Part shown: positions 1 through 64,000 of the stretch, in pieces
Position numbering within the stretch: the first letter of the stretch is position 1
Layout of the letters: every line of letters begins with the position of its first letter
From: Nitrospira lenta
GTDB taxonomy: Bacteria > Nitrospirota > Nitrospiria > Nitrospirales > Nitrospiraceae
Length of the DNA stretch: 64,000 nt
Direction of reading: 5' to 3'
Assembly (NCBI RefSeq): GCF_900403705.1
Contig: NZ_OUNR01000001.1
Coordinates: 620,001 to 684,000 of the forward strand
Program-made: the position numbers and the translations under genes
The notes under the pieces: model-generated
The model's input: the letters and a program-made list of their open reading frames with translations, nothing else
Database searches by the model: none
What the model was told of the DNA's origin: nothing

Positions 1-791
1 CGGAAGACAACGCCGTGAACCAAGAGGTCACACTGGGCATGCTAGAGGTGCTGGGATGCACCGCCACAGCCGTTGAGAATGGACGACGTGCGATCAGCCT
101 GCTGGCGAGCCAGCCCTTTTCCGTCATCCTCATGGATTGCCAAATGCCGGAGATGGATGGATTTGAAGCCACCCGGGTCATCCGTAAACAGGAAGAGAAT
201 ACCGGCAGGAGGATTCCAATCGTGGCCCTCACCGCCCATGCCCTGCAAGGCGATCGGGAGCTCTGCCTTGCGGTCGGGATGGACGACTATCTGAGTAAAC
301 CCTTTACGATCGAACAGCTGAGGACCGTGATTCATCGATGGCTACCGACTTCTCCGCAATCGACTCCAACGGATTCACCGCACCCCCCCCTCGCGTCCTC
401 ACCGGCTCCGGCCCTTCAACCCACTGAATCTCCAGTAGATCCAAAGAGCTGGGACAGCATCACCAACCTCCAGCGCCCCGGCCAGCCTGATCTGCTGGCC
501 AAAGTCATCGGCCTCTATCTCAAGGATTCGCAAGCGTTGGTCGATAAGATACTAGCGGCCACGGCAGAGAAAGACTTCGCCCCTCTGCGGGACACCGCCC
601 ACAGCTTGAAGTCGCGCAGTGCGACGCTCGGAGCCTGGCAGGTCGCGGAGCTGTGCAAACAGTTGGAAACGGGAGCTCGCGAGCAAACCTTAGCCTGGCC
701 AGAAGCCGAACGGACGGCCAAGCAGCTACAACAGACCTTCACCGCGACCTGCACCATCTTTGAAAATGAACGACAGAGGAGAGCCGCATAA
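1..791 (+). CDS. Hybrid sensor kinase/phosphorelay protein, C-terminal part (REC + HPt)
   Basis: The frame is open from base 3, so the gene starts before the window. The first readable residues (EDNAVNQEV) are the usual start of a receiver domain in hybrid histidine kinases. The receiver keeps the phospho-accepting Asp in MDCQMPEMDG and the conserved Lys in LSKPF. A Pro/Ser-rich linker follows, then a histidine phosphotransfer domain with the phosphorylatable His in AHSLKSRSATLGA. Any kinase core would lie to the left and cannot be seen. The TAA stop touches the ATG of the next gene (TAAATG), so the two are co-transcribed and probably belong to one signalling pathway. Confidence 0.85.
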   Translation, partial: EDNAVNQEVTLGMLEVLGCTATAVENGRRAISLLASQPFSVILMDCQMPEMDGFEATRVIRKQEENTGRRIPIVALTAHALQGDRELCLAVGMDDYLSKPFTIEQLRTVIHRWLPTSPQSTPTDSPHPPLASSPAPALQPTESPVDPKSWDSITNLQRPGQPDLLAKVIGLYLKDSQALVDKILAATAEKDFAPLRDTAHSLKSRSATLGAWQVAELCKQLETGAREQTLAWPEAERTAKQLQQTFTATCTIFENERQRRAA

Positions 792-2930
792 ATGAATGCT
801 ACCCCACTAGCCCTTATTGTTGACGACGACATCACCTTGCGCGTCCTCGCGCGGGAAGCGCTGGAACAAGCCGGGTGCCGCGTTGAAGATGCCGCAACGG
901 GACAAGAAGCGCTCGACGCCTTTCAACGAGAGACACCCGATATCATCCTTTTGGATGTCGTCATGCCGGGGATGGACGGATTCGCTACCTGCGCGGCCCT
1001 TCGGAAACTGCCATGCGGAGCCTCCGTGCCCATTCTCATCATGACCGGCCTCGACGACGTGAAGTCCATCACCACGGCGTACGACGCCGGCGCAACCGAC
1101 TTTGTGACGAAGCCGTGGAACGCCCTCGTGCTCAGCCACCGGGTCCGCTATATGCTGCGAGCCAGCCAAGCCGTGACGGAACTCCTGGAGCGAGAGATGA
1201 GCCTGGCTGAAGCCCAGCGGATCGCCCGCCTGGGCAACTGGCGCTGGAACTTGGCGACGAACCGGTTTATCGCCTCTACCGAAACGTTCCGCATTCTGGG
1301 CATTCATGCGGACCCCTATTCCACAACGCTGTCGTTTGAGGAATTCGTCAGCCATATTCACGAAGCGGATCGGCCGGCGGTCGAGGCCGGCATCCGCCAA
1401 GCGATTGCCACGGGAGCCCCATTTCGCCAGGACCATCGCGTCCACATGCCCACAGGCGATACCCGAATCGTGCATCACTATGCCGAGGTAGCCTTCGAAC
1501 AAGGCGGCGCAGCCACCAGCGTCGTCGGGACGATTCAAGATATTACCGATCAGAAAAAAGCCGAAGCCCAGATTCATTTTCTGTCAAACTACGACCGCCT
1601 CACCCAACTACCCAATCGCCAACTGTTCCAGGATCGTGTCACCCAAGCCCTGGCCATACAGAAACGTCATGACACCAACGACGCCATTCTCCTCGTCAAT
1701 CTCGACCGATTCCAACGCTTTAACGATACCCTCGGCCCAAAATACGGTGATGCGATTCTCCGCGAAGTGGCCGAACGACTGCTCCATTGCGTCCGCCAGT
1801 CCGACTCAGTGGGCTGGCACGAGGATCAGGAGCCTGTCACCCTCTCCCGGCTGGGCGGGGACGAATTCACCGTGCTCCTGACCCATCTGGCTTCAGCACA
1901 GAGTGCCGCGAAGGTCACGCAGCGGATTCTGGAATCTCTCCGTGAGCCCTATCACATCGACGGACGCCAGGTGGTGGTCACAGCCAGCATCGGCATTGCG
2001 TTACTCCGGCAGGATGGGGACGATGTCGACACGCTGCTCCGCAACGCGGACGCGGCCGTCCAGGCGGCGCAGGAGAAAGGACGAAACACCTATCAGTTCT
2101 ATTCCCAATCGATGAACGTGGCCCTGGCAGAACGGCTGAGTCTGGAGTCGGACCTTCGCCAGGCCTTGGAGCGCAGCGAATTTGTGCTGTACTACCAGCC
2201 CCAAGTCGACATTCGCCGATGGGAGGTCGTCGGCGTCGAAGCCCTCATCCGCTGGCAGCACCCGGTACGAGGCATGGTATCGCCCTTGACCTTTATTCCG
2301 CTGGCCGAAGAAGTCGGGTTGATCGACCAAATCGGACAATGGGTGTTGCGCACCGCCTGTGCGCAGCAGGTCGCCTGGAGAGCCTACGGTCTCAGCGAGA
2401 TCTCTATCGCGATCAACCTGTCGGGAGTTCAGTTTCAGCAAGCGGATCTTGTGGAGTCCATTCGCACAATCGTCCGTGAGACGGGGGCCAATCCTGCCGG
2501 TTTGGAATTGGAACTGACGGAAAGCACCGCCATGCACGACGCGGAAAATGCAGTCGTCGTTTTTCAGCAACTCAAAGCCATGGGGTTCAGCCTGTCCATT
2601 GACGACTTTGGCACCGGCTATTCTTCGCTGGCCTACCTCAAGCGCTTCCCCATCGACACCATCAAGATCGATCGGGCCTTCGTCAAAGACCTCGCGTCAG
2701 AATCCGAACAAGCTGCAATTGCCATTGCCATCATCGCCATGGCGCACGGACTGAAGCTTCGCGTGCTGGCCGAGGGAGTCGAAACTCAGCCGCAACTCGA
2801 CATCCTCCGCAACCAAGGGTGCGATGCCATTCAAGGGTACTTCTTCAGCCATCCCTTGCCGGCCGACCTTGTCGAGCAATTGATCCGCGACCTCCGCGCG
2901 AAAGCCACTCACGAGCGGCCGGCCGCATAG
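792..2930 (+). CDS. Response regulator with REC-PAS-GGDEF-EAL domains (cyclic-di-GMP turnover)
   Basis: This 712-residue protein is expected to make and/or degrade cyclic di-GMP under control of phosphorylation. The receiver covers about residues 8-125 (LLDVVMPGMDG). A PAS domain covers about 145-262 and ends in the usual DITDQKKAE. The diguanylate cyclase domain keeps the active motif RLGGDEF near residue 355. The phosphodiesterase domain keeps EALIRW near 481, ELTES, DDFGTGYSS near 603, AEGVE near 660 and QGYFFS, so all the usual catalytic residues appear present. About 12 extra residues sit between RQSDSV and RLGGDEF, moving the RxxD-like motif away from its normal inhibitory-site position. 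It abuts the upstream REC-HPt gene, its likely phosphodonor partner. Confidence 0.92.
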   Translation: MNATPLALIVDDDITLRVLAREALEQAGCRVEDAATGQEALDAFQRETPDIILLDVVMPGMDGFATCAALRKLPCGASVPILIMTGLDDVKSITTAYDAGATDFVTKPWNALVLSHRVRYMLRASQAVTELLEREMSLAEAQRIARLGNWRWNLATNRFIASTETFRILGIHADPYSTTLSFEEFVSHIHEADRPAVEAGIRQAIATGAPFRQDHRVHMPTGDTRIVHHYAEVAFEQGGAATSVVGTIQDITDQKKAEAQIHFLSNYDRLTQLPNRQLFQDRVTQALAIQKRHDTNDAILLVNLDRFQRFNDTLGPKYGDAILREVAERLLHCVRQSDSVGWHEDQEPVTLSRLGGDEFTVLLTHLASAQSAAKVTQRILESLREPYHIDGRQVVVTASIGIALLRQDGDDVDTLLRNADAAVQAAQEKGRNTYQFYSQSMNVALAERLSLESDLRQALERSEFVLYYQPQVDIRRWEVVGVEALIRWQHPVRGMVSPLTFIPLAEEVGLIDQIGQWVLRTACAQQVAWRAYGLSEISIAINLSGVQFQQADLVESIRTIVRETGANPAGLELELTESTAMHDAENAVVVFQQLKAMGFSLSIDDFGTGYSSLAYLKRFPIDTIKIDRAFVKDLASESEQAAIAIAIIAMAHGLKLRVLAEGVETQPQLDILRNQGCDAIQGYFFSHPLPADLVEQLIRDLRAKATHERPAA

Positions 2931-3022
2931 CGCCCGGCCGCGCCTACGATTCGCGCACGCCAGCTTGTATTTCGAGGCCGCTCACGATACTCTCGCGCGA
3001 TCTTCGATTTCACTTCTGCACC

Positions 3023-3838
3023 ATGGCCATTTACGCAATCGGTGACATCCACGGCTGCGCGCGCTCCCTGGAGCAATTGCTCGATCTCATCCGGTTTGAT
3101 CCGTCCGTAGACCGCCTCTGGTGCGTCGGCGATCTGGTCAATCGCGGTCCGGATTCCCTTGGCGTCCTTCGCTATCTCACACAGCTTGGCCCCGCCGCAC
3201 AAATCGTCCTGGGCAACCACGATTTGTTCCTGCTGGCCGCCGCTGAAGGACTCGTGGCCCTGCGGCCGAAAGACACGATCCAAGACATCCTGGCCGCCGA
3301 GGATCGCACGGAACTGTTGGCGTGGCTCAGGCAACAACCGTTGCACCATCATGAAGGCGCCTACTTCATGGTCCACGCTGGCCTCTTGCCGCAATGGTCG
3401 ATCGACGAGGCCGCCCGCTTAGCCAGGGAAGTCGAGCACACGCTGGCCGGACCGGAATCGCGACTTTTCCTTCAAGCCCTCTTTCAGGGGAACACTCCAC
3501 AGTGGAGTGCGGCATTGACCGGCTATGAACGGCTGGCCGCCGTCACCCGCGCCCTCACCCGGCTGCGTACCTGCACCGAGGAAGGCGTCTTGTCTGGATT
3601 TTCCGGCTCTCCGGACGACGCCCCACACGGACACCTTCCCTGGTTCCGCATTCCGAGCCGGCGCAATAGCGATCATACGATTCTCTTTGGCCATTGGGCC
3701 GCGCTCGGCTTGCACATCGAACCCAATATTTTGGGATTGGACAGTGGCTGTGTGTGGGGCCGGCAATTGACGGCGATCCGGCTGAATGATCGGACCCTGT
3801 TCCAGGTGGAGTATGCGGATGACCGTGGCCGGAGTTGA
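3023..3838 (+). CDS. apaH: Symmetrical bis(5'-nucleosyl)-tetraphosphatase (ApaH family)
   Basis: It should hydrolyse diadenosine tetraphosphate to two ADP, using a two-metal phosphoesterase site. The 271-residue protein has the family motifs GDIHGC at residues 7-12, GDLVNRGPDS near 36-45 and GNHDL near 64, all metal or phosphate ligands, and a late GHWA. I chose ATG 3023 (MAIYAIGDIHG) because the family starts directly at the first strand; a longer open frame upstream encodes an Arg-rich stretch unlike the family. The stop overlaps the start of the DUF309 gene. It could be a related PPP-family phosphatase, but length and motifs fit ApaH. Confidence 0.88.
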   Translation: MAIYAIGDIHGCARSLEQLLDLIRFDPSVDRLWCVGDLVNRGPDSLGVLRYLTQLGPAAQIVLGNHDLFLLAAAEGLVALRPKDTIQDILAAEDRTELLAWLRQQPLHHHEGAYFMVHAGLLPQWSIDEAARLAREVEHTLAGPESRLFLQALFQGNTPQWSAALTGYERLAAVTRALTRLRTCTEEGVLSGFSGSPDDAPHGHLPWFRIPSRRNSDHTILFGHWAALGLHIEPNILGLDSGCVWGRQLTAIRLNDRTLFQVEYADDRGRS

Positions 3839-4355
3839 GCCATCCCCCGCCAACCCGAATTGGCCTCGCTATTCATCCAACCCCTTCCCCGCCTATCGGT
3901 TCGTTCCAGGGAACAGTCCCCACCCGCGACGGAATCCACAAGGCCATTCGTTTGGATGTCCCGAGCCAAGTCCAACGCCCTGCGGCCCAGAGGAATGGTC
4001 CCAGTCTGAAGACTATCGTTTTGGAATCGATTTATATAATTTCGCGTACTGGTGGGAATGTCATGAGGTCTTTGAAGGGTTTTGGCATACCGTGGGACGA
4101 AAGACTGAACAGGGGCTGTTCTTCCAAGCACTGATTCAACTGGCAGCGGCGAACTTGAAACGACATACCCGCCATCTCAGTGCGGCAGAAAACCTCTTAC
4201 GCACGAGCCATCAAAAGTTTTATGGAATGCCCCTTTTCTATATGGGGCTCGACATTGCTGACCTCAGGAACCGACTTACCGCACAGATCACAACCGAACA
4301 GGCTCCTCCCATCCTCTTAGAGTTGAGGCTTACCAACGACTATCCGCACCCGTGA
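3813..4355 (+). CDS. DUF309 family protein
   Basis: About 180 residues. The C-terminal two thirds matches the small helical DUF309 family: YWWECHEVFEGFW is its His-Glu signature, followed by FFQALIQLAAANLKRH. The biochemical role of the family is not established. The first ~60 residues are Pro-rich and not recognisable. ATG 3813 and ATG 3819 are both possible starts; AGGTGGAG just upstream serves either one. ATG 3786 is also in frame but lies deeper inside apaH. The 26-base overlap with apaH suggests translational coupling. Confidence 0.75.
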   Translation: MRMTVAGVEPSPANPNWPRYSSNPFPAYRFVPGNSPHPRRNPQGHSFGCPEPSPTPCGPEEWSQSEDYRFGIDLYNFAYWWECHEVFEGFWHTVGRKTEQGLFFQALIQLAAANLKRHTRHLSAAENLLRTSHQKFYGMPLFYMGLDIADLRNRLTAQITTEQAPPILLELRLTNDYPHP

Positions 4356-4377
4356 ACGGCCATCGATCTGTCCAACG

Positions 4378-5154
4378 TCACACCCCTACCGCAAGCCGCA
4401 CAAGCGGAACCTCTTCTCCGATCCCGAAGGTCAACGGTTCTGTGATGCTATCAGGATCCACATAGGTCCTAAATAACCGGTCCCATACCGTAAACAGCGC
4501 CGCGAGGTTCGCCTTGTAATGAAGGGGGCTATCGCTGTGATGGATGTGGTGGTATCGCGGGGTGACGACGAACCACTCCAGCCAATTGGACCGCCAGGTC
4601 ACATTCACGTGCATCCAATCGTTCTGGAATGAGTTAAATGCCCCGATGGCAAGATACATCCACCAGGGAGGCAGATCTAAGAAAGAATAGGCAAAAATAT
4701 AGGGAAGATTGACAAGGACCTGCTGCGGGATAGTGGTCCGCACACCAGCCAGCCAGTACATGTACGTCGGCGAATGGTGCCACTTGTGAATCCTCCACAG
4801 CGCCTTGTGATGCATGAGGCGATGAATCCAATAATGTCCGAGATCGGCAACGACAAGGTAGCAGGCCACGCGCAACACGAGAGGCAGCGTCAATATCGCG
4901 TCGGGAAGATGCGGCCGAAGATAGACCCACTCATTGATCTGGTTCGCGACCGGAAACACGACAAACTGATACACAAGAAATACCGTCAAGTCGTACGGAA
5001 AGACCTTGCGATAGGCCACAGGTCTGGCCGGTCTCCAGATTTCAATTGCCGTAATGCCGACGACTCGTGCGAGGAACAGCAGGGGGAAAAAGAGATTATT
5101 GTCGAGAATGAACTGACGAAACTCTCTGCTAAACAACCACTCGATCCATTCCAT
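4378..5154 (-). CDS. Fatty acid hydroxylase / sterol desaturase family membrane protein
   Basis: A 258-residue integral membrane protein of the di-iron hydroxylase superfamily. The histidine clusters that bind the two irons are present: HYWIHRLMHH near residues 106-115, HKWHH near 122-126 and YHHIHHS near 201-207. Several hydrophobic segments surround them. Family members hydroxylate or desaturate lipids such as sterols, hopanoids, carotenoids or fatty acids; the substrate cannot be told from sequence. It converges on the DUF309 gene with a 22-base gap. The ribosome binding site lies inside a hairpin (see 5161-5184). Confidence 0.85.
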   Translation of the reverse strand: MEWIEWLFSREFRQFILDNNLFFPLLFLARVVGITAIEIWRPARPVAYRKVFPYDLTVFLVYQFVVFPVANQINEWVYLRPHLPDAILTLPLVLRVACYLVVADLGHYWIHRLMHHKALWRIHKWHHSPTYMYWLAGVRTTIPQQVLVNLPYIFAYSFLDLPPWWMYLAIGAFNSFQNDWMHVNVTWRSNWLEWFVVTPRYHHIHHSDSPLHYKANLAALFTVWDRLFRTYVDPDSITEPLTFGIGEEVPLVRLAVGV

Positions 5155-5160
5155 CCGGAC

Positions 5161-5184
5161 AGCCCCTTCCAGTCGTAAGGGGCT
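5161..5184 (-). promoter_or_regulatory. Hairpin covering the ribosome binding site of the hydroxylase-family gene
   Basis: AGCCCCTT at 5161-5168 pairs perfectly with AAGGGGCT at 5177-5184 around an 8-base loop. On the minus strand the AAGGGG nearest the ATG (5163-5168, 8 bases before the start at 5154) is the best Shine-Dalgarno available and is fully paired in the stem. No T-run follows on either strand, so a terminator is less likely. Control of translation is inferred from the layout only. Confidence 0.45.
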
Positions 5185-5313
5185 ACTGTAGCAGACTACC
5201 CTTTACCCGTCCCCCCCTCTTTCGAGAGAGTATAGGTTCCAGAAGACGCCGTTACAGCATCTCCGGACAGGCTCTTCGCTATCGGATTTGTGAGGAGAAA
5301 CGACGAGACCGTC

Positions 5314-5958
5314 TTATTCCACGACGCGTTGGATCACACGAAGCTGTCCACGATCGTGCCACAATTCAATCCAGGGCGGAGAGTCCCGCCAGGTCCAGAG
5401 AAGCAACTGACGATCTGGCCGCTCATCCCAGTCTCCGACTCGCCAGGGCGTTGGCCAGCCGCCCAGCACCGCATCGATGGCGCGGCCCTCCAAATCTAAT
5501 TGCTCCTGATACGCCGCGGCGCAGGCCACCGTGATCCGATGGTCTCTGAACTGCGAGCTATAGCCCCACTCCGGCTGCCATTGATTCGCGCGCAGCCACG
5601 CTTGAACCGCAGCAGACCCATACCGGAAGATCGCGTCCAGCGGCGGAAAGCAGGTGGCCGGTTGCGCGTATAGCTTGATCCCGTCCGGGATCGCCGGCAG
5701 CGCAGCCTGCTGATTGACCAGAACCAGCCCTGTCGTCCGATCTTCTTGATTGGTATAGACGCTGATACAGCCGGTCAATCCATGCTCTCCAGGCACGGCC
5801 CGACACGAGACAGAGAGCCAGTGGCGGAATCGAGCATCCCGCAGAGGAACGACGCCCATCCCGCCCCAGACTCCGGCATAGTCGCTTCCGTCACGAGTCA
5901 GATGGACACAAGGCCTCGCGAGTGTGTGCCCTTCTTGTACAAGCTCGTCGGACGTCAT
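5314..5958 (-). CDS. Hypothetical protein, 214 residues
   Basis: I do not recognise the family. The protein is Trp-rich and probably soluble: no signal peptide or membrane segment is visible. The second half has many aromatic residues (WQPEWGYSSQF, LLLWTWRDSPPWIELWHD). The frame is clean over 645 bases and starts at an ATG. It lies upstream of the hydroxylase-family gene in the same direction with a 159-base gap, so the two need not be one operon. The 153 bases between it and panB hold nothing that I can identify. Confidence 0.6.
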   Translation of the reverse strand: MTSDELVQEGHTLARPCVHLTRDGSDYAGVWGGMGVVPLRDARFRHWLSVSCRAVPGEHGLTGCISVYTNQEDRTTGLVLVNQQAALPAIPDGIKLYAQPATCFPPLDAIFRYGSAAVQAWLRANQWQPEWGYSSQFRDHRITVACAAAYQEQLDLEGRAIDAVLGGWPTPWRVGDWDERPDRQLLLWTWRDSPPWIELWHDRGQLRVIQRVVE

Positions 5959-6111
5959 CCCTCACTCCAATCGAATCGGTCAACCGCTCCTGCGCCCGCA
6001 CCGATCGGCAGGGCTCGACGACAACGACTCAACCCCGCGCGGACTGATCGAAACAGATAGGGCAGGGCCGGGAATCGGGAATGCTGTACGGCCACGCTCC
6101 GAACAGAGGAC

Positions 6112-6900
6112 TCAGTGATAGGATTCGGCGTCGCTCGGAAACCTCCCGAGTTCGACTTCTTCCTTGAACTGCCGCAGCGCCTGCAACGCATCGGTCTTCA
6201 GATGGGCATACGGCTTGACGAATTTAGGAACGAAGTCATCGAAGAGACCGAGGAGATCGTAGAGCACTAATACTTGTCCGTCACAATGCGGACCGGCTCC
6301 GATCCCGATCGTGGGGATCGACAGCTCCGCCGTGATGCCCTTCGCCAGCGCCGCCGGAATGGCCTCCAGGACAATTCCAAATGCTCCGGCAGCTTCCAAC
6401 GCCTTCGCGTCGGCCATCAACTCCGTGGCCCGATCCTTGGCTTTTCCCTGCACCTTGTAACCGCCGTACTGATTCACTGACTGAGGCGTCATACCGATAT
6501 GCCCCATCACGGGGATGCCCACCGCGGTCATCGCCTCGACCCGGTCGGCCATCGCCTGTCCCCCTTCGAGCTTCACCGCCTGCGCGCCGACCTGAATCAA
6601 GCGTCCGGCATTCCGCAGCGCATCTTCTTTGCTCGCCTGATAGGACATGAAGGGCATGTCGCCGATCACCAGCGCCTGTTGCGCCGCACGGGCGACCAGC
6701 CCCGTGTGGTACAGCATCTCCTCCATGGTGACGGAGATCGTATTGGCCTGCCCCTGTACCACCACGCCCAGCGAATCTCCGACCAGAATGGCGTTGATGC
6801 CGGCCTGTTCCACAATGCGAGTGAAGAGCGCATCGTACGCGGTCACGACAGTGAGCTTCTTGCCCTGACTCTTGTGCTGTTGAAATTCAGGAATTGTCAT
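6112..6900 (-). CDS. panB: 3-methyl-2-oxobutanoate hydroxymethyltransferase
   Basis: First step of pantothenate (and so coenzyme A) synthesis: transfer of a hydroxymethyl group from 5,10-methylene-THF to alpha-ketoisovalerate. The 262-residue length is normal. Characteristic segments are VTAYDALFTRI, LVGDSLGVVVQG (metal-binding Asp), GDMPFMSYQ, KLEGG and GHIGMTPQSVNQYGGYKVQGK. I start it at 6900 (MTIPEFQQHK); the longer frame to 6978 lies inside metF. The ATG shares one base with the metF stop (TGATG), so the two are coupled. MetF and FolD upstream handle the same folate cofactor. Confidence 0.96.
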   Translation of the reverse strand: MTIPEFQQHKSQGKKLTVVTAYDALFTRIVEQAGINAILVGDSLGVVVQGQANTISVTMEEMLYHTGLVARAAQQALVIGDMPFMSYQASKEDALRNAGRLIQVGAQAVKLEGGQAMADRVEAMTAVGIPVMGHIGMTPQSVNQYGGYKVQGKAKDRATELMADAKALEAAGAFGIVLEAIPAALAKGITAELSIPTIGIGAGPHCDGQVLVLYDLLGLFDDFVPKFVKPYAHLKTDALQALRQFKEEVELGRFPSDAESYH

Positions 6901-7787
6901 CAGCCGAGCTGAGCCTTCGTAATGATGTCTGCGAGGCGATGGGTGCCCTTGATCGCCATAATGTGAACTCCGTCGCAATGCGCGCGCACCGCATTGATGG
7001 TCCGCACGGCGATCTCCACGCCCACATCTTCCGCCTTGTCGCCGGCGGCTTTTAATTCGTCGATCATCTCCTGCGGCACCGACACGCCGGGAATATTGGC
7101 GTTCATAAACTCCGCCATCTTGTGATTCCGCAGGAGAAGAATGCCCGCCAACACTTTGACCTTGTAGGGCCGCACGGCTGTCATGAAGGTCGCAAACAAG
7201 TCAGGATTGTAGATCGCCTGCGTTTGAAAGAACTGCGCTCCAGCTTTGACCTTCACGTCGAATTTGGCCAGCATCGGCCCGACCGGGTCAGCTTCCGGAG
7301 TCACTGCGGCGCCGATCGTGAAGGCCGTCGAGCCATCTAACTTATTGCCCGCCATATCATGGCCGTTGTTGAGGCCCTGCACCAACTGCATGACCTGCAC
7401 GGAATCGAGATCGTAAACCGGCTTAGCCTCTTTGTGATCGCCGACAGTGGGATAATCACCGGTCAGACAAAGAATGTTGCGGATGCCGAGCATATGGGCG
7501 CCCATGAGATCGGACTGCATGGCGATCCGGTTCCGGTCGCGACAGGTCAGCTGCATCACCGGATCATGGCCCAATTCATAGAGCAACCGACAGACCGGCA
7601 TCGACCCGGCCCGCACGACGGCGGCCGTGTTGTCGGTCACATTGACGCCATGCACACGCCCGACCAGTGATTTGGCACTCTCCAGCACCTTTGAGATGTT
7701 GGTGCCCTTTGGCGGATTGTACTCAATCGTCACGGCAAACTGCCCGCTACTCAAGACCTCGCTCAACCGCCGCGGTTCTTTACTCAT
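6900..7787 (-). CDS. metF: Methylenetetrahydrofolate reductase (MetF family)
   Basis: Reduces 5,10-methylene-THF to 5-methyl-THF for methionine synthesis or a C1 branch. The 295 residues match the bacterial TIM-barrel form. Visible family segments are VTIEYNPPKGTN with the catalytic-type Glu, GVNVTDNTAA, QLTCRDRNR, ILCLTGDYP (flavin-binding region) and FFQTQAIYNP. The variant looks closer to the short type found in acetogens and deep-branching bacteria than to E. coli MetF; that is an impression, not a comparison. AGGGAGA precedes the ATG. It lies between folD and panB in one transcription unit. Confidence 0.9.
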   Translation of the reverse strand: MSKEPRRLSEVLSSGQFAVTIEYNPPKGTNISKVLESAKSLVGRVHGVNVTDNTAAVVRAGSMPVCRLLYELGHDPVMQLTCRDRNRIAMQSDLMGAHMLGIRNILCLTGDYPTVGDHKEAKPVYDLDSVQVMQLVQGLNNGHDMAGNKLDGSTAFTIGAAVTPEADPVGPMLAKFDVKVKAGAQFFQTQAIYNPDLFATFMTAVRPYKVKVLAGILLLRNHKMAEFMNANIPGVSVPQEMIDELKAAGDKAEDVGVEIAVRTINAVRAHCDGVHIMAIKGTHRLADIITKAQLG

Positions 7788-7832
7788 GCATCTCCCTCAC
7801 CCTTATCCACTCCCCTACTTCATCCCTTACCC

Positions 7833-7932
7833 TGTTGTAGGAGGACTGGAGGCTCTCCACTGCGCGCATTGACCGAGCACATTCTGATCGTGCGCGGGCA
7901 GCGAGCAAGAGAGCCTCCGGTCTCCTACAACA
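7833..7932. repeat. Palindromic intergenic element, copy 1 (folD/metF junction)
   Basis: The left arm 7833-7857 (TGTTGTAGGAG...GGAGGCTCTC) pairs with the right arm 7909-7932 (GAGAGCCTCC...CTCCTACAACA), apart from a 3-4 base bulge. Between them lies a core, 7858-7908, with internal stems TGCgCGC/GCGaGCA and CCGaGCAC/GTGCgCGG. The core and the following GAG (7858-7911, 54 bases) match the copy at 55498-55551 at roughly 40 positions with no gaps, while the outer arms are unrelated. The last 8 bases of the right arm belong to folD and include its stop codon. It may be a folded RNA, a REP-like element or a processing site. Confidence 0.7.
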
Positions 7933-8785
7933 TCCCCGCCATTCGCTTCGCCGACTCCACCGTATTCGCAAGCAACATGGCAATCGTCATAGGGCCGACG
8001 CCGCCGGGCACCGGGCTGATCCAGCCTGCCTTCTGGCTCACTGGTTCAAAATCGACATCGCCGCAGAGTTTTCCGTCCGTCCACCGATTGGTCCCGACGT
8101 CAATGACAACCGCGCCTTCTTTCACCATATCAGCCGTGACAAACTTGGCTTTCCCAATCGCGACCAGCAAGAGATCCGCCTCACGGCAGACTCCGGGCAA
8201 ATCCTTGGTCTTCGAATGGCAAATCGTCACGGTGGCGTTGCGCTGCAACAGCATGAGCGCCAGCGGCTTCCCCACAATATTGCTACGGCCCAGAACCACC
8301 GCGCGCTTCCCTTCAATGCCGACACCGGTAGACTCGATCATCTTGATGACACCCTTCGGAGTGCAGGCTTCAAAGACCGGATTCCCTTCGACCAGCCGGC
8401 CGAAATTATAGGGATGGAATCCATCGGCATCCTTGTCCGGCGACACCGCCTCAAGCACGACGCGACTCTCGATGTGTTTGGGAAGCGGGAGCTGAACCAA
8501 GATGCCGTGAATCTTGGGATCCGCGTTCATCTTCTCAATCAAGGACAACAACTCTGCTTGCGTCGTGCTGGCAGGTAACTTGTGGTCGTCGATATAGATG
8601 CCTGCCGCCTCGCAGGCTTTCTGCTTACTCTTCACATACTGATGCGACGCGGGATCGTCACCCACTAGAATCGTGGCGAGACCCGGCTTGACCCCGGTCT
8701 TTGCCAGAACCGCCGCTGAATCAATTGCCAGCCGATCGCGAACTTGCTGCGCCAATGCCTTCCCGTCGATGAGTCGTGCTCCCAC
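7925..8785 (-). CDS. folD: Bifunctional methylene-THF dehydrogenase / methenyl-THF cyclohydrolase
   Basis: Interconverts 5,10-methylene-, methenyl- and 10-formyl-THF with NADP. The 286-residue protein has the expected segments: VGDDPASHQYVKSKQKAC with the catalytic Lys, GILVQLPLPKHI, PDKDADGFHP, GRSNIVGKPLALML (Rossmann nucleotide site) and PVPGGVGPMTIAMLL. It starts at GTG 8785 behind a strong AGGGAGG. The last codons and the TAG stop lie inside the palindromic element at 7833-7932. It is the first gene of the folD-metF-panB group. Confidence 0.97.
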   Translation of the reverse strand: MGARLIDGKALAQQVRDRLAIDSAAVLAKTGVKPGLATILVGDDPASHQYVKSKQKACEAAGIYIDDHKLPASTTQAELLSLIEKMNADPKIHGILVQLPLPKHIESRVVLEAVSPDKDADGFHPYNFGRLVEGNPVFEACTPKGVIKMIESTGVGIEGKRAVVLGRSNIVGKPLALMLLQRNATVTICHSKTKDLPGVCREADLLLVAIGKAKFVTADMVKEGAVVIDVGTNRWTDGKLCGDVDFEPVSQKAGWISPVPGGVGPMTIAMLLANTVESAKRMAGML

Positions 8786-8830
8786 AATTCCCTCCCTGAA
8801 TTCAAGCGGTTGGCCTTCAAAACCGTAGGC

Positions 8831-8860
8831 ACCTTAGCAGGGCATTTTTCATCAAGTCAA
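8831..8860 (-). promoter_or_regulatory. Putative sigma70-type promoter of folD-metF-panB
   Basis: On the minus strand TTGACT (8855-8860) and TAAGGT (8831-8836) are 18 bases apart, about 45 bases ahead of the folD start. The -35 is close to consensus and the -10 is weak. The rest of 8786-8970 shows only a short direct repeat (TCAACGCCTG twice, near 8857 and 8870). Confidence 0.4.
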
Positions 8861-8970
8861 CGCCTGACTCAACGCCTGCCCATCGAGAAGCAAGCCGCGC
8901 GTCGCGCAGTCGATACTTTTGACCGGCCCATCGCCCGGTCAGACTCATGCATCTCTCCCCAACCCATTCC

Positions 8971-9000
8971 TTGACAGTCTCTTCACCCGTTCGTTACGAT
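8971..9000 (+). promoter_or_regulatory. Putative sigma70-type promoter of the beta-propeller gene
   Basis: TTGACA (8971-8976) and TACGAT (8995-9000) are separated by 18 bases, about 70 bases before the ATG at 9074. The -35 is a perfect consensus. It faces the opposite way to the folD promoter, so the 8786-9073 gap holds a divergent promoter pair. Confidence 0.5.
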
Positions 9001-9073
9001 GCACGCCTGTCTTCACACTGATTAATCAAGCTTGAACATCCCATCATCCACCTACAATGTTCGCGGCACCCTC

Positions 9074-10048
9074 ATGAGGGCCACACTCGTCTGCTGTGCG
9101 CTCGCAGGTTCGTCGGGGCTCGTCCACGCAGCCCAAATTACCGGACTCGAAGGGCCGAACAGCTTCGTCGGCGACCAACTGGGCAAAGAATTTTTCATCT
9201 CCAATGTGAATGGGGAACCGGACGCGCGCGATAATAACGGATTCATCACCAAAGTCGATGCCGACGGGAAGGTCCTCAATCTCAAGTTCATCCAAGGCGG
9301 GATTGTCGATGTCATGCTGCATGCCCCCAAAGGCCTGGCGGTCGTCGATCAGACCCTCTATGTGGCCGATCTCGACCAGTTGAAGGGGTTTGACAAATCA
9401 ACGGGGAAATCCCTCGTGGTCATCAGCTTCCCCCCACTCCCCTCCAAAGGCACCGTCTCCCTCACCGATGTCACGGCCGGGCCGAACGGCCTGCTGTACG
9501 CGTCAGACCAATCGAACAACACGATCTACCGTATCGAGCAAGCCGCCGGTCATCGCGTGAGCGTGCTCATTCATGACGACCGCCTTGCCGGCCCCTCCGG
9601 TATCGCCGTCCATCCGCGCACCGGCCATCTCATCGCGGTCAGCTGGGAGAAGGGCAAGATTTTCGACATCACACCGGAAGGCCAGCTCTCCGAGCTCGAG
9701 TCGAACGGATTTTTCACCGGCCGCTTTCAGAATCTAAGCGGAGTCGATTTCGACCGGTGGGGCAACCTGTACGTCTCGGATTTTTCCAGAGGGAAAATCT
9801 GGCGCATGACCCGGGACCAACGCTTCCAGGTGATCGCCGAGTATCTCCTCTCGCCGGCCGATATCAGCATTGACCGCACCAACAATTTGATTCTCGTGCC
9901 CTATCACTATGCCCACGCAGCGGAAATCAACGGGCTGGAGGCTCCCTCGGACGGCAAGAGCCGGGACAACCGGCGCACCCTCGCTGACTACGGGTTTGGA
10001 GCAGCGGGCCCCCCGCAGCCCGCCAAGGAAGGAACCCCAGCCAAATGA
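9074..10048 (+). CDS. Exported SMP-30/NHL-type beta-propeller protein
   Basis: The first 19 residues (MRATLVCC...LVHA) form a short Sec signal peptide with cleavage likely before AQITGLEG, placing the protein in the periplasm. The remaining ~300 residues contain repeated propeller-blade phrases: FITKVDADGKVL, GLAVVDQTLYVADLDQLKGFD, GPNGLLYASDQSNNTIYRI, GIAVHPRTGHLIAVSWEKGKIFDI and GVDFDRWGNLYVSDFSRGKIWRM. These resemble the SMP-30/gluconolactonase and NHL superfamilies; no catalytic function can be claimed. A TTG at 9032 would add 14 residues, but ATG 9074 gives the cleaner signal peptide. Its stop overlaps the next start (ATGA). Confidence 0.78.
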   Translation: MRATLVCCALAGSSGLVHAAQITGLEGPNSFVGDQLGKEFFISNVNGEPDARDNNGFITKVDADGKVLNLKFIQGGIVDVMLHAPKGLAVVDQTLYVADLDQLKGFDKSTGKSLVVISFPPLPSKGTVSLTDVTAGPNGLLYASDQSNNTIYRIEQAAGHRVSVLIHDDRLAGPSGIAVHPRTGHLIAVSWEKGKIFDITPEGQLSELESNGFFTGRFQNLSGVDFDRWGNLYVSDFSRGKIWRMTRDQRFQVIAEYLLSPADISIDRTNNLILVPYHYAHAAEINGLEAPSDGKSRDNRRTLADYGFGAAGPPQPAKEGTPAK

Positions 10049-10746
10049 GCCACTGCGCCTACTGCACACAACGCAAAGGCAAGCGCGTATGCCCAGGCCT
10101 CAACGGACTCATCTGCAGCCAGTGTTGCGGAGAGCATCGCCTCGTGCGCGTGACCTGCCCCAGTGACTGTGTCTATCTCGACAGCGGCAGCGACTATCAG
10201 CAAAAACGGCTCGGCGAGCAATTCATGCCGTTGCGGCGGGAATTCTATCGGGAGCTCGGCGAATTCGGCGGACAACAGGCCATCTCCCTCTTCAACCTCA
10301 TCGAAGTGATTACGGTAAGCTTCTTCCAGGGACGGCGTGACGGGCAGGATGCAGAGGTCGTCGCCGCAATCCAAGGACTGCGCCGCACACTCAGCCCCCT
10401 GCATGTGCCATCGGCTCCCATGCCTGTCTTTGCCGAACATCTGATTAAAGAATATGACGCGTTTAAGAAGCAAAACCCCAAGCAGATTGCCGACTCATCC
10501 AATGCCCCTGAAATCCTTGATCGCGCGATCAAATTCGTGTCGGACTTTTCCGGAAAAGATTTTCAATCACGCCGCTTTCTCGGAGGGCTGATCGGATATG
10601 TCACGGCCTATCATCCAGAGATCGCCGCGAACTTACAAAAGAAACATGAGCCGGGCCACATCGTGCTGCCAGGCCAATCGTTCATGCCCCCGCCCGCTGC
10701 CGAAGCCCATGAACACGGGCCTGAATGCCAACATCATCGCCACTGA
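10045..10746 (+). CDS. Hypothetical protein with N-terminal Cys-rich (zinc?) motif and His-rich tail
   Basis: 233 residues, coupled to the beta-propeller gene by an ATGA overlap. Residues 4-45 hold a dense Cys/His array (CAYC, VCPG, CSQCCGEH, CPSDC) that looks like a treble-clef or double zinc finger. The tail HEHGPECQHHRH is rich in metal-binding residues. The middle is helical with no recognisable enzyme motif. No signal peptide is present, so it is probably cytoplasmic, unlike its exported partner. Metal binding is inferred from composition; I cannot name the family. Confidence 0.65.
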   Translation: MSHCAYCTQRKGKRVCPGLNGLICSQCCGEHRLVRVTCPSDCVYLDSGSDYQQKRLGEQFMPLRREFYRELGEFGGQQAISLFNLIEVITVSFFQGRRDGQDAEVVAAIQGLRRTLSPLHVPSAPMPVFAEHLIKEYDAFKKQNPKQIADSSNAPEILDRAIKFVSDFSGKDFQSRRFLGGLIGYVTAYHPEIAANLQKKHEPGHIVLPGQSFMPPPAAEAHEHGPECQHHRH

Positions 10747-10750
10747 TCCC

Positions 10751-11119
10751 TTACCCTACCGCTTGACCGGGAGCTTCATCGCAGCCGATTGATGACTGCA
10801 ATGTGCGCTCTATAAATCCCGCCAGTTGGAAGTCTGATCCGTTCGAGATGGACTGGATCTCCACGCCGAACTCATTCCCTCGGTTCCACCGCACCATCGC
10901 TTGATCGATATCGATCGGAGCCGAGACGCCCGGCAGCCACACACGAATCATCACCGGCGCATGCAGAGACAGCACATCCTTTCCCTGCCGCTTGACTCGA
11001 AACCCGCTCAAGGAAAGGTCACGCACCATGCAGCGCTGGATGGCGCTGGACGTCAGAATACAGGCATGGCACTCGCTCGAGACTCGCCGGTACATGCGAC
11101 GGGTTGATGGGTTTCTCAC
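10751..11119 (-). CDS. PilZ-domain protein (putative cyclic-di-GMP receptor)
   Basis: A 122-residue single-domain PilZ protein. The pattern is RRMYRRVSSEC near the N-terminus (Arg-rich ligand-binding stretch), then RDLSLSGFRV (the D/N-x-S-x-x-G element) and RWNRGNEFGVEI. PilZ domains bind cyclic di-GMP and relay it to motility, polysaccharide or pilus functions. The start is GTG 11119, preceded by AGGAGG at normal spacing. It converges on the Cys/His-rich gene with a 4-base gap and lies downstream of the cyclophilin gene beyond a terminator. Confidence 0.78.
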   Translation of the reverse strand: MRNPSTRRMYRRVSSECHACILTSSAIQRCMVRDLSLSGFRVKRQGKDVLSLHAPVMIRVWLPGVSAPIDIDQAMVRWNRGNEFGVEIQSISNGSDFQLAGFIERTLQSSIGCDEAPGQAVG

Positions 11120-11196
11120 GGAATTCCTCCTCGGTAGACACCCGCTCGGTTTCGATAGGGTGAGAATACCGTGGCATCTCCTTTAGAGAAATCCCA

Positions 11197-11223
11197 CAAA
11201 AGCCCCCCACCAAAGGTAGGGGG
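11197..11223 (-). terminator. Possible second hairpin terminator or PilZ leader hairpin
   Basis: CCCCC (11203-11207) and ACC (11209-11211) pair with GGT (11215-11217) and GGGGG (11219-11223) with one mismatch. On the minus strand the stem is followed by CTTTTG, a short T-run. It lies between the cyclophilin terminator and the PilZ start, so it could back up the first terminator or act in the PilZ leader. Confidence 0.35.
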
Positions 11224-11320
11224 TGAGACCGCTTCAATGGCAGCCCTTAAGATTGTGCGTGGCAGGCAATGCGCGAAGTAACACATAGTCCCGACAAAGC
11301 GTCAGCCGCAGTGCCAGGCG

Positions 11321-11359
11321 AAAAAGAGAAAGCCCTTTCCGTTGCGTACGGGAAGGGCT
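11321..11359 (-). terminator. Rho-independent terminator after the cyclophilin gene
   Basis: AGCCCTTTCC (11331-11340) pairs with GGGAAGGGCT (11350-11359) over 10 bp including one G-U pair, around a 9-base loop. On the minus strand TTCTCTTTTT (complement of 11321-11330) follows. It closes the long fab-rnc-cyclophilin unit, 38 bases past the stop at 11397. Confidence 0.8.
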
Positions 11360-11396
11360 CTCTCGATTCATCCAATCGGATTGGAAGAGACGCGCG

Positions 11397-12005
11397 TTAC
11401 TCGACGATCGTGACCGTCATTTCAATCCGGTCGTTAGGTAGGTCGCGATCATTTTTCGGCAAGTTCACAATCTTGTCGGCTACACCGATTCCTTTGGTGA
11501 CTTCGCCGAAGACCGTATACTTCCGATCAAGGAATCGCGAGTCTTCGACGACGATGAAAAACTGCGATCCCGCCGTATCCGGGTCGGTTGCCCGCGCCAT
11601 CGATACAATGCCGCGCTTATGGGGAGTGTCGCTGAATTCCGCCTTCACCGTGTAGCCGGGACCGCCCTGCCCATATGAATCTTTCTTGAGCGAATCTTTG
11701 GTATTGGGATCGCCGCCCTGGATCATGAACCCCGGGATCACCCGATGAAAAATCGTGCCGTTATAGAATCCGTCCTTGGCCAGCTTGATAAAATTCTCCA
11801 CGTGCTTGGGAGCCAGTTCGGGAAACAGTTTCAGTTCAATCTCGCCGAATTTCGTTTTGATGATCGCCCGCGGCTCCTTGGACGTCTCGACCTTGGGCGC
11901 CGGCGCTTTATCCGCAGCATCACTGACGCCCGCCCCGAATACGAACGGAATACACACCGCCAATACGGCACACCCCATCACCCAGTTGAATCGTCTCTGC
12001 ATCAT
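11397..12005 (-). CDS. Exported peptidyl-prolyl cis-trans isomerase, cyclophilin type
   Basis: Catalyses proline isomerisation during folding. Residues 1 to about 31 form a signal peptide (basic start, long hydrophobic core, then VSDAADKA), so it acts in the periplasm. The cyclophilin fold follows: FYNGTIFHRVIPGFMIQGGDP contains the catalytic Arg and Phe region, then GPGYTVKAEFSDTPHKRGIVSMAR and AGSQFFIVVED. The 202-residue length is normal for a secreted cyclophilin. It is the last gene before a strong terminator. A symbol (ppiA or ppiB) would be a guess. Confidence 0.92.
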   Translation of the reverse strand: MMQRRFNWVMGCAVLAVCIPFVFGAGVSDAADKAPAPKVETSKEPRAIIKTKFGEIELKLFPELAPKHVENFIKLAKDGFYNGTIFHRVIPGFMIQGGDPNTKDSLKKDSYGQGGPGYTVKAEFSDTPHKRGIVSMARATDPDTAGSQFFIVVEDSRFLDRKYTVFGEVTKGIGVADKIVNLPKNDRDLPNDRIEMTVTIVE

Positions 12006-12062
12006 CGTCCTCCCTTTACCGTGGGCCTCTTCTCCTGACTATACCGGCCACCGCGCCCGGCT

Positions 12063-12770
12063 TCAAGACTCGCTCCGATCAAGCGCACAGCGAGCCGCCA
12101 TCTGTTCCGCCTCTTTCTTGCTCAAACCCTGCCCGGCCCCCACCACACGCTCGTTGATCCGCACCTCGACCTCGAAATGCTTCTGATGATCCGGCCCGGA
12201 CTCACGCACCGTCACATACTGCGGCAGCTGATCGTATCGTTTCTGGCACCACTCCTGGAGCCTGGTTTTATAATCTTCTTCCCCCGGCGTCGATTGATGG
12301 GCTTCGGCCTGACGCAGCTCTTCCTGCATCACGCTCAAGGTAAAGGCTCGGCCCGCCTCCAGCCCCCCGTCGAGATAGACCGCGGCAATCACCGCCTCCA
12401 AGGCATCGGCCAACAGAGAATTCTTTTCCCGTCCTTGCGAGAGTTCTTCTCCGCGCCCCAGTCGCAACATCGCGCCGAGATTCATCCGGCGGGCCGCGTG
12501 AGCCAGCGAGGACTCGCTGACGAGATTCGCCTTCAGCTTAGACAGAGCCCCTTCGCTTAACTGCGTATACAGTTGCGCCAAATGGTCGCTGATAATCAGT
12601 GAGAGGACCGCATCACCGAGAAACTCCAACCGCTCATTATGGGTTCGTGTCGTCCCCTTCCGCTCATTGACATGAGACTTATGCGTCAGCGCTTCCGTGA
12701 GCACCGTGGGGTTCTTAAATCGATAGTGGGGTACCGATGGAACTGGATCGGCTGGAGAAGCCGGTGTCAT
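12063..12770 (-). CDS. rnc: Ribonuclease III
   Basis: Double-strand-specific endoribonuclease acting in rRNA maturation and mRNA turnover. The 235 residues hold the signature NERLEFLGDAVLSLIISDHL near 45-64, a second acidic active-site region (NSLLADALEAVIAAVYLDGG) and a C-terminal double-stranded RNA binding domain ending AAGCALD-like (MAARCALDRSES). It follows fabF by 13 bases; an acpP-fabF-rnc order is common in bacteria. Confidence 0.97.
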   Translation of the reverse strand: MTPASPADPVPSVPHYRFKNPTVLTEALTHKSHVNERKGTTRTHNERLEFLGDAVLSLIISDHLAQLYTQLSEGALSKLKANLVSESSLAHAARRMNLGAMLRLGRGEELSQGREKNSLLADALEAVIAAVYLDGGLEAGRAFTLSVMQEELRQAEAHQSTPGEEDYKTRLQEWCQKRYDQLPQYVTVRESGPDHQKHFEVEVRINERVVGAGQGLSKKEAEQMAARCALDRSES

Positions 12771-12783
12771 AGGCGCACCCGCG

Positions 12784-14034
12784 CTAGACCTCTAGGCGTC
12801 TGAAAATCAGACAGGCATTCACCCCGCCGAACCCGAACGAGTTCGAAAGCGCCACGTTGATCGGCACGGCCCTGGCTTTGTTCGGCACGTAATCGAGATC
12901 GCATGCGGGGTCAGGATTTTCCAGATTGATCGTGGGCGGCAACAGGCCGTGGTGGAGCGCCAAAATACTAAAGACGGCTTCGATGCCGCCGGCCGCGCCG
13001 AGCAAATGTCCCGTCATCGACTTCGTCGAACTGACGGGGATCTTATAGGCCTGCTGGCCGAAGACCTGCTTGATGGCGCGGGTCTCAATCGCATCGGCCA
13101 TCGTAGAGGTTCCGTGCGCATTGATATAGCCGATCTGATCCTTGGCGATCCCGGCATCTTTCAACGCCAATTCCATGCAGCGCACGGCGCCTTCGCCTTC
13201 TTCCGGCGGCGCGGTAATGTGGTAGGCATCGCTGTTCATGCCATATCCGATTAACTCCGCATAGATCCTGACACCCCGGCGCCGCGCATGCTCGAGCTCT
13301 TCCAGGACGACGACGCCCGCGCCTTCGCCCAGCACGAATCCGTCCCGGTCCTTGTCGAACGGCCGGCTGGCTCTGGTCGGTTCATCGTTGCGAAACGACA
13401 GCGCTTTCGCGGCGGCAAATCCCGCCACACCCAGCGGCGTAATTGCCGCCTCCGCGCCACCGGCAACCATCACGTCGGCATCACCGTGCTGAATCAGACG
13501 GAACGCATCGCCGATGCAGTGGTTCCCTGTCGCACAGGCGGTCACCGCGCAGGAATTCGGCCCCTTGGCGCCGATGCGAATCGCCACCTGCCCCGAGGCC
13601 AGATTGATGATGGTCATGGGAATGAAGAACGGCGACACCCGACCGGGACCTTTTTCCTTGAGCACGTCGTGATAGTGCTCGATCGCGCCCAAACCGCCGA
13701 TGCCGGATCCGATATACACGCCGACTTTCGTGGCTTCTTCCGGCGCGACCTTCAGTCCCGCGTCATCCACAGCCAGCTGGGCGGCGCCCACGGCATAGTG
13801 GATGAACGTATCCATCTTTTTGATTTCTTTTTTTTCGATGAATTGGCCCGGATCGAAGTCGCGCACTTCACCGGCGATTTGGGCGTCATAGGCCGCCGGA
13901 TCGAACTTGGTGATCCGCCCGATGCCGGATTGCCCGGCACAGAGCGCAGCCCAGGTCTTGTCCACCCCGGTCCCGAGAGGGGTGACCAGTCCTACGCCTG
14001 TCACGACAATGCGCCGCGTCGATCGCTCAGCCAT
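12784..14034 (-). CDS. fabF: 3-oxoacyl-[acyl-carrier-protein] synthase II
   Basis: Elongating ketosynthase of fatty acid synthesis. The 416-residue protein has the nucleophilic Cys in [14 protein letters not shown] near residue 165, the first catalytic His in [14 protein letters not shown] near 305, and the Lys/His motif [15 protein letters not shown] near 337-350. It ends in [14 protein letters not shown]. It is 9 bases downstream of acpP, whose product carries its substrate. Confidence 0.97.
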
Positions 14035-14043
14035 AGGTCCCGC

Positions 14044-14277
14044 TTATGACTTTTCCTTGATGTAGTCCAATGCTTTTCCGACCGTGAGGATTTTCTCGGC
14101 ATCCTCATCGGGGATCTCGATCTCGAATTCTTCCTCAAGCGCCATCACCAGCTCGACAGTATCGAGTGAGTCGGCTCCCAAGTCCTCGACGAAGGAGGCT
14201 TCGGCAACCACCTCATCTTCCTCAACGCCGAGTTGCTCGGCAATAATCTTTTTCACGCGCTCATCAACAGTTGCCAT
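14044..14277 (-). CDS. acpP: Acyl carrier protein
   Basis: 77 residues, acidic, with the phosphopantetheine attachment Ser at about position 36 in [18 protein letters not shown]. It carries growing acyl chains for FabD, FabH, FabG and FabF, all encoded next to it. I start it at ATG 14277 ([10 protein letters not shown]), preceded by GGAGGT; an upstream in-frame start would add eight residues not found in the family. Confidence 0.98.
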
Positions 14278-14369
14278 CGATCTGCCTACCTCCTTCCCCA
14301 ACGTGACTGACCCTCTGCTGCAACATGGGGATATGCTGCCGCTGGTTGTTCCCAGACCTTGGGGACCAT

Positions 14370-15113
14370 CTATACCATTAACATGCCGCCATTCACATGC
14401 AAAACATGACCGGTAATATACGCCGCCTCATCTGAAACAAGAAAGCGGACCGCCGCCGCAATGTCAGCCGGCGTACCCAACCGTCCCAACGGAATCTGTT
14501 TCTGCAATGTTTCCTTCACGTCGTCCGACAAGCCATGCGTCATCGCCGTGTCGATGAACCCCGGCGCCACCGCGTTGACCGTCACATTGCGCGTCGCATA
14601 TTCGCGTCCGACCGTCTTGGTGAAACCGATCACGGCCGCTTTCGACGCAGCGTAATTCGCCTGGCCGGCGTTGCCCATCACGCCCACGATCGACGCGATG
14701 TTCACGATACGACCATACCGCTGCTTGGTCATCGGCTGCAAGACCGCCTTGGTGCAATTGAACGTGCCGTTCAGATTGACCTGCAGCACCAGATTCCAAT
14801 CTTCTTCTTTCATGCGGAGCAGCAATCCGTCGCGGGTGATCCCGGCATTGTTGACCAGAATGTCGATCTTACCCCAGGCCTTCATGACCTGCTCGGCCAT
14901 GGCCTTGGTATCGTTCGCATCCGCCACATTGACCTTGACGTTTAGCACTTTCCGGCCTAACGCCTCGATCGCCTTCACCGTCTCTTGCGACCGGCTCGGA
15001 TCCAGATCCGCGACGACGATATCGGCGCCCGCTTGCGCCAGCGTTTCCGCAATCGCCCGGCCGATGCCCTGAGCTGCCCCTGTGACTATCGCAACCCGCC
15101 CTTGCAATGACAT
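14370..15113 (-). CDS. fabG: 3-oxoacyl-[acyl-carrier-protein] reductase
   Basis: NADPH-dependent reduction of beta-ketoacyl-ACP. A 247-residue short-chain dehydrogenase with the nucleotide motif [27 protein letters not shown], the catalytic Ser in IVNIASIVG and [13 protein letters not shown] near residue 153. The C-terminus [14 protein letters not shown] is typical. It lies 92 bases upstream of acpP and 27 downstream of fabD. Confidence 0.97.
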
Positions 15114-15140
15114 GCCGATTTCCTTGTTAAACGTGACGGA

Positions 15141-16091
15141 TCAGGCCGAATGCGCGGCGCCGAGCGCCTGGAGTGTCGCATCCAACGATTTGGGATCATG
15201 AACGTTCAATAATTTTGCATCCGGAAGAATGCGCTTGATCAGGCCCGTCAACACCGTCCCGGGCCCCACCTCAATAAATGTGGTCACACCCAGCTTCGCC
15301 ATTGCCTGCACCGAGTCTTCCCACAAGACCGACGACGGCAACTGGCGGACCAGCGAGGGCTGAATCTCATCGGCCCGGCTGATAGGTTTGGCTTCGGCAT
15401 TATTAATAAGCGGCGTGGCCAAATCAGTCCATTGCACGGCGGCAAGATCTTTCGATAGGCGGTCGGCCGCAATCTGCATCAACGGAGTATGGACCGGCAC
15501 GCTGACCGGCAACGGAATCGCCTTCTTGCAGCCTTTGCTTTTGGCCAGTTCAATCGCTCGTTCAACGGCAGCTTTTTCTCCGGCGATGACAACCTGCCCC
15601 GGCGAATTGAAATTGGCCGCGGCAACCACCCCGACCGCCGAGGCCTCGCGGCAGACTTCCCGTACGACATCCGGGGTCAATCCGAGCAGCGCGGCCACCT
15701 GGCCGGTGCCCGGTGGTACTGCTTCAGACATATACCGTCCACGCTTCTGCACCAGCCCGACGGCATCTCGAAAGGACACGCCACCCGCAGCCACTAACGC
15801 CGAATATTCACCGAGACTGTGTCCGGCCACCGCCACCGGCTTCAGACCCGCCGAATCCAATGTCTTGAATGCCGCGATACTGCTCACCAACAAAGCCGGT
15901 TGCGTGTTCTCCGTAAGGTTCAGCCGTTCAGCCGGCCCTTCAAAGCAGAGCGCTGCACTGTCATACCCAAGGACGGACGACGCCTCGTCATAGATCTGTT
16001 TCAGTCTGGGATGGGCGTCACACAGGGCTTTGCCCATGCCGACCGACTGCGACCCCTGTCCTGGAAATACCAATCCGATGCCTGAATTCAT
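15141..16091 (-). CDS. fabD: Malonyl-CoA:ACP transacylase
   Basis: Loads malonyl units onto ACP. The 316 residues begin with VFPGQGSQSVGMGK, contain the nucleophilic Ser in AGHSLGEYSALVAAG near residue 90 and the catalytic-type His in SVPVHTPLM near 200. The order fabH-fabD-fabG-acpP-fabF is the classic arrangement. Confidence 0.97.
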   Translation of the reverse strand: MNSGIGLVFPGQGSQSVGMGKALCDAHPRLKQIYDEASSVLGYDSAALCFEGPAERLNLTENTQPALLVSSIAAFKTLDSAGLKPVAVAGHSLGEYSALVAAGGVSFRDAVGLVQKRGRYMSEAVPPGTGQVAALLGLTPDVVREVCREASAVGVVAAANFNSPGQVVIAGEKAAVERAIELAKSKGCKKAIPLPVSVPVHTPLMQIAADRLSKDLAAVQWTDLATPLINNAEAKPISRADEIQPSLVRQLPSSVLWEDSVQAMAKLGVTTFIEVGPGTVLTGLIKRILPDAKLLNVHDPKSLDATLQALGAAHSA

Positions 16092-16171
16092 GGGGGGTAG
16101 ATATCTTAGAAATGGCGTGGAATGTCAACGGGAAAAGTTGGGCCGGACGACGGCCTGTCGGTTCCCCGCCA

Positions 16172-17146
16172 TTACCATCGGATCAACGCCGACGCCCAGG
16201 TCAACCCAGCTCCAAATGCGCCTAACAGGACCAACGATCCGTCTTGAACTCGCCCTGCGCGAACCGCCTCATCCAGCGCAATCGGAATCGACGCGGCCGA
16301 CGTATTCCCATAGTGCTCAAGATTCAGCATGACCTTCTCAATCGGAAGACCGAGCCGTTCCATCACCGCCTTGAGAATCCGCATATTGGCCTGATGCGGC
16401 ACGTAGAGGTCCAGATCTTCGACCTGCAGATGGTTCGCGGCCAGCGTCTCCCGCGCAATCTCTTCCAATGTCCGCACGGCAACCTTGAAGGTCTCATTCC
16501 CCTTCATCTTAATGAAATGGGTCCGCTCGGCTATGACCTGCTCAGAAAGCGGCGTACGCGACCCGCCGGCCGGCACGGTGATCAGCTCGCAGAGACTCCC
16601 ATCAGACCGCAAATGCGTCGAGAGAATCCCCTGCTCACCGTCGCTCGCGCTGACGACTGCGGCCCCCGCCCCATCACCAAACAGGATGCAGGTATTCCGG
16701 TCGCTCCAATCGGTAATCGCCGACATCACCTCGGATCCGATCACCAACACATGCCGCATTCCGGTTCGCACATAAGCATCCGCTACTGACAAGGCGTAGA
16801 CAAATCCACAGCAGGCCGCCGACAGATCGCAGGCCGCCGCCTTCGTCGCACCCAATTGATGCTGCACCAGGCACGCGGTCGCTGGCAACGGATAGTCGCC
16901 GGTACAGGTGGCGACCAGGATCAAATCGAGATCGGATGCCGCAAGACCGGCTGCCGCCAGCGCACGCTTCCCGGCCTGAACCGCCAGATCCGAACAGGCC
17001 TCTCCGGATGCCGCAATGTGACGCTCACGAATGCCCGTCCGCTCGCGAATCCACTCATCGGACGTCGCCACCATACGTTCCAATTCCGTATTGGTCATGA
17101 CTCGAGACGGGGTATACGATCCGGTTCCCGCGATACGGGATTTCAT
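16172..17146 (-). CDS. fabH: 3-oxoacyl-[acyl-carrier-protein] synthase III
   Basis: Initiates fatty acid synthesis by condensing acetyl-CoA with malonyl-ACP. The 324 residues show the catalytic Cys in DLSAACCGFVYAL near 112, His in VPHQANMRI near 245 and Asn in EHYGNTSAASIPIAL near 275. TSDEWIRERTGI near residue 30 is also typical. Its ATG overlaps the plsX stop (ATGA), so the two are translationally coupled. Confidence 0.97.
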   Translation of the reverse strand: MKSRIAGTGSYTPSRVMTNTELERMVATSDEWIRERTGIRERHIAASGEACSDLAVQAGKRALAAAGLAASDLDLILVATCTGDYPLPATACLVQHQLGATKAAACDLSAACCGFVYALSVADAYVRTGMRHVLVIGSEVMSAITDWSDRNTCILFGDGAGAAVVSASDGEQGILSTHLRSDGSLCELITVPAGGSRTPLSEQVIAERTHFIKMKGNETFKVAVRTLEEIARETLAANHLQVEDLDLYVPHQANMRILKAVMERLGLPIEKVMLNLEHYGNTSAASIPIALDEAVRAGRVQDGSLVLLGAFGAGLTWASALIRW

Positions 17147-18165
17147 GCAGAGGGCTCCACAGGCGATGGGCTGGCAATGGTCTCTTCGATATCCCGCTGA
17201 ATCAGTTCGTGCACGCGCCCTTCAGCCATTCCTTTGGCCCGGCGGATGGCATTCTTAATGGCTTTCGCCGAGGAGCGTCCGTGACAGATGATGGTGATCC
17301 CGTTAACGCCGAGCAACGGGGCCCCTCCGAACTCGGCATAATCAATCTTGCGTTTCAGATTGAGGAGCGGCGCTGCGATCAGCGGATACGCCAGCCGCCC
17401 CAGCCACGAACTGGAAATTTCTTTGATCAAGAGTTTTTTGATCGTCTCAGCCACGCCCTCGGAAATCTTCAGCGCGACATTCCCGATAAACCCGTCGCAG
17501 ACGACGACGTCGGCCGTTCCGCTATAGACCTCACGCCCCTCGACATTGCCGATAAAGTTCAGCGTACTGGCTTTTAATAGTTTAAACGCTTCTTTGGTGA
17601 CTTCATTGCCCTTGCTGTCTTCCTCACCAATACTCAGAAGGCCGACGCGCGGATTCGGTTTGCGAAACAGGTGTTTCCCGTATTCGTTCCCCATCAGGGC
17701 AAATTGTTCGAGATGTTTCGCCGAACAATCGACATTGGCGCCGACGTCCAGCATGATGGCCTCGCCCGTCAGTGTCGGCAAACTGGTGGCGATGGCCGGC
17801 CGCTCGACCCCTTTCGTTAATCCCAGCACAAAGAACGACGACACCATGCTCGCACCGGTGTTGCCCGGACTGACCACGGCGCTGGCCTCTCCGTGTTTGA
17901 CCAACTCCGTCGCGATCCAGATCGACGAATCCCGTTTTTTACGCGCCACTGCCGCCGGCGATTCATGCATCTCGACGACCTGCGGGGCGTGCCGAATGGA
18001 GAGGCGGCCATCGGTCGCACCGAGGCGCGCGCATTCGCGCTGTAAGGTCGTCTCATCGCCGACAAGAATGACCTCGACATCGAGCTCCTTGGCAGCCTGC
18101 ATGGCGCCTTCGATACAGGGTGCAGGACCATGGTCCCCCCCCATCGCATCAAGCGCAATCTTCAT
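17143..18165 (-). CDS. plsX: Phosphate acyltransferase PlsX
   Basis: Makes acyl-phosphate from acyl-ACP for phospholipid synthesis. The 340 residues start MKIALDAMGGDHGPAP and contain GNTGASMVSS, MLDVGANVDC, LLSIGEEDSKGN and VVCDGFIGNVALK, all typical. It leads the fab genes. Its ATG is overlapped by the stop of an upstream 45-codon ORF that resembles the plsX start itself (see 18162-18299), which probably affects how plsX is translated. Confidence 0.96.
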   Translation of the reverse strand: MKIALDAMGGDHGPAPCIEGAMQAAKELDVEVILVGDETTLQRECARLGATDGRLSIRHAPQVVEMHESPAAVARKKRDSSIWIATELVKHGEASAVVSPGNTGASMVSSFFVLGLTKGVERPAIATSLPTLTGEAIMLDVGANVDCSAKHLEQFALMGNEYGKHLFRKPNPRVGLLSIGEEDSKGNEVTKEAFKLLKASTLNFIGNVEGREVYSGTADVVVCDGFIGNVALKISEGVAETIKKLLIKEISSSWLGRLAYPLIAAPLLNLKRKIDYAEFGGAPLLGVNGITIICHGRSSAKAIKNAIRRAKGMAEGRVHELIQRDIEETIASPSPVEPSA

Positions 18166-18299
18166 AGGGAGTCACATACTCGAAAATGGGTGAACAAATA
18201 ACGCCTCTGAGCACTCGCACTAGACCATAGTTGTGCGACAGGCATCGCCAGAGGCGCGGAACCATAGTCTCGCACGATCACAGCAAGCGTGATCTTCAT
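18162..18299 (-). other. 45-codon upstream ORF: decayed duplicate of the plsX start region
   Basis: The ORF starts at ATG 18299 and ends TGA 18162-18164, overlapping the plsX ATG as ATGA. Its first residues (MKITLAVIVRDYGSAPLAM) resemble the plsX start (MKIALDAMGGDHGPAPCIE). At DNA level the resemblance runs from TGTTCA (18334-18339, matching 18191-18196) through TCGAGTA and CTATGAAGAT into codon ~16, with one 9-base gap. So a segment of roughly 90 bp was duplicated 134 bp apart. The second half (VAQLWSSASAQRRYLF...) is unlike plsX. CGCCTCTG at 18202-18209 pairs with CAGAGGCG at 18249-18256 inside the ORF. It may be a translated leader or only a relic. Confidence 0.5.
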
Positions 18300-18406
18300 A
18301 GAGGATAATGTACTCGAGATTGGGATAGATGGCTGAACACGCGTGGCACCCGTGATTGTCCCCGATGTGCCGAGAGCTTAGCGCAGGCGCACGAAATGCA
18401 CAACCG

Positions 18407-18439
18407 GAAGGAAAGTGGCCGAGGCCTATCGGCCTCGGC
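18407..18439 (-). terminator. Hairpin terminator between rpmF and plsX
   Basis: GCCGAGGCC (18418-18426) pairs perfectly with GGCCTCGGC (18431-18439) around a TATC loop. On the minus strand ACTTTCCTTCC follows the stem, a weak pyrimidine-rich tail. It lies 22 bases past the rpmF stop and may separate the ribosomal-protein unit from plsX-fab, wholly or partly. Confidence 0.55.
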
Positions 18440-18460
18440 GCATCTGTTCTCGCGGTCCTG

Positions 18461-18646
18461 CTAGGACTCTTCGACCTGAATGACTGCCTTACCCTTGTAG
18501 GTTCCGCAGTTCAAACACGTATAGTGCGGCAGCTTCAGCTCGTGGCACTGCGGGCATACGGACATCCCCGGAGGGGTCATCCGCAGCTTTTGTGTGCGCC
18601 GCTTGTCGCGGCGTGCACGAGAATGTTTATGTTTCGGATTAGGCAT
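18461..18646 (-). CDS. rpmF: 50S ribosomal protein L32
   Basis: 61 residues with the standard N-terminus MPNPKHKHSRARRDKRR and a zinc-ribbon of two Cys pairs (CPQC and CLNC). It follows the DUF177 gene and precedes plsX, the common yceD-rpmF-plsX order. Keeping four Cys means this is the zinc-binding form. Confidence 0.97.
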   Translation of the reverse strand: MPNPKHKHSRARRDKRRTQKLRMTPPGMSVCPQCHELKLPHYTCLNCGTYKGKAVIQVEES

Positions 18647-18695
18647 GGCAACTCCTTCCCACGTTCAAGACCGCCGGGAGCTCAGCTCCCCGACG

Positions 18696-19328
18696 TCACT
18701 TCTGTTCAGTCTTCACATTCCGTAATATTTGAAACGGATTGGTCGGCGCCTCAGCCGGACAGGCACACCGCCCCTCGTTCAAATTCTTCCCACAATGCGG
18801 GCACAACCCCGCACAATCGTCTTTGCACAACGGATGCATCGGATTCGACAAAATCACTTGCTCTCGCAACATCGGTGCGAGTTCCAAATGATCGCCTTCG
18901 TAATGATAAATCTCGTCATCCGTTTCGTCCGGCTCAACTTCTACCGGCTCGACAGCTTTCTTGCGATGGTCAACCCGCTTGGCAGCCGGCGGAACGATCT
19001 TTGGCTCAGGCTCATAGACGACACGGAGCGCAAACGCCAACGGCTCAGAGAAATGAGTCAAGCACCGCACGCACTCCCGGATGGCCGTCCCTTCCACCAC
19101 TCCGGTCACACAAATCGTGCGCTCGACCTTACTCAGGTCCAATCCGACCGCCAGCGCTCCGTCGAGCTGCGTGTCGGCTTCGACCAGTCCTAGCTCCTCA
19201 GCGGTCACATCGCCCGTCAGCGACAACCCATCGGCGGTGATATCTGCAAGATGCGGTGTGAGCAGATCCATCATGACCTCCGGCGACCAACCGGCTCCAG
19301 GTGCCTGTATCGCGTCGCGCTGACTCAC
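18696..19328 (-). CDS. yceD: DUF177 / YceD family protein
   Basis: 210 residues. The conserved core is IRECVRCLTHFSEPL near residues 85-99 and the C-terminal Cys cluster CKDDCAGLCPHCGKNLNEGRCAC, probably a zinc site. YceD is linked to 23S rRNA accumulation and is almost always next to rpmF, as here. The start at GTG 19328 is tentative; the N-terminus is poorly conserved in the family. Confidence 0.88.
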   Translation of the reverse strand: MSQRDAIQAPGAGWSPEVMMDLLTPHLADITADGLSLTGDVTAEELGLVEADTQLDGALAVGLDLSKVERTICVTGVVEGTAIRECVRCLTHFSEPLAFALRVVYEPEPKIVPPAAKRVDHRKKAVEPVEVEPDETDDEIYHYEGDHLELAPMLREQVILSNPMHPLCKDDCAGLCPHCGKNLNEGRCACPAEAPTNPFQILRNVKTEQK

Positions 19329-19333
19329 GCGCG

Positions 19334-19609
19334 CTATCGCTCCTCGGCAAAGCTGATAATCGCGATGTGCCGGGCGCGCTTGATTGAAATCGTCAATTCA
19401 CGTTGATGCCGCATGCAGTTCCCGGAAATCCGGCGCGGAACGATTCGCCCGCGCTCGGTGAGAAAATTCCTGAGCAGCCCGGCATCCTTAAAATCAATTG
19501 GAGCCTTCTCCAAGCAAAACCGGCAAGGCCGGCGCCGTTGAAACAACCGCCCGCCGCCCCCGTTACCATCACGACGATCGCCGCCAGTTGCACCACCCGT
19601 TCGTTCCAT
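19334..19609 (-). CDS. rpsR: 30S ribosomal protein S18
   Basis: 91 residues. The conserved part is [41 protein letters not shown] and the final [11 protein letters not shown]. The N-terminal ~25 residues are Gly/Arg-rich and longer than usual. ATG 19609 is chosen because AGGAGG precedes it at good spacing. It follows ssb in the rpsF-ssb-rpsR order; rplI, often next, is not here. Confidence 0.96.
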
Positions 19610-19632
19610 CACTGCCTCCTCGTTCGTCCTAA

Positions 19633-20046
19633 TCAATGCTGTTCGTCATATTCATAGCTGGGTTCGTCATGGATCGGCGGTTCACCGCCCGGTCCGCCAC
19701 TCGCCCCGCCGCCATCCTGACGCTTCGGCATGAAGGTCACGCTCTGGGCCACCACTTCATGCTTACTGCGCTTCTGGCCGTCTTCGGTTTCCCAGCGGCG
19801 TTGTTGGAGCCGCCCTTCAATGATCGCCCCGTTGCCTTTGCTCAAATACTGCCCGCAATGTTCAGCCTGCTTGCCGAACACGACGATATCTACGAAACAG
19901 ACTTCCTCTTTCAGCTCCTCACCCTGCTTGAACCGCCGGCTCACCGCCAGTCCGAAACTCGCCACGGGGGTCCCGCTCGGCGTGTACCGCAGCTCGGGAT
20001 TCCGCGTGAGGTTGCCCATGAGGATGACTTTATTAAATCCGGCCAC
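19633..20046 (-). CDS. ssb: Single-stranded DNA-binding protein
   Basis: 137 residues with one OB fold: [47 protein letters not shown] and [14 protein letters not shown]. It protects single-stranded DNA in replication and repair. The tail is short and Gly/Pro-rich and ends SYEYDEQH, not the acidic DDDIPF-like tip through which SSB normally recruits partners. The start is GTG 20046, inside the end of rpsF (14-base overlap). Confidence 0.94.
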
Positions 20047-20380
20047 CGTCGGTCTCCTGCGCTGAGGCCTCTAACGGTCGCGGCGGAACTAATTCTTTTT
20101 CGAGATGGACGGTCAAGAACTTGAGGATGTTGTCTTCCAAACGGTAGGCCCGCTCGAGTTCGCCGACGGTCGTGTTGGGCGCGCGGAAATAGAAATAGGC
20201 ATAGGTGCCTTTTCGCTCATGCCGCACTTCGTAGGCAAGCTTCTTCTTGCCCCAGTTCTCGGCCTTGATGAATTGTGCACCGGTCTTATCGGCCACGGCT
20301 TTCATCTTGTCGATGAGGGTATTGGTCTCCTCGTCGGAGACGGACGGACGAATAATGAACAGAGACTCGTACAGCTCCAT
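20033..20380 (-). CDS. rpsF: 30S ribosomal protein S6
   Basis: 115 residues: MELYESLFIIRPSVSDEET, FIKAENWGKKKLAYEVRHERKGTY and YRLEDNILKFLTVHLEKE are typical. S6 pairs with S18, encoded two genes later. The start at ATG 20380 has AGGAGG at ideal spacing; a longer frame upstream has no ribosome binding site of note. Confidence 0.97.
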   Translation of the reverse strand: MELYESLFIIRPSVSDEETNTLIDKMKAVADKTGAQFIKAENWGKKKLAYEVRHERKGTYAYFYFRAPNTTVGELERAYRLEDNILKFLTVHLEKELVPPRPLEASAQETDGGRI

Positions 20381-20403
20381 GCAGCAATCCTCCTGGACAA
20401 AGG

Positions 20404-20449
20404 CCCCGGATCCAGTCCGGAGCGAGGTGTAGGTGCCTCTATATGAGGC
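20404..20449 (-). promoter_or_regulatory. rpsF leader with two hairpins (candidate S6:S18 autoregulatory site)
   Basis: Reading the minus strand, the leader folds into GCCTC/GAGGC (20445-20449 with 20435-20439) and then CTCCGGA/TCCGGGG (20416-20422 with 20404-20410, one G-U, 5-base loop) just before the rpsF ribosome binding site. In many bacteria the S6:S18 complex binds an rpsF leader hairpin carrying a CCG element. A CCG is present here, but I cannot confirm the exact motif. Confidence 0.35.
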
Positions 20450-20465
20450 GTAATGAACGGTGGAC

Positions 20466-20493
20466 GGTATCACAGCGGCAAAGAGGCTGTCAA
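20466..20493 (-). promoter_or_regulatory. Putative sigma70-type promoter of rpsF-ssb-rpsR-yceD-rpmF
   Basis: On the minus strand TTGACA (20488-20493) and GATACC (20466-20471) are 16 bases apart. Transcription would start about 80 bases before the rpsF ATG, giving the structured leader at 20404-20449. The -35 is perfect, the -10 partial. Confidence 0.45.
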
Positions 20494-20550
20494 TTGAAGG
20501 AGGGATGCTGGAGATCGTTCTGGCTACGCCATGTCCCCGATCAGCATCCG

Positions 20551-21135
20551 CTAATCTCTGCGATCAAACCAATAAATCAGCTCAACCAGATGGAGATCCA
20601 CTCCGCGGCTGTCTTGCCCGTAGAGCGTCGCATCCGAGTAGTGCTGAAAGTGATAGCCGATTCCGAGCGGTCCAGCCACGCGGCTGGTAATTCCGAACGT
20701 CCATACAAACTGAAAGGGTCCGCCGAAATTCTGCCGGCCGAATTTGGAATCACTCAGCAGTGCCCCTCCCCCTCCCATATCGATGGCCACGAGTCCGTCC
20801 TTGCGCCCTACTACAATGTCGAGCGGCACCACAGTCATCACTCCGTTGGTTTCATCACCACCTCGGAGCGCGCCGAGCGAAGCCAGCATCCTCGTACCGA
20901 GTATCCAGCCTCCGCCAAGCTCTTTTTCCCAGGGGAGCCGAACGGTTGCCGCAAGATCGATCTGGTTAAAATCGTTCTGTCGCTCTTTCCCGAGAGGTGA
21001 TCCGCCACTGACGCCTCCTCTGATCCTGAGCGATTCAAAGGCGAACTCTCCGGCCCTAGCCGCCCCAACGAACCCAGCAAGGACAGCCATCACACTCGTC
21101 AGAGCAATGACCATCACGTGCATATGCTTACGCAT
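20551..21135 (-). CDS. PagL-like lipid A deacylase (acyloxyacyl hydrolase family), outer membrane
   Basis: 194 residues with a signal peptide (long hydrophobic stretch ending GAARA before GEFAFES). Alternating hydrophobic strands indicate a small outer-membrane beta-barrel. Near the C-terminus HFQHYSDATLY gives His and Ser (about 165 and 167) and DLHLVELIYWF gives Glu (about 183), matching the His-Ser-Glu triad of PagL, which removes the 3-O acyl chain from lipid A. The overall fit is good for such a divergent family. Its position between pth and rpsF is unusual. Sequence elsewhere in the protein is not distinctive. Confidence 0.7.
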   Translation of the reverse strand: MRKHMHVMVIALTSVMAVLAGFVGAARAGEFAFESLRIRGGVSGGSPLGKERQNDFNQIDLAATVRLPWEKELGGGWILGTRMLASLGALRGGDETNGVMTVVPLDIVVGRKDGLVAIDMGGGGALLSDSKFGRQNFGGPFQFVWTFGITSRVAGPLGIGYHFQHYSDATLYGQDSRGVDLHLVELIYWFDRRD

Positions 21136-21218
21136 CCAAGAGCCTCACAATCATCATGCCCATCGGCTTATCGAATCATTGCCATGGCACGGCTCATCCT
21201 ACACTCACCAGCGGTCGC

Positions 21219-21803
21219 CTAGGCCTCGTCCTGTATAGGCTTTTCACGAATATTGAATTGATTCATGGCAGTGGAAAGACCGCGGTGAATCAGGCACTCG
21301 AGTGCGTCGACGGCTTGTTCGAGGCATGGCGTAAAGACCGCCATCTCATCCTGCATGACAGGCTGCAATACATAGTCGGCAGCATCCAGGCCTGGAGCTG
21401 GTCTGCCGATTCCGATTTTGACCCGGATAAACTGCGGAGTCCCAAGCGCCTCTATCACCGATTTAATCCCGTTATGGCCACCAGACCCGCCGCCCTGCTT
21501 GATGCGTAGCCGACCGGGCTCTAAATCGAGATCGTCGTGAAGGAGAATCAGGTTGTCCGGCTTGATTTTAAACTCGCGCAGCAAGCCTTTGAGGGGAGGA
21601 CCCGTGAGATTCATCCAGTCCAACAAGCCCGCCAGCTCGATGAACTCCGACCCGAGCCGACCTGATCCTCGTTGAGCTGTACCGCGGGAGATGAGACGGA
21701 TAGACCATCGAGCAGCCGCCCGCTCGATGGCCCACATACCGGCATTGTGACGGGTCTGGGCGTAGGCTCTGCCAGGATTGCCCAGTCCGACGAGGAGATA
21801 CAC
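21219..21803 (-). CDS. pth: Peptidyl-tRNA hydrolase
   Basis: Recycles peptidyl-tRNA released from ribosomes. The 194 residues start YLLVGLGNPGRAYAQTRHNAGMW, containing the catalytic His, and have LLHDDLDLEPGRLRIKQGGGSGGHNGIKS and FIRVKIGIGRP. It starts at GTG 21803, two bases after rplY. Confidence 0.97.
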   Translation of the reverse strand: MYLLVGLGNPGRAYAQTRHNAGMWAIERAAARWSIRLISRGTAQRGSGRLGSEFIELAGLLDWMNLTGPPLKGLLREFKIKPDNLILLHDDLDLEPGRLRIKQGGGSGGHNGIKSVIEALGTPQFIRVKIGIGRPAPGLDAADYVLQPVMQDEMAVFTPCLEQAVDALECLIHRGLSTAMNQFNIREKPIQDEA

Positions 21804-21805
21804 CG

Positions 21806-22579
21806 CTACTTCTTCTTTTCAGCGTCCTTCTTTTCAGCTTTCGGAGCATCCTTACCGGCAGCTTTCTTGTCGCCGCCCTTGGCATCTCCGGCAGCTGCGG
21901 CGGCGCCCGCCTTCGCAGGCTCTCCACCTTCACCCGCTTCCTTGCCCTTTGTCGCGACTTCCGGCTCGGTGGCCGTGCCCGCGCCGCCAGTCAACAGTGC
22001 TTCCAGCTTGGCATCGGAGATCGGCGCCGCCACGCTCACGATCATCAGATCTTCGTCATCAAGGAATCGAATGCCTTCGCGCTGCGCCACATCCTTCAGG
22101 TGAATGCCTTGGCTGATTCCAAGGGATGACGCATCCACATCGATCTGGTCCGGCATTGCCGCCGGCAAACACTCGATATGAAGTTCGCGGGTATTGTTGT
22201 GCAACACACCGCCTTCTTTGACACCGATGGGAATGCCTCCGACGACATGCACTGGCACCTTGACGCGAATTGGCTTATCCATGGAGACTTCAAATAAATC
22301 CGCATGGAGCACGCTGCCTGTAATGGGGTCGACCTGATAATCGCGCAACAATGCCGTACGGCTCGCCTTCGTCGTGGCTCCGGCTATGGTCAATGACACC
22401 AGCACCGTACTGCCCGATTGCGCCTTGAGAATCTTTACCAACTCATCCGGATTAACGGTCAACAGTACACACTCGCCTTGACCATAGAGAACAGCGGGGA
22501 TCTTGCCACTCCGCCGCAACTGGCGCGCGATACCCTTTCCAGACTGCTCCCGTACGGTCACTGCTAAATCAAATTTCAT
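21806..22579 (-). CDS. rplY: 50S ribosomal protein L25 (CTC/TL5 type)
   Basis: 257 residues. The N-terminal 5S rRNA-binding domain (EQSGKGIARQLRRSGKIPAVLYG) is followed by the TL5-type domain (HVVGGIPIGVKEGGVL, LHIECLPAAMPDQIDVD). The last ~65 residues are a low-complexity Ala/Gly/Lys tail ending in Lys-rich repeats, common in this type but long here. The prs-rplY-pth order is a frequent bacterial arrangement. Confidence 0.96.
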   Translation of the reverse strand: MKFDLAVTVREQSGKGIARQLRRSGKIPAVLYGQGECVLLTVNPDELVKILKAQSGSTVLVSLTIAGATTKASRTALLRDYQVDPITGSVLHADLFEVSMDKPIRVKVPVHVVGGIPIGVKEGGVLHNNTRELHIECLPAAMPDQIDVDASSLGISQGIHLKDVAQREGIRFLDDEDLMIVSVAAPISDAKLEALLTGGAGTATEPEVATKGKEAGEGGEPAKAGAAAAAGDAKGGDKKAAGKDAPKAEKKDAEKKK

Positions 22580-22629
22580 GATATTCCTCCGTCTCTCTTC
22601 CGTCGATCTGGTCCCCGCGATTCAAGGAC

Positions 22630-23571
22630 TCAGGCAAATAATGAGCTGACTGATTCGTCTTCGTGAATACGCCGAATGGCCTCGCCCAGCAGCGGCGCGA
22701 CCGAAAGTTGATACAGCTTGGGGCAGGTCTGCTCTTTCCCGCGTAAGGGGATGGTATCGGTGACCACCACCTGCGATAAACAGGACTTCGTGATCCGCTC
22801 CAACGCCGGCCCAGACAACACTGCGTGCGTGCAGGCGGTCCACACTTCCCGCGCCCCTTTGTCGGCACAGGCCTGCGCACCCTGCACAATGGTTCCCGCC
22901 GTATCGATCATATCGTCCAGGAGCAGTACGCTCTTACCCTGCACATCGCCGATGATATTCATGATTTGCGCTTGATTGGGGCCTTCTCGGCGTTTATCGA
23001 TAATGGCGAGGTTGGCCTGCAGCCGCTTGGCAAAAGCGCGAGCGCGCTCGACTCCGCCGGCGTCAGGCGACACGACCACTAAATCACTGATCTTTTTCTT
23101 GGTGATGTAATCCAAGAGCACAGGCAACGCATACAGATGATCGACCGGCACATTGAAAAACCCCTGGATCTGTCCCGCGTGGAGATCCATCGTCAAGACA
23201 CGATCGGCACCGGCCGTACTGATCAAATCCGCCACCAGCTTCGCTGAAATCGGCACGCGCGGCTGATCCTTCCGATCCTGCCGGCCATAGCCAAAGTACG
23301 GAATCACCGCCGTGATCCGGTTCGCCGACGAGCGCTTGAGCGCGTCGATGATGATCAATAACTCTAACAGGGAATCATTCACCGGTTGGCAAGTCGACTG
23401 CACGACAAAGACATCAGCGCCGCGCACATTCTCATCGACTTTGACACGGATCTCGCCGTCGCTAAAGGAAGAGACGGTCGCCTCCCCGAGCCTTTGCCCA
23501 AGATAGGTGCAGATCTCGTGGGCAAGCGCAGGATTAGCGTTCCCAGAGAATATTTTCAGTTCTCTGTTCAT
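22630..23571 (-). CDS. prs: Ribose-phosphate pyrophosphokinase
   Basis: Makes PRPP from ribose 5-phosphate and ATP for nucleotide, His and Trp synthesis. The 313 residues contain [25 protein letters not shown], the [13 protein letters not shown] loop, [20 protein letters not shown] and the PRPP loop [14 protein letters not shown] start it at ATG 23571 ([14 protein letters not shown]); the longer in-frame extension is not family-like. It lies between ispE and rplY. Confidence 0.97.
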
Positions 23572-23719
23572 CACCGATTTCTCAAACGGTCCAAATCTCT
23601 TACTTATGAAGTAACTGAATTCTTGAATGAATTGACTTACCGGCGGACGGTGGCACCGTGCGGACACATTGCCACTTTGCTCACGGCTCGCTGCGGAAGA
23701 AGCCAACCAAGTGGCGGAC

Positions 23720-23747
23720 TTTATCGGAAATGGCTCGGATTTGTCAA
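23720..23747 (-). promoter_or_regulatory. Putative sigma70-type promoter of prs
   Basis: On the minus strand TTGACA (23742-23747) and GATAAA (23720-23725) are 16 bases apart, leaving a leader of about 145 bases before the prs ATG. A perfect 13-base palindrome, ACGGTGGCACCGT, lies at 23647-23659 within that leader and could be an operator. No tRNA is found in this gap, although one often sits between ispE and prs. Confidence 0.45.
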
Positions 23748-23773
23748 CCGATTGCTAGCAAATCAGAAGGGCG

Positions 23774-24697
23774 TCACTCAATTCGTAATTTCCCAGAATT
23801 TGTCTGCACCACAAATGCCTTCATCTCCGAACGGCCGTGAAAAGTGGCCGCCGACTGGCGAGCTTCGGCTTCTTCCTGAAATATTCCAAACACGGTTGCA
23901 CCGCTGCCGGACAGCAATGCCAGCTGAGCGCCCCCACTCAACAAGCCCCTCTTGATCTGCTGCAGGATAGGATGCGCCGCGAATACCGGGCCTTCGAAAT
24001 CGTTTGAAGCCAGACTGATCACAGCATCCCATGTGGTGAGGGGCTGTGCCTCCAGTTGAGTGCATCGTTCAGAAAGCGGCACCACGCCCTGCCTGGTCGT
24101 AGATAGCTGCTGATAGGCCCATTTCGTCTCAACGGGAAAACCAGGATTCACGAGCACTACCCAGCGGGAATCGGCCACATGAATCGCCTTGACCCGTTCG
24201 CCTCGCCCTGCAACCACCGCCGTCGGGGCATGAAAGAAGAACGGCACGTCGCTCCCAAGCTCTTGGCCGACTTCCGCCATCTGGGCTGCTGACCAGCCCA
24301 GCTTCAGGAGTTGATTGATTCCGAGAATAGTTGCCGCAGCATCACTGCTCCCACCCCCAAGCCCGGCTCCCATCGGAATACGCTTCGCCAACCGGATATC
24401 GAGACCGATCTTGCGTTGCGCTTGTGCGAGCACCGCGGCCGCAGCACGATATACGAGATTAGTCTGATCGACGCTGAGGGCATTGCTGTCGCACTGTAGC
24501 CGGATCTCAGTATGCTGCGGAGCTGAGCGAATCGTGACGGCATCTTCCAGCCCAACCGTCTGCATGAGGCTCCACAGATTGTGGAACCCCTCAGGACGAC
24601 GATCAAGCACCCGAAGGATCAGATTAACCTTGGCTGGAGCGAATACGGTCACAGCGGATCGAGAAGGATCGGGCGAATCTTCGTGCGGTCTAGTCAC
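23774..24697 (-). CDS. ispE: 4-diphosphocytidyl-2-C-methyl-D-erythritol kinase
   Basis: ATP-dependent kinase of the MEP isoprenoid pathway. The 307 residues have APAKVNLILRVLDRRPEGFHNL near the start and the GHMP ATP loop PMGAGLGGGSSDAAATI near 100, then VLVNPGFPVET and the late glycine loop ALLSGSGATVFG. It overlaps the end of the response regulator gene by 8 bases. Confidence 0.96.
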   Translation of the reverse strand: MTRPHEDSPDPSRSAVTVFAPAKVNLILRVLDRRPEGFHNLWSLMQTVGLEDAVTIRSAPQHTEIRLQCDSNALSVDQTNLVYRAAAAVLAQAQRKIGLDIRLAKRIPMGAGLGGGSSDAAATILGINQLLKLGWSAAQMAEVGQELGSDVPFFFHAPTAVVAGRGERVKAIHVADSRWVVLVNPGFPVETKWAYQQLSTTRQGVVPLSERCTQLEAQPLTTWDAVISLASNDFEGPVFAAHPILQQIKRGLLSGGAQLALLSGSGATVFGIFQEEAEARQSAATFHGRSEMKAFVVQTNSGKLRIE

Positions 24698-26075
24698 GGC
24701 CTCCCTTTATAGCATACTTCTCAAGCCGGTAGCGGAAGGATCGGGTGTTGAGCCGAAGCAATCTTGCCGCTTTCTTTTTTACCCACTTGGTCCGCTCCAA
24801 CGCCTTCAGCAAAAGGTCCTTCTCAAGGCCGTTGATCATTCCCTCAAGGTCCACCCCGTCTTCCGGCAGCTCAGTCGGGACGCCGCCCTGTTGTTGAGGC
24901 GATACCGTCCGATGAAGCCATCCGCGCATGTCAACATCCGTCACTGGACCACCCGTTGAGAATGCAACCACTCGCTCAATCAAGTTTTCCAACTCTCGCA
25001 CATTGCCGCGCCACTCATGCCCTAACAGCACTTGCATTGCCTCAGGGCTGATCACTGGCGTCGGCTTCCCGCTCTCATTGGAAAACCGCGTGAGAAAATG
25101 CGTGGCGAGCAGCGGGATATCGCCGGAGCGCAATCGAAGCGGCGGGAGCCGGATTGGAATGACGTCCAATCGATAATACAGATCTTCGCGAAAGGAGCCA
25201 TCGGCCACGGCCTTCTCAAGATCTTTGTTCGTCGCAGCTACGATGCGCACATCGACCTTAAGGTCCTGCGTCCCACCGACTCGGCGAAATTCACGTTCTT
25301 GAATAACCCGCAATAATTTCACTTGAATGGTCGGCGTCGTATCCCCAATCTCATCCAAGAAAATCGTACCGCCGTTCGCAACTTCGAACAGTCCGGCTTT
25401 ATTGGAAATGGCACCCGTGAACGAGCCCTTCATATGCCCAAACAACTCGCTCTCTAACAGCGTTTCGGGCACCGCGCTGCAATTCACAGCCACAAACGGC
25501 TGCGGGCTGCGCGCACTATTGTAGTGGATCGCCCGAGCCACCAACTCTTTGCCGGTCCCACTTTCTCCGCAAATCAAGACATTGCTCTTTGAGTCGGCCA
25601 CTTTCTTCACTACATCAAACACCTTCTGCATCGCCTCGCTCTGTCCTACCAACTGAGCAAAAGACGACTGACTCGCCATCTCGCGCTTCAACAAGATATT
25701 CTCTGTCGTCAACCGGCGCTTCTCGAGGGCATTCCGAATGATCAATTGCACTTCATCAACCTGGAACGGCTTTGTGAGATAGTCATACGCGCCCTGCTTC
25801 ATCGCATCCACAGCCGAATCCGCCGTGGCGAAAGCTGTAATGATCAAGACCACCGTTTCCGGCGACGCGGACTTGACGGCCCGGAGCACTTCCATCCCGT
25901 CTACTTTAGGCATCCGCAGATCCGTGATCACAAGATCGAATATTTCTTTTTGCACCTGCTCAATGGCCTCTTCCCCATCGGACACCGCGGTGACCGCATA
26001 CCCGGCCCGCTTGAGCATGATGCTCAACACTTCCCGCAAACTCTGTTCATCATCGACGACTAAGATCTTTTCCAT
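24690..26075 (-). CDS. pilR: NtrC-family sigma54 response regulator (PilR-like)
   Basis: 461 residues: receiver (Asp in VITDLRMPKVDG near 54), AAA+ activator domain (GESGTGKE Walker A near 170, ELFGHMKGSFTGAI near 215, GGTIFLDEIGD Walker B) and a C-terminal Fis-type helix-turn-helix (KKKAARLLRLNTRSFRYRLEKY). The sigma54-contact loop reads GSFTGA instead of GAFTGA. It overlaps the 3' end of a PilS-like kinase gene and lies near pilC, so it probably controls sigma54-dependent pilus genes; the target promoters are not in this window. PilR naming rests on context. Confidence 0.85.
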   Translation of the reverse strand: MEKILVVDDEQSLREVLSIMLKRAGYAVTAVSDGEEAIEQVQKEIFDLVITDLRMPKVDGMEVLRAVKSASPETVVLIITAFATADSAVDAMKQGAYDYLTKPFQVDEVQLIIRNALEKRRLTTENILLKREMASQSSFAQLVGQSEAMQKVFDVVKKVADSKSNVLICGESGTGKELVARAIHYNSARSPQPFVAVNCSAVPETLLESELFGHMKGSFTGAISNKAGLFEVANGGTIFLDEIGDTTPTIQVKLLRVIQEREFRRVGGTQDLKVDVRIVAATNKDLEKAVADGSFREDLYYRLDVIPIRLPPLRLRSGDIPLLATHFLTRFSNESGKPTPVISPEAMQVLLGHEWRGNVRELENLIERVVAFSTGGPVTDVDMRGWLHRTVSPQQQGGVPTELPEDGVDLEGMINGLEKDLLLKALERTKWVKKKAARLLRLNTRSFRYRLEKYAIKGGRD

Positions 26076-27823
26076 GGCTCCCTACCTTCATGCCAGAGTC
26101 TCACGCCCACCTCTCCCGAACGGGGCAAACACACCACAAATCGAGATCCCTCATGCTCTTTACTCTCAACCTTGATCCACCCGCCGTGCAAATCGACAAT
26201 CCGATGAACTGCGGCAAGGCCCAATCCTGACCCCTGCTTTTTCGTCGTAAAGAACGGAAGAAAGATATTGTCGAGATTTTTCTTCGAGATCCCGTCGCCA
26301 GTGTCTTGAAAAGAAATCTCGATGACATCCCCTTTACGCCCGCCAACATCTATGGCCCGACAGCCGGTTGCGATCATCAATTGTCCGCCCGTCGGCATGG
26401 CGTCGAATGCATTCGCGGCAAGATTCCAGAATACCTGCTTCAACTGATCTTGATCGACTTGACCAACCAACGCCTCGCGAGACGACTTTGTCTCAATGCG
26501 AATATTCGATCTCGTCCGAGCTTCATGCTGTACCAGATCCAGCGTATCAGCAAGGAGTTTATTCAAATCATGCTCGGCCAGATTCAACGCCGGCGGGCGT
26601 GCATACTGAAGAAACTCCGTGATGATCGTATCCAGCCGTGTCGCCTCTCGAATAGCGATGTCCATCAACCGCTGACTCGTCTCATCCGCATGAAGATCCT
26701 TCCGCAACATTTGCATCGCCCCGGCCAACGCACCGAGCGGATTGCGAATCTCATGCGCCATCCCGGCCGACATTTCACCCAAGCTGGCCAGCCACTCTTT
26801 TCGATGCATTTCCTCTTCAAGGTCTCGAATCTGCGTCAAATCCTTAAACACTCCGACCATCCCCATCGTCTTTCCACACTCCTGCAGTGGCGAGAGTGTC
26901 ATCCCCAGGACTAAGCGACTCCCATCCGCACGCGTGCACTCCACTTCAAACCGCAGATGCGCAGCACCTTCGTCCTGCACATCCAACGGTCGATCCGGAT
27001 GCCAATTAAATACGTCTCGCCAAGGGCGCCCTTGGACTTGCGCGAAATTGTGTCCGGTAGCTTCCTGAGCAGCGGGATTAAATGAGGTAATTCTTCCTTC
27101 CTCATCGGCGGTAAACACTCCGCTACTGATACTGCGAACAATGTTTTCATGAAACACTTGGAGCCGGCTAAGGCCCTGCTCTTTCTCCTTAAGAGAAGAG
27201 TCCGCACGTTGCAGCTGTTCCGTCAGCAGGCCACTCAAAAAACCCACGACCAAGAACGCGAGGCTGTGGACACCAAAGGTCTGAAGCGTTTCCGGCGCGC
27301 TCAGGCGTGTCCTGGGCAACCAGCCCCAGGCTTCCGTCAGCCCATACAATTGTAGATTGGTCAGAAGGCCCAAGAGAATCACACACGAACTGGCGGTCAG
27401 GAGGCCGACCTTCCGTCGAGGCACCAGGCTCGCCAACGTGACAGAAATCACGTACAGCACCAGAAACGGGCTCTCGATCCCACCGGTTCTTGCGATTAAG
27501 ACGGTTTCTAATAGGAAATCAATGCCGATTTGTACCCAGGCTAGTCGAACCAGCGCCTCAGAGGTTGTCGTTACGCGAAGCGCGACGGCATACCCGATAG
27601 TGATCGCGTAGGTGAACACGATCAGGCCATAGAACGTTTCAACCTGCTCCCCTCTCGTGACCTGAAAGGTCAAAGAAAGCCCGAGCAGAAGAGTCACAAC
27701 GAGGACTCTTAGGCTGATTAGCCATTGGATTCTAGTTCTGATTTCACCCACAGAAGCTCCGAGATCTAGAGGGGAAGTCCGTTCAATGCGGACTCCGGAA
27801 ACAGCAAGAGACCAGCTCACCAC
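26060..27823 (-). CDS. pilS: PilS-like membrane sensor histidine kinase
   Basis: 587 residues. About six membrane segments occupy residues ~30-200, followed by a coiled linker, a PAS domain (SGVFTADEEGRITSFNPAAQEATG...), a HisKA domain with the phospho-acceptor His in MAHEIRNPLGALAGAM near 357 and an HATPase domain (NLAANAFDAMP, DTGDGI, TKKQGSGLGLAAVHRIV). This matches PilS/AtoS-type kinases. The frame opens at GTG 27823 with no good ribosome site; GTG 27751 with GGAG six bases ahead (VGEIRTRIQWL) is an equally good start. It overlaps its cognate regulator by 16 bases. Confidence 0.85.
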   Translation of the reverse strand: MVSWSLAVSGVRIERTSPLDLGASVGEIRTRIQWLISLRVLVVTLLLGLSLTFQVTRGEQVETFYGLIVFTYAITIGYAVALRVTTTSEALVRLAWVQIGIDFLLETVLIARTGGIESPFLVLYVISVTLASLVPRRKVGLLTASSCVILLGLLTNLQLYGLTEAWGWLPRTRLSAPETLQTFGVHSLAFLVVGFLSGLLTEQLQRADSSLKEKEQGLSRLQVFHENIVRSISSGVFTADEEGRITSFNPAAQEATGHNFAQVQGRPWRDVFNWHPDRPLDVQDEGAAHLRFEVECTRADGSRLVLGMTLSPLQECGKTMGMVGVFKDLTQIRDLEEEMHRKEWLASLGEMSAGMAHEIRNPLGALAGAMQMLRKDLHADETSQRLMDIAIREATRLDTIITEFLQYARPPALNLAEHDLNKLLADTLDLVQHEARTRSNIRIETKSSREALVGQVDQDQLKQVFWNLAANAFDAMPTGGQLMIATGCRAIDVGGRKGDVIEISFQDTGDGISKKNLDNIFLPFFTTKKQGSGLGLAAVHRIVDLHGGWIKVESKEHEGSRFVVCLPRSGEVGVRLWHEGREPWKRS

Positions 27824-27868
27824 TGGCTCTTTTTTTGAGAGGGAGAGCCTTTACACTATCTGCTTGAT

Positions 27869-27908
27869 CCAAGAGGCACCGTGAAAACCGCTCCCCGGTG
27901 CCTCTTGG
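27869..27908. terminator. Strong 13-bp hairpin between pilC and the pilS-like gene
   Basis: CCAAGAGGCACCG (27869-27881) pairs perfectly with CGGTGCCTCTTGG (27896-27908) around a 14-base loop. No T-run flanks it on either strand, so it is not a textbook terminator. It may reduce read-through, stabilise the pilC mRNA end or mark RNA processing. A smaller GGCTCT/AGAGCC pair lies at 27825-27849, at the start of the kinase gene. Confidence 0.45.
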
Positions 27909-27940
27909 ACTACACTGACTGCGGGCTCTGACTGCACCCG

Positions 27941-29155
27941 CTACCCGATCGCGGACGCCATCGTGAAGATCGGCAAATACATGGCAATGACGATGAATCC
28001 AACTGTGACGCCGAGAAACACCATCATCATCGGTTCCAGCAAAGCGGTCAGATTCGTTACCGCTGCATCGACTTCGTCCTCATAGAAATCGGCGATTTTC
28101 CCGAGCATATTGTCGAGCGCACCGGTAGATTCACCGACGGCGATCATGTGGGTCACCATCTTGGGAAACGCCTCGCTCTTGGCCAGCGGCTCGGAAATCG
28201 TCTTCCCTCCGCTGATGCTGACGCGGGCATCCATCAACACATTTTCGATGACTTTATTCCCAGCCGTCTTCGCGCAAATCGACAAAGCCTCTAGCAGAGG
28301 AACTCCGCTCGTGATCAGCGTACCCAATGTCCGCGTAAACTTGGCCACCGACGCCTTGCGAATCAAGTCACCGAACACCGGCAATTTCAGAACAATCTTG
28401 TCAACCATTAACCTGCCCTGAGGAGTCGCGTAGTACTTCTTGAACGCGATCACTCCACCGACGATTGCACCGAGAATGATGTACCAATTCCCTTGCGCAA
28501 AGTTACTCATATCGATGACAAGTTGGGTCGGCCCAGGCAAGGCCATCTTGCCTCCAGACATTTCTTTAAACATTTTCTCAAAGACCGGAATGACCCAGAT
28601 CATCAACACCGTGATGACAATCGCCGCAATACCGCAAATAGCAGCCGGGTACACCATCGCGCTCTTGATCTGCGATTTCAGCTTCATCGCCTTTTCGATG
28701 TGTTTGGAAAGTCGCCCGAGAATCGTGTCCAGCAATCCGCCGACTTCACCGGCGTTCACCATGTTGCAGTAGAGATCATCGAAAATTTTCGGATGCCGAC
28801 GCAACGCATCGGAAAAGGTCGAACCACCTTCAACAGACCCCTTGATTTCGCCAACGGCCTTTCGAAGCGCTGCATTTTCAGACTGTGTCGAAAGAATCTC
28901 CAAACATTGAATCAAGGGCAAGCCCGCATTGATCATTGTCCCAAATTGGCGGGTGAACACGACGAGATCTTTTTCCGTCATCCCGTTGCCGAAACTCAGC
29001 TTAAACCCTTCTTTTGACCCCTTCTCCTCCAGGCTCGTCACCACCACGCTTTGCTTCCGGAGTTGGTCGACGGCCTCATCGCGGCTCTTGGCCACAAGCT
29101 CGCCCTTCTTAACCGCACCGGATTTGCTTCGTCCAACGTACGCAAACGTAGCCAT
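27941..29155 (-). CDS. pilC: Type IV pilus inner-membrane platform protein PilC (T2SS F family)
   Basis: 404 residues. Two homologous GspF domains are visible: FTRQFGTMINAGLPLIQCLEIL near residue 70 and FTRTLGTLITSGVPLLEALSIC near 270. Each is followed by membrane segments, and the C-terminus (LEPMMMVFLGVTVGFIVIAMYLPIFTM) is typical. PilC anchors the assembly ATPases under the pilus. It is first in a unit with the PilS/PilR pair. Confidence 0.94.
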   Translation of the reverse strand: MATFAYVGRSKSGAVKKGELVAKSRDEAVDQLRKQSVVVTSLEEKGSKEGFKLSFGNGMTEKDLVVFTRQFGTMINAGLPLIQCLEILSTQSENAALRKAVGEIKGSVEGGSTFSDALRRHPKIFDDLYCNMVNAGEVGGLLDTILGRLSKHIEKAMKLKSQIKSAMVYPAAICGIAAIVITVLMIWVIPVFEKMFKEMSGGKMALPGPTQLVIDMSNFAQGNWYIILGAIVGGVIAFKKYYATPQGRLMVDKIVLKLPVFGDLIRKASVAKFTRTLGTLITSGVPLLEALSICAKTAGNKVIENVLMDARVSISGGKTISEPLAKSEAFPKMVTHMIAVGESTGALDNMLGKIADFYEDEVDAAVTNLTALLEPMMMVFLGVTVGFIVIAMYLPIFTMASAIG

Positions 29156-29220
29156 AGGCGTGTAGTCCTGTTGTGGCTTCCTGAGAGCCGGTTAGGAAAC
29201 AAAGTGATATCTACGGGGTG

Positions 29221-29249
29221 AGTCTACTGGGGGGTCAAAAACCTGTCAA
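29221..29249 (-). promoter_or_regulatory. Putative sigma70-type promoter of pilC
   Basis: On the minus strand TTGACA (29244-29249) and TAGACT (29221-29226) are exactly 17 bases apart, giving a leader of about 60 bases before the pilC ATG at 29155. Confidence 0.5.
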
Positions 29250-29314
29250 AACAAATGCACTATTTATGCGGCATGAGCGCGATGGGAGCGCGCGGTACAG
29301 TCGGCGCACATACG

Positions 29315-29857
29315 TCAGCCGACAGACCCATTCAAGTACGTTCGTCGATACCCCCGATACAAATAGTGCAGCCCGGAGCCGAGCGTAAACGCCACCATGA
29401 CCAGCAACAACGGAAACAGCGCACCGATCTTCATGCCCCGCCAGATCATGGCAATCACCAGTACGACATACGTCAGTTGACACAATGTCGTCCCTTTGCC
29501 CAAGATCGTCGGCGTAATATCGATGGCAATATTCGTCACATGCGCGACTACTGTCCCCAGCATCAAGATGAGATCCCGGCTTACCACCAGAATCACAACC
29601 CATGACGGCACCAGATGCAGGATGGAAAGCGTGAGAAACGCCGAGGTGAGTAGAAGCTTGTCCGCCAATGGATCGAGAATTTCACCTAGCTTTGTCTGCT
29701 GATTAGTCAGGCGCGCAACCAACCCATCCAGCGCGTCGGTCAGGCCGGCGCAGAGCAAGGCCGCCAGCGCATAGCCATACTGCCGATAGGTCATGAACCC
29801 CACGAACACAGGGATCAGGAGAATTCTCAAGATCGTCAGACTATTCGGTATGTTCAT
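29315..29857 (-). CDS. pgsA: CDP-diacylglycerol-glycerol-3-phosphate 3-phosphatidyltransferase
   Basis: First committed enzyme of phosphatidylglycerol synthesis, integral in the inner membrane. The CDP-alcohol phosphotransferase motif is intact: DG..AR, eight residues, G...D...D (DALDGLVARLTNQ then GEILDPLADK). Four or more hydrophobic segments are present. I start it at MNIPNSLTILR (29857), the typical family start; ATG 29878 would add seven residues. Confidence 0.92.
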   Translation of the reverse strand: MNIPNSLTILRILLIPVFVGFMTYRQYGYALAALLCAGLTDALDGLVARLTNQQTKLGEILDPLADKLLLTSAFLTLSILHLVPSWVVILVVSRDLILMLGTVVAHVTNIAIDITPTILGKGTTLCQLTYVVLVIAMIWRGMKIGALFPLLLVMVAFTLGSGLHYLYRGYRRTYLNGSVG

Positions 29858-29901
29858 GCGGCTGCCTAGCGCCTCCATCCCCTGCTAAAACGCTCGCCGC
29901 C

Positions 29902-29931
29902 ATCTTAGTGAGGGGATTTTAGGCTTGTCAA
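29902..29931 (-). promoter_or_regulatory. Putative sigma70-type promoter of pgsA
   Basis: On the minus strand TTGACA (29926-29931) and TAAGAT (29902-29907) are 18 bases apart, directly upstream of pgsA. It is back-to-back with the promoter at 29937-29965; the two -35 boxes are only five bases apart. Confidence 0.5.
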
Positions 29932-29936
29932 CGCGG

Positions 29937-29965
29937 TTGCAGTGGCGCCGCCAGCCGCCTATAAT
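29937..29965 (+). promoter_or_regulatory. Putative sigma70-type promoter of the 105-residue protein gene
   Basis: TTGCAG (29937-29942) and a perfect TATAAT (29960-29965) are 17 bases apart. Transcription would start about 30 bases before the ATG at 30005. Confidence 0.6.
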
Positions 29966-30004
29966 CTGCCTCGCAATCTCCATGCAGACCCTCGGGAGGA
30001 ATCG

Positions 30005-30322
30005 ATGAGCGCGTTACCCTTGATGATGAAAAAAGAAGGACTTGTTGAGAAGCATCAGCTGGAAGGCGTGGACCCCAGTGATCGCTATTTTAGTCGCGCC
30101 CTCCTGGTGAGTCGAACCAGTGCAGGCTATTCTGGGAAAATCATGTACGAAGCCCTTATCGTCCAAGGAGGGTCTCATTCAACTATCGGAGCTGCCGTGC
30201 GCGAGGTCGTTGAAAAGCTTCAAGGAATGGGGTTTGTACGCATCCGCACAAGAGCCAACTTCAGAGGCGCCCGCTACCTCGCTGAAAAAGAAACCTGGGT
30301 CGACTATCCCGATCCCGCCTAA
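30005..30322 (+). CDS. Hypothetical protein, 105 residues
   Basis: A small soluble protein of unknown family. It reads as an alpha/beta fold: a central MYEALIVQGGSHSTIGAAVREVVEKLQGMGFVRIRTRAN followed by FRGARYLAEKETWVDYP. It has a consensus-like promoter and GGGAGGA four bases before ATG 30005, so it is very likely expressed. Its stop overlaps the end of the convergent serine hydrolase gene by 4 bases. Confidence 0.7.
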   Translation: MSALPLMMKKEGLVEKHQLEGVDPSDRYFSRALLVSRTSAGYSGKIMYEALIVQGGSHSTIGAAVREVVEKLQGMGFVRIRTRANFRGARYLAEKETWVDYPDPA

Positions 30323-31455
30323 ACAGATCCCACATATTCTCGATACACCAACTCGTGGATCAGCGGTCGAAACGCTTTGATCTGCTCATTCCTCCTGGTC
30401 GGATGCACCCGATTGGACAATAGTACGACCTCCAACTCATGAAGTGGATCAATCCATATCGATGTTCCCGTATACCCTAAATGGCCAAAAGAAACCTCGG
30501 ACAGAAATCTTCCGGCCGATGACGGAGACGATGGAGTATCCCACCCTAACGCCCAGCTCGACCCCGGCACACTAGACTGTTGACGGGTAAACTCTTTGAC
30601 AAGGTCAGGATCCAGACCAGACGACCGCCGATGATAGGCCTGTAACCAGGCCCCGGTGACTGCCAACACCGCCTCCGCCGTTCCGAAGAGCCCCGCATGC
30701 CCGGCCACACCGCCTAACGAAGCCGCGTTTTCATCATGCACCTCACCACACAATAAGCGCCCTCTCCAGGTATCGTGTTCCGTGGGCGCAACATCACCCT
30801 CACGGCGACGAGCATACTCAAGAAAAGTACCTATCCATTCTGTCGGCACAAATCCCAATTGCGAGATGCCCGCTAGGGAAGCGATCCGATCGCGAAAGAA
30901 TTCCTGGAGCGGAACCCTGCTACATCGCTCCACGATCATTCCCAAAAGCATAAACCCTAGGTCACTGTAGAGGCTCCGCACCCCTCGCTCATAGATCAGA
31001 GCTTCGTCTCGGATCAGTTTTACTAAGACGGTACGCGAGAGACTGCGCTGTTCTTCTGTCGCGGGGATGGAGGCGGTCGGGCTCAATCGCTCGTAATACC
31101 CTCGCCAACCAGGCAGTCCGGAACTATGCGTCAACAAATGCCAGAGCGACGCCATGCCAATCGGGCTACCAGTCAATTCCGGAAGTATCGATTCAACCCG
31201 ATCCTGCAGCTGACATTGTCCGGCTTGAGTGAGCAATATCAGCGCCGTCACCGTAGATAACGGCTTCGTGAGCGAGGCCAGATCATAGACCGTCGCCGGC
31301 TGGACAGCTCGAGCGGCATCAAGAGTCGACACGAGCCCAACGGGAAAGAGATCGGCCTGACCGCCACCGCGGCGCACCGCCAGCACCGCCCCGGGAAACA
31401 CTCCGTCCGTGACGGCCTGCTCAAGCGCCGCCTGAATTATAGAGGAATTCGGCAT
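30319..31455 (-). CDS. Serine hydrolase, class C beta-lactamase / PBP4-like fold
   Basis: 378 residues. The nucleophile motif SxxK is in YDLASLTKPLSTV near residue 60 and the YxN-like motif is YSDLGFMLLG near 162, with GHLGYTGTSIW (the HxG/KTG position) near 335. Members include peptidases, esterases and beta-lactamases; the actual activity cannot be read. No clear signal peptide is seen, so it may act in the cytoplasm. A catalytic Tyr-Ser-Asp instead of Tyr-x-Asn is seen in several esterase-type members. Confidence 0.82.
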   Translation of the reverse strand: MPNSSIIQAALEQAVTDGVFPGAVLAVRRGGGQADLFPVGLVSTLDAARAVQPATVYDLASLTKPLSTVTALILLTQAGQCQLQDRVESILPELTGSPIGMASLWHLLTHSSGLPGWRGYYERLSPTASIPATEEQRSLSRTVLVKLIRDEALIYERGVRSLYSDLGFMLLGMIVERCSRVPLQEFFRDRIASLAGISQLGFVPTEWIGTFLEYARRREGDVAPTEHDTWRGRLLCGEVHDENAASLGGVAGHAGLFGTAEAVLAVTGAWLQAYHRRSSGLDPDLVKEFTRQQSSVPGSSWALGWDTPSSPSSAGRFLSEVSFGHLGYTGTSIWIDPLHELEVVLLSNRVHPTRRNEQIKAFRPLIHELVYREYVGSV

Positions 31456-31566
31456 AGTGGAGCGTGACTCGCGAAGACAATGAGCGCACGATGATTACTG
31501 CATCAACGCGTTCGAACAGGCGTTCGGGAGCAGGAGCAATTCAAGATCACAACATCGCCAAAGAAA

Positions 31567-32082
31567 TCATGAGCGAGTCGAACTCGACTCCCCCTCCATC
31601 TTCCCCTCAGGAACCACTCCGCTATCCTGATAGGCTTCCGCGGACTCGACATCCAACATACGCTCAAACGTATGGAGCGTCGCCCGCATCCGTTCGACCA
31701 TGAGCAGCCGCTGCTTCTGCAACAAAGACAGATCCCGTTGCGTCTCACCCAATTCAACCCGGGCCTGTCGAACAACTTCGCCGGCCTTCAATTCGGCTTC
31801 TTTGACGATCAACTCCGCATCGCGGTTCGCGCTGCGCTTGACGTCGTCGGCCAGCGATTGCGCTGCGACGAGCGTATTCGAGAGCGTCGTCTCGGTCCGT
31901 TTCAATTCGGACACTTGCTGTTCCGTCATGGCCAGCCGTTCTCGCAGCAATGCATTGTCCCGATTCAACGATTCCACGGTTTGCGCCAACTCTTCGAGAA
32001 AGCGGTTGACCTCCTCGCGATCGTAGCCGCGGAGCTTCGTGCGAAATACCATCTGTTGAATGTCGAGCGGTGTAATCTTCAT
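31567..32082 (-). CDS. divIVA: DivIVA-domain protein
   Basis: About 171 residues. The N-terminus MKITPLDIQQMVFRTKLRGYDREEVNRFLEELAQ is the membrane-curvature-sensing DivIVA signature, and the rest is a long coiled coil. It probably marks poles or septa. I start it at ATG 32082; ATG 32094 (MGAAMKITP) is possible. It follows yggT, the common yggS-proC-yggT-divIVA arrangement downstream of ftsZ. Confidence 0.9.
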   Translation of the reverse strand: MKITPLDIQQMVFRTKLRGYDREEVNRFLEELAQTVESLNRDNALLRERLAMTEQQVSELKRTETTLSNTLVAAQSLADDVKRSANRDAELIVKEAELKAGEVVRQARVELGETQRDLSLLQKQRLLMVERMRATLHTFERMLDVESAEAYQDSGVVPEGKMEGESSSTRS

Positions 32083-32102
32083 AGCGGCCCCCATTCGTTG
32101 AG

Positions 32103-32399
32103 TCAGTTCATCCGCAACGCCAAATCTTTTAATGACTGCACCACAGCGAACTGCAGAAACGTCAAAATCAGAATGGCGATTATGGGCGAGAGATCGAGGC
32201 CCATGCGCCACCCCATCCAGCGGCGGATGGGCGCGAGCACCGGTTCAGTGGCACGATCGAGGAACTGGACGATCGGATTCCACGGATCGGGGTTGACCCA
32301 AGAGATCAAGGCCCGAGCGATGATGATCCACATATACAGCCACAATACATAGTCCAGCACCGTGGCAGTCCCCAACAGCACATTCCCAAACACAAACAT
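32103..32399 (-). CDS. yggT: YggT family membrane protein
   Basis: 98 residues, with two hydrophobic segments flanking the family signature WVNPDPWNPIVQFLDRATEPVLAPIRRWM. The role is not firmly established; links to osmotic tolerance and division have been proposed for the family. Its ATG overlaps the proC stop. Confidence 0.88.
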   Translation of the reverse strand: MFVFGNVLLGTATVLDYVLWLYMWIIIARALISWVNPDPWNPIVQFLDRATEPVLAPIRRWMGWRMGLDLSPIIAILILTFLQFAVVQSLKDLALRMN

Positions 32400-33217
32400 C
32401 AGCGTCCGAGCTCCTGAGATCGTTTCGTCGCCGCTTCAATGGCATCGATGAGCGTCGCGCGCATCCCCCCGGTTTCGAGACGATGCAGGCCGGCAATCGT
32501 CGTTCCGCCCGGAGACGCGACTTTGTCCTTGAGTCGAGCGGGGTGCTCCCCCGTCTCGATCACCATCTTCGCCGCGCCCAAAACGGTTTGTGCAGCCAGC
32601 ACCTCCGCCGTCGCACGGGGCAACCCCATCTTTACACCGCCATCAGCCATGGCTTCGATAGCCAGAAACACATAAGCCGGACCGCTGCCGCTGAGGCCTG
32701 TCACCGCATCCATCAACCGCTCTTCAACCGTCACAACCTTCCCGACCGATTCAAATATTGCACGCGCCGTTCCGGCGTCCGACTCAGAGACACCGGGCCC
32801 AATGGCCAAAGCCGTCATCCCTTCCTGCACCATGGCCGGGGTATTCGGCATGGCTCGCACTACTTTTGTTCCCGCTCCACCGGCTTTCGTGATGGCCTGA
32901 ATCGGAATCCCGGCGGCCACGGATATCGTGAGCGCCCGCTTCAAGTCTCCGGCAATATCGTTCATGACCGCATCAAGAATCTGCGGCTTAACGGCGAGGA
33001 CAATAATTCCCGCCCAGGCGGCCGCCTCGCGATTCGAACTGCCCACACGAACACCATGCAGGCGTTTCAATGCATCGCATCGCTGCGCAACCGGGTCTGT
33101 GGCCCAGATCTGATCCGGCTCGCAACAGCGCGTCGCGACAAGCCCGGCAATCAGCGCTTCGGCCATCTGGCCGCCACCGATAAAGGCAATCTTTTCAGCG
33201 ATACGAATCTTAGCCAT
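32399..33217 (-). CDS. proC: Pyrroline-5-carboxylate reductase
   Basis: Last step of proline synthesis. The 272 residues have a Rossmann start IAFIGGGQMAEALIAGL, VLAVKPQ, VVRAMPNTPAMVQEG and TGLSGSGPAYVFLAIEAMADGGVKMGL, all diagnostic. I chose ATG 33217 because GGAG sits at good spacing; TTG 33229 is upstream in frame. It overlaps the end of yggS by 8 bases. Confidence 0.95.
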   Translation of the reverse strand: MAKIRIAEKIAFIGGGQMAEALIAGLVATRCCEPDQIWATDPVAQRCDALKRLHGVRVGSSNREAAAWAGIIVLAVKPQILDAVMNDIAGDLKRALTISVAAGIPIQAITKAGGAGTKVVRAMPNTPAMVQEGMTALAIGPGVSESDAGTARAIFESVGKVVTVEERLMDAVTGLSGSGPAYVFLAIEAMADGGVKMGLPRATAEVLAAQTVLGAAKMVIETGEHPARLKDKVASPGGTTIAGLHRLETGGMRATLIDAIEAATKRSQELGR

Positions 33218-33920
33218 GGCGCGCTCCAAAAATCGCCGTGCCTACGCGCACCAACGTGGCTCCCTCTTCGATCGCCACTTCAAAATCATGTGACATACCC
33301 ATGGAATATTCCTGCATGACCACTGACGAAATCCTCTGAGCAGCGATGCGCGCCCCAAGTTCGCGAAGATCGCGGAAATAGGGACGGGCGTCTTCCGGCT
33401 GTTCCGTCGGAGGCGGTATCGTCATCAACCCGTGAATCCGGAGGTGCGGCAAGTCGCCGAGAAGACCGAGCGCCTGCATCAACCCCTGCGTCGAAAAACC
33501 TGCCTTGCTCGCTTCGTCGGCAATGTTCACCTCTAAGAGGACCGCCTGTTGTATACCGGCGTCACCGGCGCGCCGGTTGATTTCCTGCGCCAGCTCGACA
33601 GAATCGACCGAGTGAATCAGCTCAAACGTTCCGACCGCATCGCGCACTTTCCGCCGTTGCAATTGACCGATGAAATGCCAGCGGGGCGATAGGTCGCGGA
33701 GGAGCGCACCTTTTGAGAGCGCTTCCTGCATCCGATTCTCTCCCAGGAGGGAGAGCCCGACACCAAGCCCCTCTCTGATCCGCTCAGCCGGAACCGTCTT
33801 GGTCGCAGCGACCAGCCGAACCATCTCCGGCAATCGTCCGGCCCGCTCCGCCGCGCAACGAATCCGATCCAGGATCTGATGCACCCGTCGGGCAAGGGAA
33901 TCATCTGCGTCCGACTCCAT
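33210..33920 (-). CDS. yggS: YggS family pyridoxal phosphate homeostasis protein
   Basis: 236 residues, alanine-racemase-like barrel that holds PLP on a Lys: LVAATKTVPAERIREGL near residues 36-52. Other family segments are LLGENRMQEAL, WHFIGQLQRRKVRDAV, HSVDSVELAQEIN, VLLEVNIADEASKAGF and SMGMSHDFEVAIEEGATLVRVGTAIFG. It keeps PLP levels balanced rather than catalysing a reaction. Confidence 0.94.
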   Translation of the reverse strand: MESDADDSLARRVHQILDRIRCAAERAGRLPEMVRLVAATKTVPAERIREGLGVGLSLLGENRMQEALSKGALLRDLSPRWHFIGQLQRRKVRDAVGTFELIHSVDSVELAQEINRRAGDAGIQQAVLLEVNIADEASKAGFSTQGLMQALGLLGDLPHLRIHGLMTIPPPTEQPEDARPYFRDLRELGARIAAQRISSVVMQEYSMGMSHDFEVAIEEGATLVRVGTAIFGARHG

Positions 33921-34022
33921 AAATGGCTACGCTGGCAACAGTTTATACCCCTTGCGATCTCGGTCGCTGGCGATATTCTAACGGAAGCTCTCGGGAATTG
34001 GCAGGGGCTCTCGTGCGCCCCC

Positions 34023-34757
34023 CTACTGGGTTGCCGACAGGCCAATGGCGCTCACCATCGTCCCCATCACCTTGCCCTCGCGCCGATAGGAGAAAAAAAG
34101 ATCCTCGTGACAAATCGTACACACGTTCACGCTCGTGATTTGCCCGCCGTCAATCCCGCAATCCTGCACTTGCCGCCTGATCAACGCCTTGAGATCGAGC
34201 CGCGCCTTGTCCTCGCGATGGTCACGCAAGACCGTTTCCCACCAAGCAAAGCGGTTCCGAACTTCATCGAGGACCGGTGCGTCTACTTCGTAGCAACAGA
34301 CGCCGGCGGACGGGCCAATACTGACATGCAGCTGCCCGATCTCCGCCCCAAACCGCGTCTGCATAAGCAACAATGTCTTGGGCACGATGCCGGCCACGGC
34401 CCCACGCCATCCGGCATGAATCGCGGCAACTACCCGCCGACGCGCATCGTGCACCAACACCGGGACGCAGTCAGCGGTCCGTACCGCCACCATCGTCCCC
34501 GGCTGATCCGTCACCAGCGCATCCCAGCCACCGTCAAACCGATCGGCATCGGTCAATGGACGATCGACGACAAGGGCCTCCGTCCCATGCACCTGTTTCA
34601 CCGATAAGATCCATGGAGCCGGAACACCGGGCGCACGAATCGGCGCACCGGTCCCTAAGCGCAGCTGGTCGGCATGCGCCCTCGTGCCGAAGAAGTGCCG
34701 GACGCCGCTTCTCGCAGAAGCAAACGCCGGCACCGTAATCACCGCTGCTCGTCCCAT
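34023..34757 (-). CDS. pgeF: Peptidoglycan editing factor / YfiH-LACC1 family oxidoreductase
   Basis: 244 residues with the family motifs QVHGTEALV, VRTADCVPVLVHD, AAIHAGWRGAVAGI and ISIGPSAG-like (VSIGPSAGVCCYEV), which bind zinc. Bacterial members have been described as purine nucleoside phosphorylases and, in E. coli, as an editor removing L-Ser from peptidoglycan precursors. Location right after ftsZ fits the latter. The 102 bases before yggS hold no clear signal. Confidence 0.9.
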   Translation of the reverse strand: MGRAAVITVPAFASARSGVRHFFGTRAHADQLRLGTGAPIRAPGVPAPWILSVKQVHGTEALVVDRPLTDADRFDGGWDALVTDQPGTMVAVRTADCVPVLVHDARRRVVAAIHAGWRGAVAGIVPKTLLLMQTRFGAEIGQLHVSIGPSAGVCCYEVDAPVLDEVRNRFAWWETVLRDHREDKARLDLKALIRRQVQDCGIDGGQITSVNVCTICHEDLFFSYRREGKVMGTMVSAIGLSATQ

Positions 34758-34820
34758 GCGTCGATCCCTTTGCCCCTTGTCCCTTCCCCTTGATCCATCA
34801 CAACGAACGTGGCTCTCGGC

Positions 34821-36023
34821 CTAGTTCACCTGCTTCCGGAGAAACGTGGGGACATCCCATTCATCTTCCGCCACTAACGCCCGATCGATGGCCTCACGAG
34901 CATCGTTCCGCTGCCGAAGGAACGTGGGGCGATCCAGATCTTTCATCGGCCGATCGCCCATCCCCATCGCCGCGCTCACGCCCACACCGGCCAAGACCGG
35001 CTGCACCGGCTTCGCGGCACGGGCCGACGTCTGCTCGACGTTCGCCGTCATCGAGACCATATCCTCTTCACATTCAAAGCCCGTGGCAATGACCGTCACG
35101 ACCAGATCATCGCCCATGTCGGGATTGATCACTTGGCCGACAATGATGTTGGCATCTGAATCGGCCGTTTGCTGGATGATGGAGGCCGCCTCTTCGATTT
35201 CATGCAGCGTCATATTCGGACCGCCGGTGATGTTCAGCAGCACGCCACGCGCACCCTGCACACTGCCTTCTTCGAGCAGCGGACTGCAGATCGCCCGTTG
35301 CGCGGCTTCGATCGCGCGATTGGCTCCCCGTGCGATCCCCATGCCCATGACAGCGCGGCCCGTATGCGACATGATCGTCCGCACATCGGCAAAGTCGACG
35401 TTCACATGCCCGGTGGTCGTGATCACATCGGCAATGCCCTGGATCGCCTGGCGCAACACATCGTCGGCGACCTTGAAGGCTTCGAGCAGGGGCGTCGACT
35501 TATCGACAATCCCCAGCAAGCGCTGATTCGGAATCACCAGGAGCGTATCGACATGGCGGCGAAGGTCCCGGATGCCTTCTTCCGCATGCTTATGGCGGCG
35601 CTGGCCTTCATATTGAAAGGGCTTGGTCACCACGCCCACAGTGAGAATACCCTGCTCCCGCGCGATACTGGCCACAATCGGGGCCGCGCCGGTACCTGTC
35701 CCGCCGCCCATGCCAGCGGTGACGAACACCATATCCGCGCCTTCGAGACATTCCCGAATATGATCCTTGCTCTCCAGTGCCGCATCCTTGCCGATTTCCG
35801 GGCGGGCACCGGCGCCGAGCCCGCGAGTCCGCTCAGGACCCAATTGAATTTTGTACGGCGCCAGCGACCGGTCGAGCGCTTGTAAATCGGTATTCGCGGC
35901 GATGAAATCGACCCGGGCGAGGCCCGACCCGATCATCGTATTCACCGCGTTACACCCAGCCCCGCCGACGCCCACAACCTTGATCCTGACCGGCAACAGT
36001 GCATCTTCCTGGAATGAAAACAT
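34821..36023 (-). CDS. ftsZ: Cell division protein FtsZ
   Basis: Tubulin-like GTPase forming the Z-ring. The 400 residues contain [13 protein letters not shown], the tubulin signature [13 protein letters not shown] near 105-117 and [12 protein letters not shown]. The flexible tail has two conserved-tail-like motifs: LDRPTFLRQ at 363-371 and [12 protein letters not shown] at 389-400. The second is the usual C-terminal peptide that binds FtsA and other partners; the first is an apparent extra copy. It follows ftsA by 53 bases. Confidence 0.98.
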
Positions 36024-36076
36024 TGCGGCACCTCCTCACCTGTGATCGCCGAGCGGCCCCATGCCGCGCGGGAAAG

Positions 36077-37318
36077 TTAAAACACTTCCAACACCCGCTT
36101 CGTCCACCCAAACATCTTCGCCCAGGGCCCCCCGTTCCGAAGGCCCGCTGTTTCCAACTCATCCGCGTGCTTTCTCGCATGCAACAAGAGTCCGACGCCG
36201 GTCGCATGACCGGGGTTGCTCACAATATCTCTGAGCCCTCCGACTCCCGACGGCGTCCCGCGACGCGCCGGCAAATTCAGCACCTTTTCCGCCGCGTCCG
36301 GCATCCCTTCGAGCAACGACGTGCCGCCGGTCAAGACGACCCCGGCACCCAGGATGCCTTCATAACCGGCCCGTGCGATCTCACGCCGGACCAGCTCGAA
36401 CATTTCTTCCACGCGCGGCTCGAGAATCTCCGCAATATCCCGACGGGAAAAGGTCCGAGCCGGACGATCGCCCACCGACGGCACCTCGACGGTCTCGTGT
36501 CCGGTCACTAAATCCGTCCGGGCAATGCCGTACTGCATCTTGATTTTCTCGGCCTCGGTCTGGGACGTCAGTAAACCGATCGCCAGGTCCTTCGTCAGGT
36601 TCTGTCCGCCGATGGGAAGCACCGCCGAATGCCGGATGCTGCCGTCGAGGAAAATCGCCAGATCGGTCGTCCCGCCACCGAGATCCACCATGGCCACACC
36701 CAGGTCCCGCTCTTCCTGACTCAGCACCGCTTCGCTGGAGGCCAGGGGCTGCAGAATGATGTCCACCACATCGAGCCCGGCACGGTTGACGCTCTTGATG
36801 ATGTTTTGCGCGGAGGTCACGGCACCGGTAATCACGTGCACATTCACTTCAAGCCGGTTCCCGGACAGCCCGAGCGGCTCGCGCACGCCTTCCTGTCCGT
36901 CGACCATGTACTCGCGCGGCAAGACATGCAGGATGCGCCGTTCGTGCGGAATGACCGCGAGCGTCCGGGCGCTTTCGATGGCCCGATGAATATCCTCACG
37001 CGTCACTTCGGCCTTCTTCAGCGCCACGACGCCCTTGCAGTTCTCCGCGGAAATATGACTGCCGGCAATACCGGTATAGACCGAATTAATCTGGACCGCC
37101 GCCATCAGTTCGGCCTCTTCGACCGCCTTCTTGATCGACTCCACCGTACTCTCGATATCGACCACCACTCCCTTGCGCAACCCGCGGGACGGACTGGCTC
37201 CGACGCCGATGATGTTCAACATGCCGCCATCCGTGATCTCCGCGACGATCGCGCAAATCTTGGTGGTTCCGATGTCTAACCCGACAAGGATTTGATCTCG
37301 TTTTGGCACCGCGATCAC
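36077..37318 (-). CDS. ftsA: Cell division protein FtsA
   Basis: Actin-like ATPase that tethers FtsZ to the membrane. The 413 residues open with VGLDIGTTKICAIVAEI, contain MVDLGGGTTDLAIF (phosphate loop) and GAGVVLTGGTSLLEGM, and end in WTKRVLEVF, the amphipathic membrane-targeting helix. Its ATG overlaps the ftsQ stop. Confidence 0.97.
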   Translation of the reverse strand: MIAVPKRDQILVGLDIGTTKICAIVAEITDGGMLNIIGVGASPSRGLRKGVVVDIESTVESIKKAVEEAELMAAVQINSVYTGIAGSHISAENCKGVVALKKAEVTREDIHRAIESARTLAVIPHERRILHVLPREYMVDGQEGVREPLGLSGNRLEVNVHVITGAVTSAQNIIKSVNRAGLDVVDIILQPLASSEAVLSQEERDLGVAMVDLGGGTTDLAIFLDGSIRHSAVLPIGGQNLTKDLAIGLLTSQTEAEKIKMQYGIARTDLVTGHETVEVPSVGDRPARTFSRRDIAEILEPRVEEMFELVRREIARAGYEGILGAGVVLTGGTSLLEGMPDAAEKVLNLPARRGTPSGVGGLRDIVSNPGHATGVGLLLHARKHADELETAGLRNGGPWAKMFGWTKRVLEVF

Positions 37319-38190
37319 CCCCTCTCTCGCACAATCACACGATTCTCATACCGTAGATCGATTTCATTCCCGCCCCGCCCATGGCCGTCGAACATCACCG
37401 TCTTCAGCGAAGGCTTGACTCGTTGAAACCGTTCCCATTGATCGCTGACCTCGGCTTCGCCGAATTGGAATTGAACGCCCCGAACGGTAGCCACCAGGTT
37501 AGCGGGATTTGCGGCATTCACTTGCACGCGCCCGTCGATGCTCTGCCCCACTAATCTGGATAGCATCACCCCGGACTTCACCGCATGACGGACAGCCGTA
37601 TCCCCGCGCAACAACTCCCGGGAATCCAAGCCCGTGACCATCGGAAGCATGCCGTTGTCGTCCTGCCCCAACCGCGCCAGCACATGCCCCTCTTCATCAC
37701 TCAAGAAATTCTCCGACCCCGCGTGCACGATGGCGGCCGGCTTGCGCTCCACCACAGAAATGCGCAGCTCATGCAACGGGACCCGGGTAATCACCGCTTC
37801 CTTCACCCAGGGATGAGACTCCACGCGCTCCTTCATGGTCGTCGTCAGAATGTGGTGGAGCGAAGTCCCTGGCTTGAGCGCCAGCCGATCCACCAACTCC
37901 TGCTTCCCGATCTGATGCACCCCTTCAACGGTGACCGCCTTGATTTCAAGAAGGCGCTGAAGCAACGGACCGGAGCGCTGTATGCCGACGGCCAGGCCCC
38001 ACCCCGCCAGAACCACCCCAACGACGATGGCGCTCCAGCGAATAAGCCGCCGGCCTTTCGCCGCCGCCTGGGTGCGGCGCACCGCGCGATCCTGCGTCGT
38101 TTCAGCACTCGACCGCGTGCCTTTCCACTGATTCAGCCGCGGTCCGGAAGAGCGCTGCGCACGGCGCCGATCGATCGTCCAACGCTTCAT
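37315..38190 (-). CDS. ftsQ: Cell division protein FtsQ
   Basis: 291 residues: a basic cytoplasmic tail, one membrane segment (IRWSAIVVGVVLAGWGLAVGI), then a POTRA domain (ITVEGVHQIGKQELVD-like: VTVEGVHQIGKQELVDRLAL) and the FtsQ domain (PWVKEAVITRVPLHELRISVVERKP). It recruits FtsB/FtsL at the septum. ATG 38190 overlaps the ddl stop as ATGA, which decides the start over a longer frame reaching into ddl. Confidence 0.92.
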   Translation of the reverse strand: MKRWTIDRRRAQRSSGPRLNQWKGTRSSAETTQDRAVRRTQAAAKGRRLIRWSAIVVGVVLAGWGLAVGIQRSGPLLQRLLEIKAVTVEGVHQIGKQELVDRLALKPGTSLHHILTTTMKERVESHPWVKEAVITRVPLHELRISVVERKPAAIVHAGSENFLSDEEGHVLARLGQDDNGMLPMVTGLDSRELLRGDTAVRHAVKSGVMLSRLVGQSIDGRVQVNAANPANLVATVRGVQFQFGEAEVSDQWERFQRVKPSLKTVMFDGHGRGGNEIDLRYENRVIVRERG

Positions 38191-39179
38191 GCCGGCAATC
38201 CTTTTTTGGCGAGTGCCATGCGGTCGGCCCGGTCCAAGGCCGATTGCAAAATGCATTCGACCAAACTGTCGTAATCGATGCCGGCGTGCCCCGCCGCCAT
38301 CGGCAACAGACTCGTCTCCGTCATGCCGGGCACCGTGTTGATCTCCAGCATGTAGGGCTTTCCGCGCGGTGTGATTCTGAAATCCACTCGGGCCGCGCCT
38401 TCACATCCCAACGCTTCGTACGTGCGCTTCGCCAATTCAGCAATCTGCTTGGTGATTTTGGCGGGAAGCGGAGCCGGACAAAGATATTGGGTTTTGCCCT
38501 TCTGATACTTCGCCGAAAAATCGTAGAACCCTTCCGGCGCCACGATTTCCACCACCGGCAATACCGTGAGCACGCCGGACGGCCCGCCCAAAATCGACAC
38601 CGTCGTTTCATGTCCCGGAATATAGGCCTCGACCATCGCATCGGAATCATAGCGATGGGCCAAGGCCAACGCCTCTTTCCACTGCGCGGTCTTCCGGACG
38701 ATGGACACTCCGATCGTGGACCCCTGCGAAGCCGGCTTCACCACCACCGGCAATTTCAGTTTCGTCGCCTTCAGCACCATCGCCAGCGACGGTTGTTCAC
38801 CGCGCCGAACCTGCGTCCCGGCCGGAACCGGAACTTTCGCCGACACCGCCAGCGTTTTCGTGGTGACTTTGTGCATGCCCATCGCGCTCGCCTGCACCCC
38901 CGACCCCGTGTAGGGAATCCCGAGCGTCTCTAAAAATCCCTGGATCGTCCCATCCTCGCCGCCTGGACCATGCAGCGAAAGAAAAGCCACCTCAATGTTG
39001 TGCTCCGTCAGATCGCGAGAGAGATTCGGGCTCACGTCAATCGCGACGGCGTGATAGCCCCGGCGAAGGAGCGACTGGTGGACCGCCTGCCCGGTGCGCA
39101 GCGAGACGTCTCGCTCGGACGACTGTCCGCCCATCAAGACCCCGATCCGTTTCTCTGTCAGCACACGTCGGTCTGCCAT
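38187..39179 (-). CDS. ddl: D-alanine-D-alanine ligase
   Basis: ATP-grasp enzyme joining two D-Ala for the peptidoglycan stem. The 330 residues have GVLMGGQSSERDVSLRTG, SLHGPGGEDGTIQGFLETLGIPYTGSGV, VVKPASQGSTIGVSIV and MLEINTVPGMTETSLLP. I start it at ATG 39179, with AGGAG just upstream; a GTG one codon earlier is too close to that site. Confidence 0.96.
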   Translation of the reverse strand: MADRRVLTEKRIGVLMGGQSSERDVSLRTGQAVHQSLLRRGYHAVAIDVSPNLSRDLTEHNIEVAFLSLHGPGGEDGTIQGFLETLGIPYTGSGVQASAMGMHKVTTKTLAVSAKVPVPAGTQVRRGEQPSLAMVLKATKLKLPVVVKPASQGSTIGVSIVRKTAQWKEALALAHRYDSDAMVEAYIPGHETTVSILGGPSGVLTVLPVVEIVAPEGFYDFSAKYQKGKTQYLCPAPLPAKITKQIAELAKRTYEALGCEGAARVDFRITPRGKPYMLEINTVPGMTETSLLPMAAGHAGIDYDSLVECILQSALDRADRMALAKKGLPA

Positions 39180-39191
39180 CACGCTCCTGTC

Positions 39192-40136
39192 CTAGGCCTG
39201 TCCCACGACCTTGAGTTCCAACTCCAACTTCATCCCGGTCTTCCGCGCCACCGCCGCCCGGACTTTCCGGATCAGCGCCAGCACATCCTTAGCGGTCGCC
39301 TGCCCCTGATTCACAATAAAGTTTGCATGCTTGTCCGAGACCTGCGCATCGCCGACTTGAGCGCCTTTGAGTCCGGCCGCGTCGATGACCCGCCCGGCCG
39401 AGTCCTTGAAAGGATTCTTGAACACGCACCCGGCACTCGGCAGCGCCAACGGCTGCGTATCCCGCCGATAGTGCAGATAGTCTTTCACGACTTTTTCGAC
39501 CTCCGCCCGCACGCCCGCTTTCAGCTGCACCCACACACCCACGACAATGCCGGCGGGCAACGTGGCTCGGCGATACGTGAAAGGAATCTCCGCTGCCGGG
39601 ATATCGATCACCTCGCCGTTGCGATTCACGAGCCGTACGGCCTTCACTGAGTCTTTCATTTCGCCTAACCTGGTTCCCGCGTTCATCACGACACACCCGG
39701 CGACCGTGCCGGGAATCCCGGCGGCCCATTCCAACCCTGCCAGCGAATGCCGGATGGCGTACCCGATCAGCGTCGGCATCCCCACGCCCCCTTCGGCATA
39801 TAGGACCGCTCCCGGCTCTTCTCTGATCGCACGAAGCGTTCCGAGATGAACGACCACGCCTCTGATCCCCTTGTCGCGAATGAGGAGATTCGTGCCCCCC
39901 ACCACAAACAGCGGAAGCTTCTGCGCCTTGGCCTGCCGGACCAGACGGGCCACATCATCGACATCGGCCGGTTCGACCAAGACATCAGCCGGCCCTCCGA
40001 TGCGAAAGGACGTGTAGTCTTTGAGCGAGGCATTGAACGCGACCGCTCCGCGAATCCCGTCGACCGCGGCTTCCAATCGACGCTGACTGATTGTCCGACG
40101 ACCGGTCTGTGCATCTGTCCGTCCTTGCCGAGCCAT
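39192..40136 (-). CDS. murB: UDP-N-acetylenolpyruvoylglucosamine reductase
   Basis: FAD enzyme completing UDP-MurNAc. The 314 residues have YTSFRIGGPADVLVEP, the flavin loop GGTNLLIRDKGIRG, GLEWAAGIPGTVAGCVVMNAG and PSAGCVFKNP with the catalytic Ser-type motif of type II MurB. It starts 3 bases after murC ends. Confidence 0.96.
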   Translation of the reverse strand: MARQGRTDAQTGRRTISQRRLEAAVDGIRGAVAFNASLKDYTSFRIGGPADVLVEPADVDDVARLVRQAKAQKLPLFVVGGTNLLIRDKGIRGVVVHLGTLRAIREEPGAVLYAEGGVGMPTLIGYAIRHSLAGLEWAAGIPGTVAGCVVMNAGTRLGEMKDSVKAVRLVNRNGEVIDIPAAEIPFTYRRATLPAGIVVGVWVQLKAGVRAEVEKVVKDYLHYRRDTQPLALPSAGCVFKNPFKDSAGRVIDAAGLKGAQVGDAQVSDKHANFIVNQGQATAKDVLALIRKVRAAVARKTGMKLELELKVVGQA

Positions 40137-40139
40137 TGC

Positions 40140-41528
40140 CTACGTATTGGGAGCCAGTCGCGCCAGCAACCCCGTCCCCGCTTTCCAAATATCGCCGGCA
40201 CCCAATGTCACGACCAGATCGCCCGGCTGTAAATGCGGCAGCACCTGATCGGGCAGCGTTTCCTTCTTCTCGACGAAGGTGACGCCCTGGTGGCCGGCGG
40301 CCTTGATACGGTCAGCCAGCACGGCGCCCGACACACCCGGGATCGGCGCTTCTCCGGCTGCATAAATGTCCGTCATGAACAGCAGATCCGCTTGATCGAA
40401 GGCGTGCGTGAACTCCTCGATCAGATCGCGCGTCCGGCTGTACCGGTGCGGTTGGAACAACACCACCAACCGCCGATCCCATCCCTGTTTCGCCGCCGCC
40501 AGCGTGGCTTTCACCTCTGTGGGGTGATGCCCGTAATCGTCCACGACCATGATGTCGTTGGCTTCTCCGCGCAGATGAAACCGCCGCTCGACACCCGTGA
40601 ACGCCGCCAGGCCCTTGCGGATCAAATCGACGGGCACATCCAGCTCGATCCCAATCGCAATCGCCACCAGCGCGTTGGAGACGTTATGCATACCGGGGAC
40701 AGCGAGCCGGAAAGGCCCCAGATTTTTTCCGCGGAAATGTGCACGAAACTCGGCACCCCATTGCTTGAGCACGATATCCGTCGCTCTGAAATCCGGCACG
40801 ACACCGGGAGTTTCTTGCAGTCCATAGGTGTGATAGCGCTTCACAATACGCGGGAACAACGCGCGCAGCCGTTCATCGTCGGAGCACAGCACCGCCAATC
40901 CATAGAAAGGAATCTTGTTGATGAACTCCAGAAAGCTGTCATAAATCTTTTCCATCGATCCGTAGTGGTCGAGGTGCTCGCGATCCAGATTGGTCACGGC
41001 CACGACCGTCGGCGACAATCGGAGGAAGGACCCGTCACTCTCATCGGCCTCCGCCACCAGCAACTCGCCGCGGCCGAGTCGCGCATGGCTGCCAAGGGCA
41101 TTCACCTTGCCACCGATCACCATCGTCGGATCCAATCCACCGGACGCCAGCACATTCGCCACCATCGACGTCGTCGTCGTCTTGCCGTGAGCGCCCGCGA
41201 TCGCCACTCCGAATTTCAAGCGCATCAACTCGGCCAGCATTTCAGCCCGTGGAATCACCGGCACCTGCTTGGCCTTTGCCGCCAGCACTTCCGGATTCGT
41301 CGCCGCCACAGCGGAGGAAATCACCACGACCTGCGCTTCGCCGATATTGGCTTCGTGATGGCCGATCGCAATCTTGCCTCCGAGCTCCTCCAGACGCCTG
41401 GTGGTTTCCGAGGCTTGCAGATCCGAGCCACTGACCTTGTAGCCCATGGTGAGAAGGACTTCCGCGATCCCGCTCATCCCCGACCCGCCGATACCTACTA
41501 GATGAATGTGCTGTGTTTTTCGAAACAT
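40140..41528 (-). CDS. murC: UDP-N-acetylmuramate-L-alanine ligase
   Basis: Adds L-Ala to UDP-MurNAc. The 462 residues open with [20 protein letters not shown], contain the ATP loop [11 protein letters not shown] near 110, [22 protein letters not shown] and [17 protein letters not shown] 41528 gives the normal family length; an in-frame extension to 41633 encodes an atypical 35-residue lead. Confidence 0.97.
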
Positions 41529-41595
41529 GGCTGTTCGCCTCAATCCTGGTGATCCTGTTGATGGTCGCTGTGCCTGCTCTCGCGTCGCTGCCGCA

Positions 41596-42717
41596 TTAGA
41601 CTCCCGTCGCTCCAACAGTCCGGTGGTTGTCATGATTCACCCCCATGAGCGCATAGCATTCGTGGACGATCCTCTCCGCTGCATCGATTCGACTCATCGC
41701 CCGACTCTTCTCCTGCATCGCACGCAAACGATCCGGTTGCCGCAATAACTCGGCGATAGACCCGGCCAACCGCGCCCCGGTCAACTCCGGCTGCGGCAAC
41801 ACCATCGCGCCTCCCGCCGCCTCCATCGCCCGCGCATTCTTCATCTGGTGATCGTAAATGGCCGTTGGCAGCGGGATGAGAATCGCCGGCTTCCCACAGG
41901 CCGTGAGCTCCGCAATGGTCATAGCCCCGGCGCGCGCCACCACCAGATCCGCAGCGCGCAAGACGGTCGGCATGTCGTAGAGAAATGGAACAACTTCGGC
42001 CACAACACCGGCCTGCCGGTACGCCTCAACGACCCTCGCGTGGTCAGCCTCTCCAGTCTGGTGCGTAATGGAGAGCCGCGGACAGGTCTGCGCCAACGCC
42101 TCCAGTCCATCGATGATCGCGCTATTGATCGCCTTCGCCCCTTGACTGCCGCCAAAAACCAACAACCGCTGCCGGTCTTCTGCGGCCGAAGGGGCGGCCG
42201 TGATCGCATCCAGAAATGATTGCCGAATCGGCGACCCGACCACGCGAACTTTGTCCTTCGCAAATTTCTCGGCGGCGGAGGCAAATCCCAGAAACACGCG
42301 CTGCGCACAAGGGCCGACCGCAATATTGGCCATGCCTGGATAGGCATTCGGCTCCAGAATGACCCGTGCAACCCCTTTCAATGCCGCCGCTACTAACATC
42401 GTCGGACTGGTGTAGCCGCCCACGCCGATGACGAGATTCGCCCGGTACCGGGAGATCAACCGCATCGACTGCCAGAGACCGATCGGCACGGACAACAATC
42501 CCCGCAAGGCTTCGCCTAGTCCTTTTCCCATCACCGGCTTGGCCGTAATGAGTTCGAGGGAAAATTTTTCGTGCGCCAACACCTTGGTTTCAATCCCTTT
42601 CGCCGTACCCACAAAGACGATCTTGGTCGATGGATCGCGCCGCTGAAACTCGCGGGCCAGCGCCACCGCCGGATACAAGTGCCCGCCCGTCCCCCCTGCG
42701 GCGATGAGTATCGTCAT
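41596..42717 (-). CDS. murG: UDP-GlcNAc:lipid I transferase MurG
   Basis: Converts lipid I to lipid II at the inner face of the membrane. The 373 residues start [21 protein letters not shown] and contain [37 protein letters not shown] and [29 protein letters not shown] 42717 overlaps the ftsW stop (ATGA); the frame stays open far upstream through ftsW but is not coding there. Confidence 0.97.
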
Positions 42718-43922
42718 CCGTGCCCAGACCTGCCGCGCCCGCTCCGTCCCGTCCCCTCCTGAGGCCCTGCTTGCCGATCTCTCGAAATATTCAGCAAGAT
42801 TCCGACCGCCAGCAGACTGATGACCAGGGACGATCCGCCGTAGCTCACGAAGGGCAAGGTCAATCCCTTGGTCGGCAGCATCCCCGTCGCCACCGCCGCA
42901 TTCACCAGCGCCTGCCCGCCGATCAACAACGTGATGCCGATGCCCAAATAACGCCCGAAGGGCATCCGGGCTCTGGCTGCAATCTGAAAACCACGCACCA
43001 CGAACAACGCAAAGAGCAGAATGATCGCGCCCGTGCCTACCAGCCCCAATTCCTCTCCGACCAACGCCAAAACAAAGTCCGTATGGGCTTCGGGAAGAAA
43101 GAACAGCTTCTGTTTCCCCTCGCCCAACCCCACTCCGAAAGGACCGCCGCTGCCGAAGGCGAGAAAGGACTGGGTGATCTGAAACCCGGCGTTCGACGCA
43201 TCTTTCCACGGAGCCAGAAAAGTCAGCAGCCGCTGACGCCGGTAACTCGATCCGAGGACGAGCACCAAAACGACCGGCACCGCGCACAGGGCCAACCCCA
43301 GTAGATGTTTCAATTCCGCGCCGCCGAGAAACAACAGTCCGATCGTCACGAGACCGATCACGACCACCGTCCCGAGATCCGGCTCCAACAGCACCAGGCC
43401 GCTCAACAGACCGATCACGAGCAGCACCGGCAGCAGGCCAGAGGAGAAGCTTGTGATTCGGTCTTCCTTCTTGGTCAGATAGGCCGCCAGATAAATCACC
43501 GCCACCAGCTTGACCATCTCCGCCGGCTGGATCGAAATCGGTCCGAGACGCAACCACCGCCGCGCCCCTTTGGCCGCAACGCCGAGCGATGGGATCAAGA
43601 CCATCACCAGCAACAGCGCCATCAAACCCAGCAACGGCACCGACAACCGCTTCCACCAGACATAGTCGACCCGCGACGCGACTTGGAGCAGCACAAATCC
43701 GAAGGTCAGCCACGCCAGCTGCCGCTTGAGGAAGTAGCCGGAGTCGTGGAACCGATTCCCCGCCACCACCGCGCTCGCGCTGAACACCATCACCAGACCG
43801 ACCAACGCCAGCACCATGGTGACGATCAATAGCGTGTGGTCCATCGGCACCCGCTTCTTCGCGGCGCGGGGGCTCGTGGTGGGCCACGGCAATGCCAGGG
43901 TCCCTGCAGCTCTCTGTGACAT
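42714..43922 (-). CDS. ftsW: Peptidoglycan glycosyltransferase FtsW (SEDS family)
   Basis: 402 residues with about ten membrane segments. SEDS hallmarks are visible: VMVFSASAVVAG, LGPISIQPAEMVKLVAVIYLA, LLEPDLGTVVVIG, FVLALVGEELGLVG and TKGLTLPFVSYGGSSLV. It polymerises glycan at the septum together with FtsI. The N-terminal ~25 residues are cytoplasmic. Confidence 0.96.
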   Translation of the reverse strand: MSQRAAGTLALPWPTTSPRAAKKRVPMDHTLLIVTMVLALVGLVMVFSASAVVAGNRFHDSGYFLKRQLAWLTFGFVLLQVASRVDYVWWKRLSVPLLGLMALLLVMVLIPSLGVAAKGARRWLRLGPISIQPAEMVKLVAVIYLAAYLTKKEDRITSFSSGLLPVLLVIGLLSGLVLLEPDLGTVVVIGLVTIGLLFLGGAELKHLLGLALCAVPVVLVLVLGSSYRRQRLLTFLAPWKDASNAGFQITQSFLAFGSGGPFGVGLGEGKQKLFFLPEAHTDFVLALVGEELGLVGTGAIILLFALFVVRGFQIAARARMPFGRYLGIGITLLIGGQALVNAAVATGMLPTKGLTLPFVSYGGSSLVISLLAVGILLNISRDRQAGPQEGTGRSGRGRSGHG

Positions 43923-43956
43923 CGTTCAGCGTCAAATCCCCTTTGACTCGCCGCCC

Positions 43957-45348
43957 TTAGGCCGGCAAGGATTGCACAAGGGCCTTAAACTGCCGGCCTC
44001 GATCCTGATAATCCGCAAACATGTCGAAACTGGCGCAGGCCGGTGAAAACAACACGACGCCGCCCGAGACGGCACTGTCAGCCGCCGCCTGCACCGCCTC
44101 TTTCAATGACGCCGCCCGGCTGATCGTGGAGAATCCGGCCATCGCCTGGGCGATCAAGGGCGTCGCCTCTCCGATCAAGATCAGCCCCTTCACTCGCTGC
44201 CGAATCGCCGGCGCGAGCCGAGAAAAATCCCCGCCCTTGTCGCGGCCGCCGGCAATCAACCAAATGGGTTGATCGATACTTTCAATCGCCTTGAGCGTGG
44301 CATCGACGTTCGTTCCCTTGGAGTCGTTGACGAACCGGACCCCGCGGCGATCTCGCACAATTTCCAACGCGTGCTCCAGGCCCGGGAAGGTCATGAGTAC
44401 ACGTCTGACCGATTCGAGCGAGCTACCGCTCAACAACGCATAGGTAGCGGCCACCATCGCGTTCTCCACATTGTGATCGCCGATGATCTTGATCTCCTGT
44501 CGGCGACAGATCTCCTGCCGCACACCCGTCACCGTCGTGACCAGTCGATCGCCCTCCAGATACGTGCCGCCGGAGACATCCGCCGGCAGAACCGATTGTC
44601 TGGTGAATCCCAACACCCGGGCCTTGACGCTGTAGCGAAGGGCCGCGACTCGCTGATCGTCCAGATTGAACAGCGCATAATCAGTCGGCTTCTGGCTTTC
44701 GAAAATGCGCCGCTTGGCGGCGACATATTCGTCGATCGACGCATAGCGGTCTTGATGATCCACGGTGACGTTGAGTAACGCCGCAATCCGGGGATGGAAT
44801 TGCTCCACCGTTTCCAGCTGAAAACTTGAGACTTCAACTACGAGCACATCGAACGGACTTGGCGATCCTTGTTGCGACGCCAGTACCATTTGTATCGCCG
44901 CTTCGCTCAAGGCCGTGCCCAGGTTGCCCCCGACAAAGACTCGCTTCCCGCTGTCCTGCAACATTTTGCCGATCAGCGTCACCGTCGTGCTCTTGCCGTT
45001 GGTTCCGGTCAGCGCCAGCATCGGGGCCGAGACAAATCGCGACGCCAATTCCAATTCGCTGATCACCTTCACGCCCCGCTGCCGTACCCGCTCCAGAGCT
45101 TCCATGCGATAGGGCACGCCGGGGCTGATGACCACGAGCTCAGCCGACTCCAACGCTGTTTCGTACCGGCTGCCGACCGTGACCCCGACACGCGCGTCCT
45201 CCAGCTGCGTCAGGACCGAACCCAGCTCACTCCGCTCTTTTCGGTCGGCAACCGTGACGTGAGCGCCAACGGCCTGGAGCAACCGCGCCGCGGCCACGCC
45301 GCTACGGGCCAACCCCACCACCGTGACCTTCGTGCCCTGTAGTTCCAT
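43957..45348 (-). CDS. murD: UDP-N-acetylmuramoylalanine-D-glutamate ligase
   Basis: Adds D-Glu. The product is 463 residues from ATG 45348 (MELQGTKVTVVGLARSGVAAARLL), the start that best fits the family; ATG 45366 and GTG 45387 are possible. It has the ATP loop LTGTNGKSTTVTLIGKML, NVTVDHQDRY and FVNDSKGTNVDATLKAIES. It lies between mraY and ftsW as in most dcw clusters. Confidence 0.96.
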   Translation of the reverse strand: MELQGTKVTVVGLARSGVAAARLLQAVGAHVTVADRKERSELGSVLTQLEDARVGVTVGSRYETALESAELVVISPGVPYRMEALERVRQRGVKVISELELASRFVSAPMLALTGTNGKSTTVTLIGKMLQDSGKRVFVGGNLGTALSEAAIQMVLASQQGSPSPFDVLVVEVSSFQLETVEQFHPRIAALLNVTVDHQDRYASIDEYVAAKRRIFESQKPTDYALFNLDDQRVAALRYSVKARVLGFTRQSVLPADVSGGTYLEGDRLVTTVTGVRQEICRRQEIKIIGDHNVENAMVAATYALLSGSSLESVRRVLMTFPGLEHALEIVRDRRGVRFVNDSKGTNVDATLKAIESIDQPIWLIAGGRDKGGDFSRLAPAIRQRVKGLILIGEATPLIAQAMAGFSTISRAASLKEAVQAAADSAVSGGVVLFSPACASFDMFADYQDRGRQFKALVQSLPA

Positions 45349-45394
45349 CACGCCTTCGCTCACCATACGTATTCCGTCTTCACGCACCGGCCCG

Positions 45395-46471
45395 TTATCG
45401 CAACTTCAGCGTACTCAGGCTTAACAAGGCCAAGAGGATGGCGATGATCCAGAGCCGGACCACCACTTTGGGCTCTTCCCACCCCTTCATCTCGAAATGA
45501 TGATGAATCGGGGCCATCAGGAAGATCCGCTTCCCACGCGATTTAAACGACACAACTTGAAAAATGACTGACACCGCTTCGATCACGAACACGCCGCCGA
45601 CCAGCAGCAGCAACAATTCGTGCTTGCTGATGACCGCAACCGTGCCGAGCGCTGCGCCAAGCGGAAGCGACCCCACATCCCCCATGAACACGGACGCCGG
45701 GTAGGTGTTGAACCATAAGAACCCAAGGCTCGACCCCAGAATGGCAGCGGTAAACACGGCGATTTCACCGGCGTTTTCGATGTGGGGGATCAACAGGTAG
45801 TCCGACATCAATCGGTGCCCGGCCACGTAAGCCACAATCGTATAGGCGAGCGCAGTAATCATCACGGGACCGATGGCCAGGCCGTCGAGGCCGTCGGTCA
45901 GATTGACGGCATTGGAACTCCCCACGATGACGAGTACGGCAAAGACGATGTAGAACCAGCCCAGGTCAGGCGTGAAGTTCTTAAAGAACGGCACACTCAG
46001 CTTGGTCGTATACCCAGGGAGAAAATACAGTGTGATCGCAATCGCCGAGGCAATCGCGACTTGGGCGGCAAATTTTTGCGACGCCGACAATCCCTTCGAT
46101 TGCCGCTTGATGAATTTGAGATAGTCATCGGCAAACCCGATCGCGCCGAAACCCACCATCGCCGCGAGCACCAGCCACACATACGGCTTCGTGATGTCGG
46201 CCCACAGCAGCGTGGACAGCACCACAGCAAAGAGAATCAAAAGACCGCCCATCGTCGGAGTCCCGCTCTTGGCCAGGTGACTCTTGGGTCCGTCGTTGCG
46301 GATCTGTTGACCCAGCTTGATTTCTTGCAGTTTGCGAATGAGCCAGGGGGCCAGAATGAACGCGATGAGGAACGCCGTGACCGCCGCATAAATGATGCGG
46401 AAGCTCTGATAGCGAAAGACATTCAGAAACGAGAATTCTGTGTGCAGTGGATATAGCCAGTTATACAGCAT
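45395..46471 (-). CDS. mraY: Phospho-N-acetylmuramoyl-pentapeptide transferase
   Basis: Makes lipid I on undecaprenyl phosphate. The 358 residues have about ten membrane segments and the family motifs [24 protein letters not shown] (DD pair), [31 protein letters not shown] and [24 protein letters not shown]. Confidence 0.97.
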
Positions 46472-46533
46472 AGGACAACCGTCACGACGACGCCGGGGGC
46501 TTACAGCGCCGAGCCCGTCTCTACCCCTGAAAG

Positions 46534-48024
46534 TTACGAGGCCTTCTTCGACACCCGCTTCACGCCTTGCAAGGCATCGACCACCTGCTCCATCTTCATT
46601 CCGCGCGACGCCTTGACCAGCACGACATCACCGGACACGGCCATCGTTTTGACGGCAGCCGCCGCGGCAACGGCATCGGGCAATTCTTGCACTCTTGCTG
46701 GATCCATCCCCGCCCGGCGCGCACCGTCCGCCAGACCGCGCCCCAACGGCCCGCAGGCGATCAATCGAGAAATGCCCTGCTGCGCCACAAAGGCACCGAC
46801 TTCTTCGTGCATCCGCATCGCACCCGAGCCGAGCTCCAGCATATCGCCCAAGACGGCGATGGTCGTTCGTCCACTCCCCGCCTGAGCCAGCAATTGGACC
46901 GCTGCCTTCATCGACGCGGGGTTGGCGTTATAGCAATCGTTGATCACGCGTATCCCGTGGCTCATGACGACTTGCGACCGCATCGCGGCCGGACGGAATC
47001 GAGACAAGCCCTGCGCAATCACGGCGCCGGACACGCCGAGCACCGTTCCGACTGCGGCGGCCGCCAAGGCATTGGTCACATTGTGGGAACCCTGCACCTT
47101 GATTCGCACGATCGTATGCCGGACCTTCCCCGGAAGAAGCAGCCGGAACATCGTCCCATCACGCCCATCTGACTTTTCGTGCAACGCCCGCACATCAGCC
47201 TTCGGCGAATAGCCGAACGACACCACACGGCATTGGGCTCGCGCGGCCAGATAGTCGAAATACGGATCGTCGGCGTTCAGAATGGCTGTCCCGTCCGGAG
47301 GAAGGAGATCGAGCAACTCCGCCTTCGCCTGCGCCGATCCTTCCATACTGCCGAAAAACTCCAGGTGATCCGGCCCGATATTCGTAATGACGCCGATGGT
47401 CGGGCGAGCGATTTCACAGAGACGCGTCGTCTGCCCGAGGTTATCGACACCCATTTCGATGACGGCCGCTTCATGCCGACCCGTCAATCTCAAGAGGGTG
47501 TGAGGAACTCCGATTCGATTATTGAAGTTGCTCTCCGTCTTCAACACGCGCCAGCGCTGCCCCATCACGCTCGCCACCATTTCCTTCGTGGTGGTTTTCC
47601 CGTTACTGCCCGTCACGGCCACCAGCGGGATATCGAACCGACTGCGGTGATGCGTAGCCAGCTGCTGATAGGCAAAGAGCGGATCGCGCACACCCAGAAT
47701 GAACGGGGGTGCCGACTTGGGCCCTGCCGTCAACAGCGCCGGGGGAACCACGTAGCTGTCATGCACAATGGCACCGACCGCACCTCGGGACAGCGCCGCC
47801 GCCACATAGTCATGGCCGTCGAATTTATCGCCGCGAATCGCGATGAACAGATCTCCGGCACGGATCGCCCGCGAGTCGAGGCTGAGCTGTCGAATGCGTT
47901 GCTTCGCCCACCGAGGCGCATCGCCGGAAAGCATTTTGACGCTGATCACTTCTCGAAGTTCTTCACCGGTTAACAGCGGCATGATCATCCCAATCTGTGA
48001 CAGAGCCTCGCTTGAATCAGGCAC
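46534..48024 (-). CDS. murF: UDP-MurNAc-tripeptide-D-Ala-D-Ala ligase
   Basis: Adds D-Ala-D-Ala to complete the pentapeptide. 496 residues from GTG 48024, which overlaps the murE end; ATG 47988 or 47982 ([12 protein letters not shown]) may be the true start and gives a more typical length. ATP loop [46 protein letters not shown]. The Lys-rich end is unremarkable. Confidence 0.95.
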
Positions 48025-49522
48025 AATGCGTCAATTCACGAATCGCATCACGGGCGACTTCGCGATCGTCGAAGTGAAATTTCTTCGTCCCGATAATCTG
48101 ATAGTCTTCGTGCCCCTTCCCGGCAATGAGGACCATATCGCCGGGCCGAGCGGCCCGCATCGCCGTCGCGATCGCTTCACGGCGATCGGCCACCTTCTGA
48201 TAGGTCACGTGGGATCGCTGTTGCAGCGCATCCCGCACGCCGACTTCCACTTCATCGAGAATCGCCAGGGGATTTTCCGTGCGCGGATTGTCCGAGGTGA
48301 GAATGACCACATCACTCTGCTGAACGGCGGCGCGACCCATTTTAGGCCGCTTCCCGCGATCGCGATCTCCCCCGCATCCAAACACTGTGATGATCCGGCC
48401 TGCTTTCAATGCCTGCGCCGCCGTCAGCAACCGAACCAGCGCGTCTTCGGTATGGGCGTAGTCCACGACAACCGTGAACGGCTGCCCGGCCATGACGCGC
48501 TCGAATCGACCGGGCACATTGGTGACGCGGGTCACGGCCTGCCGCACCTGGTCGATCGTGGCCCCTTCGTGCAAAGCCACGCCGATCGCCGCCAACATGT
48601 TATAGACGTTGTGTTCGCCGACCAGATGACTCTCGACCGGAAAGGTCCCAGCAGGCGTTGCCGCCATAAATGTCGTGCCGTCGAGAGAGAGACGAACCTG
48701 TTCCGCTCGAAGATCGGCCTTATCCTTGATGCCATAGGTCCACACCGGCACGGCACAAAGAGACGCGATGCGGGCGCCGCTTGGGTCATCGCTGTTGACG
48801 ATGGCCCGCTTGTTCGGCTTCTGGATCCCGGTCAATCCCGTGAAGAGCCGGAGCTTGGCCTGAAAATATTCTTCCATCGTCTTATGAAAATCGAGATGGT
48901 CCTGGGTCAAGTTGGAGAACACGGCCACGTCGTATTCAGTCCCACTCACCCGATCTTGCGCGAGCGCATGCGATGACACTTCCATCACCGCTGCCGAGCA
49001 TCTGCCGTCGACCATCTTCTTCAAAAGCTGCTGCAACTCCAACGCACCTGGTGTGGTATGGGAGGCAGGGATAATCTCGCTCCCGATTTGATAGGCCACG
49101 GTTCCGATCAAGCCGACTCGGCCTCCAATCGATTCCAACAAAGCCTTGCAGACATAAGAGGTGGTCGTTTTCCCATTCGTGCCGGTGATGCCGATCATCC
49201 GCAGCCGTCCTGAGGGATCGCCATAAAACCGGCTTCCCAAATATCCCAGCGCCTTGCGTGAGTCCGCCACCCGCACGTACGAACGGTCCACTTCGGCTAC
49301 CGCCTCCTGCATGACTACGGCCGCCGCGCCAGACGCGAGCGCAGACGAGATATACCGGTGACCATCAACCTGCTCGCCCTTGACGGCCACGAACAGACTT
49401 CCCGCCTGCACGGCTCTAGAATCATCCGTGATCGCTGTCAGCGACACCCGGAGATCCCCCGCTTGCTCAAGAACCTTCACCTGCCCACGTAATGACTGCA
49501 CTAATTCTTCGAGGGTCATCAT
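48017..49522 (-). CDS. murE: UDP-MurNAc-tripeptide synthetase MurE
   Basis: Adds the third stem residue. The 501 residues include GITGTNGKTTTSYVCKALL, HTTPGALELQQLL, NLTQDHLDFHKTMEEYF and the substrate-specifying motif TSDNPRTENP; DNPR is typical of meso-diaminopimelate-adding enzymes, so the wall is predicted to be DAP-type. ATG 49522 (MMTLEELV) lies 13 bases after ftsI. Confidence 0.96.
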   Translation of the reverse strand: MMTLEELVQSLRGQVKVLEQAGDLRVSLTAITDDSRAVQAGSLFVAVKGEQVDGHRYISSALASGAAAVVMQEAVAEVDRSYVRVADSRKALGYLGSRFYGDPSGRLRMIGITGTNGKTTTSYVCKALLESIGGRVGLIGTVAYQIGSEIIPASHTTPGALELQQLLKKMVDGRCSAAVMEVSSHALAQDRVSGTEYDVAVFSNLTQDHLDFHKTMEEYFQAKLRLFTGLTGIQKPNKRAIVNSDDPSGARIASLCAVPVWTYGIKDKADLRAEQVRLSLDGTTFMAATPAGTFPVESHLVGEHNVYNMLAAIGVALHEGATIDQVRQAVTRVTNVPGRFERVMAGQPFTVVVDYAHTEDALVRLLTAAQALKAGRIITVFGCGGDRDRGKRPKMGRAAVQQSDVVILTSDNPRTENPLAILDEVEVGVRDALQQRSHVTYQKVADRREAIATAMRAARPGDMVLIAGKGHEDYQIIGTKKFHFDDREVARDAIRELTHCA

Positions 49523-49535
49523 CTTATTACCCGAC

Positions 49536-51254
49536 CTATCGACGGTTTGACGCCATAGCCAGCTTGACCGGCTCGTCCGATGAGACTCCAAGGTAGTTCA
49601 ACACCTGCTCGCCCACGCGGCGGAAAACGGGCGCGGCCACGGTTCCGCCCCAAGACTCACCCTGCGGCTCATCGATCACCACGATCATCGCCAATCGGGG
49701 ATTGTCGGCGGGAACAAACCCAACAAAGGAACCGACAAACAATGTCGAAGAGTAGCCGCCGGTGCGCGGATCGATCTTCTGCGCCGTGCCCGTCTTGCCA
49801 GCCACTCTGAATCCAGGGATTGCGGCCTTATTTCCAGTCCCATCGGTCACCACGCCTTCAAGAATCGACGTCACCGTCCGCGCCGTTTCAGGCGACACCA
49901 CGCGACGCTTGACTTGCGGCAAAATCTGACGAAGAGTTTTCCCCTGCGCATCACGCACTTCGGACACCACGTAGGGCTTCATCAAGACTCCGCCGTTCGC
50001 CAGGGCCGCCACGGCAGACACCATCTGGATCGGCGTGACACCGATTTCTTGCCCCATCGAAATTGACGCCAATGACCGGCGCCCCCATTCCCCAGGATGC
50101 TTGACCAATCCGCCGACCTCCCCAGGGAGGTCGATTTCGGTCTTTTGCCCGAATCCAAAGGCCTGCAGATACCGATAGAGACGCTGATCGCCCAGCGCCA
50201 TCCCGGTTTTGGCCGCGCCGATGTTGCTCGACTTCTGAATCACCTGCGAAAACGTCATCCAGCCGAGCTTTTCGTGGTCATGGATCACGGTATTCGCAAT
50301 CGTCATCCGGCCGTTTTCGCCATACAGCATGGTACTCGGCTTCATGACTTTCTCTTCCACCGCTGCAGCCGCCACGAGCGCCTTCATCGTCGAACCAGGC
50401 TCATAGGTATCCGTCAACGCCCGATTCCTCCAACGATCCGCCGTCAGAGATGACATGGCATTCGGATCGAACCGAGGACTGATTGCCAACGCCAAAACGG
50501 CACCGGTCTGAGGATCGAGCACAATGACGGTGCCTGATTTGGCCCGTGACTTGGTGACCGCTTCTTCTAATTCTTTTTCAGCGATGTACTGAACGACTTC
50601 GTCGATCGTGATGACTAAACTATGACCGGCGGCGGGAACTTGCTCGGCCTGGCCTTTCGGGAACACCGTCCGACCCATAGCATCGCGCTGCAAAACCACA
50701 ACTCGCTTTTCGCCATGGAGTTGCGACTCATACCGCCGCTCAATCCCCTCAAGCCCTTCTCCATCCATCCCGGCGAATCCCAACACATGAGCCAGAAGCG
50801 GACCCTTGGGATAGAACCGACGGCCCTCCATCACCAGCCCGATCCCCTCCATCGGCATATGCTCCAGGCGGTGCCCCTGCTCAGGATCCAACTTCCTGGC
50901 CAGCCACACGAAACTGCGATCCTGTCGCAGCTTCTTCTCCAACTCATCGGTTCGAATGCGCAGCACCGGAGAGAGAGACCGAGCCGTCTTGGCAGGACTT
51001 TCGAGCGCAGTGGGGATACCGAACACGGAAGGCACTTCCATATTCATGGCGAGCACTTTGCCATGACGATCTACAACAGTCCCTCGAGCACCCTCCAAGG
51101 ACACCGTTTTCTGATGTTGACGGTCAGCCTTGGCCGTGAGCTCAGCCGCCTGTAAGACTTGCAGGCTCACCAACCGAAACAGCACCACCGCAAACCCGCA
51201 GAGCATCATCAGCAACAACACGTACCGTCTGGCCCGTGACGGCGAACCAGTCAC
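49536..51254 (-). CDS. ftsI: Septal peptidoglycan transpeptidase FtsI (PBP3)
   Basis: 572 residues: an N-terminal membrane anchor (YVLLLMMLCGFAVVLFRLVSLQ), a dimerisation domain, then the transpeptidase with the active-site Ser in EPGSTMKALVAAA near 288, SSN near 341 (QKSSNIGAAKTG) and KTGTAQK near 486. No PASTA domain is seen. GTG 51254 overlaps the ftsL stop by one base (TAGTG). Confidence 0.96.
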   Translation of the reverse strand: MTGSPSRARRYVLLLMMLCGFAVVLFRLVSLQVLQAAELTAKADRQHQKTVSLEGARGTVVDRHGKVLAMNMEVPSVFGIPTALESPAKTARSLSPVLRIRTDELEKKLRQDRSFVWLARKLDPEQGHRLEHMPMEGIGLVMEGRRFYPKGPLLAHVLGFAGMDGEGLEGIERRYESQLHGEKRVVVLQRDAMGRTVFPKGQAEQVPAAGHSLVITIDEVVQYIAEKELEEAVTKSRAKSGTVIVLDPQTGAVLALAISPRFDPNAMSSLTADRWRNRALTDTYEPGSTMKALVAAAAVEEKVMKPSTMLYGENGRMTIANTVIHDHEKLGWMTFSQVIQKSSNIGAAKTGMALGDQRLYRYLQAFGFGQKTEIDLPGEVGGLVKHPGEWGRRSLASISMGQEIGVTPIQMVSAVAALANGGVLMKPYVVSEVRDAQGKTLRQILPQVKRRVVSPETARTVTSILEGVVTDGTGNKAAIPGFRVAGKTGTAQKIDPRTGGYSSTLFVGSFVGFVPADNPRLAMIVVIDEPQGESWGGTVAAPVFRRVGEQVLNYLGVSSDEPVKLAMASNRR

Positions 51255-51577
51255 TATCGCCTCCCGTTCAACACATCATTCCTGGCAATCCGCAGTTCCA
51301 CAGCGGATGCAGGCGAGTCCTTCGTTTTCGATTGCACCATCACGACCTGACCAGGCTGGGGCAAGCTCATACCGAATTTTTCCGTGGCGACTTTTGCAAT
51401 CCGATCGGGCGAACTCAGCGCCGAGAATTTCACCTTGAGCTCATCGCGTTCGCGCTCCAACACCACCTTCTCATGCTTCAATCGTTCAACCTGATAACCC
51501 AGGCGCACCATATCCACCCGCTCCCACACAAAGACGAAGACGAGACAGAGCCCGGCCGTCACTGCCAGCATTTTCAT
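51254..51577 (-). CDS. ftsL: Cell division protein FtsL
   Basis: 107 residues: one membrane segment (MLAVTAGLCLVFVFVW) and then a coiled coil (YQVERLKHEKVVLERERDELKVKFSAL) ending in a typical RIAKVATEKFGMSLPQPGQVV. It bridges FtsQ/B and FtsW/I. The start at ATG 51577 overlaps the rsmH stop (ATGA). Family identity rests on topology, size and position. Confidence 0.88.
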   Translation of the reverse strand: MKMLAVTAGLCLVFVFVWERVDMVRLGYQVERLKHEKVVLERERDELKVKFSALSSPDRIAKVATEKFGMSLPQPGQVVMVQSKTKDSPASAVELRIARNDVLNGRR

Positions 51578-52578
51578 TGGGCAGACTCCTTTGACAGACG
51601 CTCGGCAACCCGCAGCTTGGCGCTTCGCGCGCGCGGATTCGCCTGACACTCGGCTTCGGAAGGGACTTGCGGACGCTTAGTCAACACCGCGACCTTGGGG
51701 TGTGGCCGCTCGGCCAGAGAGCGAAACGTGTGCTTCACGATCCGATCTTCGAGCGAATGAAACGATATGACGGCAAGACGGCCACCGGGCCGCAACATAT
51801 CGACCGCATCACGGATCGCCGGCTCAAGCACATCCAACTCGCGATTGACCGCAATACGAAGCGCTTGAAATGTTCTCGTTGCACAGTGGATATGCCCGTG
51901 CCGATATGCGACGGGAACGGACTCCTTGATCACCGCCGTCAATTCTTGCGTCGATGACAGTGCATTCCGTTCACGCGCACGAACAATGGCACGCGCAATA
52001 CGCCGGGAGAATCGCTCCTCGCCATACTGGAAGATGAGATCTGCCAATTCGGACTCGGGCAACCTACCCACCAACTCTCCGGCCGTCATACCCGTTGATT
52101 GATCCATGCGCATATCGAGTGGTCCGTCTTCCCGAAAACTGAATCCCCGATTCGAGTCGTCTAACTGCGGCGACGACACGCCAAGATCAAAGAGCGCACC
52201 GTCGACCTCTGGAATATCGACACTCCGCAATAACTGCCTCACGTCAACAAAGTCCCCCTTGAGCAGAATTGCCCGACTGCCAAATCTGGCAAGCCTGTTA
52301 CGAGAGTACGCAAGCGCTTCTTCGTCCCGATCAATGCCGATAAGGACGGTTCCATCCCCAGCCCTTTCAAGTAGCCGCTCACTATGCCCACCATACCCCA
52401 CCGTACCGTCAACAAAAGTCTCTGACCTGTCCGTGACAAGCCAAGCTGTTATTTCATCAAGAAAAACAGAAACATGCCTCGGCTTGCTCGATATTTTATC
52501 CTCACCACTTATATCCACTTTCCCCCACTTGCGAGCCGAGTATACTCCCGTTGAACTCCTTGTCAATAGCAAATTCAT
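51574..52578 (-). CDS. rsmH: 16S rRNA m4C1402 methyltransferase RsmH (MraW)
   Basis: SAM-dependent methyltransferase modifying the ribosomal P-site. The 334 residues contain HVSVFLDEITAWL, FVDGTVGYGGHSERLLE (SAM site), GIDRDEEAL, ALFDLGVSSPQLDDSNRGFSF and VISFHSLEDRIVKHTF. The first ~34 residues are atypical; GTG 52518, with GGGGG just upstream, could be the real start. It is the first gene of the dcw cluster. The 264 bases upstream hold neither mraZ nor TGGG repeats, and no convincing promoter. Confidence 0.95.
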   Translation of the reverse strand: MNLLLTRSSTGVYSARKWGKVDISGEDKISSKPRHVSVFLDEITAWLVTDRSETFVDGTVGYGGHSERLLERAGDGTVLIGIDRDEEALAYSRNRLARFGSRAILLKGDFVDVRQLLRSVDIPEVDGALFDLGVSSPQLDDSNRGFSFREDGPLDMRMDQSTGMTAGELVGRLPESELADLIFQYGEERFSRRIARAIVRARERNALSSTQELTAVIKESVPVAYRHGHIHCATRTFQALRIAVNRELDVLEPAIRDAVDMLRPGGRLAVISFHSLEDRIVKHTFRSLAERPHPKVAVLTKRPQVPSEAECQANPRARSAKLRVAERLSKESAQ

Positions 52579-52842
52579 GGACTTAGGCGATCGGACTCGT
52601 TTGCGGAAATTCGCTCTATTTTTCAGAGAGGACGGTCACTTTTGAGGGGAGTCATCGAATGGCTACGCCTCCTGTATCTTCATACTTTCAAAGCCAGAAA
52701 CGGCTTGAGCATGACCCGTGAGACTCCCTGCTACAGGTTCGCACGCCGCGCTCCAACACGATCACACAATGGCTCAGGGAATGAAGGCTCCTAATGGTGC
52801 AGATTCGTTGACTTTGCCAGACCTTGAGGCGAAAATCCCTTC

Positions 52843-53874
52843 ATGACGCCTACTACCCGCAATAACCTCCTAACCAGCATCTTTGCACTGCTCTTTCTCC
52901 CAGCTCCCCTCACCCCGGCTCCTCCAGCCGACGCAGCGCCGCTTCTTGAGTTTTGCGAACACAGCTCTCCCGACCAACAGCTCAGAGCCTCAAAGGGTAC
53001 TGCCGGCTGTGTTCCCCTCATGGAAAAGAAAGATCCATCCGCATCAGATGGCCGCACACCTCAAGAGCCGACCCGCCAACTGAAGATCGACAATCTGCAG
53101 TTGGAAGTCACGACCTTTCTCCAGAAGTACAACCAGTTCCTTGAGTGCTGTCGCACGGACCTAGCAGAGCTGCAATCAGTCGAAGAACTCGGCAATGACG
53201 TCAATGAATTGCTCACCATGGCTCAGTCCGGCCTCTTCAGCGAACATATGAAGCTCAGAGGGTGGACCCTCGCAGAGCTTCTTCCGCCCGTCGCCAAAGC
53301 GCGCACCGACCTGAAGCGATTGCACGCCAAACTGGAAGCGATCGGCAATGCACGAAACCAACTCGGCCAGCTTGACTATGAATCAGCGGCACACGAATCG
53401 CGCCGCATTCAAGAGATCGAAGATTCTATACAAACAGACTTCCGGGTCCGCTCTCTGCCGGTAGGTCCGAAAACGGGAACTGGTATCGGAGCCGGCTCAA
53501 CCGCCGGCACGAGCATCGGAAAAACTCCGCGATCAGGAACGGATATCGGATCGGGCGGCTCTCAGGGAGGAGATGTCGGAGCATCGCCGCGAAGCGGAGC
53601 AAACATTGGCGCCAGCGGGCCGACCGGCTTTGACATCGGCGCGACCGGCCGCGCAGGAGCGGATATCGGTGAGTCCCGCTTGAATTCAGATCAATCCGCG
53701 GTGGGATCAAGCTTGCAGCAGTCTACGGTAGGATCGAGCATCGGGGATACGGCGGTAGGATCGAGCCTGGGCCAGTCGACCATCGGGTCCAGCTTGAGCG
53801 ACACCTCCGTCGGTTCATCCCTCGGCGGATCATCAGTCGGATCAAGCCTACAGAATCGCAGCACCACTCGCTGA
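52843..53874 (+). CDS. Exported protein with helical domain and C-terminal Gly/Ser repeat region
   Basis: 343 residues, family not recognised. Residues 1-32 form a signal peptide (LLTSIFALLFLPAPL...ADA). Residues ~75-205 are predicted helical (DNLQLEVTTFLQKYNQFLECC, LPPVAKARTDLKRLHAKLEAIG). From 212 on there are seven 10-residue repeats of form GxxIGxxxxx, then six 9-residue repeats of form (S/T)xVGSSLxx, ending RSTTR. A regular Gly-Ile/Val-Gly spacing suggests a narrow beta-solenoid or surface fibre; that is inference. No SD site is evident before the ATG. It stands alone, divergent from the dcw cluster. Confidence 0.72.
   Translation: MTPTTRNNLLTSIFALLFLPAPLTPAPPADAAPLLEFCEHSSPDQQLRASKGTAGCVPLMEKKDPSASDGRTPQEPTRQLKIDNLQLEVTTFLQKYNQFLECCRTDLAELQSVEELGNDVNELLTMAQSGLFSEHMKLRGWTLAELLPPVAKARTDLKRLHAKLEAIGNARNQLGQLDYESAAHESRRIQEIEDSIQTDFRVRSLPVGPKTGTGIGAGSTAGTSIGKTPRSGTDIGSGGSQGGDVGASPRSGANIGASGPTGFDIGATGRAGADIGESRLNSDQSAVGSSLQQSTVGSSIGDTAVGSSLGQSTIGSSLSDTSVGSSLGGSSVGSSLQNRSTTR
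53476..53856 (+). repeat. Two tandem coding repeat blocks (30-bp and 27-bp units)
   Basis: Seven 30-bp units at 53476-53685 encode GTGIGAGSTA, GTSIGKTPRS, GTDIGSGGSQ, GGDVGASPRS, GANIGASGPT, GFDIGATGRA and GADIGESRLN. After a 3-residue joint, six 27-bp units at 53695-53856 encode SAVGSSLQQ, STVGSSIGD, TAVGSSLGQ, STIGSSLSD, TSVGSSLGG and SSVGSSLQN. Synonymous differences between units argue for selection on the protein rather than recent copying. Confidence 0.85.
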
Positions 53875-53897
53875 CGTTCTCATTTCACTCACAGCCA

Positions 53898-54926
53898 TTA
53901 CGGTCGCAGCTCATTCCCGGCATACAGCGGCGGCATCGACTCCCACGTCTCCCCCGCATCGTTACTCCGATACAACCCGCTCCCGTTCGTTCCCGCATAG
54001 AATAGCTTCGGATCCGACGGGCTCTGTGCGATCGTTCTGATGTTGGTTGTGGCAAACCCGCTGTTGATCGAGGTCCACGTTGCACCGCCGTCTTCACTGC
54101 GATGCACACCATCACGCCCTGTAATGTAGACCACGCCTCTGCGAGCCCGATCAAGCGCCATCGCGATGATCATCTGATCCGCAAGCGACTCCCCGATCCG
54201 CTTCCACGACGCAGCCGCATCCGTTGACTTGTAGAGGCCGGCCAGCGTCGCCGCATAGACGGTATCCGGCTCGTAGGGATCGACCTGTACCGACGTCACA
54301 TTCAACGCCCGCGACGTCTTCACCATGCCGGCCGGCACCAATCCGTTGTTTACCTTTTCCCAATGCTCCGCCTGATCGATCGACTTGTATACGCCCCCGC
54401 TCGTCCCCGCATACAGGATCGCCGGGCGCGTCGGATCCATGCCCAGCGTCACGACCATCAGCACTTCCTTCATTCCCTCCATCTTCTTTGACCAGTTCTC
54501 ACCGCCGTTCTTGGTCTCATAGACCCCCATCGTGGTGGCGAGAAAAATGTGCTGGCTGTCGGCCGGATCGAAGAGGAGTTGATTCACCACCGACGTAATC
54601 GTGGCATCATCAAGGCCCGAGCGCATCGATACCCATCGCTGGCCGCCATCGTGACTCTTGAAAACCGCATCGCCTTTCGTCCCCGCGTACACCGTCGCGG
54701 GATAGGCCGGATCGATCGCCATCGAGATCACGCGTGAGTGACTCATTCCCCTCGATAAATTCGTCCAGGTCTGCCCGGCGTCACGCGTCTTATAGATATA
54801 GTCGTTCGTCGCGACGTAAATGATGTCAGGATTCTTGGGGTGAAGCTGGAGCACGACAATGGGGTCGCTGCGATTACAGCCGACCAGACAAACGAGAAGA
54901 AGAAGCAGAGAGAGAAAGCGGTTCAT
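53898..54926 (-). CDS. Lipoprotein with BNR/YCF48-type beta-propeller repeats
   Basis: 342 residues. The N-terminus ends in the lipobox LVGC (Cys 17), so it is a lipid-anchored envelope protein. Repeats of the type IYVATNDYIYKTRDAGQTWTNLS, VYAGTKGDAVFKSHDGGQRW and FYAGTNGSGLYRSNDAGETWES occur about every 45-50 residues, giving a seven-bladed sialidase-like propeller. Such proteins are usually binding or assembly factors; no catalytic residues are obvious. It lies 24 bases downstream of yajQ. Confidence 0.82.
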   Translation of the reverse strand: MNRFLSLLLLLVCLVGCNRSDPIVVLQLHPKNPDIIYVATNDYIYKTRDAGQTWTNLSRGMSHSRVISMAIDPAYPATVYAGTKGDAVFKSHDGGQRWVSMRSGLDDATITSVVNQLLFDPADSQHIFLATTMGVYETKNGGENWSKKMEGMKEVLMVVTLGMDPTRPAILYAGTSGGVYKSIDQAEHWEKVNNGLVPAGMVKTSRALNVTSVQVDPYEPDTVYAATLAGLYKSTDAAASWKRIGESLADQMIIAMALDRARRGVVYITGRDGVHRSEDGGATWTSINSGFATTNIRTIAQSPSDPKLFYAGTNGSGLYRSNDAGETWESMPPLYAGNELRP

Positions 54927-54950
54927 GAGATGGAGGCGATCGCCATCTCC

Positions 54951-55448
54951 TTAACGATAGTTAGTAAACTGGAGATCAATGCCGAAATCTTTCCCCTTGA
55001 GGAACGTCATCGTGGCCTGTAAATCGTCTTTGCTCTTGCTGAGCACCCGCACCTGCTCCCCCTGAATCTGCGCCTGCACTTTCAGCTTCGATTCCTTCAC
55101 CGCCTTCGTAATCTCTTTAGCCTTCTCGGTGACAATCCCGCTTTGAATCTTGGCCGTCTGCCGCACCGTCCCGCTGAGCGCCGGCTCAATGGCGCCGTAA
55201 TCGAACGCCTTCAGCGACACGCCACGCTTCGTACACTTTGTCTTGATGATGTCGATCACCGCGTTCAGCTTATACTCGTCATCCGACAAAATGACGAGCT
55301 CCTTTTCCTTCTCCTTCAGCGTGATCTCGGTCTTGGAATCCTTGAAGTCGAACCGCTGCTTCACTTCCTTCGTCGCCTGATCGACCACATTCCGCAACTC
55401 CTGCATGTTTACTTCTGAGACCACATCAAACGAAAATTGATCCGCCAC
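54951..55448 (-). CDS. yajQ: YajQ family nucleotide (cyclic-di-GMP)-binding protein
   Basis: 165 residues matching the family along its length: FSFDVVSEVNMQELRNVVDQATKEV, FDFKDSKTEI, IDIIKTKCTKRGVSLKAFDYG and VRVLSKSKDDLQATMTFLKG. Some members (for example in Xanthomonas) bind cyclic di-GMP and act with a transcription factor. Start GTG 55448. It lies between cstA and the propeller lipoprotein gene. Confidence 0.93.
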   Translation of the reverse strand: MADQFSFDVVSEVNMQELRNVVDQATKEVKQRFDFKDSKTEITLKEKEKELVILSDDEYKLNAVIDIIKTKCTKRGVSLKAFDYGAIEPALSGTVRQTAKIQSGIVTEKAKEITKAVKESKLKVQAQIQGEQVRVLSKSKDDLQATMTFLKGKDFGIDLQFTNYR

Positions 55449-55483
55449 AATCCCCTCCTTCTTGCATTTTACCTACCCCAAGG

Positions 55484-55561
55484 CCTGGTTGGTCCTCACC
55501 TGCGCGCGTCGAACGAGCACCGCTTCATCGTGCGCGTTCCGCGAGCAAGAGGACGACCAGG
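55484..55561. repeat. Palindromic intergenic element, copy 2 (cstA/yajQ junction)
   Basis: CCTGGTTGGTCCTC (55484-55497) pairs with GAGGACGACCAGG (55549-55561) with one extra base. The enclosed core (55498-55548) matches copy 1 at 7858-7908 without gaps: CTGCGCGC, CGAGCAC, ATCGTGCGCG and GCGAGCAAGAG are shared. The inner stem here is AACGaGCAC/GTGCgCGTT, where copy 1 has CCGaGCAC/GTGCgCGG, i.e. paired changes on both sides with the A-G mismatch retained. The cstA stop (55577-55579) follows in a GATGTTGTTAG context similar to the folD end (GATGTTGTAG). Confidence 0.7.
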
Positions 55562-55576
55562 CTGCACGACCTCGCC

Positions 55577-57586
55577 CTAACAACATCCGCCACCGTGCGG
55601 CAGTCGGAAACATTTATCCTTTTCACCATCAGTAATTGCCGTCTGCATCCGGCCCGCCGAGCCGCCCCCCGCCATCACCACCACTTCACTGCTCGTGAAC
55701 GGCTTTTTCAAAATCACATAGCCATACCACTGTCTCAGGCTGTCGCTCAAGACGATCAATCCAAGAATGGCCACCACCGCCACCAGCACTGCATCCAGAT
55801 ACAAGGCGAACGCCTGCCCCGCCGCCAGCGTCGCCGCCTTCTTCATAAACATCCCGAACATTTCATAGGACCCCGCCAGCGTCACCACGCCGACAAACAA
55901 CATCGGCGCTGCAGTCACCCAAAGATAGGGTGATTTCCACATCTTGATCAACACCGTCGTCCCGATACAGAGCGCCAGCGTTCCCAACAGCTGATTCGCC
56001 GCGCCGAACATCGGCCAGATCGTCGAGATACTTCCCGTCCCAATCAAATACGACCAAGACCCGACCACAAACGCGCTGCTCAACAGCACGCCGGGCCACC
56101 AATTCATCCGGCGAAACGGCGCGTACACCCGCCCCGCCATTTCCTGAATCAGATAGCGCGCCACACGGGTCCCCGTATCGATCGTCGTCAGAATGAACAG
56201 CGCCTCGAATACCAGCGCAAACTGATACCAATAGGCCATCAACCCCGACATGCCGGGCAGCGCCGCAAAAATCGAGGCCATACCCACCGCAAGCGACACT
56301 GCTCCGCCGGGCCGCCCCGCCACATCCACCTCGACCAACTGCGACAGTTCCGCAATGCGCGATGGCGCAAACCCCATCGCCGCCAACGTATCGGGGCTTA
56401 ACGCGGTATTGATCGCCAAATAGTCGCCGGGAATCAGGACCGACGCCGCAATCAACGCCATCACGCCGACGAAACTCTCCAGCAGCATCGCCGCATAGCC
56501 CACGACTGCCTGCGACTCCTGTTCAATCATCTTCGGCGTCGTGCCGGAGGCCACGAGTGAATGAAAGCCCGACACCGCTCCGCAGGCGATCGTGATGAAG
56601 AGAAAAGGAAAGAGCGTGCCGGGGATAATCGGCCCGCCGCCGGCAGCGAATGCTGTAACACGCGGCATCTCAATCGTCGGCGCCATGAGGACCACGCCGA
56701 ATCCCAGCAGAAACACAACGCCGAGCTTCATAAAGGTGGAGAGGTAGCCGCGCGGCACCAGCAGCATCCAGCCCGGCAGCACCGAGGCAAGAAACCCGTA
56801 GCCACCCAGGAGCCAGACCAGCGTTGGCCGGTCAAACTCAAACCACGCGGCAAACGACGACTGGCCGACGACACGCCCGAACAGCACCGCCGCAATCAAC
56901 AGCACCACTCCAAGGACAGAGACTTCCGCCACTGCGCCGGGACGAAACTTTTGAAGATAGAAGCCCATGATAAAGCCGATAGGAATCGTCATCGCAATCG
57001 TGAACGTGCCCCAGGCATTGTGATAGAGCGCATTCACCACCGCAAAGCCCAATCCGGCCAGTGCCACGACCACAATAAAGAGCACTGCTACCGCCGTGGC
57101 CGTCCCGGTGATGGAGCCGAGTTCATCATGCGCAATTTCAGGAAGCGAGCGCCCGTTCCGCCGCATCGAGGCCACGAGGATGATGAAATCCTGCACCGCG
57201 CCAGCCAGCACCGCGCCAATCACCAGCCAGAGAAACCCGGGAAGAAACCCGAACTGCGCCGCGAGCACCGGACCCAGCAACGGACCAGCCCCCGCAATCG
57301 CCGCGAAGTGATGGCCGAAGAGCACAACCTTATTCGTGGGGTGGAAATTCACTCCGTCGTTCATGCGAACGGCAGGAGTGACACGTTGATTGTTCAACTC
57401 AAGGACCTGCCTGGCCAGCCAACGGCCATAAAACCGATAGGCCAGCACATAGATGCACGCCGCCGCCACAACGAGCCACAGACCATTCACTTTTTCGTGG
57501 GGATTGACGACACCGACAACATGGGCAAGAGCCACCGCGCCAAGCAGAGATAATAGCGCCCAGAGCAGATTCACAGCCGCTTTCAT
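55577..57586 (-). CDS. cstA: Carbon starvation protein CstA (peptide/pyruvate transporter family)
   Basis: About 669 residues with 15 or more hydrophobic segments. The CstA signature is present: FHPTNKVVLFGHHFAAIAGAGPLLGPVLAAQFGFLPGFLWL and SGFHSLVASGTTPKMIEQESQ. Relatives take up peptides or pyruvate. The last residues (KDKCFRLPHGGGCC) are unlike the family, and the stop sits next to the palindromic element. ATG 57586 has AGGA at good spacing; ATG 57595 is also possible. Confidence 0.93.
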   Translation of the reverse strand: MKAAVNLLWALLSLLGAVALAHVVGVVNPHEKVNGLWLVVAAACIYVLAYRFYGRWLARQVLELNNQRVTPAVRMNDGVNFHPTNKVVLFGHHFAAIAGAGPLLGPVLAAQFGFLPGFLWLVIGAVLAGAVQDFIILVASMRRNGRSLPEIAHDELGSITGTATAVAVLFIVVVALAGLGFAVVNALYHNAWGTFTIAMTIPIGFIMGFYLQKFRPGAVAEVSVLGVVLLIAAVLFGRVVGQSSFAAWFEFDRPTLVWLLGGYGFLASVLPGWMLLVPRGYLSTFMKLGVVFLLGFGVVLMAPTIEMPRVTAFAAGGGPIIPGTLFPFLFITIACGAVSGFHSLVASGTTPKMIEQESQAVVGYAAMLLESFVGVMALIAASVLIPGDYLAINTALSPDTLAAMGFAPSRIAELSQLVEVDVAGRPGGAVSLAVGMASIFAALPGMSGLMAYWYQFALVFEALFILTTIDTGTRVARYLIQEMAGRVYAPFRRMNWWPGVLLSSAFVVGSWSYLIGTGSISTIWPMFGAANQLLGTLALCIGTTVLIKMWKSPYLWVTAAPMLFVGVVTLAGSYEMFGMFMKKAATLAAGQAFALYLDAVLVAVVAILGLIVLSDSLRQWYGYVILKKPFTSSEVVVMAGGGSAGRMQTAITDGEKDKCFRLPHGGGCC

Positions 57587-57781
57587 GCGGCGCATCCTAA
57601 CAACCCGTCGGCTGCTTGTAAATCAAGCCTCTTCTCGCTATTCCGACGAGGCGAGATAAGCCTAAAGAGACGTCCAGCTTGAGGCTTCCCAGTCCCAGCG
57701 TTCTCCGTGAGCGGTGCCTATGTCTTCCGCCAAAGAACACATCGATATCCTTGGGGTCTTCCACGAAGCCCTCAGCATTGA

Positions 57782-57940
57782 CCGGTACTTACGGTAACTC
57801 GCCCAGCTACACGGCCCCCACTCCTCACGTGCCATCAGCAACGTACCCGCAAGCGCAGCCGCCACTTCATCAACTTCGATCAGCCTGAGCTCATCATCGA
57901 AGCCATTCAAGACATGCTCGCCTCCCGCCCACAACCATGA
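57782..57940 (+). pseudogene. Possible remnant of an alpha/beta hydrolase C-terminus
   Basis: In one + frame the stretch before TGA 57938-57940 reads SRHFINFDQPELIIEAIQDML, which resembles the end of alpha/beta hydrolases (the catalytic-His region GHF...DQPE). The frame upstream has stops (TGA 57779-57781) and no start. A different frame from ATG 57720 (MSSAKEHIDILGVF...) is cut by a TAA after 25 codons. The 57596-58034 gap therefore looks like degraded coding sequence. A 124-codon minus frame over the same bases has no protein-like features. The identification is weak. Confidence 0.28.
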
Positions 57941-58034
57941 GCGTACGTCAACCCGAAGCCCGCGCAGGAATCGGAACGGCAGCCTGCATTTTGGCGCACT
58001 CGTTTCTGCCGACTTTGCTATACTCCCGTGCATC

Positions 58035-58433
58035 ATGCCATCAGATGCACCGGCTTCGCAGCCGTCCGGGAAAGATCGCCGCGAATATTATCGGATCACC
58101 GTCGCTCTGCCCATCCGCATTCAGCCCGAGTCGGACACGACGGAGGGTGTGCTCATCGAGCAATCCGTCAACATCAGCGGCGGCGGCTTCGGCATGACGG
58201 TTGCCACAGTCTATCAACCCGACGACATCCTCTCCGTTACGATGCGCTTGCCCGACTATGGCCTCTTCACATCCTTAGCCGAAGTCGTGCGCCTCGATGC
58301 TCTCCCCTATCCCGAAGGAACCTATCGCCTCCACGCCCGCTTCGTCAGGATGACCTCACAGGACCGTGAAGTGTTGATCCGACATATTCTGATATTTCAA
58401 CGAAACCACCTGCAAGCACACTACTCTGCGTAA
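58035..58433 (+). CDS. PilZ-domain protein
   Basis: 132 residues. DRREYYRITVALPIRI (residues ~14-29) carries the Arg-rich ligand stretch and VNISGGGFGMTV the N/D-x-S-G-G-G element, so this is a PilZ domain likely to bind cyclic di-GMP. The C-terminus includes RFVRMTSQDREVLIRHILIFQRN. It stands alone between a degraded stretch and the M48 protease gene, with 199 bases following that carry only the promoter at 58572-58600. Confidence 0.8.
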   Translation: MPSDAPASQPSGKDRREYYRITVALPIRIQPESDTTEGVLIEQSVNISGGGFGMTVATVYQPDDILSVTMRLPDYGLFTSLAEVVRLDALPYPEGTYRLHARFVRMTSQDREVLIRHILIFQRNHLQAHYSA

Positions 58434-58571
58434 CATCGAGCGACGCCCGAGAACACGCAGGCCAAGAACGACAGTCCTGTCGCGGGCGCTGATCCCATTG
58501 GAGCATCCCCGCACATTCCGGCACAGGCAACCCAACCGTCGAGAATCCGCCATCAATAAATAACAAACTCC

Positions 58572-58600
58572 TTGGCGATCATGCGGCCTTCTCATACACT
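58572..58600 (+). promoter_or_regulatory. Possible sigma70-type promoter of the M48 protease gene
   Basis: TTGGCG (58572-58577) and TACACT (58595-58600) are 17 bases apart, about 30 bases before ATG 58633. A GGAGGA at 58615-58620 lies 12 bases before the ATG, longer than usual. Confidence 0.35.
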
Positions 58601-58632
58601 GGTTGCGACTCTAGGGAGGAATACCGACTACG

Positions 58633-60564
58633 ATGTCCGATACACAGTTTGAGCAATTGGTGCGCCGTCTCGAGGCCTACGCCTCACAACATCCGGCTCC
58701 ATACAAACGGAAGATCGCGCTGACCGCCGCTCTTGGCTATGCCTATGTGCTGACCTCCCTCGGGCTGGCATTGGGCGTCAGCGCCTGGCTGATTCTTTCC
58801 TTCGTAGATGGAGAATCGAGTTACCTCAGCTCCATCCAGCTGCTGTTTGGCCTTGGAATCCTGGCAACCATCACCCTTCGAGCCTTCAGGGCCCGCGCCA
58901 CCCCGCCGACGGGATATGAGGTGTATCGGGAAGACACGCCGCGCCTCTTTCTCCTGATCGACAAGCTGACGACGGCGCTGGACACGCCGCCGCTTCACCA
59001 TGTGCTTATCGTCAACGACCTGAATGCCGCCGTCTCACAACGGCCGCGCCTCGGCATCTTCGGTTGGTACCAGAACTATCTGTTGCTCGGCCTGCCGCTC
59101 ATGCTGGCGATGACACCGGCTCAATTCCGTGCCGTACTCGCACATGAACTCACCCATCTCAGCCCTCACCACGGACGCTTCTCCCGATGGGTCTATCGCA
59201 CGCGCATCGCCTGGTCGAGTTGGCTGAAAGAACGCCACGCCCGTGATCAGTGGGGTTCGGCGCTCTTTCCAAAATTTCTGGACTGGTACGCTCCATTCTT
59301 CAACGCCTGCTCATTCGCTCTGGCCCGCGCGCAGGAGTACGAAGCCGATCGCCAGGCTGCCGGACTGGTCGGCCCGCATGCGATGAAGGACGCCTTGGCA
59401 GCACGCCAGGTCATCGCGCGCCTCATGGACGAATTGTATTGGCCCGCGCTGAATCGCCGGACCATCACGAATCCTACACCGCCCGCCTCACATCTCGATG
59501 AACTCATCACTGTGCTGCAGCGCGTCACTCCTCAAGACAGCATTCAGAAGTGGCTGCACGAGGCGATGCAGCAGACCACCAACTATGCCGATATCCATCC
59601 GGCCTTGGCCGATCGACTGGCCGCTTTGGACCAGCTTCCCGAGAAACCCAATGCGCCGGAACCGCCTGCCGACTTTCCCCACGTGCGTGACCCCCATGAG
59701 GCCACGGCCGCGAACTATTATCTGGATGCGCATGCGACCGCGACACGCGCCGCGCTCGACCGCAGTTGGGCGGAATCTGTGGCGGAGGAATGGCAGCAGA
59801 AACACGAAGAAATGGCGGCGGCGCGCGCGCGTTGTCAGTCCTTAAGCGACAAGTCCGCCACCGTCGGGCTCTCGATCAACGAGCTGTGGGAATATGCGTG
59901 CCAAATGGAAGCACTCGAAAGCGGCCGCGCGGCGCTGCCGCTGCTGCAGCAGTTGCTCGCCAAGGTACCGGCTCACGCGGAGGCGAACTTGGCGGTAGGC
60001 CGCCTCTTATTGGCGCAGAACGATCAAGCCGGATTGCTGTATCTGGAGAAAGCCCTGGCAGCGGACCGCAAGGCGGTGATTCCAGCCTGCCAACTGGCCT
60101 CCGGTTATCTGGAACGCCGAGGCAACCACAAAGAGTCCATGCGCTACCGCGTGAAGGCGCAGCGGCAACAGCAACAGCTCCTCGATGCCGAAGCCGAACG
60201 CAGCACCATCAAGCCCGGAGACTCGTTCGAACCGCACGGACTGGCCGCTGAGGTCATGGCCGGTATCGCCGAACAACTGGCCTCAAAGCCCGGCGTCCAG
60301 GCAGCCTATCTGGTCCGCAAGAAAGTCCAGGCCCTGACCAGCATCCCCTGCTATGCGCTGGTCGTCATTCCGCACCGCGCCTGGTACGAGTTGGATGCGG
60401 ATGGCAGCAATCAGGCTCTCCAGGAAAAGATCCGTACGACGGTGACGCTCCCGGAAGACACCTCTATCCTCATCGCGGACCAGCTGATGAAGCACCGGTG
60501 GATCAACACCCTCAAAGCCGTCCCGCAATCCGCCATCCGGTGCACACCCACCGCCGCCTCATAA
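58633..60564 (+). CDS. M48 family membrane metalloprotease with C-terminal helical repeats
   Basis: 643 residues. Two membrane segments lie at about 30-60 and 70-90. The zinc motif HELTH is at about 170 (AHELTHLSPHHG) and the third ligand region EYEADRQAAGLV near 234, as in HtpX/Ste24-type peptidases. From ~440 the sequence is TPR-like (LPLLQQLLAKVPAHAEANLAVGRLLLAQ, LYLEKALAADRK). The last ~100 residues (GVQAAYLVRKKVQALTSIPCYALVVIPH) resemble a small ligand-binding alpha/beta unit that I cannot name. It probably degrades damaged membrane or envelope proteins; substrate unknown. Confidence 0.82.
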   Translation: MSDTQFEQLVRRLEAYASQHPAPYKRKIALTAALGYAYVLTSLGLALGVSAWLILSFVDGESSYLSSIQLLFGLGILATITLRAFRARATPPTGYEVYREDTPRLFLLIDKLTTALDTPPLHHVLIVNDLNAAVSQRPRLGIFGWYQNYLLLGLPLMLAMTPAQFRAVLAHELTHLSPHHGRFSRWVYRTRIAWSSWLKERHARDQWGSALFPKFLDWYAPFFNACSFALARAQEYEADRQAAGLVGPHAMKDALAARQVIARLMDELYWPALNRRTITNPTPPASHLDELITVLQRVTPQDSIQKWLHEAMQQTTNYADIHPALADRLAALDQLPEKPNAPEPPADFPHVRDPHEATAANYYLDAHATATRAALDRSWAESVAEEWQQKHEEMAAARARCQSLSDKSATVGLSINELWEYACQMEALESGRAALPLLQQLLAKVPAHAEANLAVGRLLLAQNDQAGLLYLEKALAADRKAVIPACQLASGYLERRGNHKESMRYRVKAQRQQQQLLDAEAERSTIKPGDSFEPHGLAAEVMAGIAEQLASKPGVQAAYLVRKKVQALTSIPCYALVVIPHRAWYELDADGSNQALQEKIRTTVTLPEDTSILIADQLMKHRWINTLKAVPQSAIRCTPTAAS

Positions 60565-60571
60565 TCCCCGC

Positions 60572-62047
60572 TCACCGCTTCTGCTCCTGAAGGGGAAGCA
60601 CCGGGCTTCCTGGCAGGAACGAACGGGCTTGAGCAATTTCTTCGGCGCTGAATTCACGCAGCACCAGATACGACAGAAGAATCACCACGCCGATGCAGGC
60701 CAATTTGACCAGCAACAAGAGGCCGCTGGCGGGCCATACCACTGCCAGGGTATAGGCCAGTCCGCTGATGACCACACTCCGCCACAGCGTCCCGGCCGGC
60801 GGGAAAATCGACCAGAGCCGGTAGATCACGCCGATGGCCGCCACAGCACCGATCGCCTGGCACAGCACCGTCGCCATGGCTGCGCCGAATGCGCCGAATG
60901 AGGGAACCAAGGCATAGTTTGCGATTGCCCCGAAGAGTACAGAGAACACGCTTAAATACAGCGCAAACCGGGGAGCCCCCGAAGCCGTTGCAACGACGCC
61001 CGCGACGGAAACCATGACAAAGGCGATGGCTCCGAAAATCAAGACCGCCAGGAGCGGGGCCGCAGACTCGAATGACGAACCAAAGACCCAGGTGACAATC
61101 TCCCGAGAAGCTCCTGCAACGAGAGCCCCGAACGGCAATAGGCCCCACACCATTCTCATGGCACCACGCCCCATATCTTTTGCGTGGGCGATCTTTCCAT
61201 CAGAAAGCAGACGGCTCACGGTCGAGAGCAACAACGGAGACAGCGCGAGCCCGAACAGGCTGGGAAGGATCGAGAGATTCTGCGCAGCACCGTAGATTCC
61301 CACCTCTTCGATCGTCCCGCCAAGGACTTTCAGCATGACCACGCCCAGGCTGGAAAATATCTGGAGCAACAAGGCGGAGAATCCCAACACGATTCCAAGG
61401 TCAAAGAACGGCCGAGTCGGCACGGCAATGTAGCCGAACAACGGAAGTTTGACGTACCGGCGGGTAATCGCCAACTCTACAGCCGCAGCCCCGAGGGATC
61501 CGAGGATGGCACCGGGAACGGACAGGCCCATTTCGACGAGGAACAGAATCAAGCAGAGCCGGGCAGTCCAGCGGCCGGCGTTGCTCATGGCTTTTTGGCG
61601 GAAGCGGCCTCTTCCAATGAGGATATTCTGGTGACCCTGTGAAAGACTGCTGATCGGCACGTGCAGGGCGTACAAGGCGAGATAGGGGGCCATCGACGGT
61701 TCGTGGAAGAGCCACGCCAAGGGGAACGCCAATAGTCCAAGCAGCAATCCGCCTCCGACCCCGACCAGCGCATGCAACCGGATGACAGTCGCGCCGACGG
61801 GGTACCAGTCCTCCGCCGCCCCGACGAACCGAATCGTGGCACGGGAAAAAAATGCATTGATGGTCAACTCGACCCACATGAATAGGGTCGAGGAAAGCAC
61901 CAGCAACCCATACCCATCGGTCCCCAGTCTCCTGGTCAAGAACGCCGCGGTAATGATGCCCGTCAGGGGCAGCAATAGTCCCGCAAGAAACACCCACGCC
62001 GTTCCATCCAACAGGTGTCGACCGGACGGTGGCGCGGTCGGGCTCAC
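60572..62047 (-). CDS. Wzx-type polysaccharide flippase (MOP superfamily)
   Basis: 491 residues with 12-14 hydrophobic segments and the start GTAWVFLAGLLLPLTGIITAAFLTRRLGTDGYGLLVL, typical of polysaccharide/oligosaccharide exporters. It would flip lipid-linked sugar units across the inner membrane. Its start overlaps the stop of the SGNH-like gene, and the GT2 gene lies just before, so the three form a polysaccharide operon that begins at or beyond the right edge. Confidence 0.85.
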   Translation of the reverse strand: MSPTAPPSGRHLLDGTAWVFLAGLLLPLTGIITAAFLTRRLGTDGYGLLVLSSTLFMWVELTINAFFSRATIRFVGAAEDWYPVGATVIRLHALVGVGGGLLLGLLAFPLAWLFHEPSMAPYLALYALHVPISSLSQGHQNILIGRGRFRQKAMSNAGRWTARLCLILFLVEMGLSVPGAILGSLGAAAVELAITRRYVKLPLFGYIAVPTRPFFDLGIVLGFSALLLQIFSSLGVVMLKVLGGTIEEVGIYGAAQNLSILPSLFGLALSPLLLSTVSRLLSDGKIAHAKDMGRGAMRMVWGLLPFGALVAGASREIVTWVFGSSFESAAPLLAVLIFGAIAFVMVSVAGVVATASGAPRFALYLSVFSVLFGAIANYALVPSFGAFGAAMATVLCQAIGAVAAIGVIYRLWSIFPPAGTLWRSVVISGLAYTLAVVWPASGLLLLVKLACIGVVILLSYLVLREFSAEEIAQARSFLPGSPVLPLQEQKR

Positions 62048-63066
62048 TGCGTAAATCCCGGTTGGTGCTGCACATAGTCCGCCAATGCTTCCCCGATGCG
62101 ATGATGAACCACAGCGGATGGATGCGGGTCGAATCGGCTGGCCCTGTACTGCTCATCTGTAAACTCATTCTTCAAGCTCGACAGATCAATGTACGCGATG
62201 CGATCGCGTGTCAGTTGGTCCGACATAGCCCCCCAATCTGTTGTCCGCAGCCTGGGAAGCAACACAACCACGTAGGGAAGCCCGCGTTCTTCTGCCACCT
62301 TTCTAAATTGCCGGACATACTCATATGTTTCTGGACTTTCGCCCCGCGCAATCATTTGGCCGACGTCCGGGGAGGAAACGAACCAACGCACACCGATGCC
62401 TCTGAGAACATAAAGCAGATGAATGTGACGAAGCGCGTGCCCGATCATCGACCCGGACGGGCTGAAGCGATATAATTTCTGATCGATTAAATAGCCCTCC
62501 TCATCAACCCTAGGGGTTCGAGCCAGATTGAAATCAGACGGGATGATGGCCATCACGACCAGGTCCGGCTGGATATCCGGTGTGCGGGACTGAAACGTGG
62601 AGACCATCTCTTTGACGCTATAGGCAGATGCGCCGAAGTTAAATGTTCTGACGGTCACTGCCTGCTGGCGCCGATTGAGCGTGTCTTCCAACACCTGGGC
62701 GAACGTATCCTCCGTTCGTGTGACGCCCTCACCGAAGGTGCAGGAATCTCCGATCAGAGCGATGCGATACTCATTCGGCTGTTTGGCTCCATACAATGCC
62801 CCGGCAATCTTCGCCCTGAGTCCCAGGCTATCGGTATTGATCACTGCAAGACCGCGCGCCTGCGCGTCCACGAGATTGGGCTTATGGATATAGGGAATGT
62901 CGCCGGTACGGTCATACGGCCTGTAAATAGGATCATACAGGTGCGGTTGTGCGTACCCCCATATCCTGACCGCGACTTCGAGCAGAGTCAGGGTGATGAG
63001 CAGAATGGACACGCCGCCAAGCAGTTTGCGGAGAAGTCTTCTCGTCATAGTGAGGCGTCCGCTCAT
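62044..63066 (-). CDS. SGNH/GDSL-like hydrolase with N-terminal membrane anchor
   Basis: 340 residues. One membrane segment (LLGGVSILLITLTLLEVAVRI) is followed by a GDSL-type domain: block I IALIGDSCTFGEGV near 125-138, and the Asp/His block FDPHPSAVVHHRIGEALADYV near 310-330. Such proteins often add or remove acetyl groups on exported polysaccharides. ATG 63066 (MSGRLTMTRRLL) overlaps the GT2 stop; ATG 63048 is another choice. A much longer frame upstream lies inside the GT2 gene and is not coding. Confidence 0.78.
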   Translation of the reverse strand: MSGRLTMTRRLLRKLLGGVSILLITLTLLEVAVRIWGYAQPHLYDPIYRPYDRTGDIPYIHKPNLVDAQARGLAVINTDSLGLRAKIAGALYGAKQPNEYRIALIGDSCTFGEGVTRTEDTFAQVLEDTLNRRQQAVTVRTFNFGASAYSVKEMVSTFQSRTPDIQPDLVVMAIIPSDFNLARTPRVDEEGYLIDQKLYRFSPSGSMIGHALRHIHLLYVLRGIGVRWFVSSPDVGQMIARGESPETYEYVRQFRKVAEERGLPYVVVLLPRLRTTDWGAMSDQLTRDRIAYIDLSSLKNEFTDEQYRASRFDPHPSAVVHHRIGEALADYVQHQPGFTQ

Positions 63067-63983
63067 ATGGCCGGATACTGCAAACCGGTCATACGCTTCT
63101 TCCCCCTTGCGCGTTCCCAGAAGAAACCCACCGCATTGACAGCCTGCGCGACAACGAGCAACGGCACAACCAGCATCGCCTTCCCGAACGGGATCTTTCC
63201 GAACGGATAGGCGAGCATCTTGACGTAGAAACCGGGCGACTCGACTTTCATCGGTTGCTGTCGTTGACGTGCTCGAAGCCGATGGTAATAATAGGCGCCG
63301 CCCCCATAATGAAAATGCTGACGGAGGAAGGTCTTCGCCGTCAGGTGATGCGCATGATAGACCACCGCTTCCGGCGCATACATCAGCCGATAGCCCCGGT
63401 GCTGCCAGCGATCGCACAACTCGCGATCTTCGCCCGCGGATCGAGGGAACGAGAGGTCAAACCCTCCGATGTCGCGGAACGGCTTGGCCGGAAACGCCAG
63501 GTTGCAGGAGGGGAAAAATCGCACCCTTTCAGGGGCACCGCTATAGTACGCGAGGAGATATGAGACCAGCAGTTGGCTTGCGGCCGAGTACAGATTCTGT
63601 GTGAGCGCATTGTACGTTTCCCCGCCGACCGCGCTATCCGGCGATGCGGCAAATCGTACCGCCAAGGTCTCCAGCCAGTTCGGCGCGGGAGCACAGTCGT
63701 CATCGGTAAAGATGAGAAAATCGCCTGAGGCCTCAATGGCTCCCTTATTTCGCGCCGTCGCCGGGCCGGCATTTTCCTGCCGCAGGAGCGTGAGCGTAAG
63801 CACGCCCTGGAACGGCTTCACCACTTCATCCAACGGCGTGAGTCCCCCGTCGTCCACCACGATCACTTCAAAGCGATCATGCGGGTAGTCAAGACGGCTA
63901 CAAGCTCGTAGACAAACCGCGAGTTGGTCAGGCCGGTTGTAGGTCGGAATCACAATTGAAATGAACGGACGCTCTTTCTTCAT
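63063..63983 (-). CDS. Family 2 glycosyltransferase
   Basis: 306 residues of GT-A fold: SIVIPTYNRPDQLAVCLRAC at the start, VDDGGLTPLDEVV, NAGPATARNKGAIEASGDFLIFTDDDCAP with the metal-binding DDD near 94-96, and FPRSAGEDRELCDRWQHRGYRL (ED motif, acceptor site). A C-terminal hydrophobic stretch (PFGKAMLVVPLLVVAQAVNAVGFFW) probably holds it at the membrane. The transferred sugar is unknown. First gene of the polysaccharide group within the window. Confidence 0.9.
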   Translation of the reverse strand: MKKERPFISIVIPTYNRPDQLAVCLRACSRLDYPHDRFEVIVVDDGGLTPLDEVVKPFQGVLTLTLLRQENAGPATARNKGAIEASGDFLIFTDDDCAPAPNWLETLAVRFAASPDSAVGGETYNALTQNLYSAASQLLVSYLLAYYSGAPERVRFFPSCNLAFPAKPFRDIGGFDLSFPRSAGEDRELCDRWQHRGYRLMYAPEAVVYHAHHLTAKTFLRQHFHYGGGAYYYHRLRARQRQQPMKVESPGFYVKMLAYPFGKIPFGKAMLVVPLLVVAQAVNAVGFFWERARGKKRMTGLQYPAI

Positions 63984-64000
63984 AATGCCTCACCCGGCTA

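Follow-up and report, generated by a model that had tools for sequence, protein, structure and literature searches.

The open reading frame at positions 52843–53874 of the window (the whole 64,000-nucleotide stretch of Nitrospira lenta DNA that was analysed) is a real, family-wide and strongly conserved gene of the Nitrospiraceae. Its predicted product consists of a helical head and a tail of short glycine-containing repeats, and a signal peptide recognized by inspection marks it as an exported protein. The tail was found to be under strong purifying selection, and hence is no dispensable filler; no fold was predicted for it. The family is unnamed in Pfam and NCBIfam, and two forms of the gene occur at one chromosomal locus, apparently exchanged between genera. 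Little is understood of the cell envelope of Nitrospira, a central group of nitrifiers. An exported, near-family-wide gene at a fixed locus is well suited to studies of what sets this envelope apart, and the tail itself is a clean case of strong repeat conservation without a predicted fold.

Layout and predicted structure of the repeat protein

The features of the gene and its two neighbours are as follows.

52843..53874, + strand: whole ORF, exported helical-head/repeat-tail protein of 343 residues (dN/dS well below 1; orthologues in 139 of 147 family genomes)
52843..52935, + strand: putative Sec-type signal peptide, residues 1–31, with a hydrophobic core and ending in ADA before AP (read from sequence)
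52936..53070, + strand: N-terminal region, residues 32–76, with invariant Cys38 and Cys56 (pLDDT below 50, low-confidence model)
53071..53442, + strand: predicted helical domain, residues 77–200, with invariant vicinal Cys102-Cys103 (AlphaFold2; alignment A2)
53467..53676, + strand: seven 10-residue G-x-x-[IV]-G units, residues 209–278 (periodicity analysis)
53677..53694, + strand: spacer RLNSDQ, residues 279–284 (alignment A2, C-termini of relatives)
53695..53856, + strand: six 9-residue units, residues 285–338, a clade-specific extension (unit count in type I orthologues)
51574..52578, − strand: rsmH, first gene of the dcw block, divergent neighbour (conserved position)
53898..54926, − strand: BNR/sortilin-type β-propeller lipoprotein, convergent neighbour (position conserved; kept where the repeat gene is lost)

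Because dN/dS against relatives is far below 1 throughout, the ORF is taken to be translated sequence. The signal peptide of the original prediction was borne out on inspection; a hydrophobic N-terminus is also kept in relatives in sequence comparison, and no lipobox was seen in this region. The tail had been described as seven 10-residue and six 9-residue Gly-Ile/Val-Gly repeats. Self-identity was compared with that of 1000 shuffles of the same composition and confirmed both periods: 0.36 versus 0.12 shuffled at lag 10 (z 6.4), 0.45 at lag 20 (z 8.2), 0.52 versus 0.17 shuffled at lag 9 (z 7.5) and 0.67 at lag 18 (z 8.8). The 10-mers of the window protein are PKTGTGIGAG, STAGTSIGKT, PRSGTDIGSG, GSQGGDVGAS, PRSGANIGAS, GPTGFDIGAT and GRAGADIGES. 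The 9-mers (SAVGSSLQQ, STVGSSIGD, TAVGSSLGQ, STIGSSLSD, TSVGSSLGG and SSVGSSLQN) do not follow them directly, as had been supposed, but are set off by the six residues RLNSDQ; the chain ends in RSTTR. Their consensus is [ST]-x-[VI]-G-S-S-[LI] in the window protein and [ST]-x-[VI]-G-S-[ST]-[LIF]-x-x across orthologues.

AlphaFold2 was run with alignment A1, consisting of eight close sequences. The helical domain of the original prediction was recovered, with helices at residues 74–83, 85–102, 107–129, 143–174 and 179–199 and pLDDT values mostly of 70–94. The proposed thin solenoid or fibre was not: the tail (residues 209–343) has pLDDT values of 31–37 in the full-length model and a mean of 40.7 with a pTM of 0.09 when modelled alone, and neither strand nor helix was present in it in either run on these eight aligned sequences. 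With so few sequences, the low pLDDT is weak evidence for disorder. The charge–hydropathy measure places the type I tail (the form carried by the window protein) on the 'folded' side of the Uversky line (0.469 versus 0.416), where Gly/Ser/Val-rich sequence can fall. The models show no fold for the tail, which may be disordered or may fold only with a partner or ion. Confident disorder throughout the repeats together with absence of conservation in relatives had been named as speaking against the original prediction; disorder is indicated in part, but the tail is clearly conserved. Cys38, Cys56, Cys102 and Cys103 are invariant in the 22 diverse members of alignment A2.

Searches of Pfam, NCBIfam, PHROGs and PDB sequences gave no significant match, in keeping with the earlier statement that no family could be recognized, and literature searches directed at proteomes and core genomes turned up nothing specific on such a protein. 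The sole PHROG match is weak (E 0.011) and falls in the helical region; a phage tail or fibre protein was rejected on this ground and on the fixed chromosomal housekeeping locus. A structure search with the head (VIA-align) returned generic helical bundles at background level. Among them, the polyphosphate-binding CHAD domain (PDB entry 6qva) is likewise a helical bundle (Z 9.8, 130 residues, rmsd 3.7, 14% identity), but this Z lies within the chance range for such bundles, pentameric channel bundles score equally and CHAD identity was rejected. Even with E values of up to 10 allowed, none of the 22 members matched the Pfam profiles of CHAD or DUF4124, so that a DUF4124-like identity of the N-terminal Cys stretch was also discarded.

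The RTX nonapeptide β-roll (GGxGxDxUx) resembles the window protein in its nine-residue glycine-containing units and in being exported. The latter, however, has a different 9-mer consensus, without GGxGxD and without Asp at the calcium position, and only six units; it showed no sign of a type I secretion signal and gave no Pfam RTX match, and RTX membership was rejected. With the left-handed β-helix hexapeptide ([LIV]-G-x-x-[STAV]-x, or more broadly [LIV]-[GAED]-x2-[STAV]-x) it shares an [IV]-G core, but it repeats with periods of 9 and 10 instead of 6, no strands are predicted and no Pfam hexapeptide match was found, and this assignment too was set aside. The protein instead has the features of a Nitrospiraceae head-plus-repeat-tail family: an export signal, four cysteines, a helical domain, a GxxIG tail that includes GxxIG[DE]SxLN, and the rsmH–BNR locus. 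Short second members of this family, uncharacterised paralogues (L060:5160-5999 and L069:942-1898), have PPTGxEIGTT tails. They share with the window protein the Cys pair, the CC motif, the helical head and 10-residue GxxIG units, but differ from it in their short tail, in lacking the 9-mer block and in lying away from the dcw locus. Beside the L069 copy lie genes whose sequences suggest a heavy-metal efflux pump, namely its RND and membrane-fusion subunits.

Selection, occurrence and genomic locus

Between the window protein and its relatives, dN/dS was 0.02–0.19 for the 10-mers, 0.02–0.11 for the 9-mers and 0.03–0.09 for the head; ω for the tail is mostly 0.02–0.1, as low as that of the head, at pairwise dS values of roughly 0.4–1.5. 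Several dS values are near saturation, which makes the larger comparisons rough. Compared with one another, the 9-mers of the window protein differ at pS 0.70 and pN 0.31. A synonymous difference of about 70% with the motif kept implies that the units are old and held by selection, and not fresh duplications. In the proposed survey of repeat number, exactly six 9-mers were counted in 32 of 33 type I orthologues; the last scores five, its sixth unit being decayed. The number is constant across genus codes g1, g2, g3, g9 and g16, and the array is therefore not freely expanding or contracting. In the 197 9-mer units, position 3 is V or I in 196, position 4 is G in 185 and position 5 is S in all 197. 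Seven 10-mers are in register also in relatives of other genera, some of them interrupted. An 18-residue super-period is present in the window protein but fails across relatives, the even/odd alternation of the 9-mers ranking 288th of 720 unit orders over the 33 orthologues.

Within the family Nitrospiraceae a match was found in 139 of 147 genomes (105 of 109 of good quality). Across the order, 132 of 196 genomes match, all within this family, and none of roughly 60 genomes of the other families carries the gene. A phylum-wide scan based on the diverse alignment A2 matched 77 of 295 genomes, again all in the family, with none among 216 phylum genomes outside it; every genome-scan match is a Nitrospira or a Nitrospiraceae MAG. 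The gene is single-copy in the window's own genome, where the sole other match is weak, chance-like and overlaps a response-regulator gene, and was rejected as a second copy.

G006, G051 and G145 are three of the four good-quality family genomes that gave no match. Losses occur in small genomes (1.7–2.0 Mb). Only a 26-residue remnant is left in G006 (E 0.002), nothing of the gene lies between rsmH and the BNR gene in G051, and G070, although scored as a match, carries a frameshifted gene. In these genomes (loci L080, L082, L083, L084, L085 and L088) rsmH and the BNR gene are kept. An apparent loss in G145 was rejected, the locus being an N-filled assembly gap. A tie to nitrite oxidation was also considered and rejected: G006, G051 and G070 retain molybdopterin-oxidoreductase ORFs that, at 1149 residues, match NXR α in size, and so give no sign that gene loss accompanies loss of nitrite oxidation, with NXR identity here assumed from size and all the ORFs below the model's cut-off.

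The gene adjoins the dcw cluster, as had been noted; rsmH, ftsL, ftsI, murE and murF all lie divergently on the − strand (46534–52578). In nearly all orthologous loci fetched, the order is murF-murE-ftsI-ftsL-rsmH, then the repeat gene, then the BNR lipoprotein, YajQ and CstA, with the dcw genes on one strand and BNR-YajQ-CstA on the other. This divergent/convergent arrangement places the repeat gene in no operon with either side. The BNR protein (53898–54926) has an apparent lipobox, LVGC; since its gene is retained where the repeat gene is lost, an obligate partnership is unlikely. Further along the window, an M48-type peptidase gene with a weak TPR-like C-terminal match (58633–60564) adjoins a PilZ-domain gene (58035–58433).

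Two forms of the gene at one locus

Type I and type II proteins occupy the same locus, are about 30% identical overall and have different tails, of about 73–136 residues depending on the form. Type II tails consist of longer, less regular units such as PTGMDIQDTTL. A core is nevertheless common to the unit types in alignment A2: G-x-x-[IV]-G-x-[ST] in the 10-mers, [VI]-G-S-S-[LI] in the 9-mers and GxxI-x-[DE]-[ST] in type II. A GxxIGDSxLN terminus is retained in nearly all family members. The more distant ones stop there, with a few further residues, whereas the window protein has GADIGESRLN followed by the six 9-mers. We infer that the form ending in GxxIGDSxLN is the older, and that the 9-mers were added in the type I clade rather than lost elsewhere.

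The trees of the head and of the neighbouring genes conflict strongly. All type I sequences fall in a single clade of the head tree (support 100/99 in one tree, 0.999 in another). Concatenation of six neighbouring genes gives a tree in which the window's genus has its type II members nested among type I genomes, in a clade of 25 genomes comprising only these two groups (support 0.998). For murE, ftsI, ftsL, rsmH, BNR and YajQ, g1 type II is closer to g1 type I than to genus g18, and for CstA it is nearly equidistant from the two; for the repeat gene the order is reversed (2.75 changes per site from g1 type I versus 1.32 from g18). Forcing type I into one clade on the neighbour data was rejected (ΔlogL 448, AU p 1.4e-36), as was the neighbour grouping when imposed on the head data (ΔlogL 259, AU p 1.5e-5). 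The neighbour evidence used comprised the distances, the missing splits of A+B from C and the nested concatenated clade; splits of A+C from B were left out because they hold trivially whenever the g18 group forms a single clade. Replacement of the repeat gene alone, its breakpoints falling between rsmH and BNR, would account for this most simply. The two forms might also go back to an ancient duplication followed by differential loss, but no genome with both types was noticed.

Possible roles of the tail

We tentatively prefer to see in the product a Sec-exported envelope protein of the Nitrospiraceae, with a tail serving either as an extended tether or as a fixed set of short docking motifs. 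The cysteines would form two disulfides pinning the N-terminal stretch to the helical head, and the protein would remain in the periplasm or on the envelope. The tail may be an extended array of motifs with the core [IV]-G-x-[ST], binding several copies of one partner, or it may span the distance between the head and a partner. The number of motifs would matter in either role, and each of the two tail forms would be adapted to its own partner or partner variant. Strong selection, the fixed unit number, a tail with no predicted fold, the invariant cysteines, the conserved locus and near-universality in the family were counted in favour; retention of the BNR gene on gene loss, the Uversky 'folded' side and the eight-sequence basis of the pLDDT were counted against.

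A thin β-solenoid or β-roll with 18–20 residues per turn from two units, perhaps formed on ion or surface binding, seems unlikely. Self-identity is indeed higher at two units than at one in both blocks (0.67 at lag 18 versus 0.52 at lag 9; 0.45 at lag 20 versus 0.36 at lag 10), the V-x-S-x-L spacing could place three side chains on one strand face and the unit number is fixed; but no strand was predicted (AlphaFold2, eight-sequence alignment, pTM 0.09), the even/odd 9-mer alternation over the 33 orthologues is unremarkable and Pfam gave no RTX, hexapeptide or pentapeptide match. Diverged forms at one locus amid neighbours that keep their own history are a pattern common for surface proteins, and would suit an exposed adhesin or fibre that meets phages or other organisms and is diversified by gene exchange. 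Such a role is nevertheless decidedly unlikely: the repeat number is constant rather than variable, no sorting signal, autotransporter or anchor domain was found, and head and tail are equally conserved, with an ω so low that diversifying selection between close relatives is not indicated. That the tail has no specific role and is low-complexity sequence on a functional head is hardly credible; the low pLDDT and the very different tails of the two forms would fit, but the low ω, the fixed unit number and the near-universal GxxIGDSxLN terminus speak against it, and the selection result already largely refutes it.

The tail might also span or prop an unusually wide Nitrospira periplasm, although we regard this as improbable. 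An extended periplasmic space, the site of nitrite oxidoreductase, is reported to be common to the described members of the order (PMC13049253); the gene is family-wide, the protein is exported, tail length is fixed and 135 residues fully extended would by arithmetic reach tens of nanometres. Against this, neither a membrane anchor nor a peptidoglycan-binding domain was found at either end, tail length differs between the two forms, and the trait is ascribed to the order (PMC13049253), whereas none of the order's other families that were searched carries the gene. This restriction to one family weakens the link to the extended periplasm, which is offered as a suggestion. It would be a long shot to see in the protein an envelope element of the Nitrospiraceae in which a motif array of fixed length sets periplasmic distance or stoichiometry and of which two exchangeable forms are traded between genera at one locus; if true, this would provide a molecular handle on a poorly understood cell envelope.
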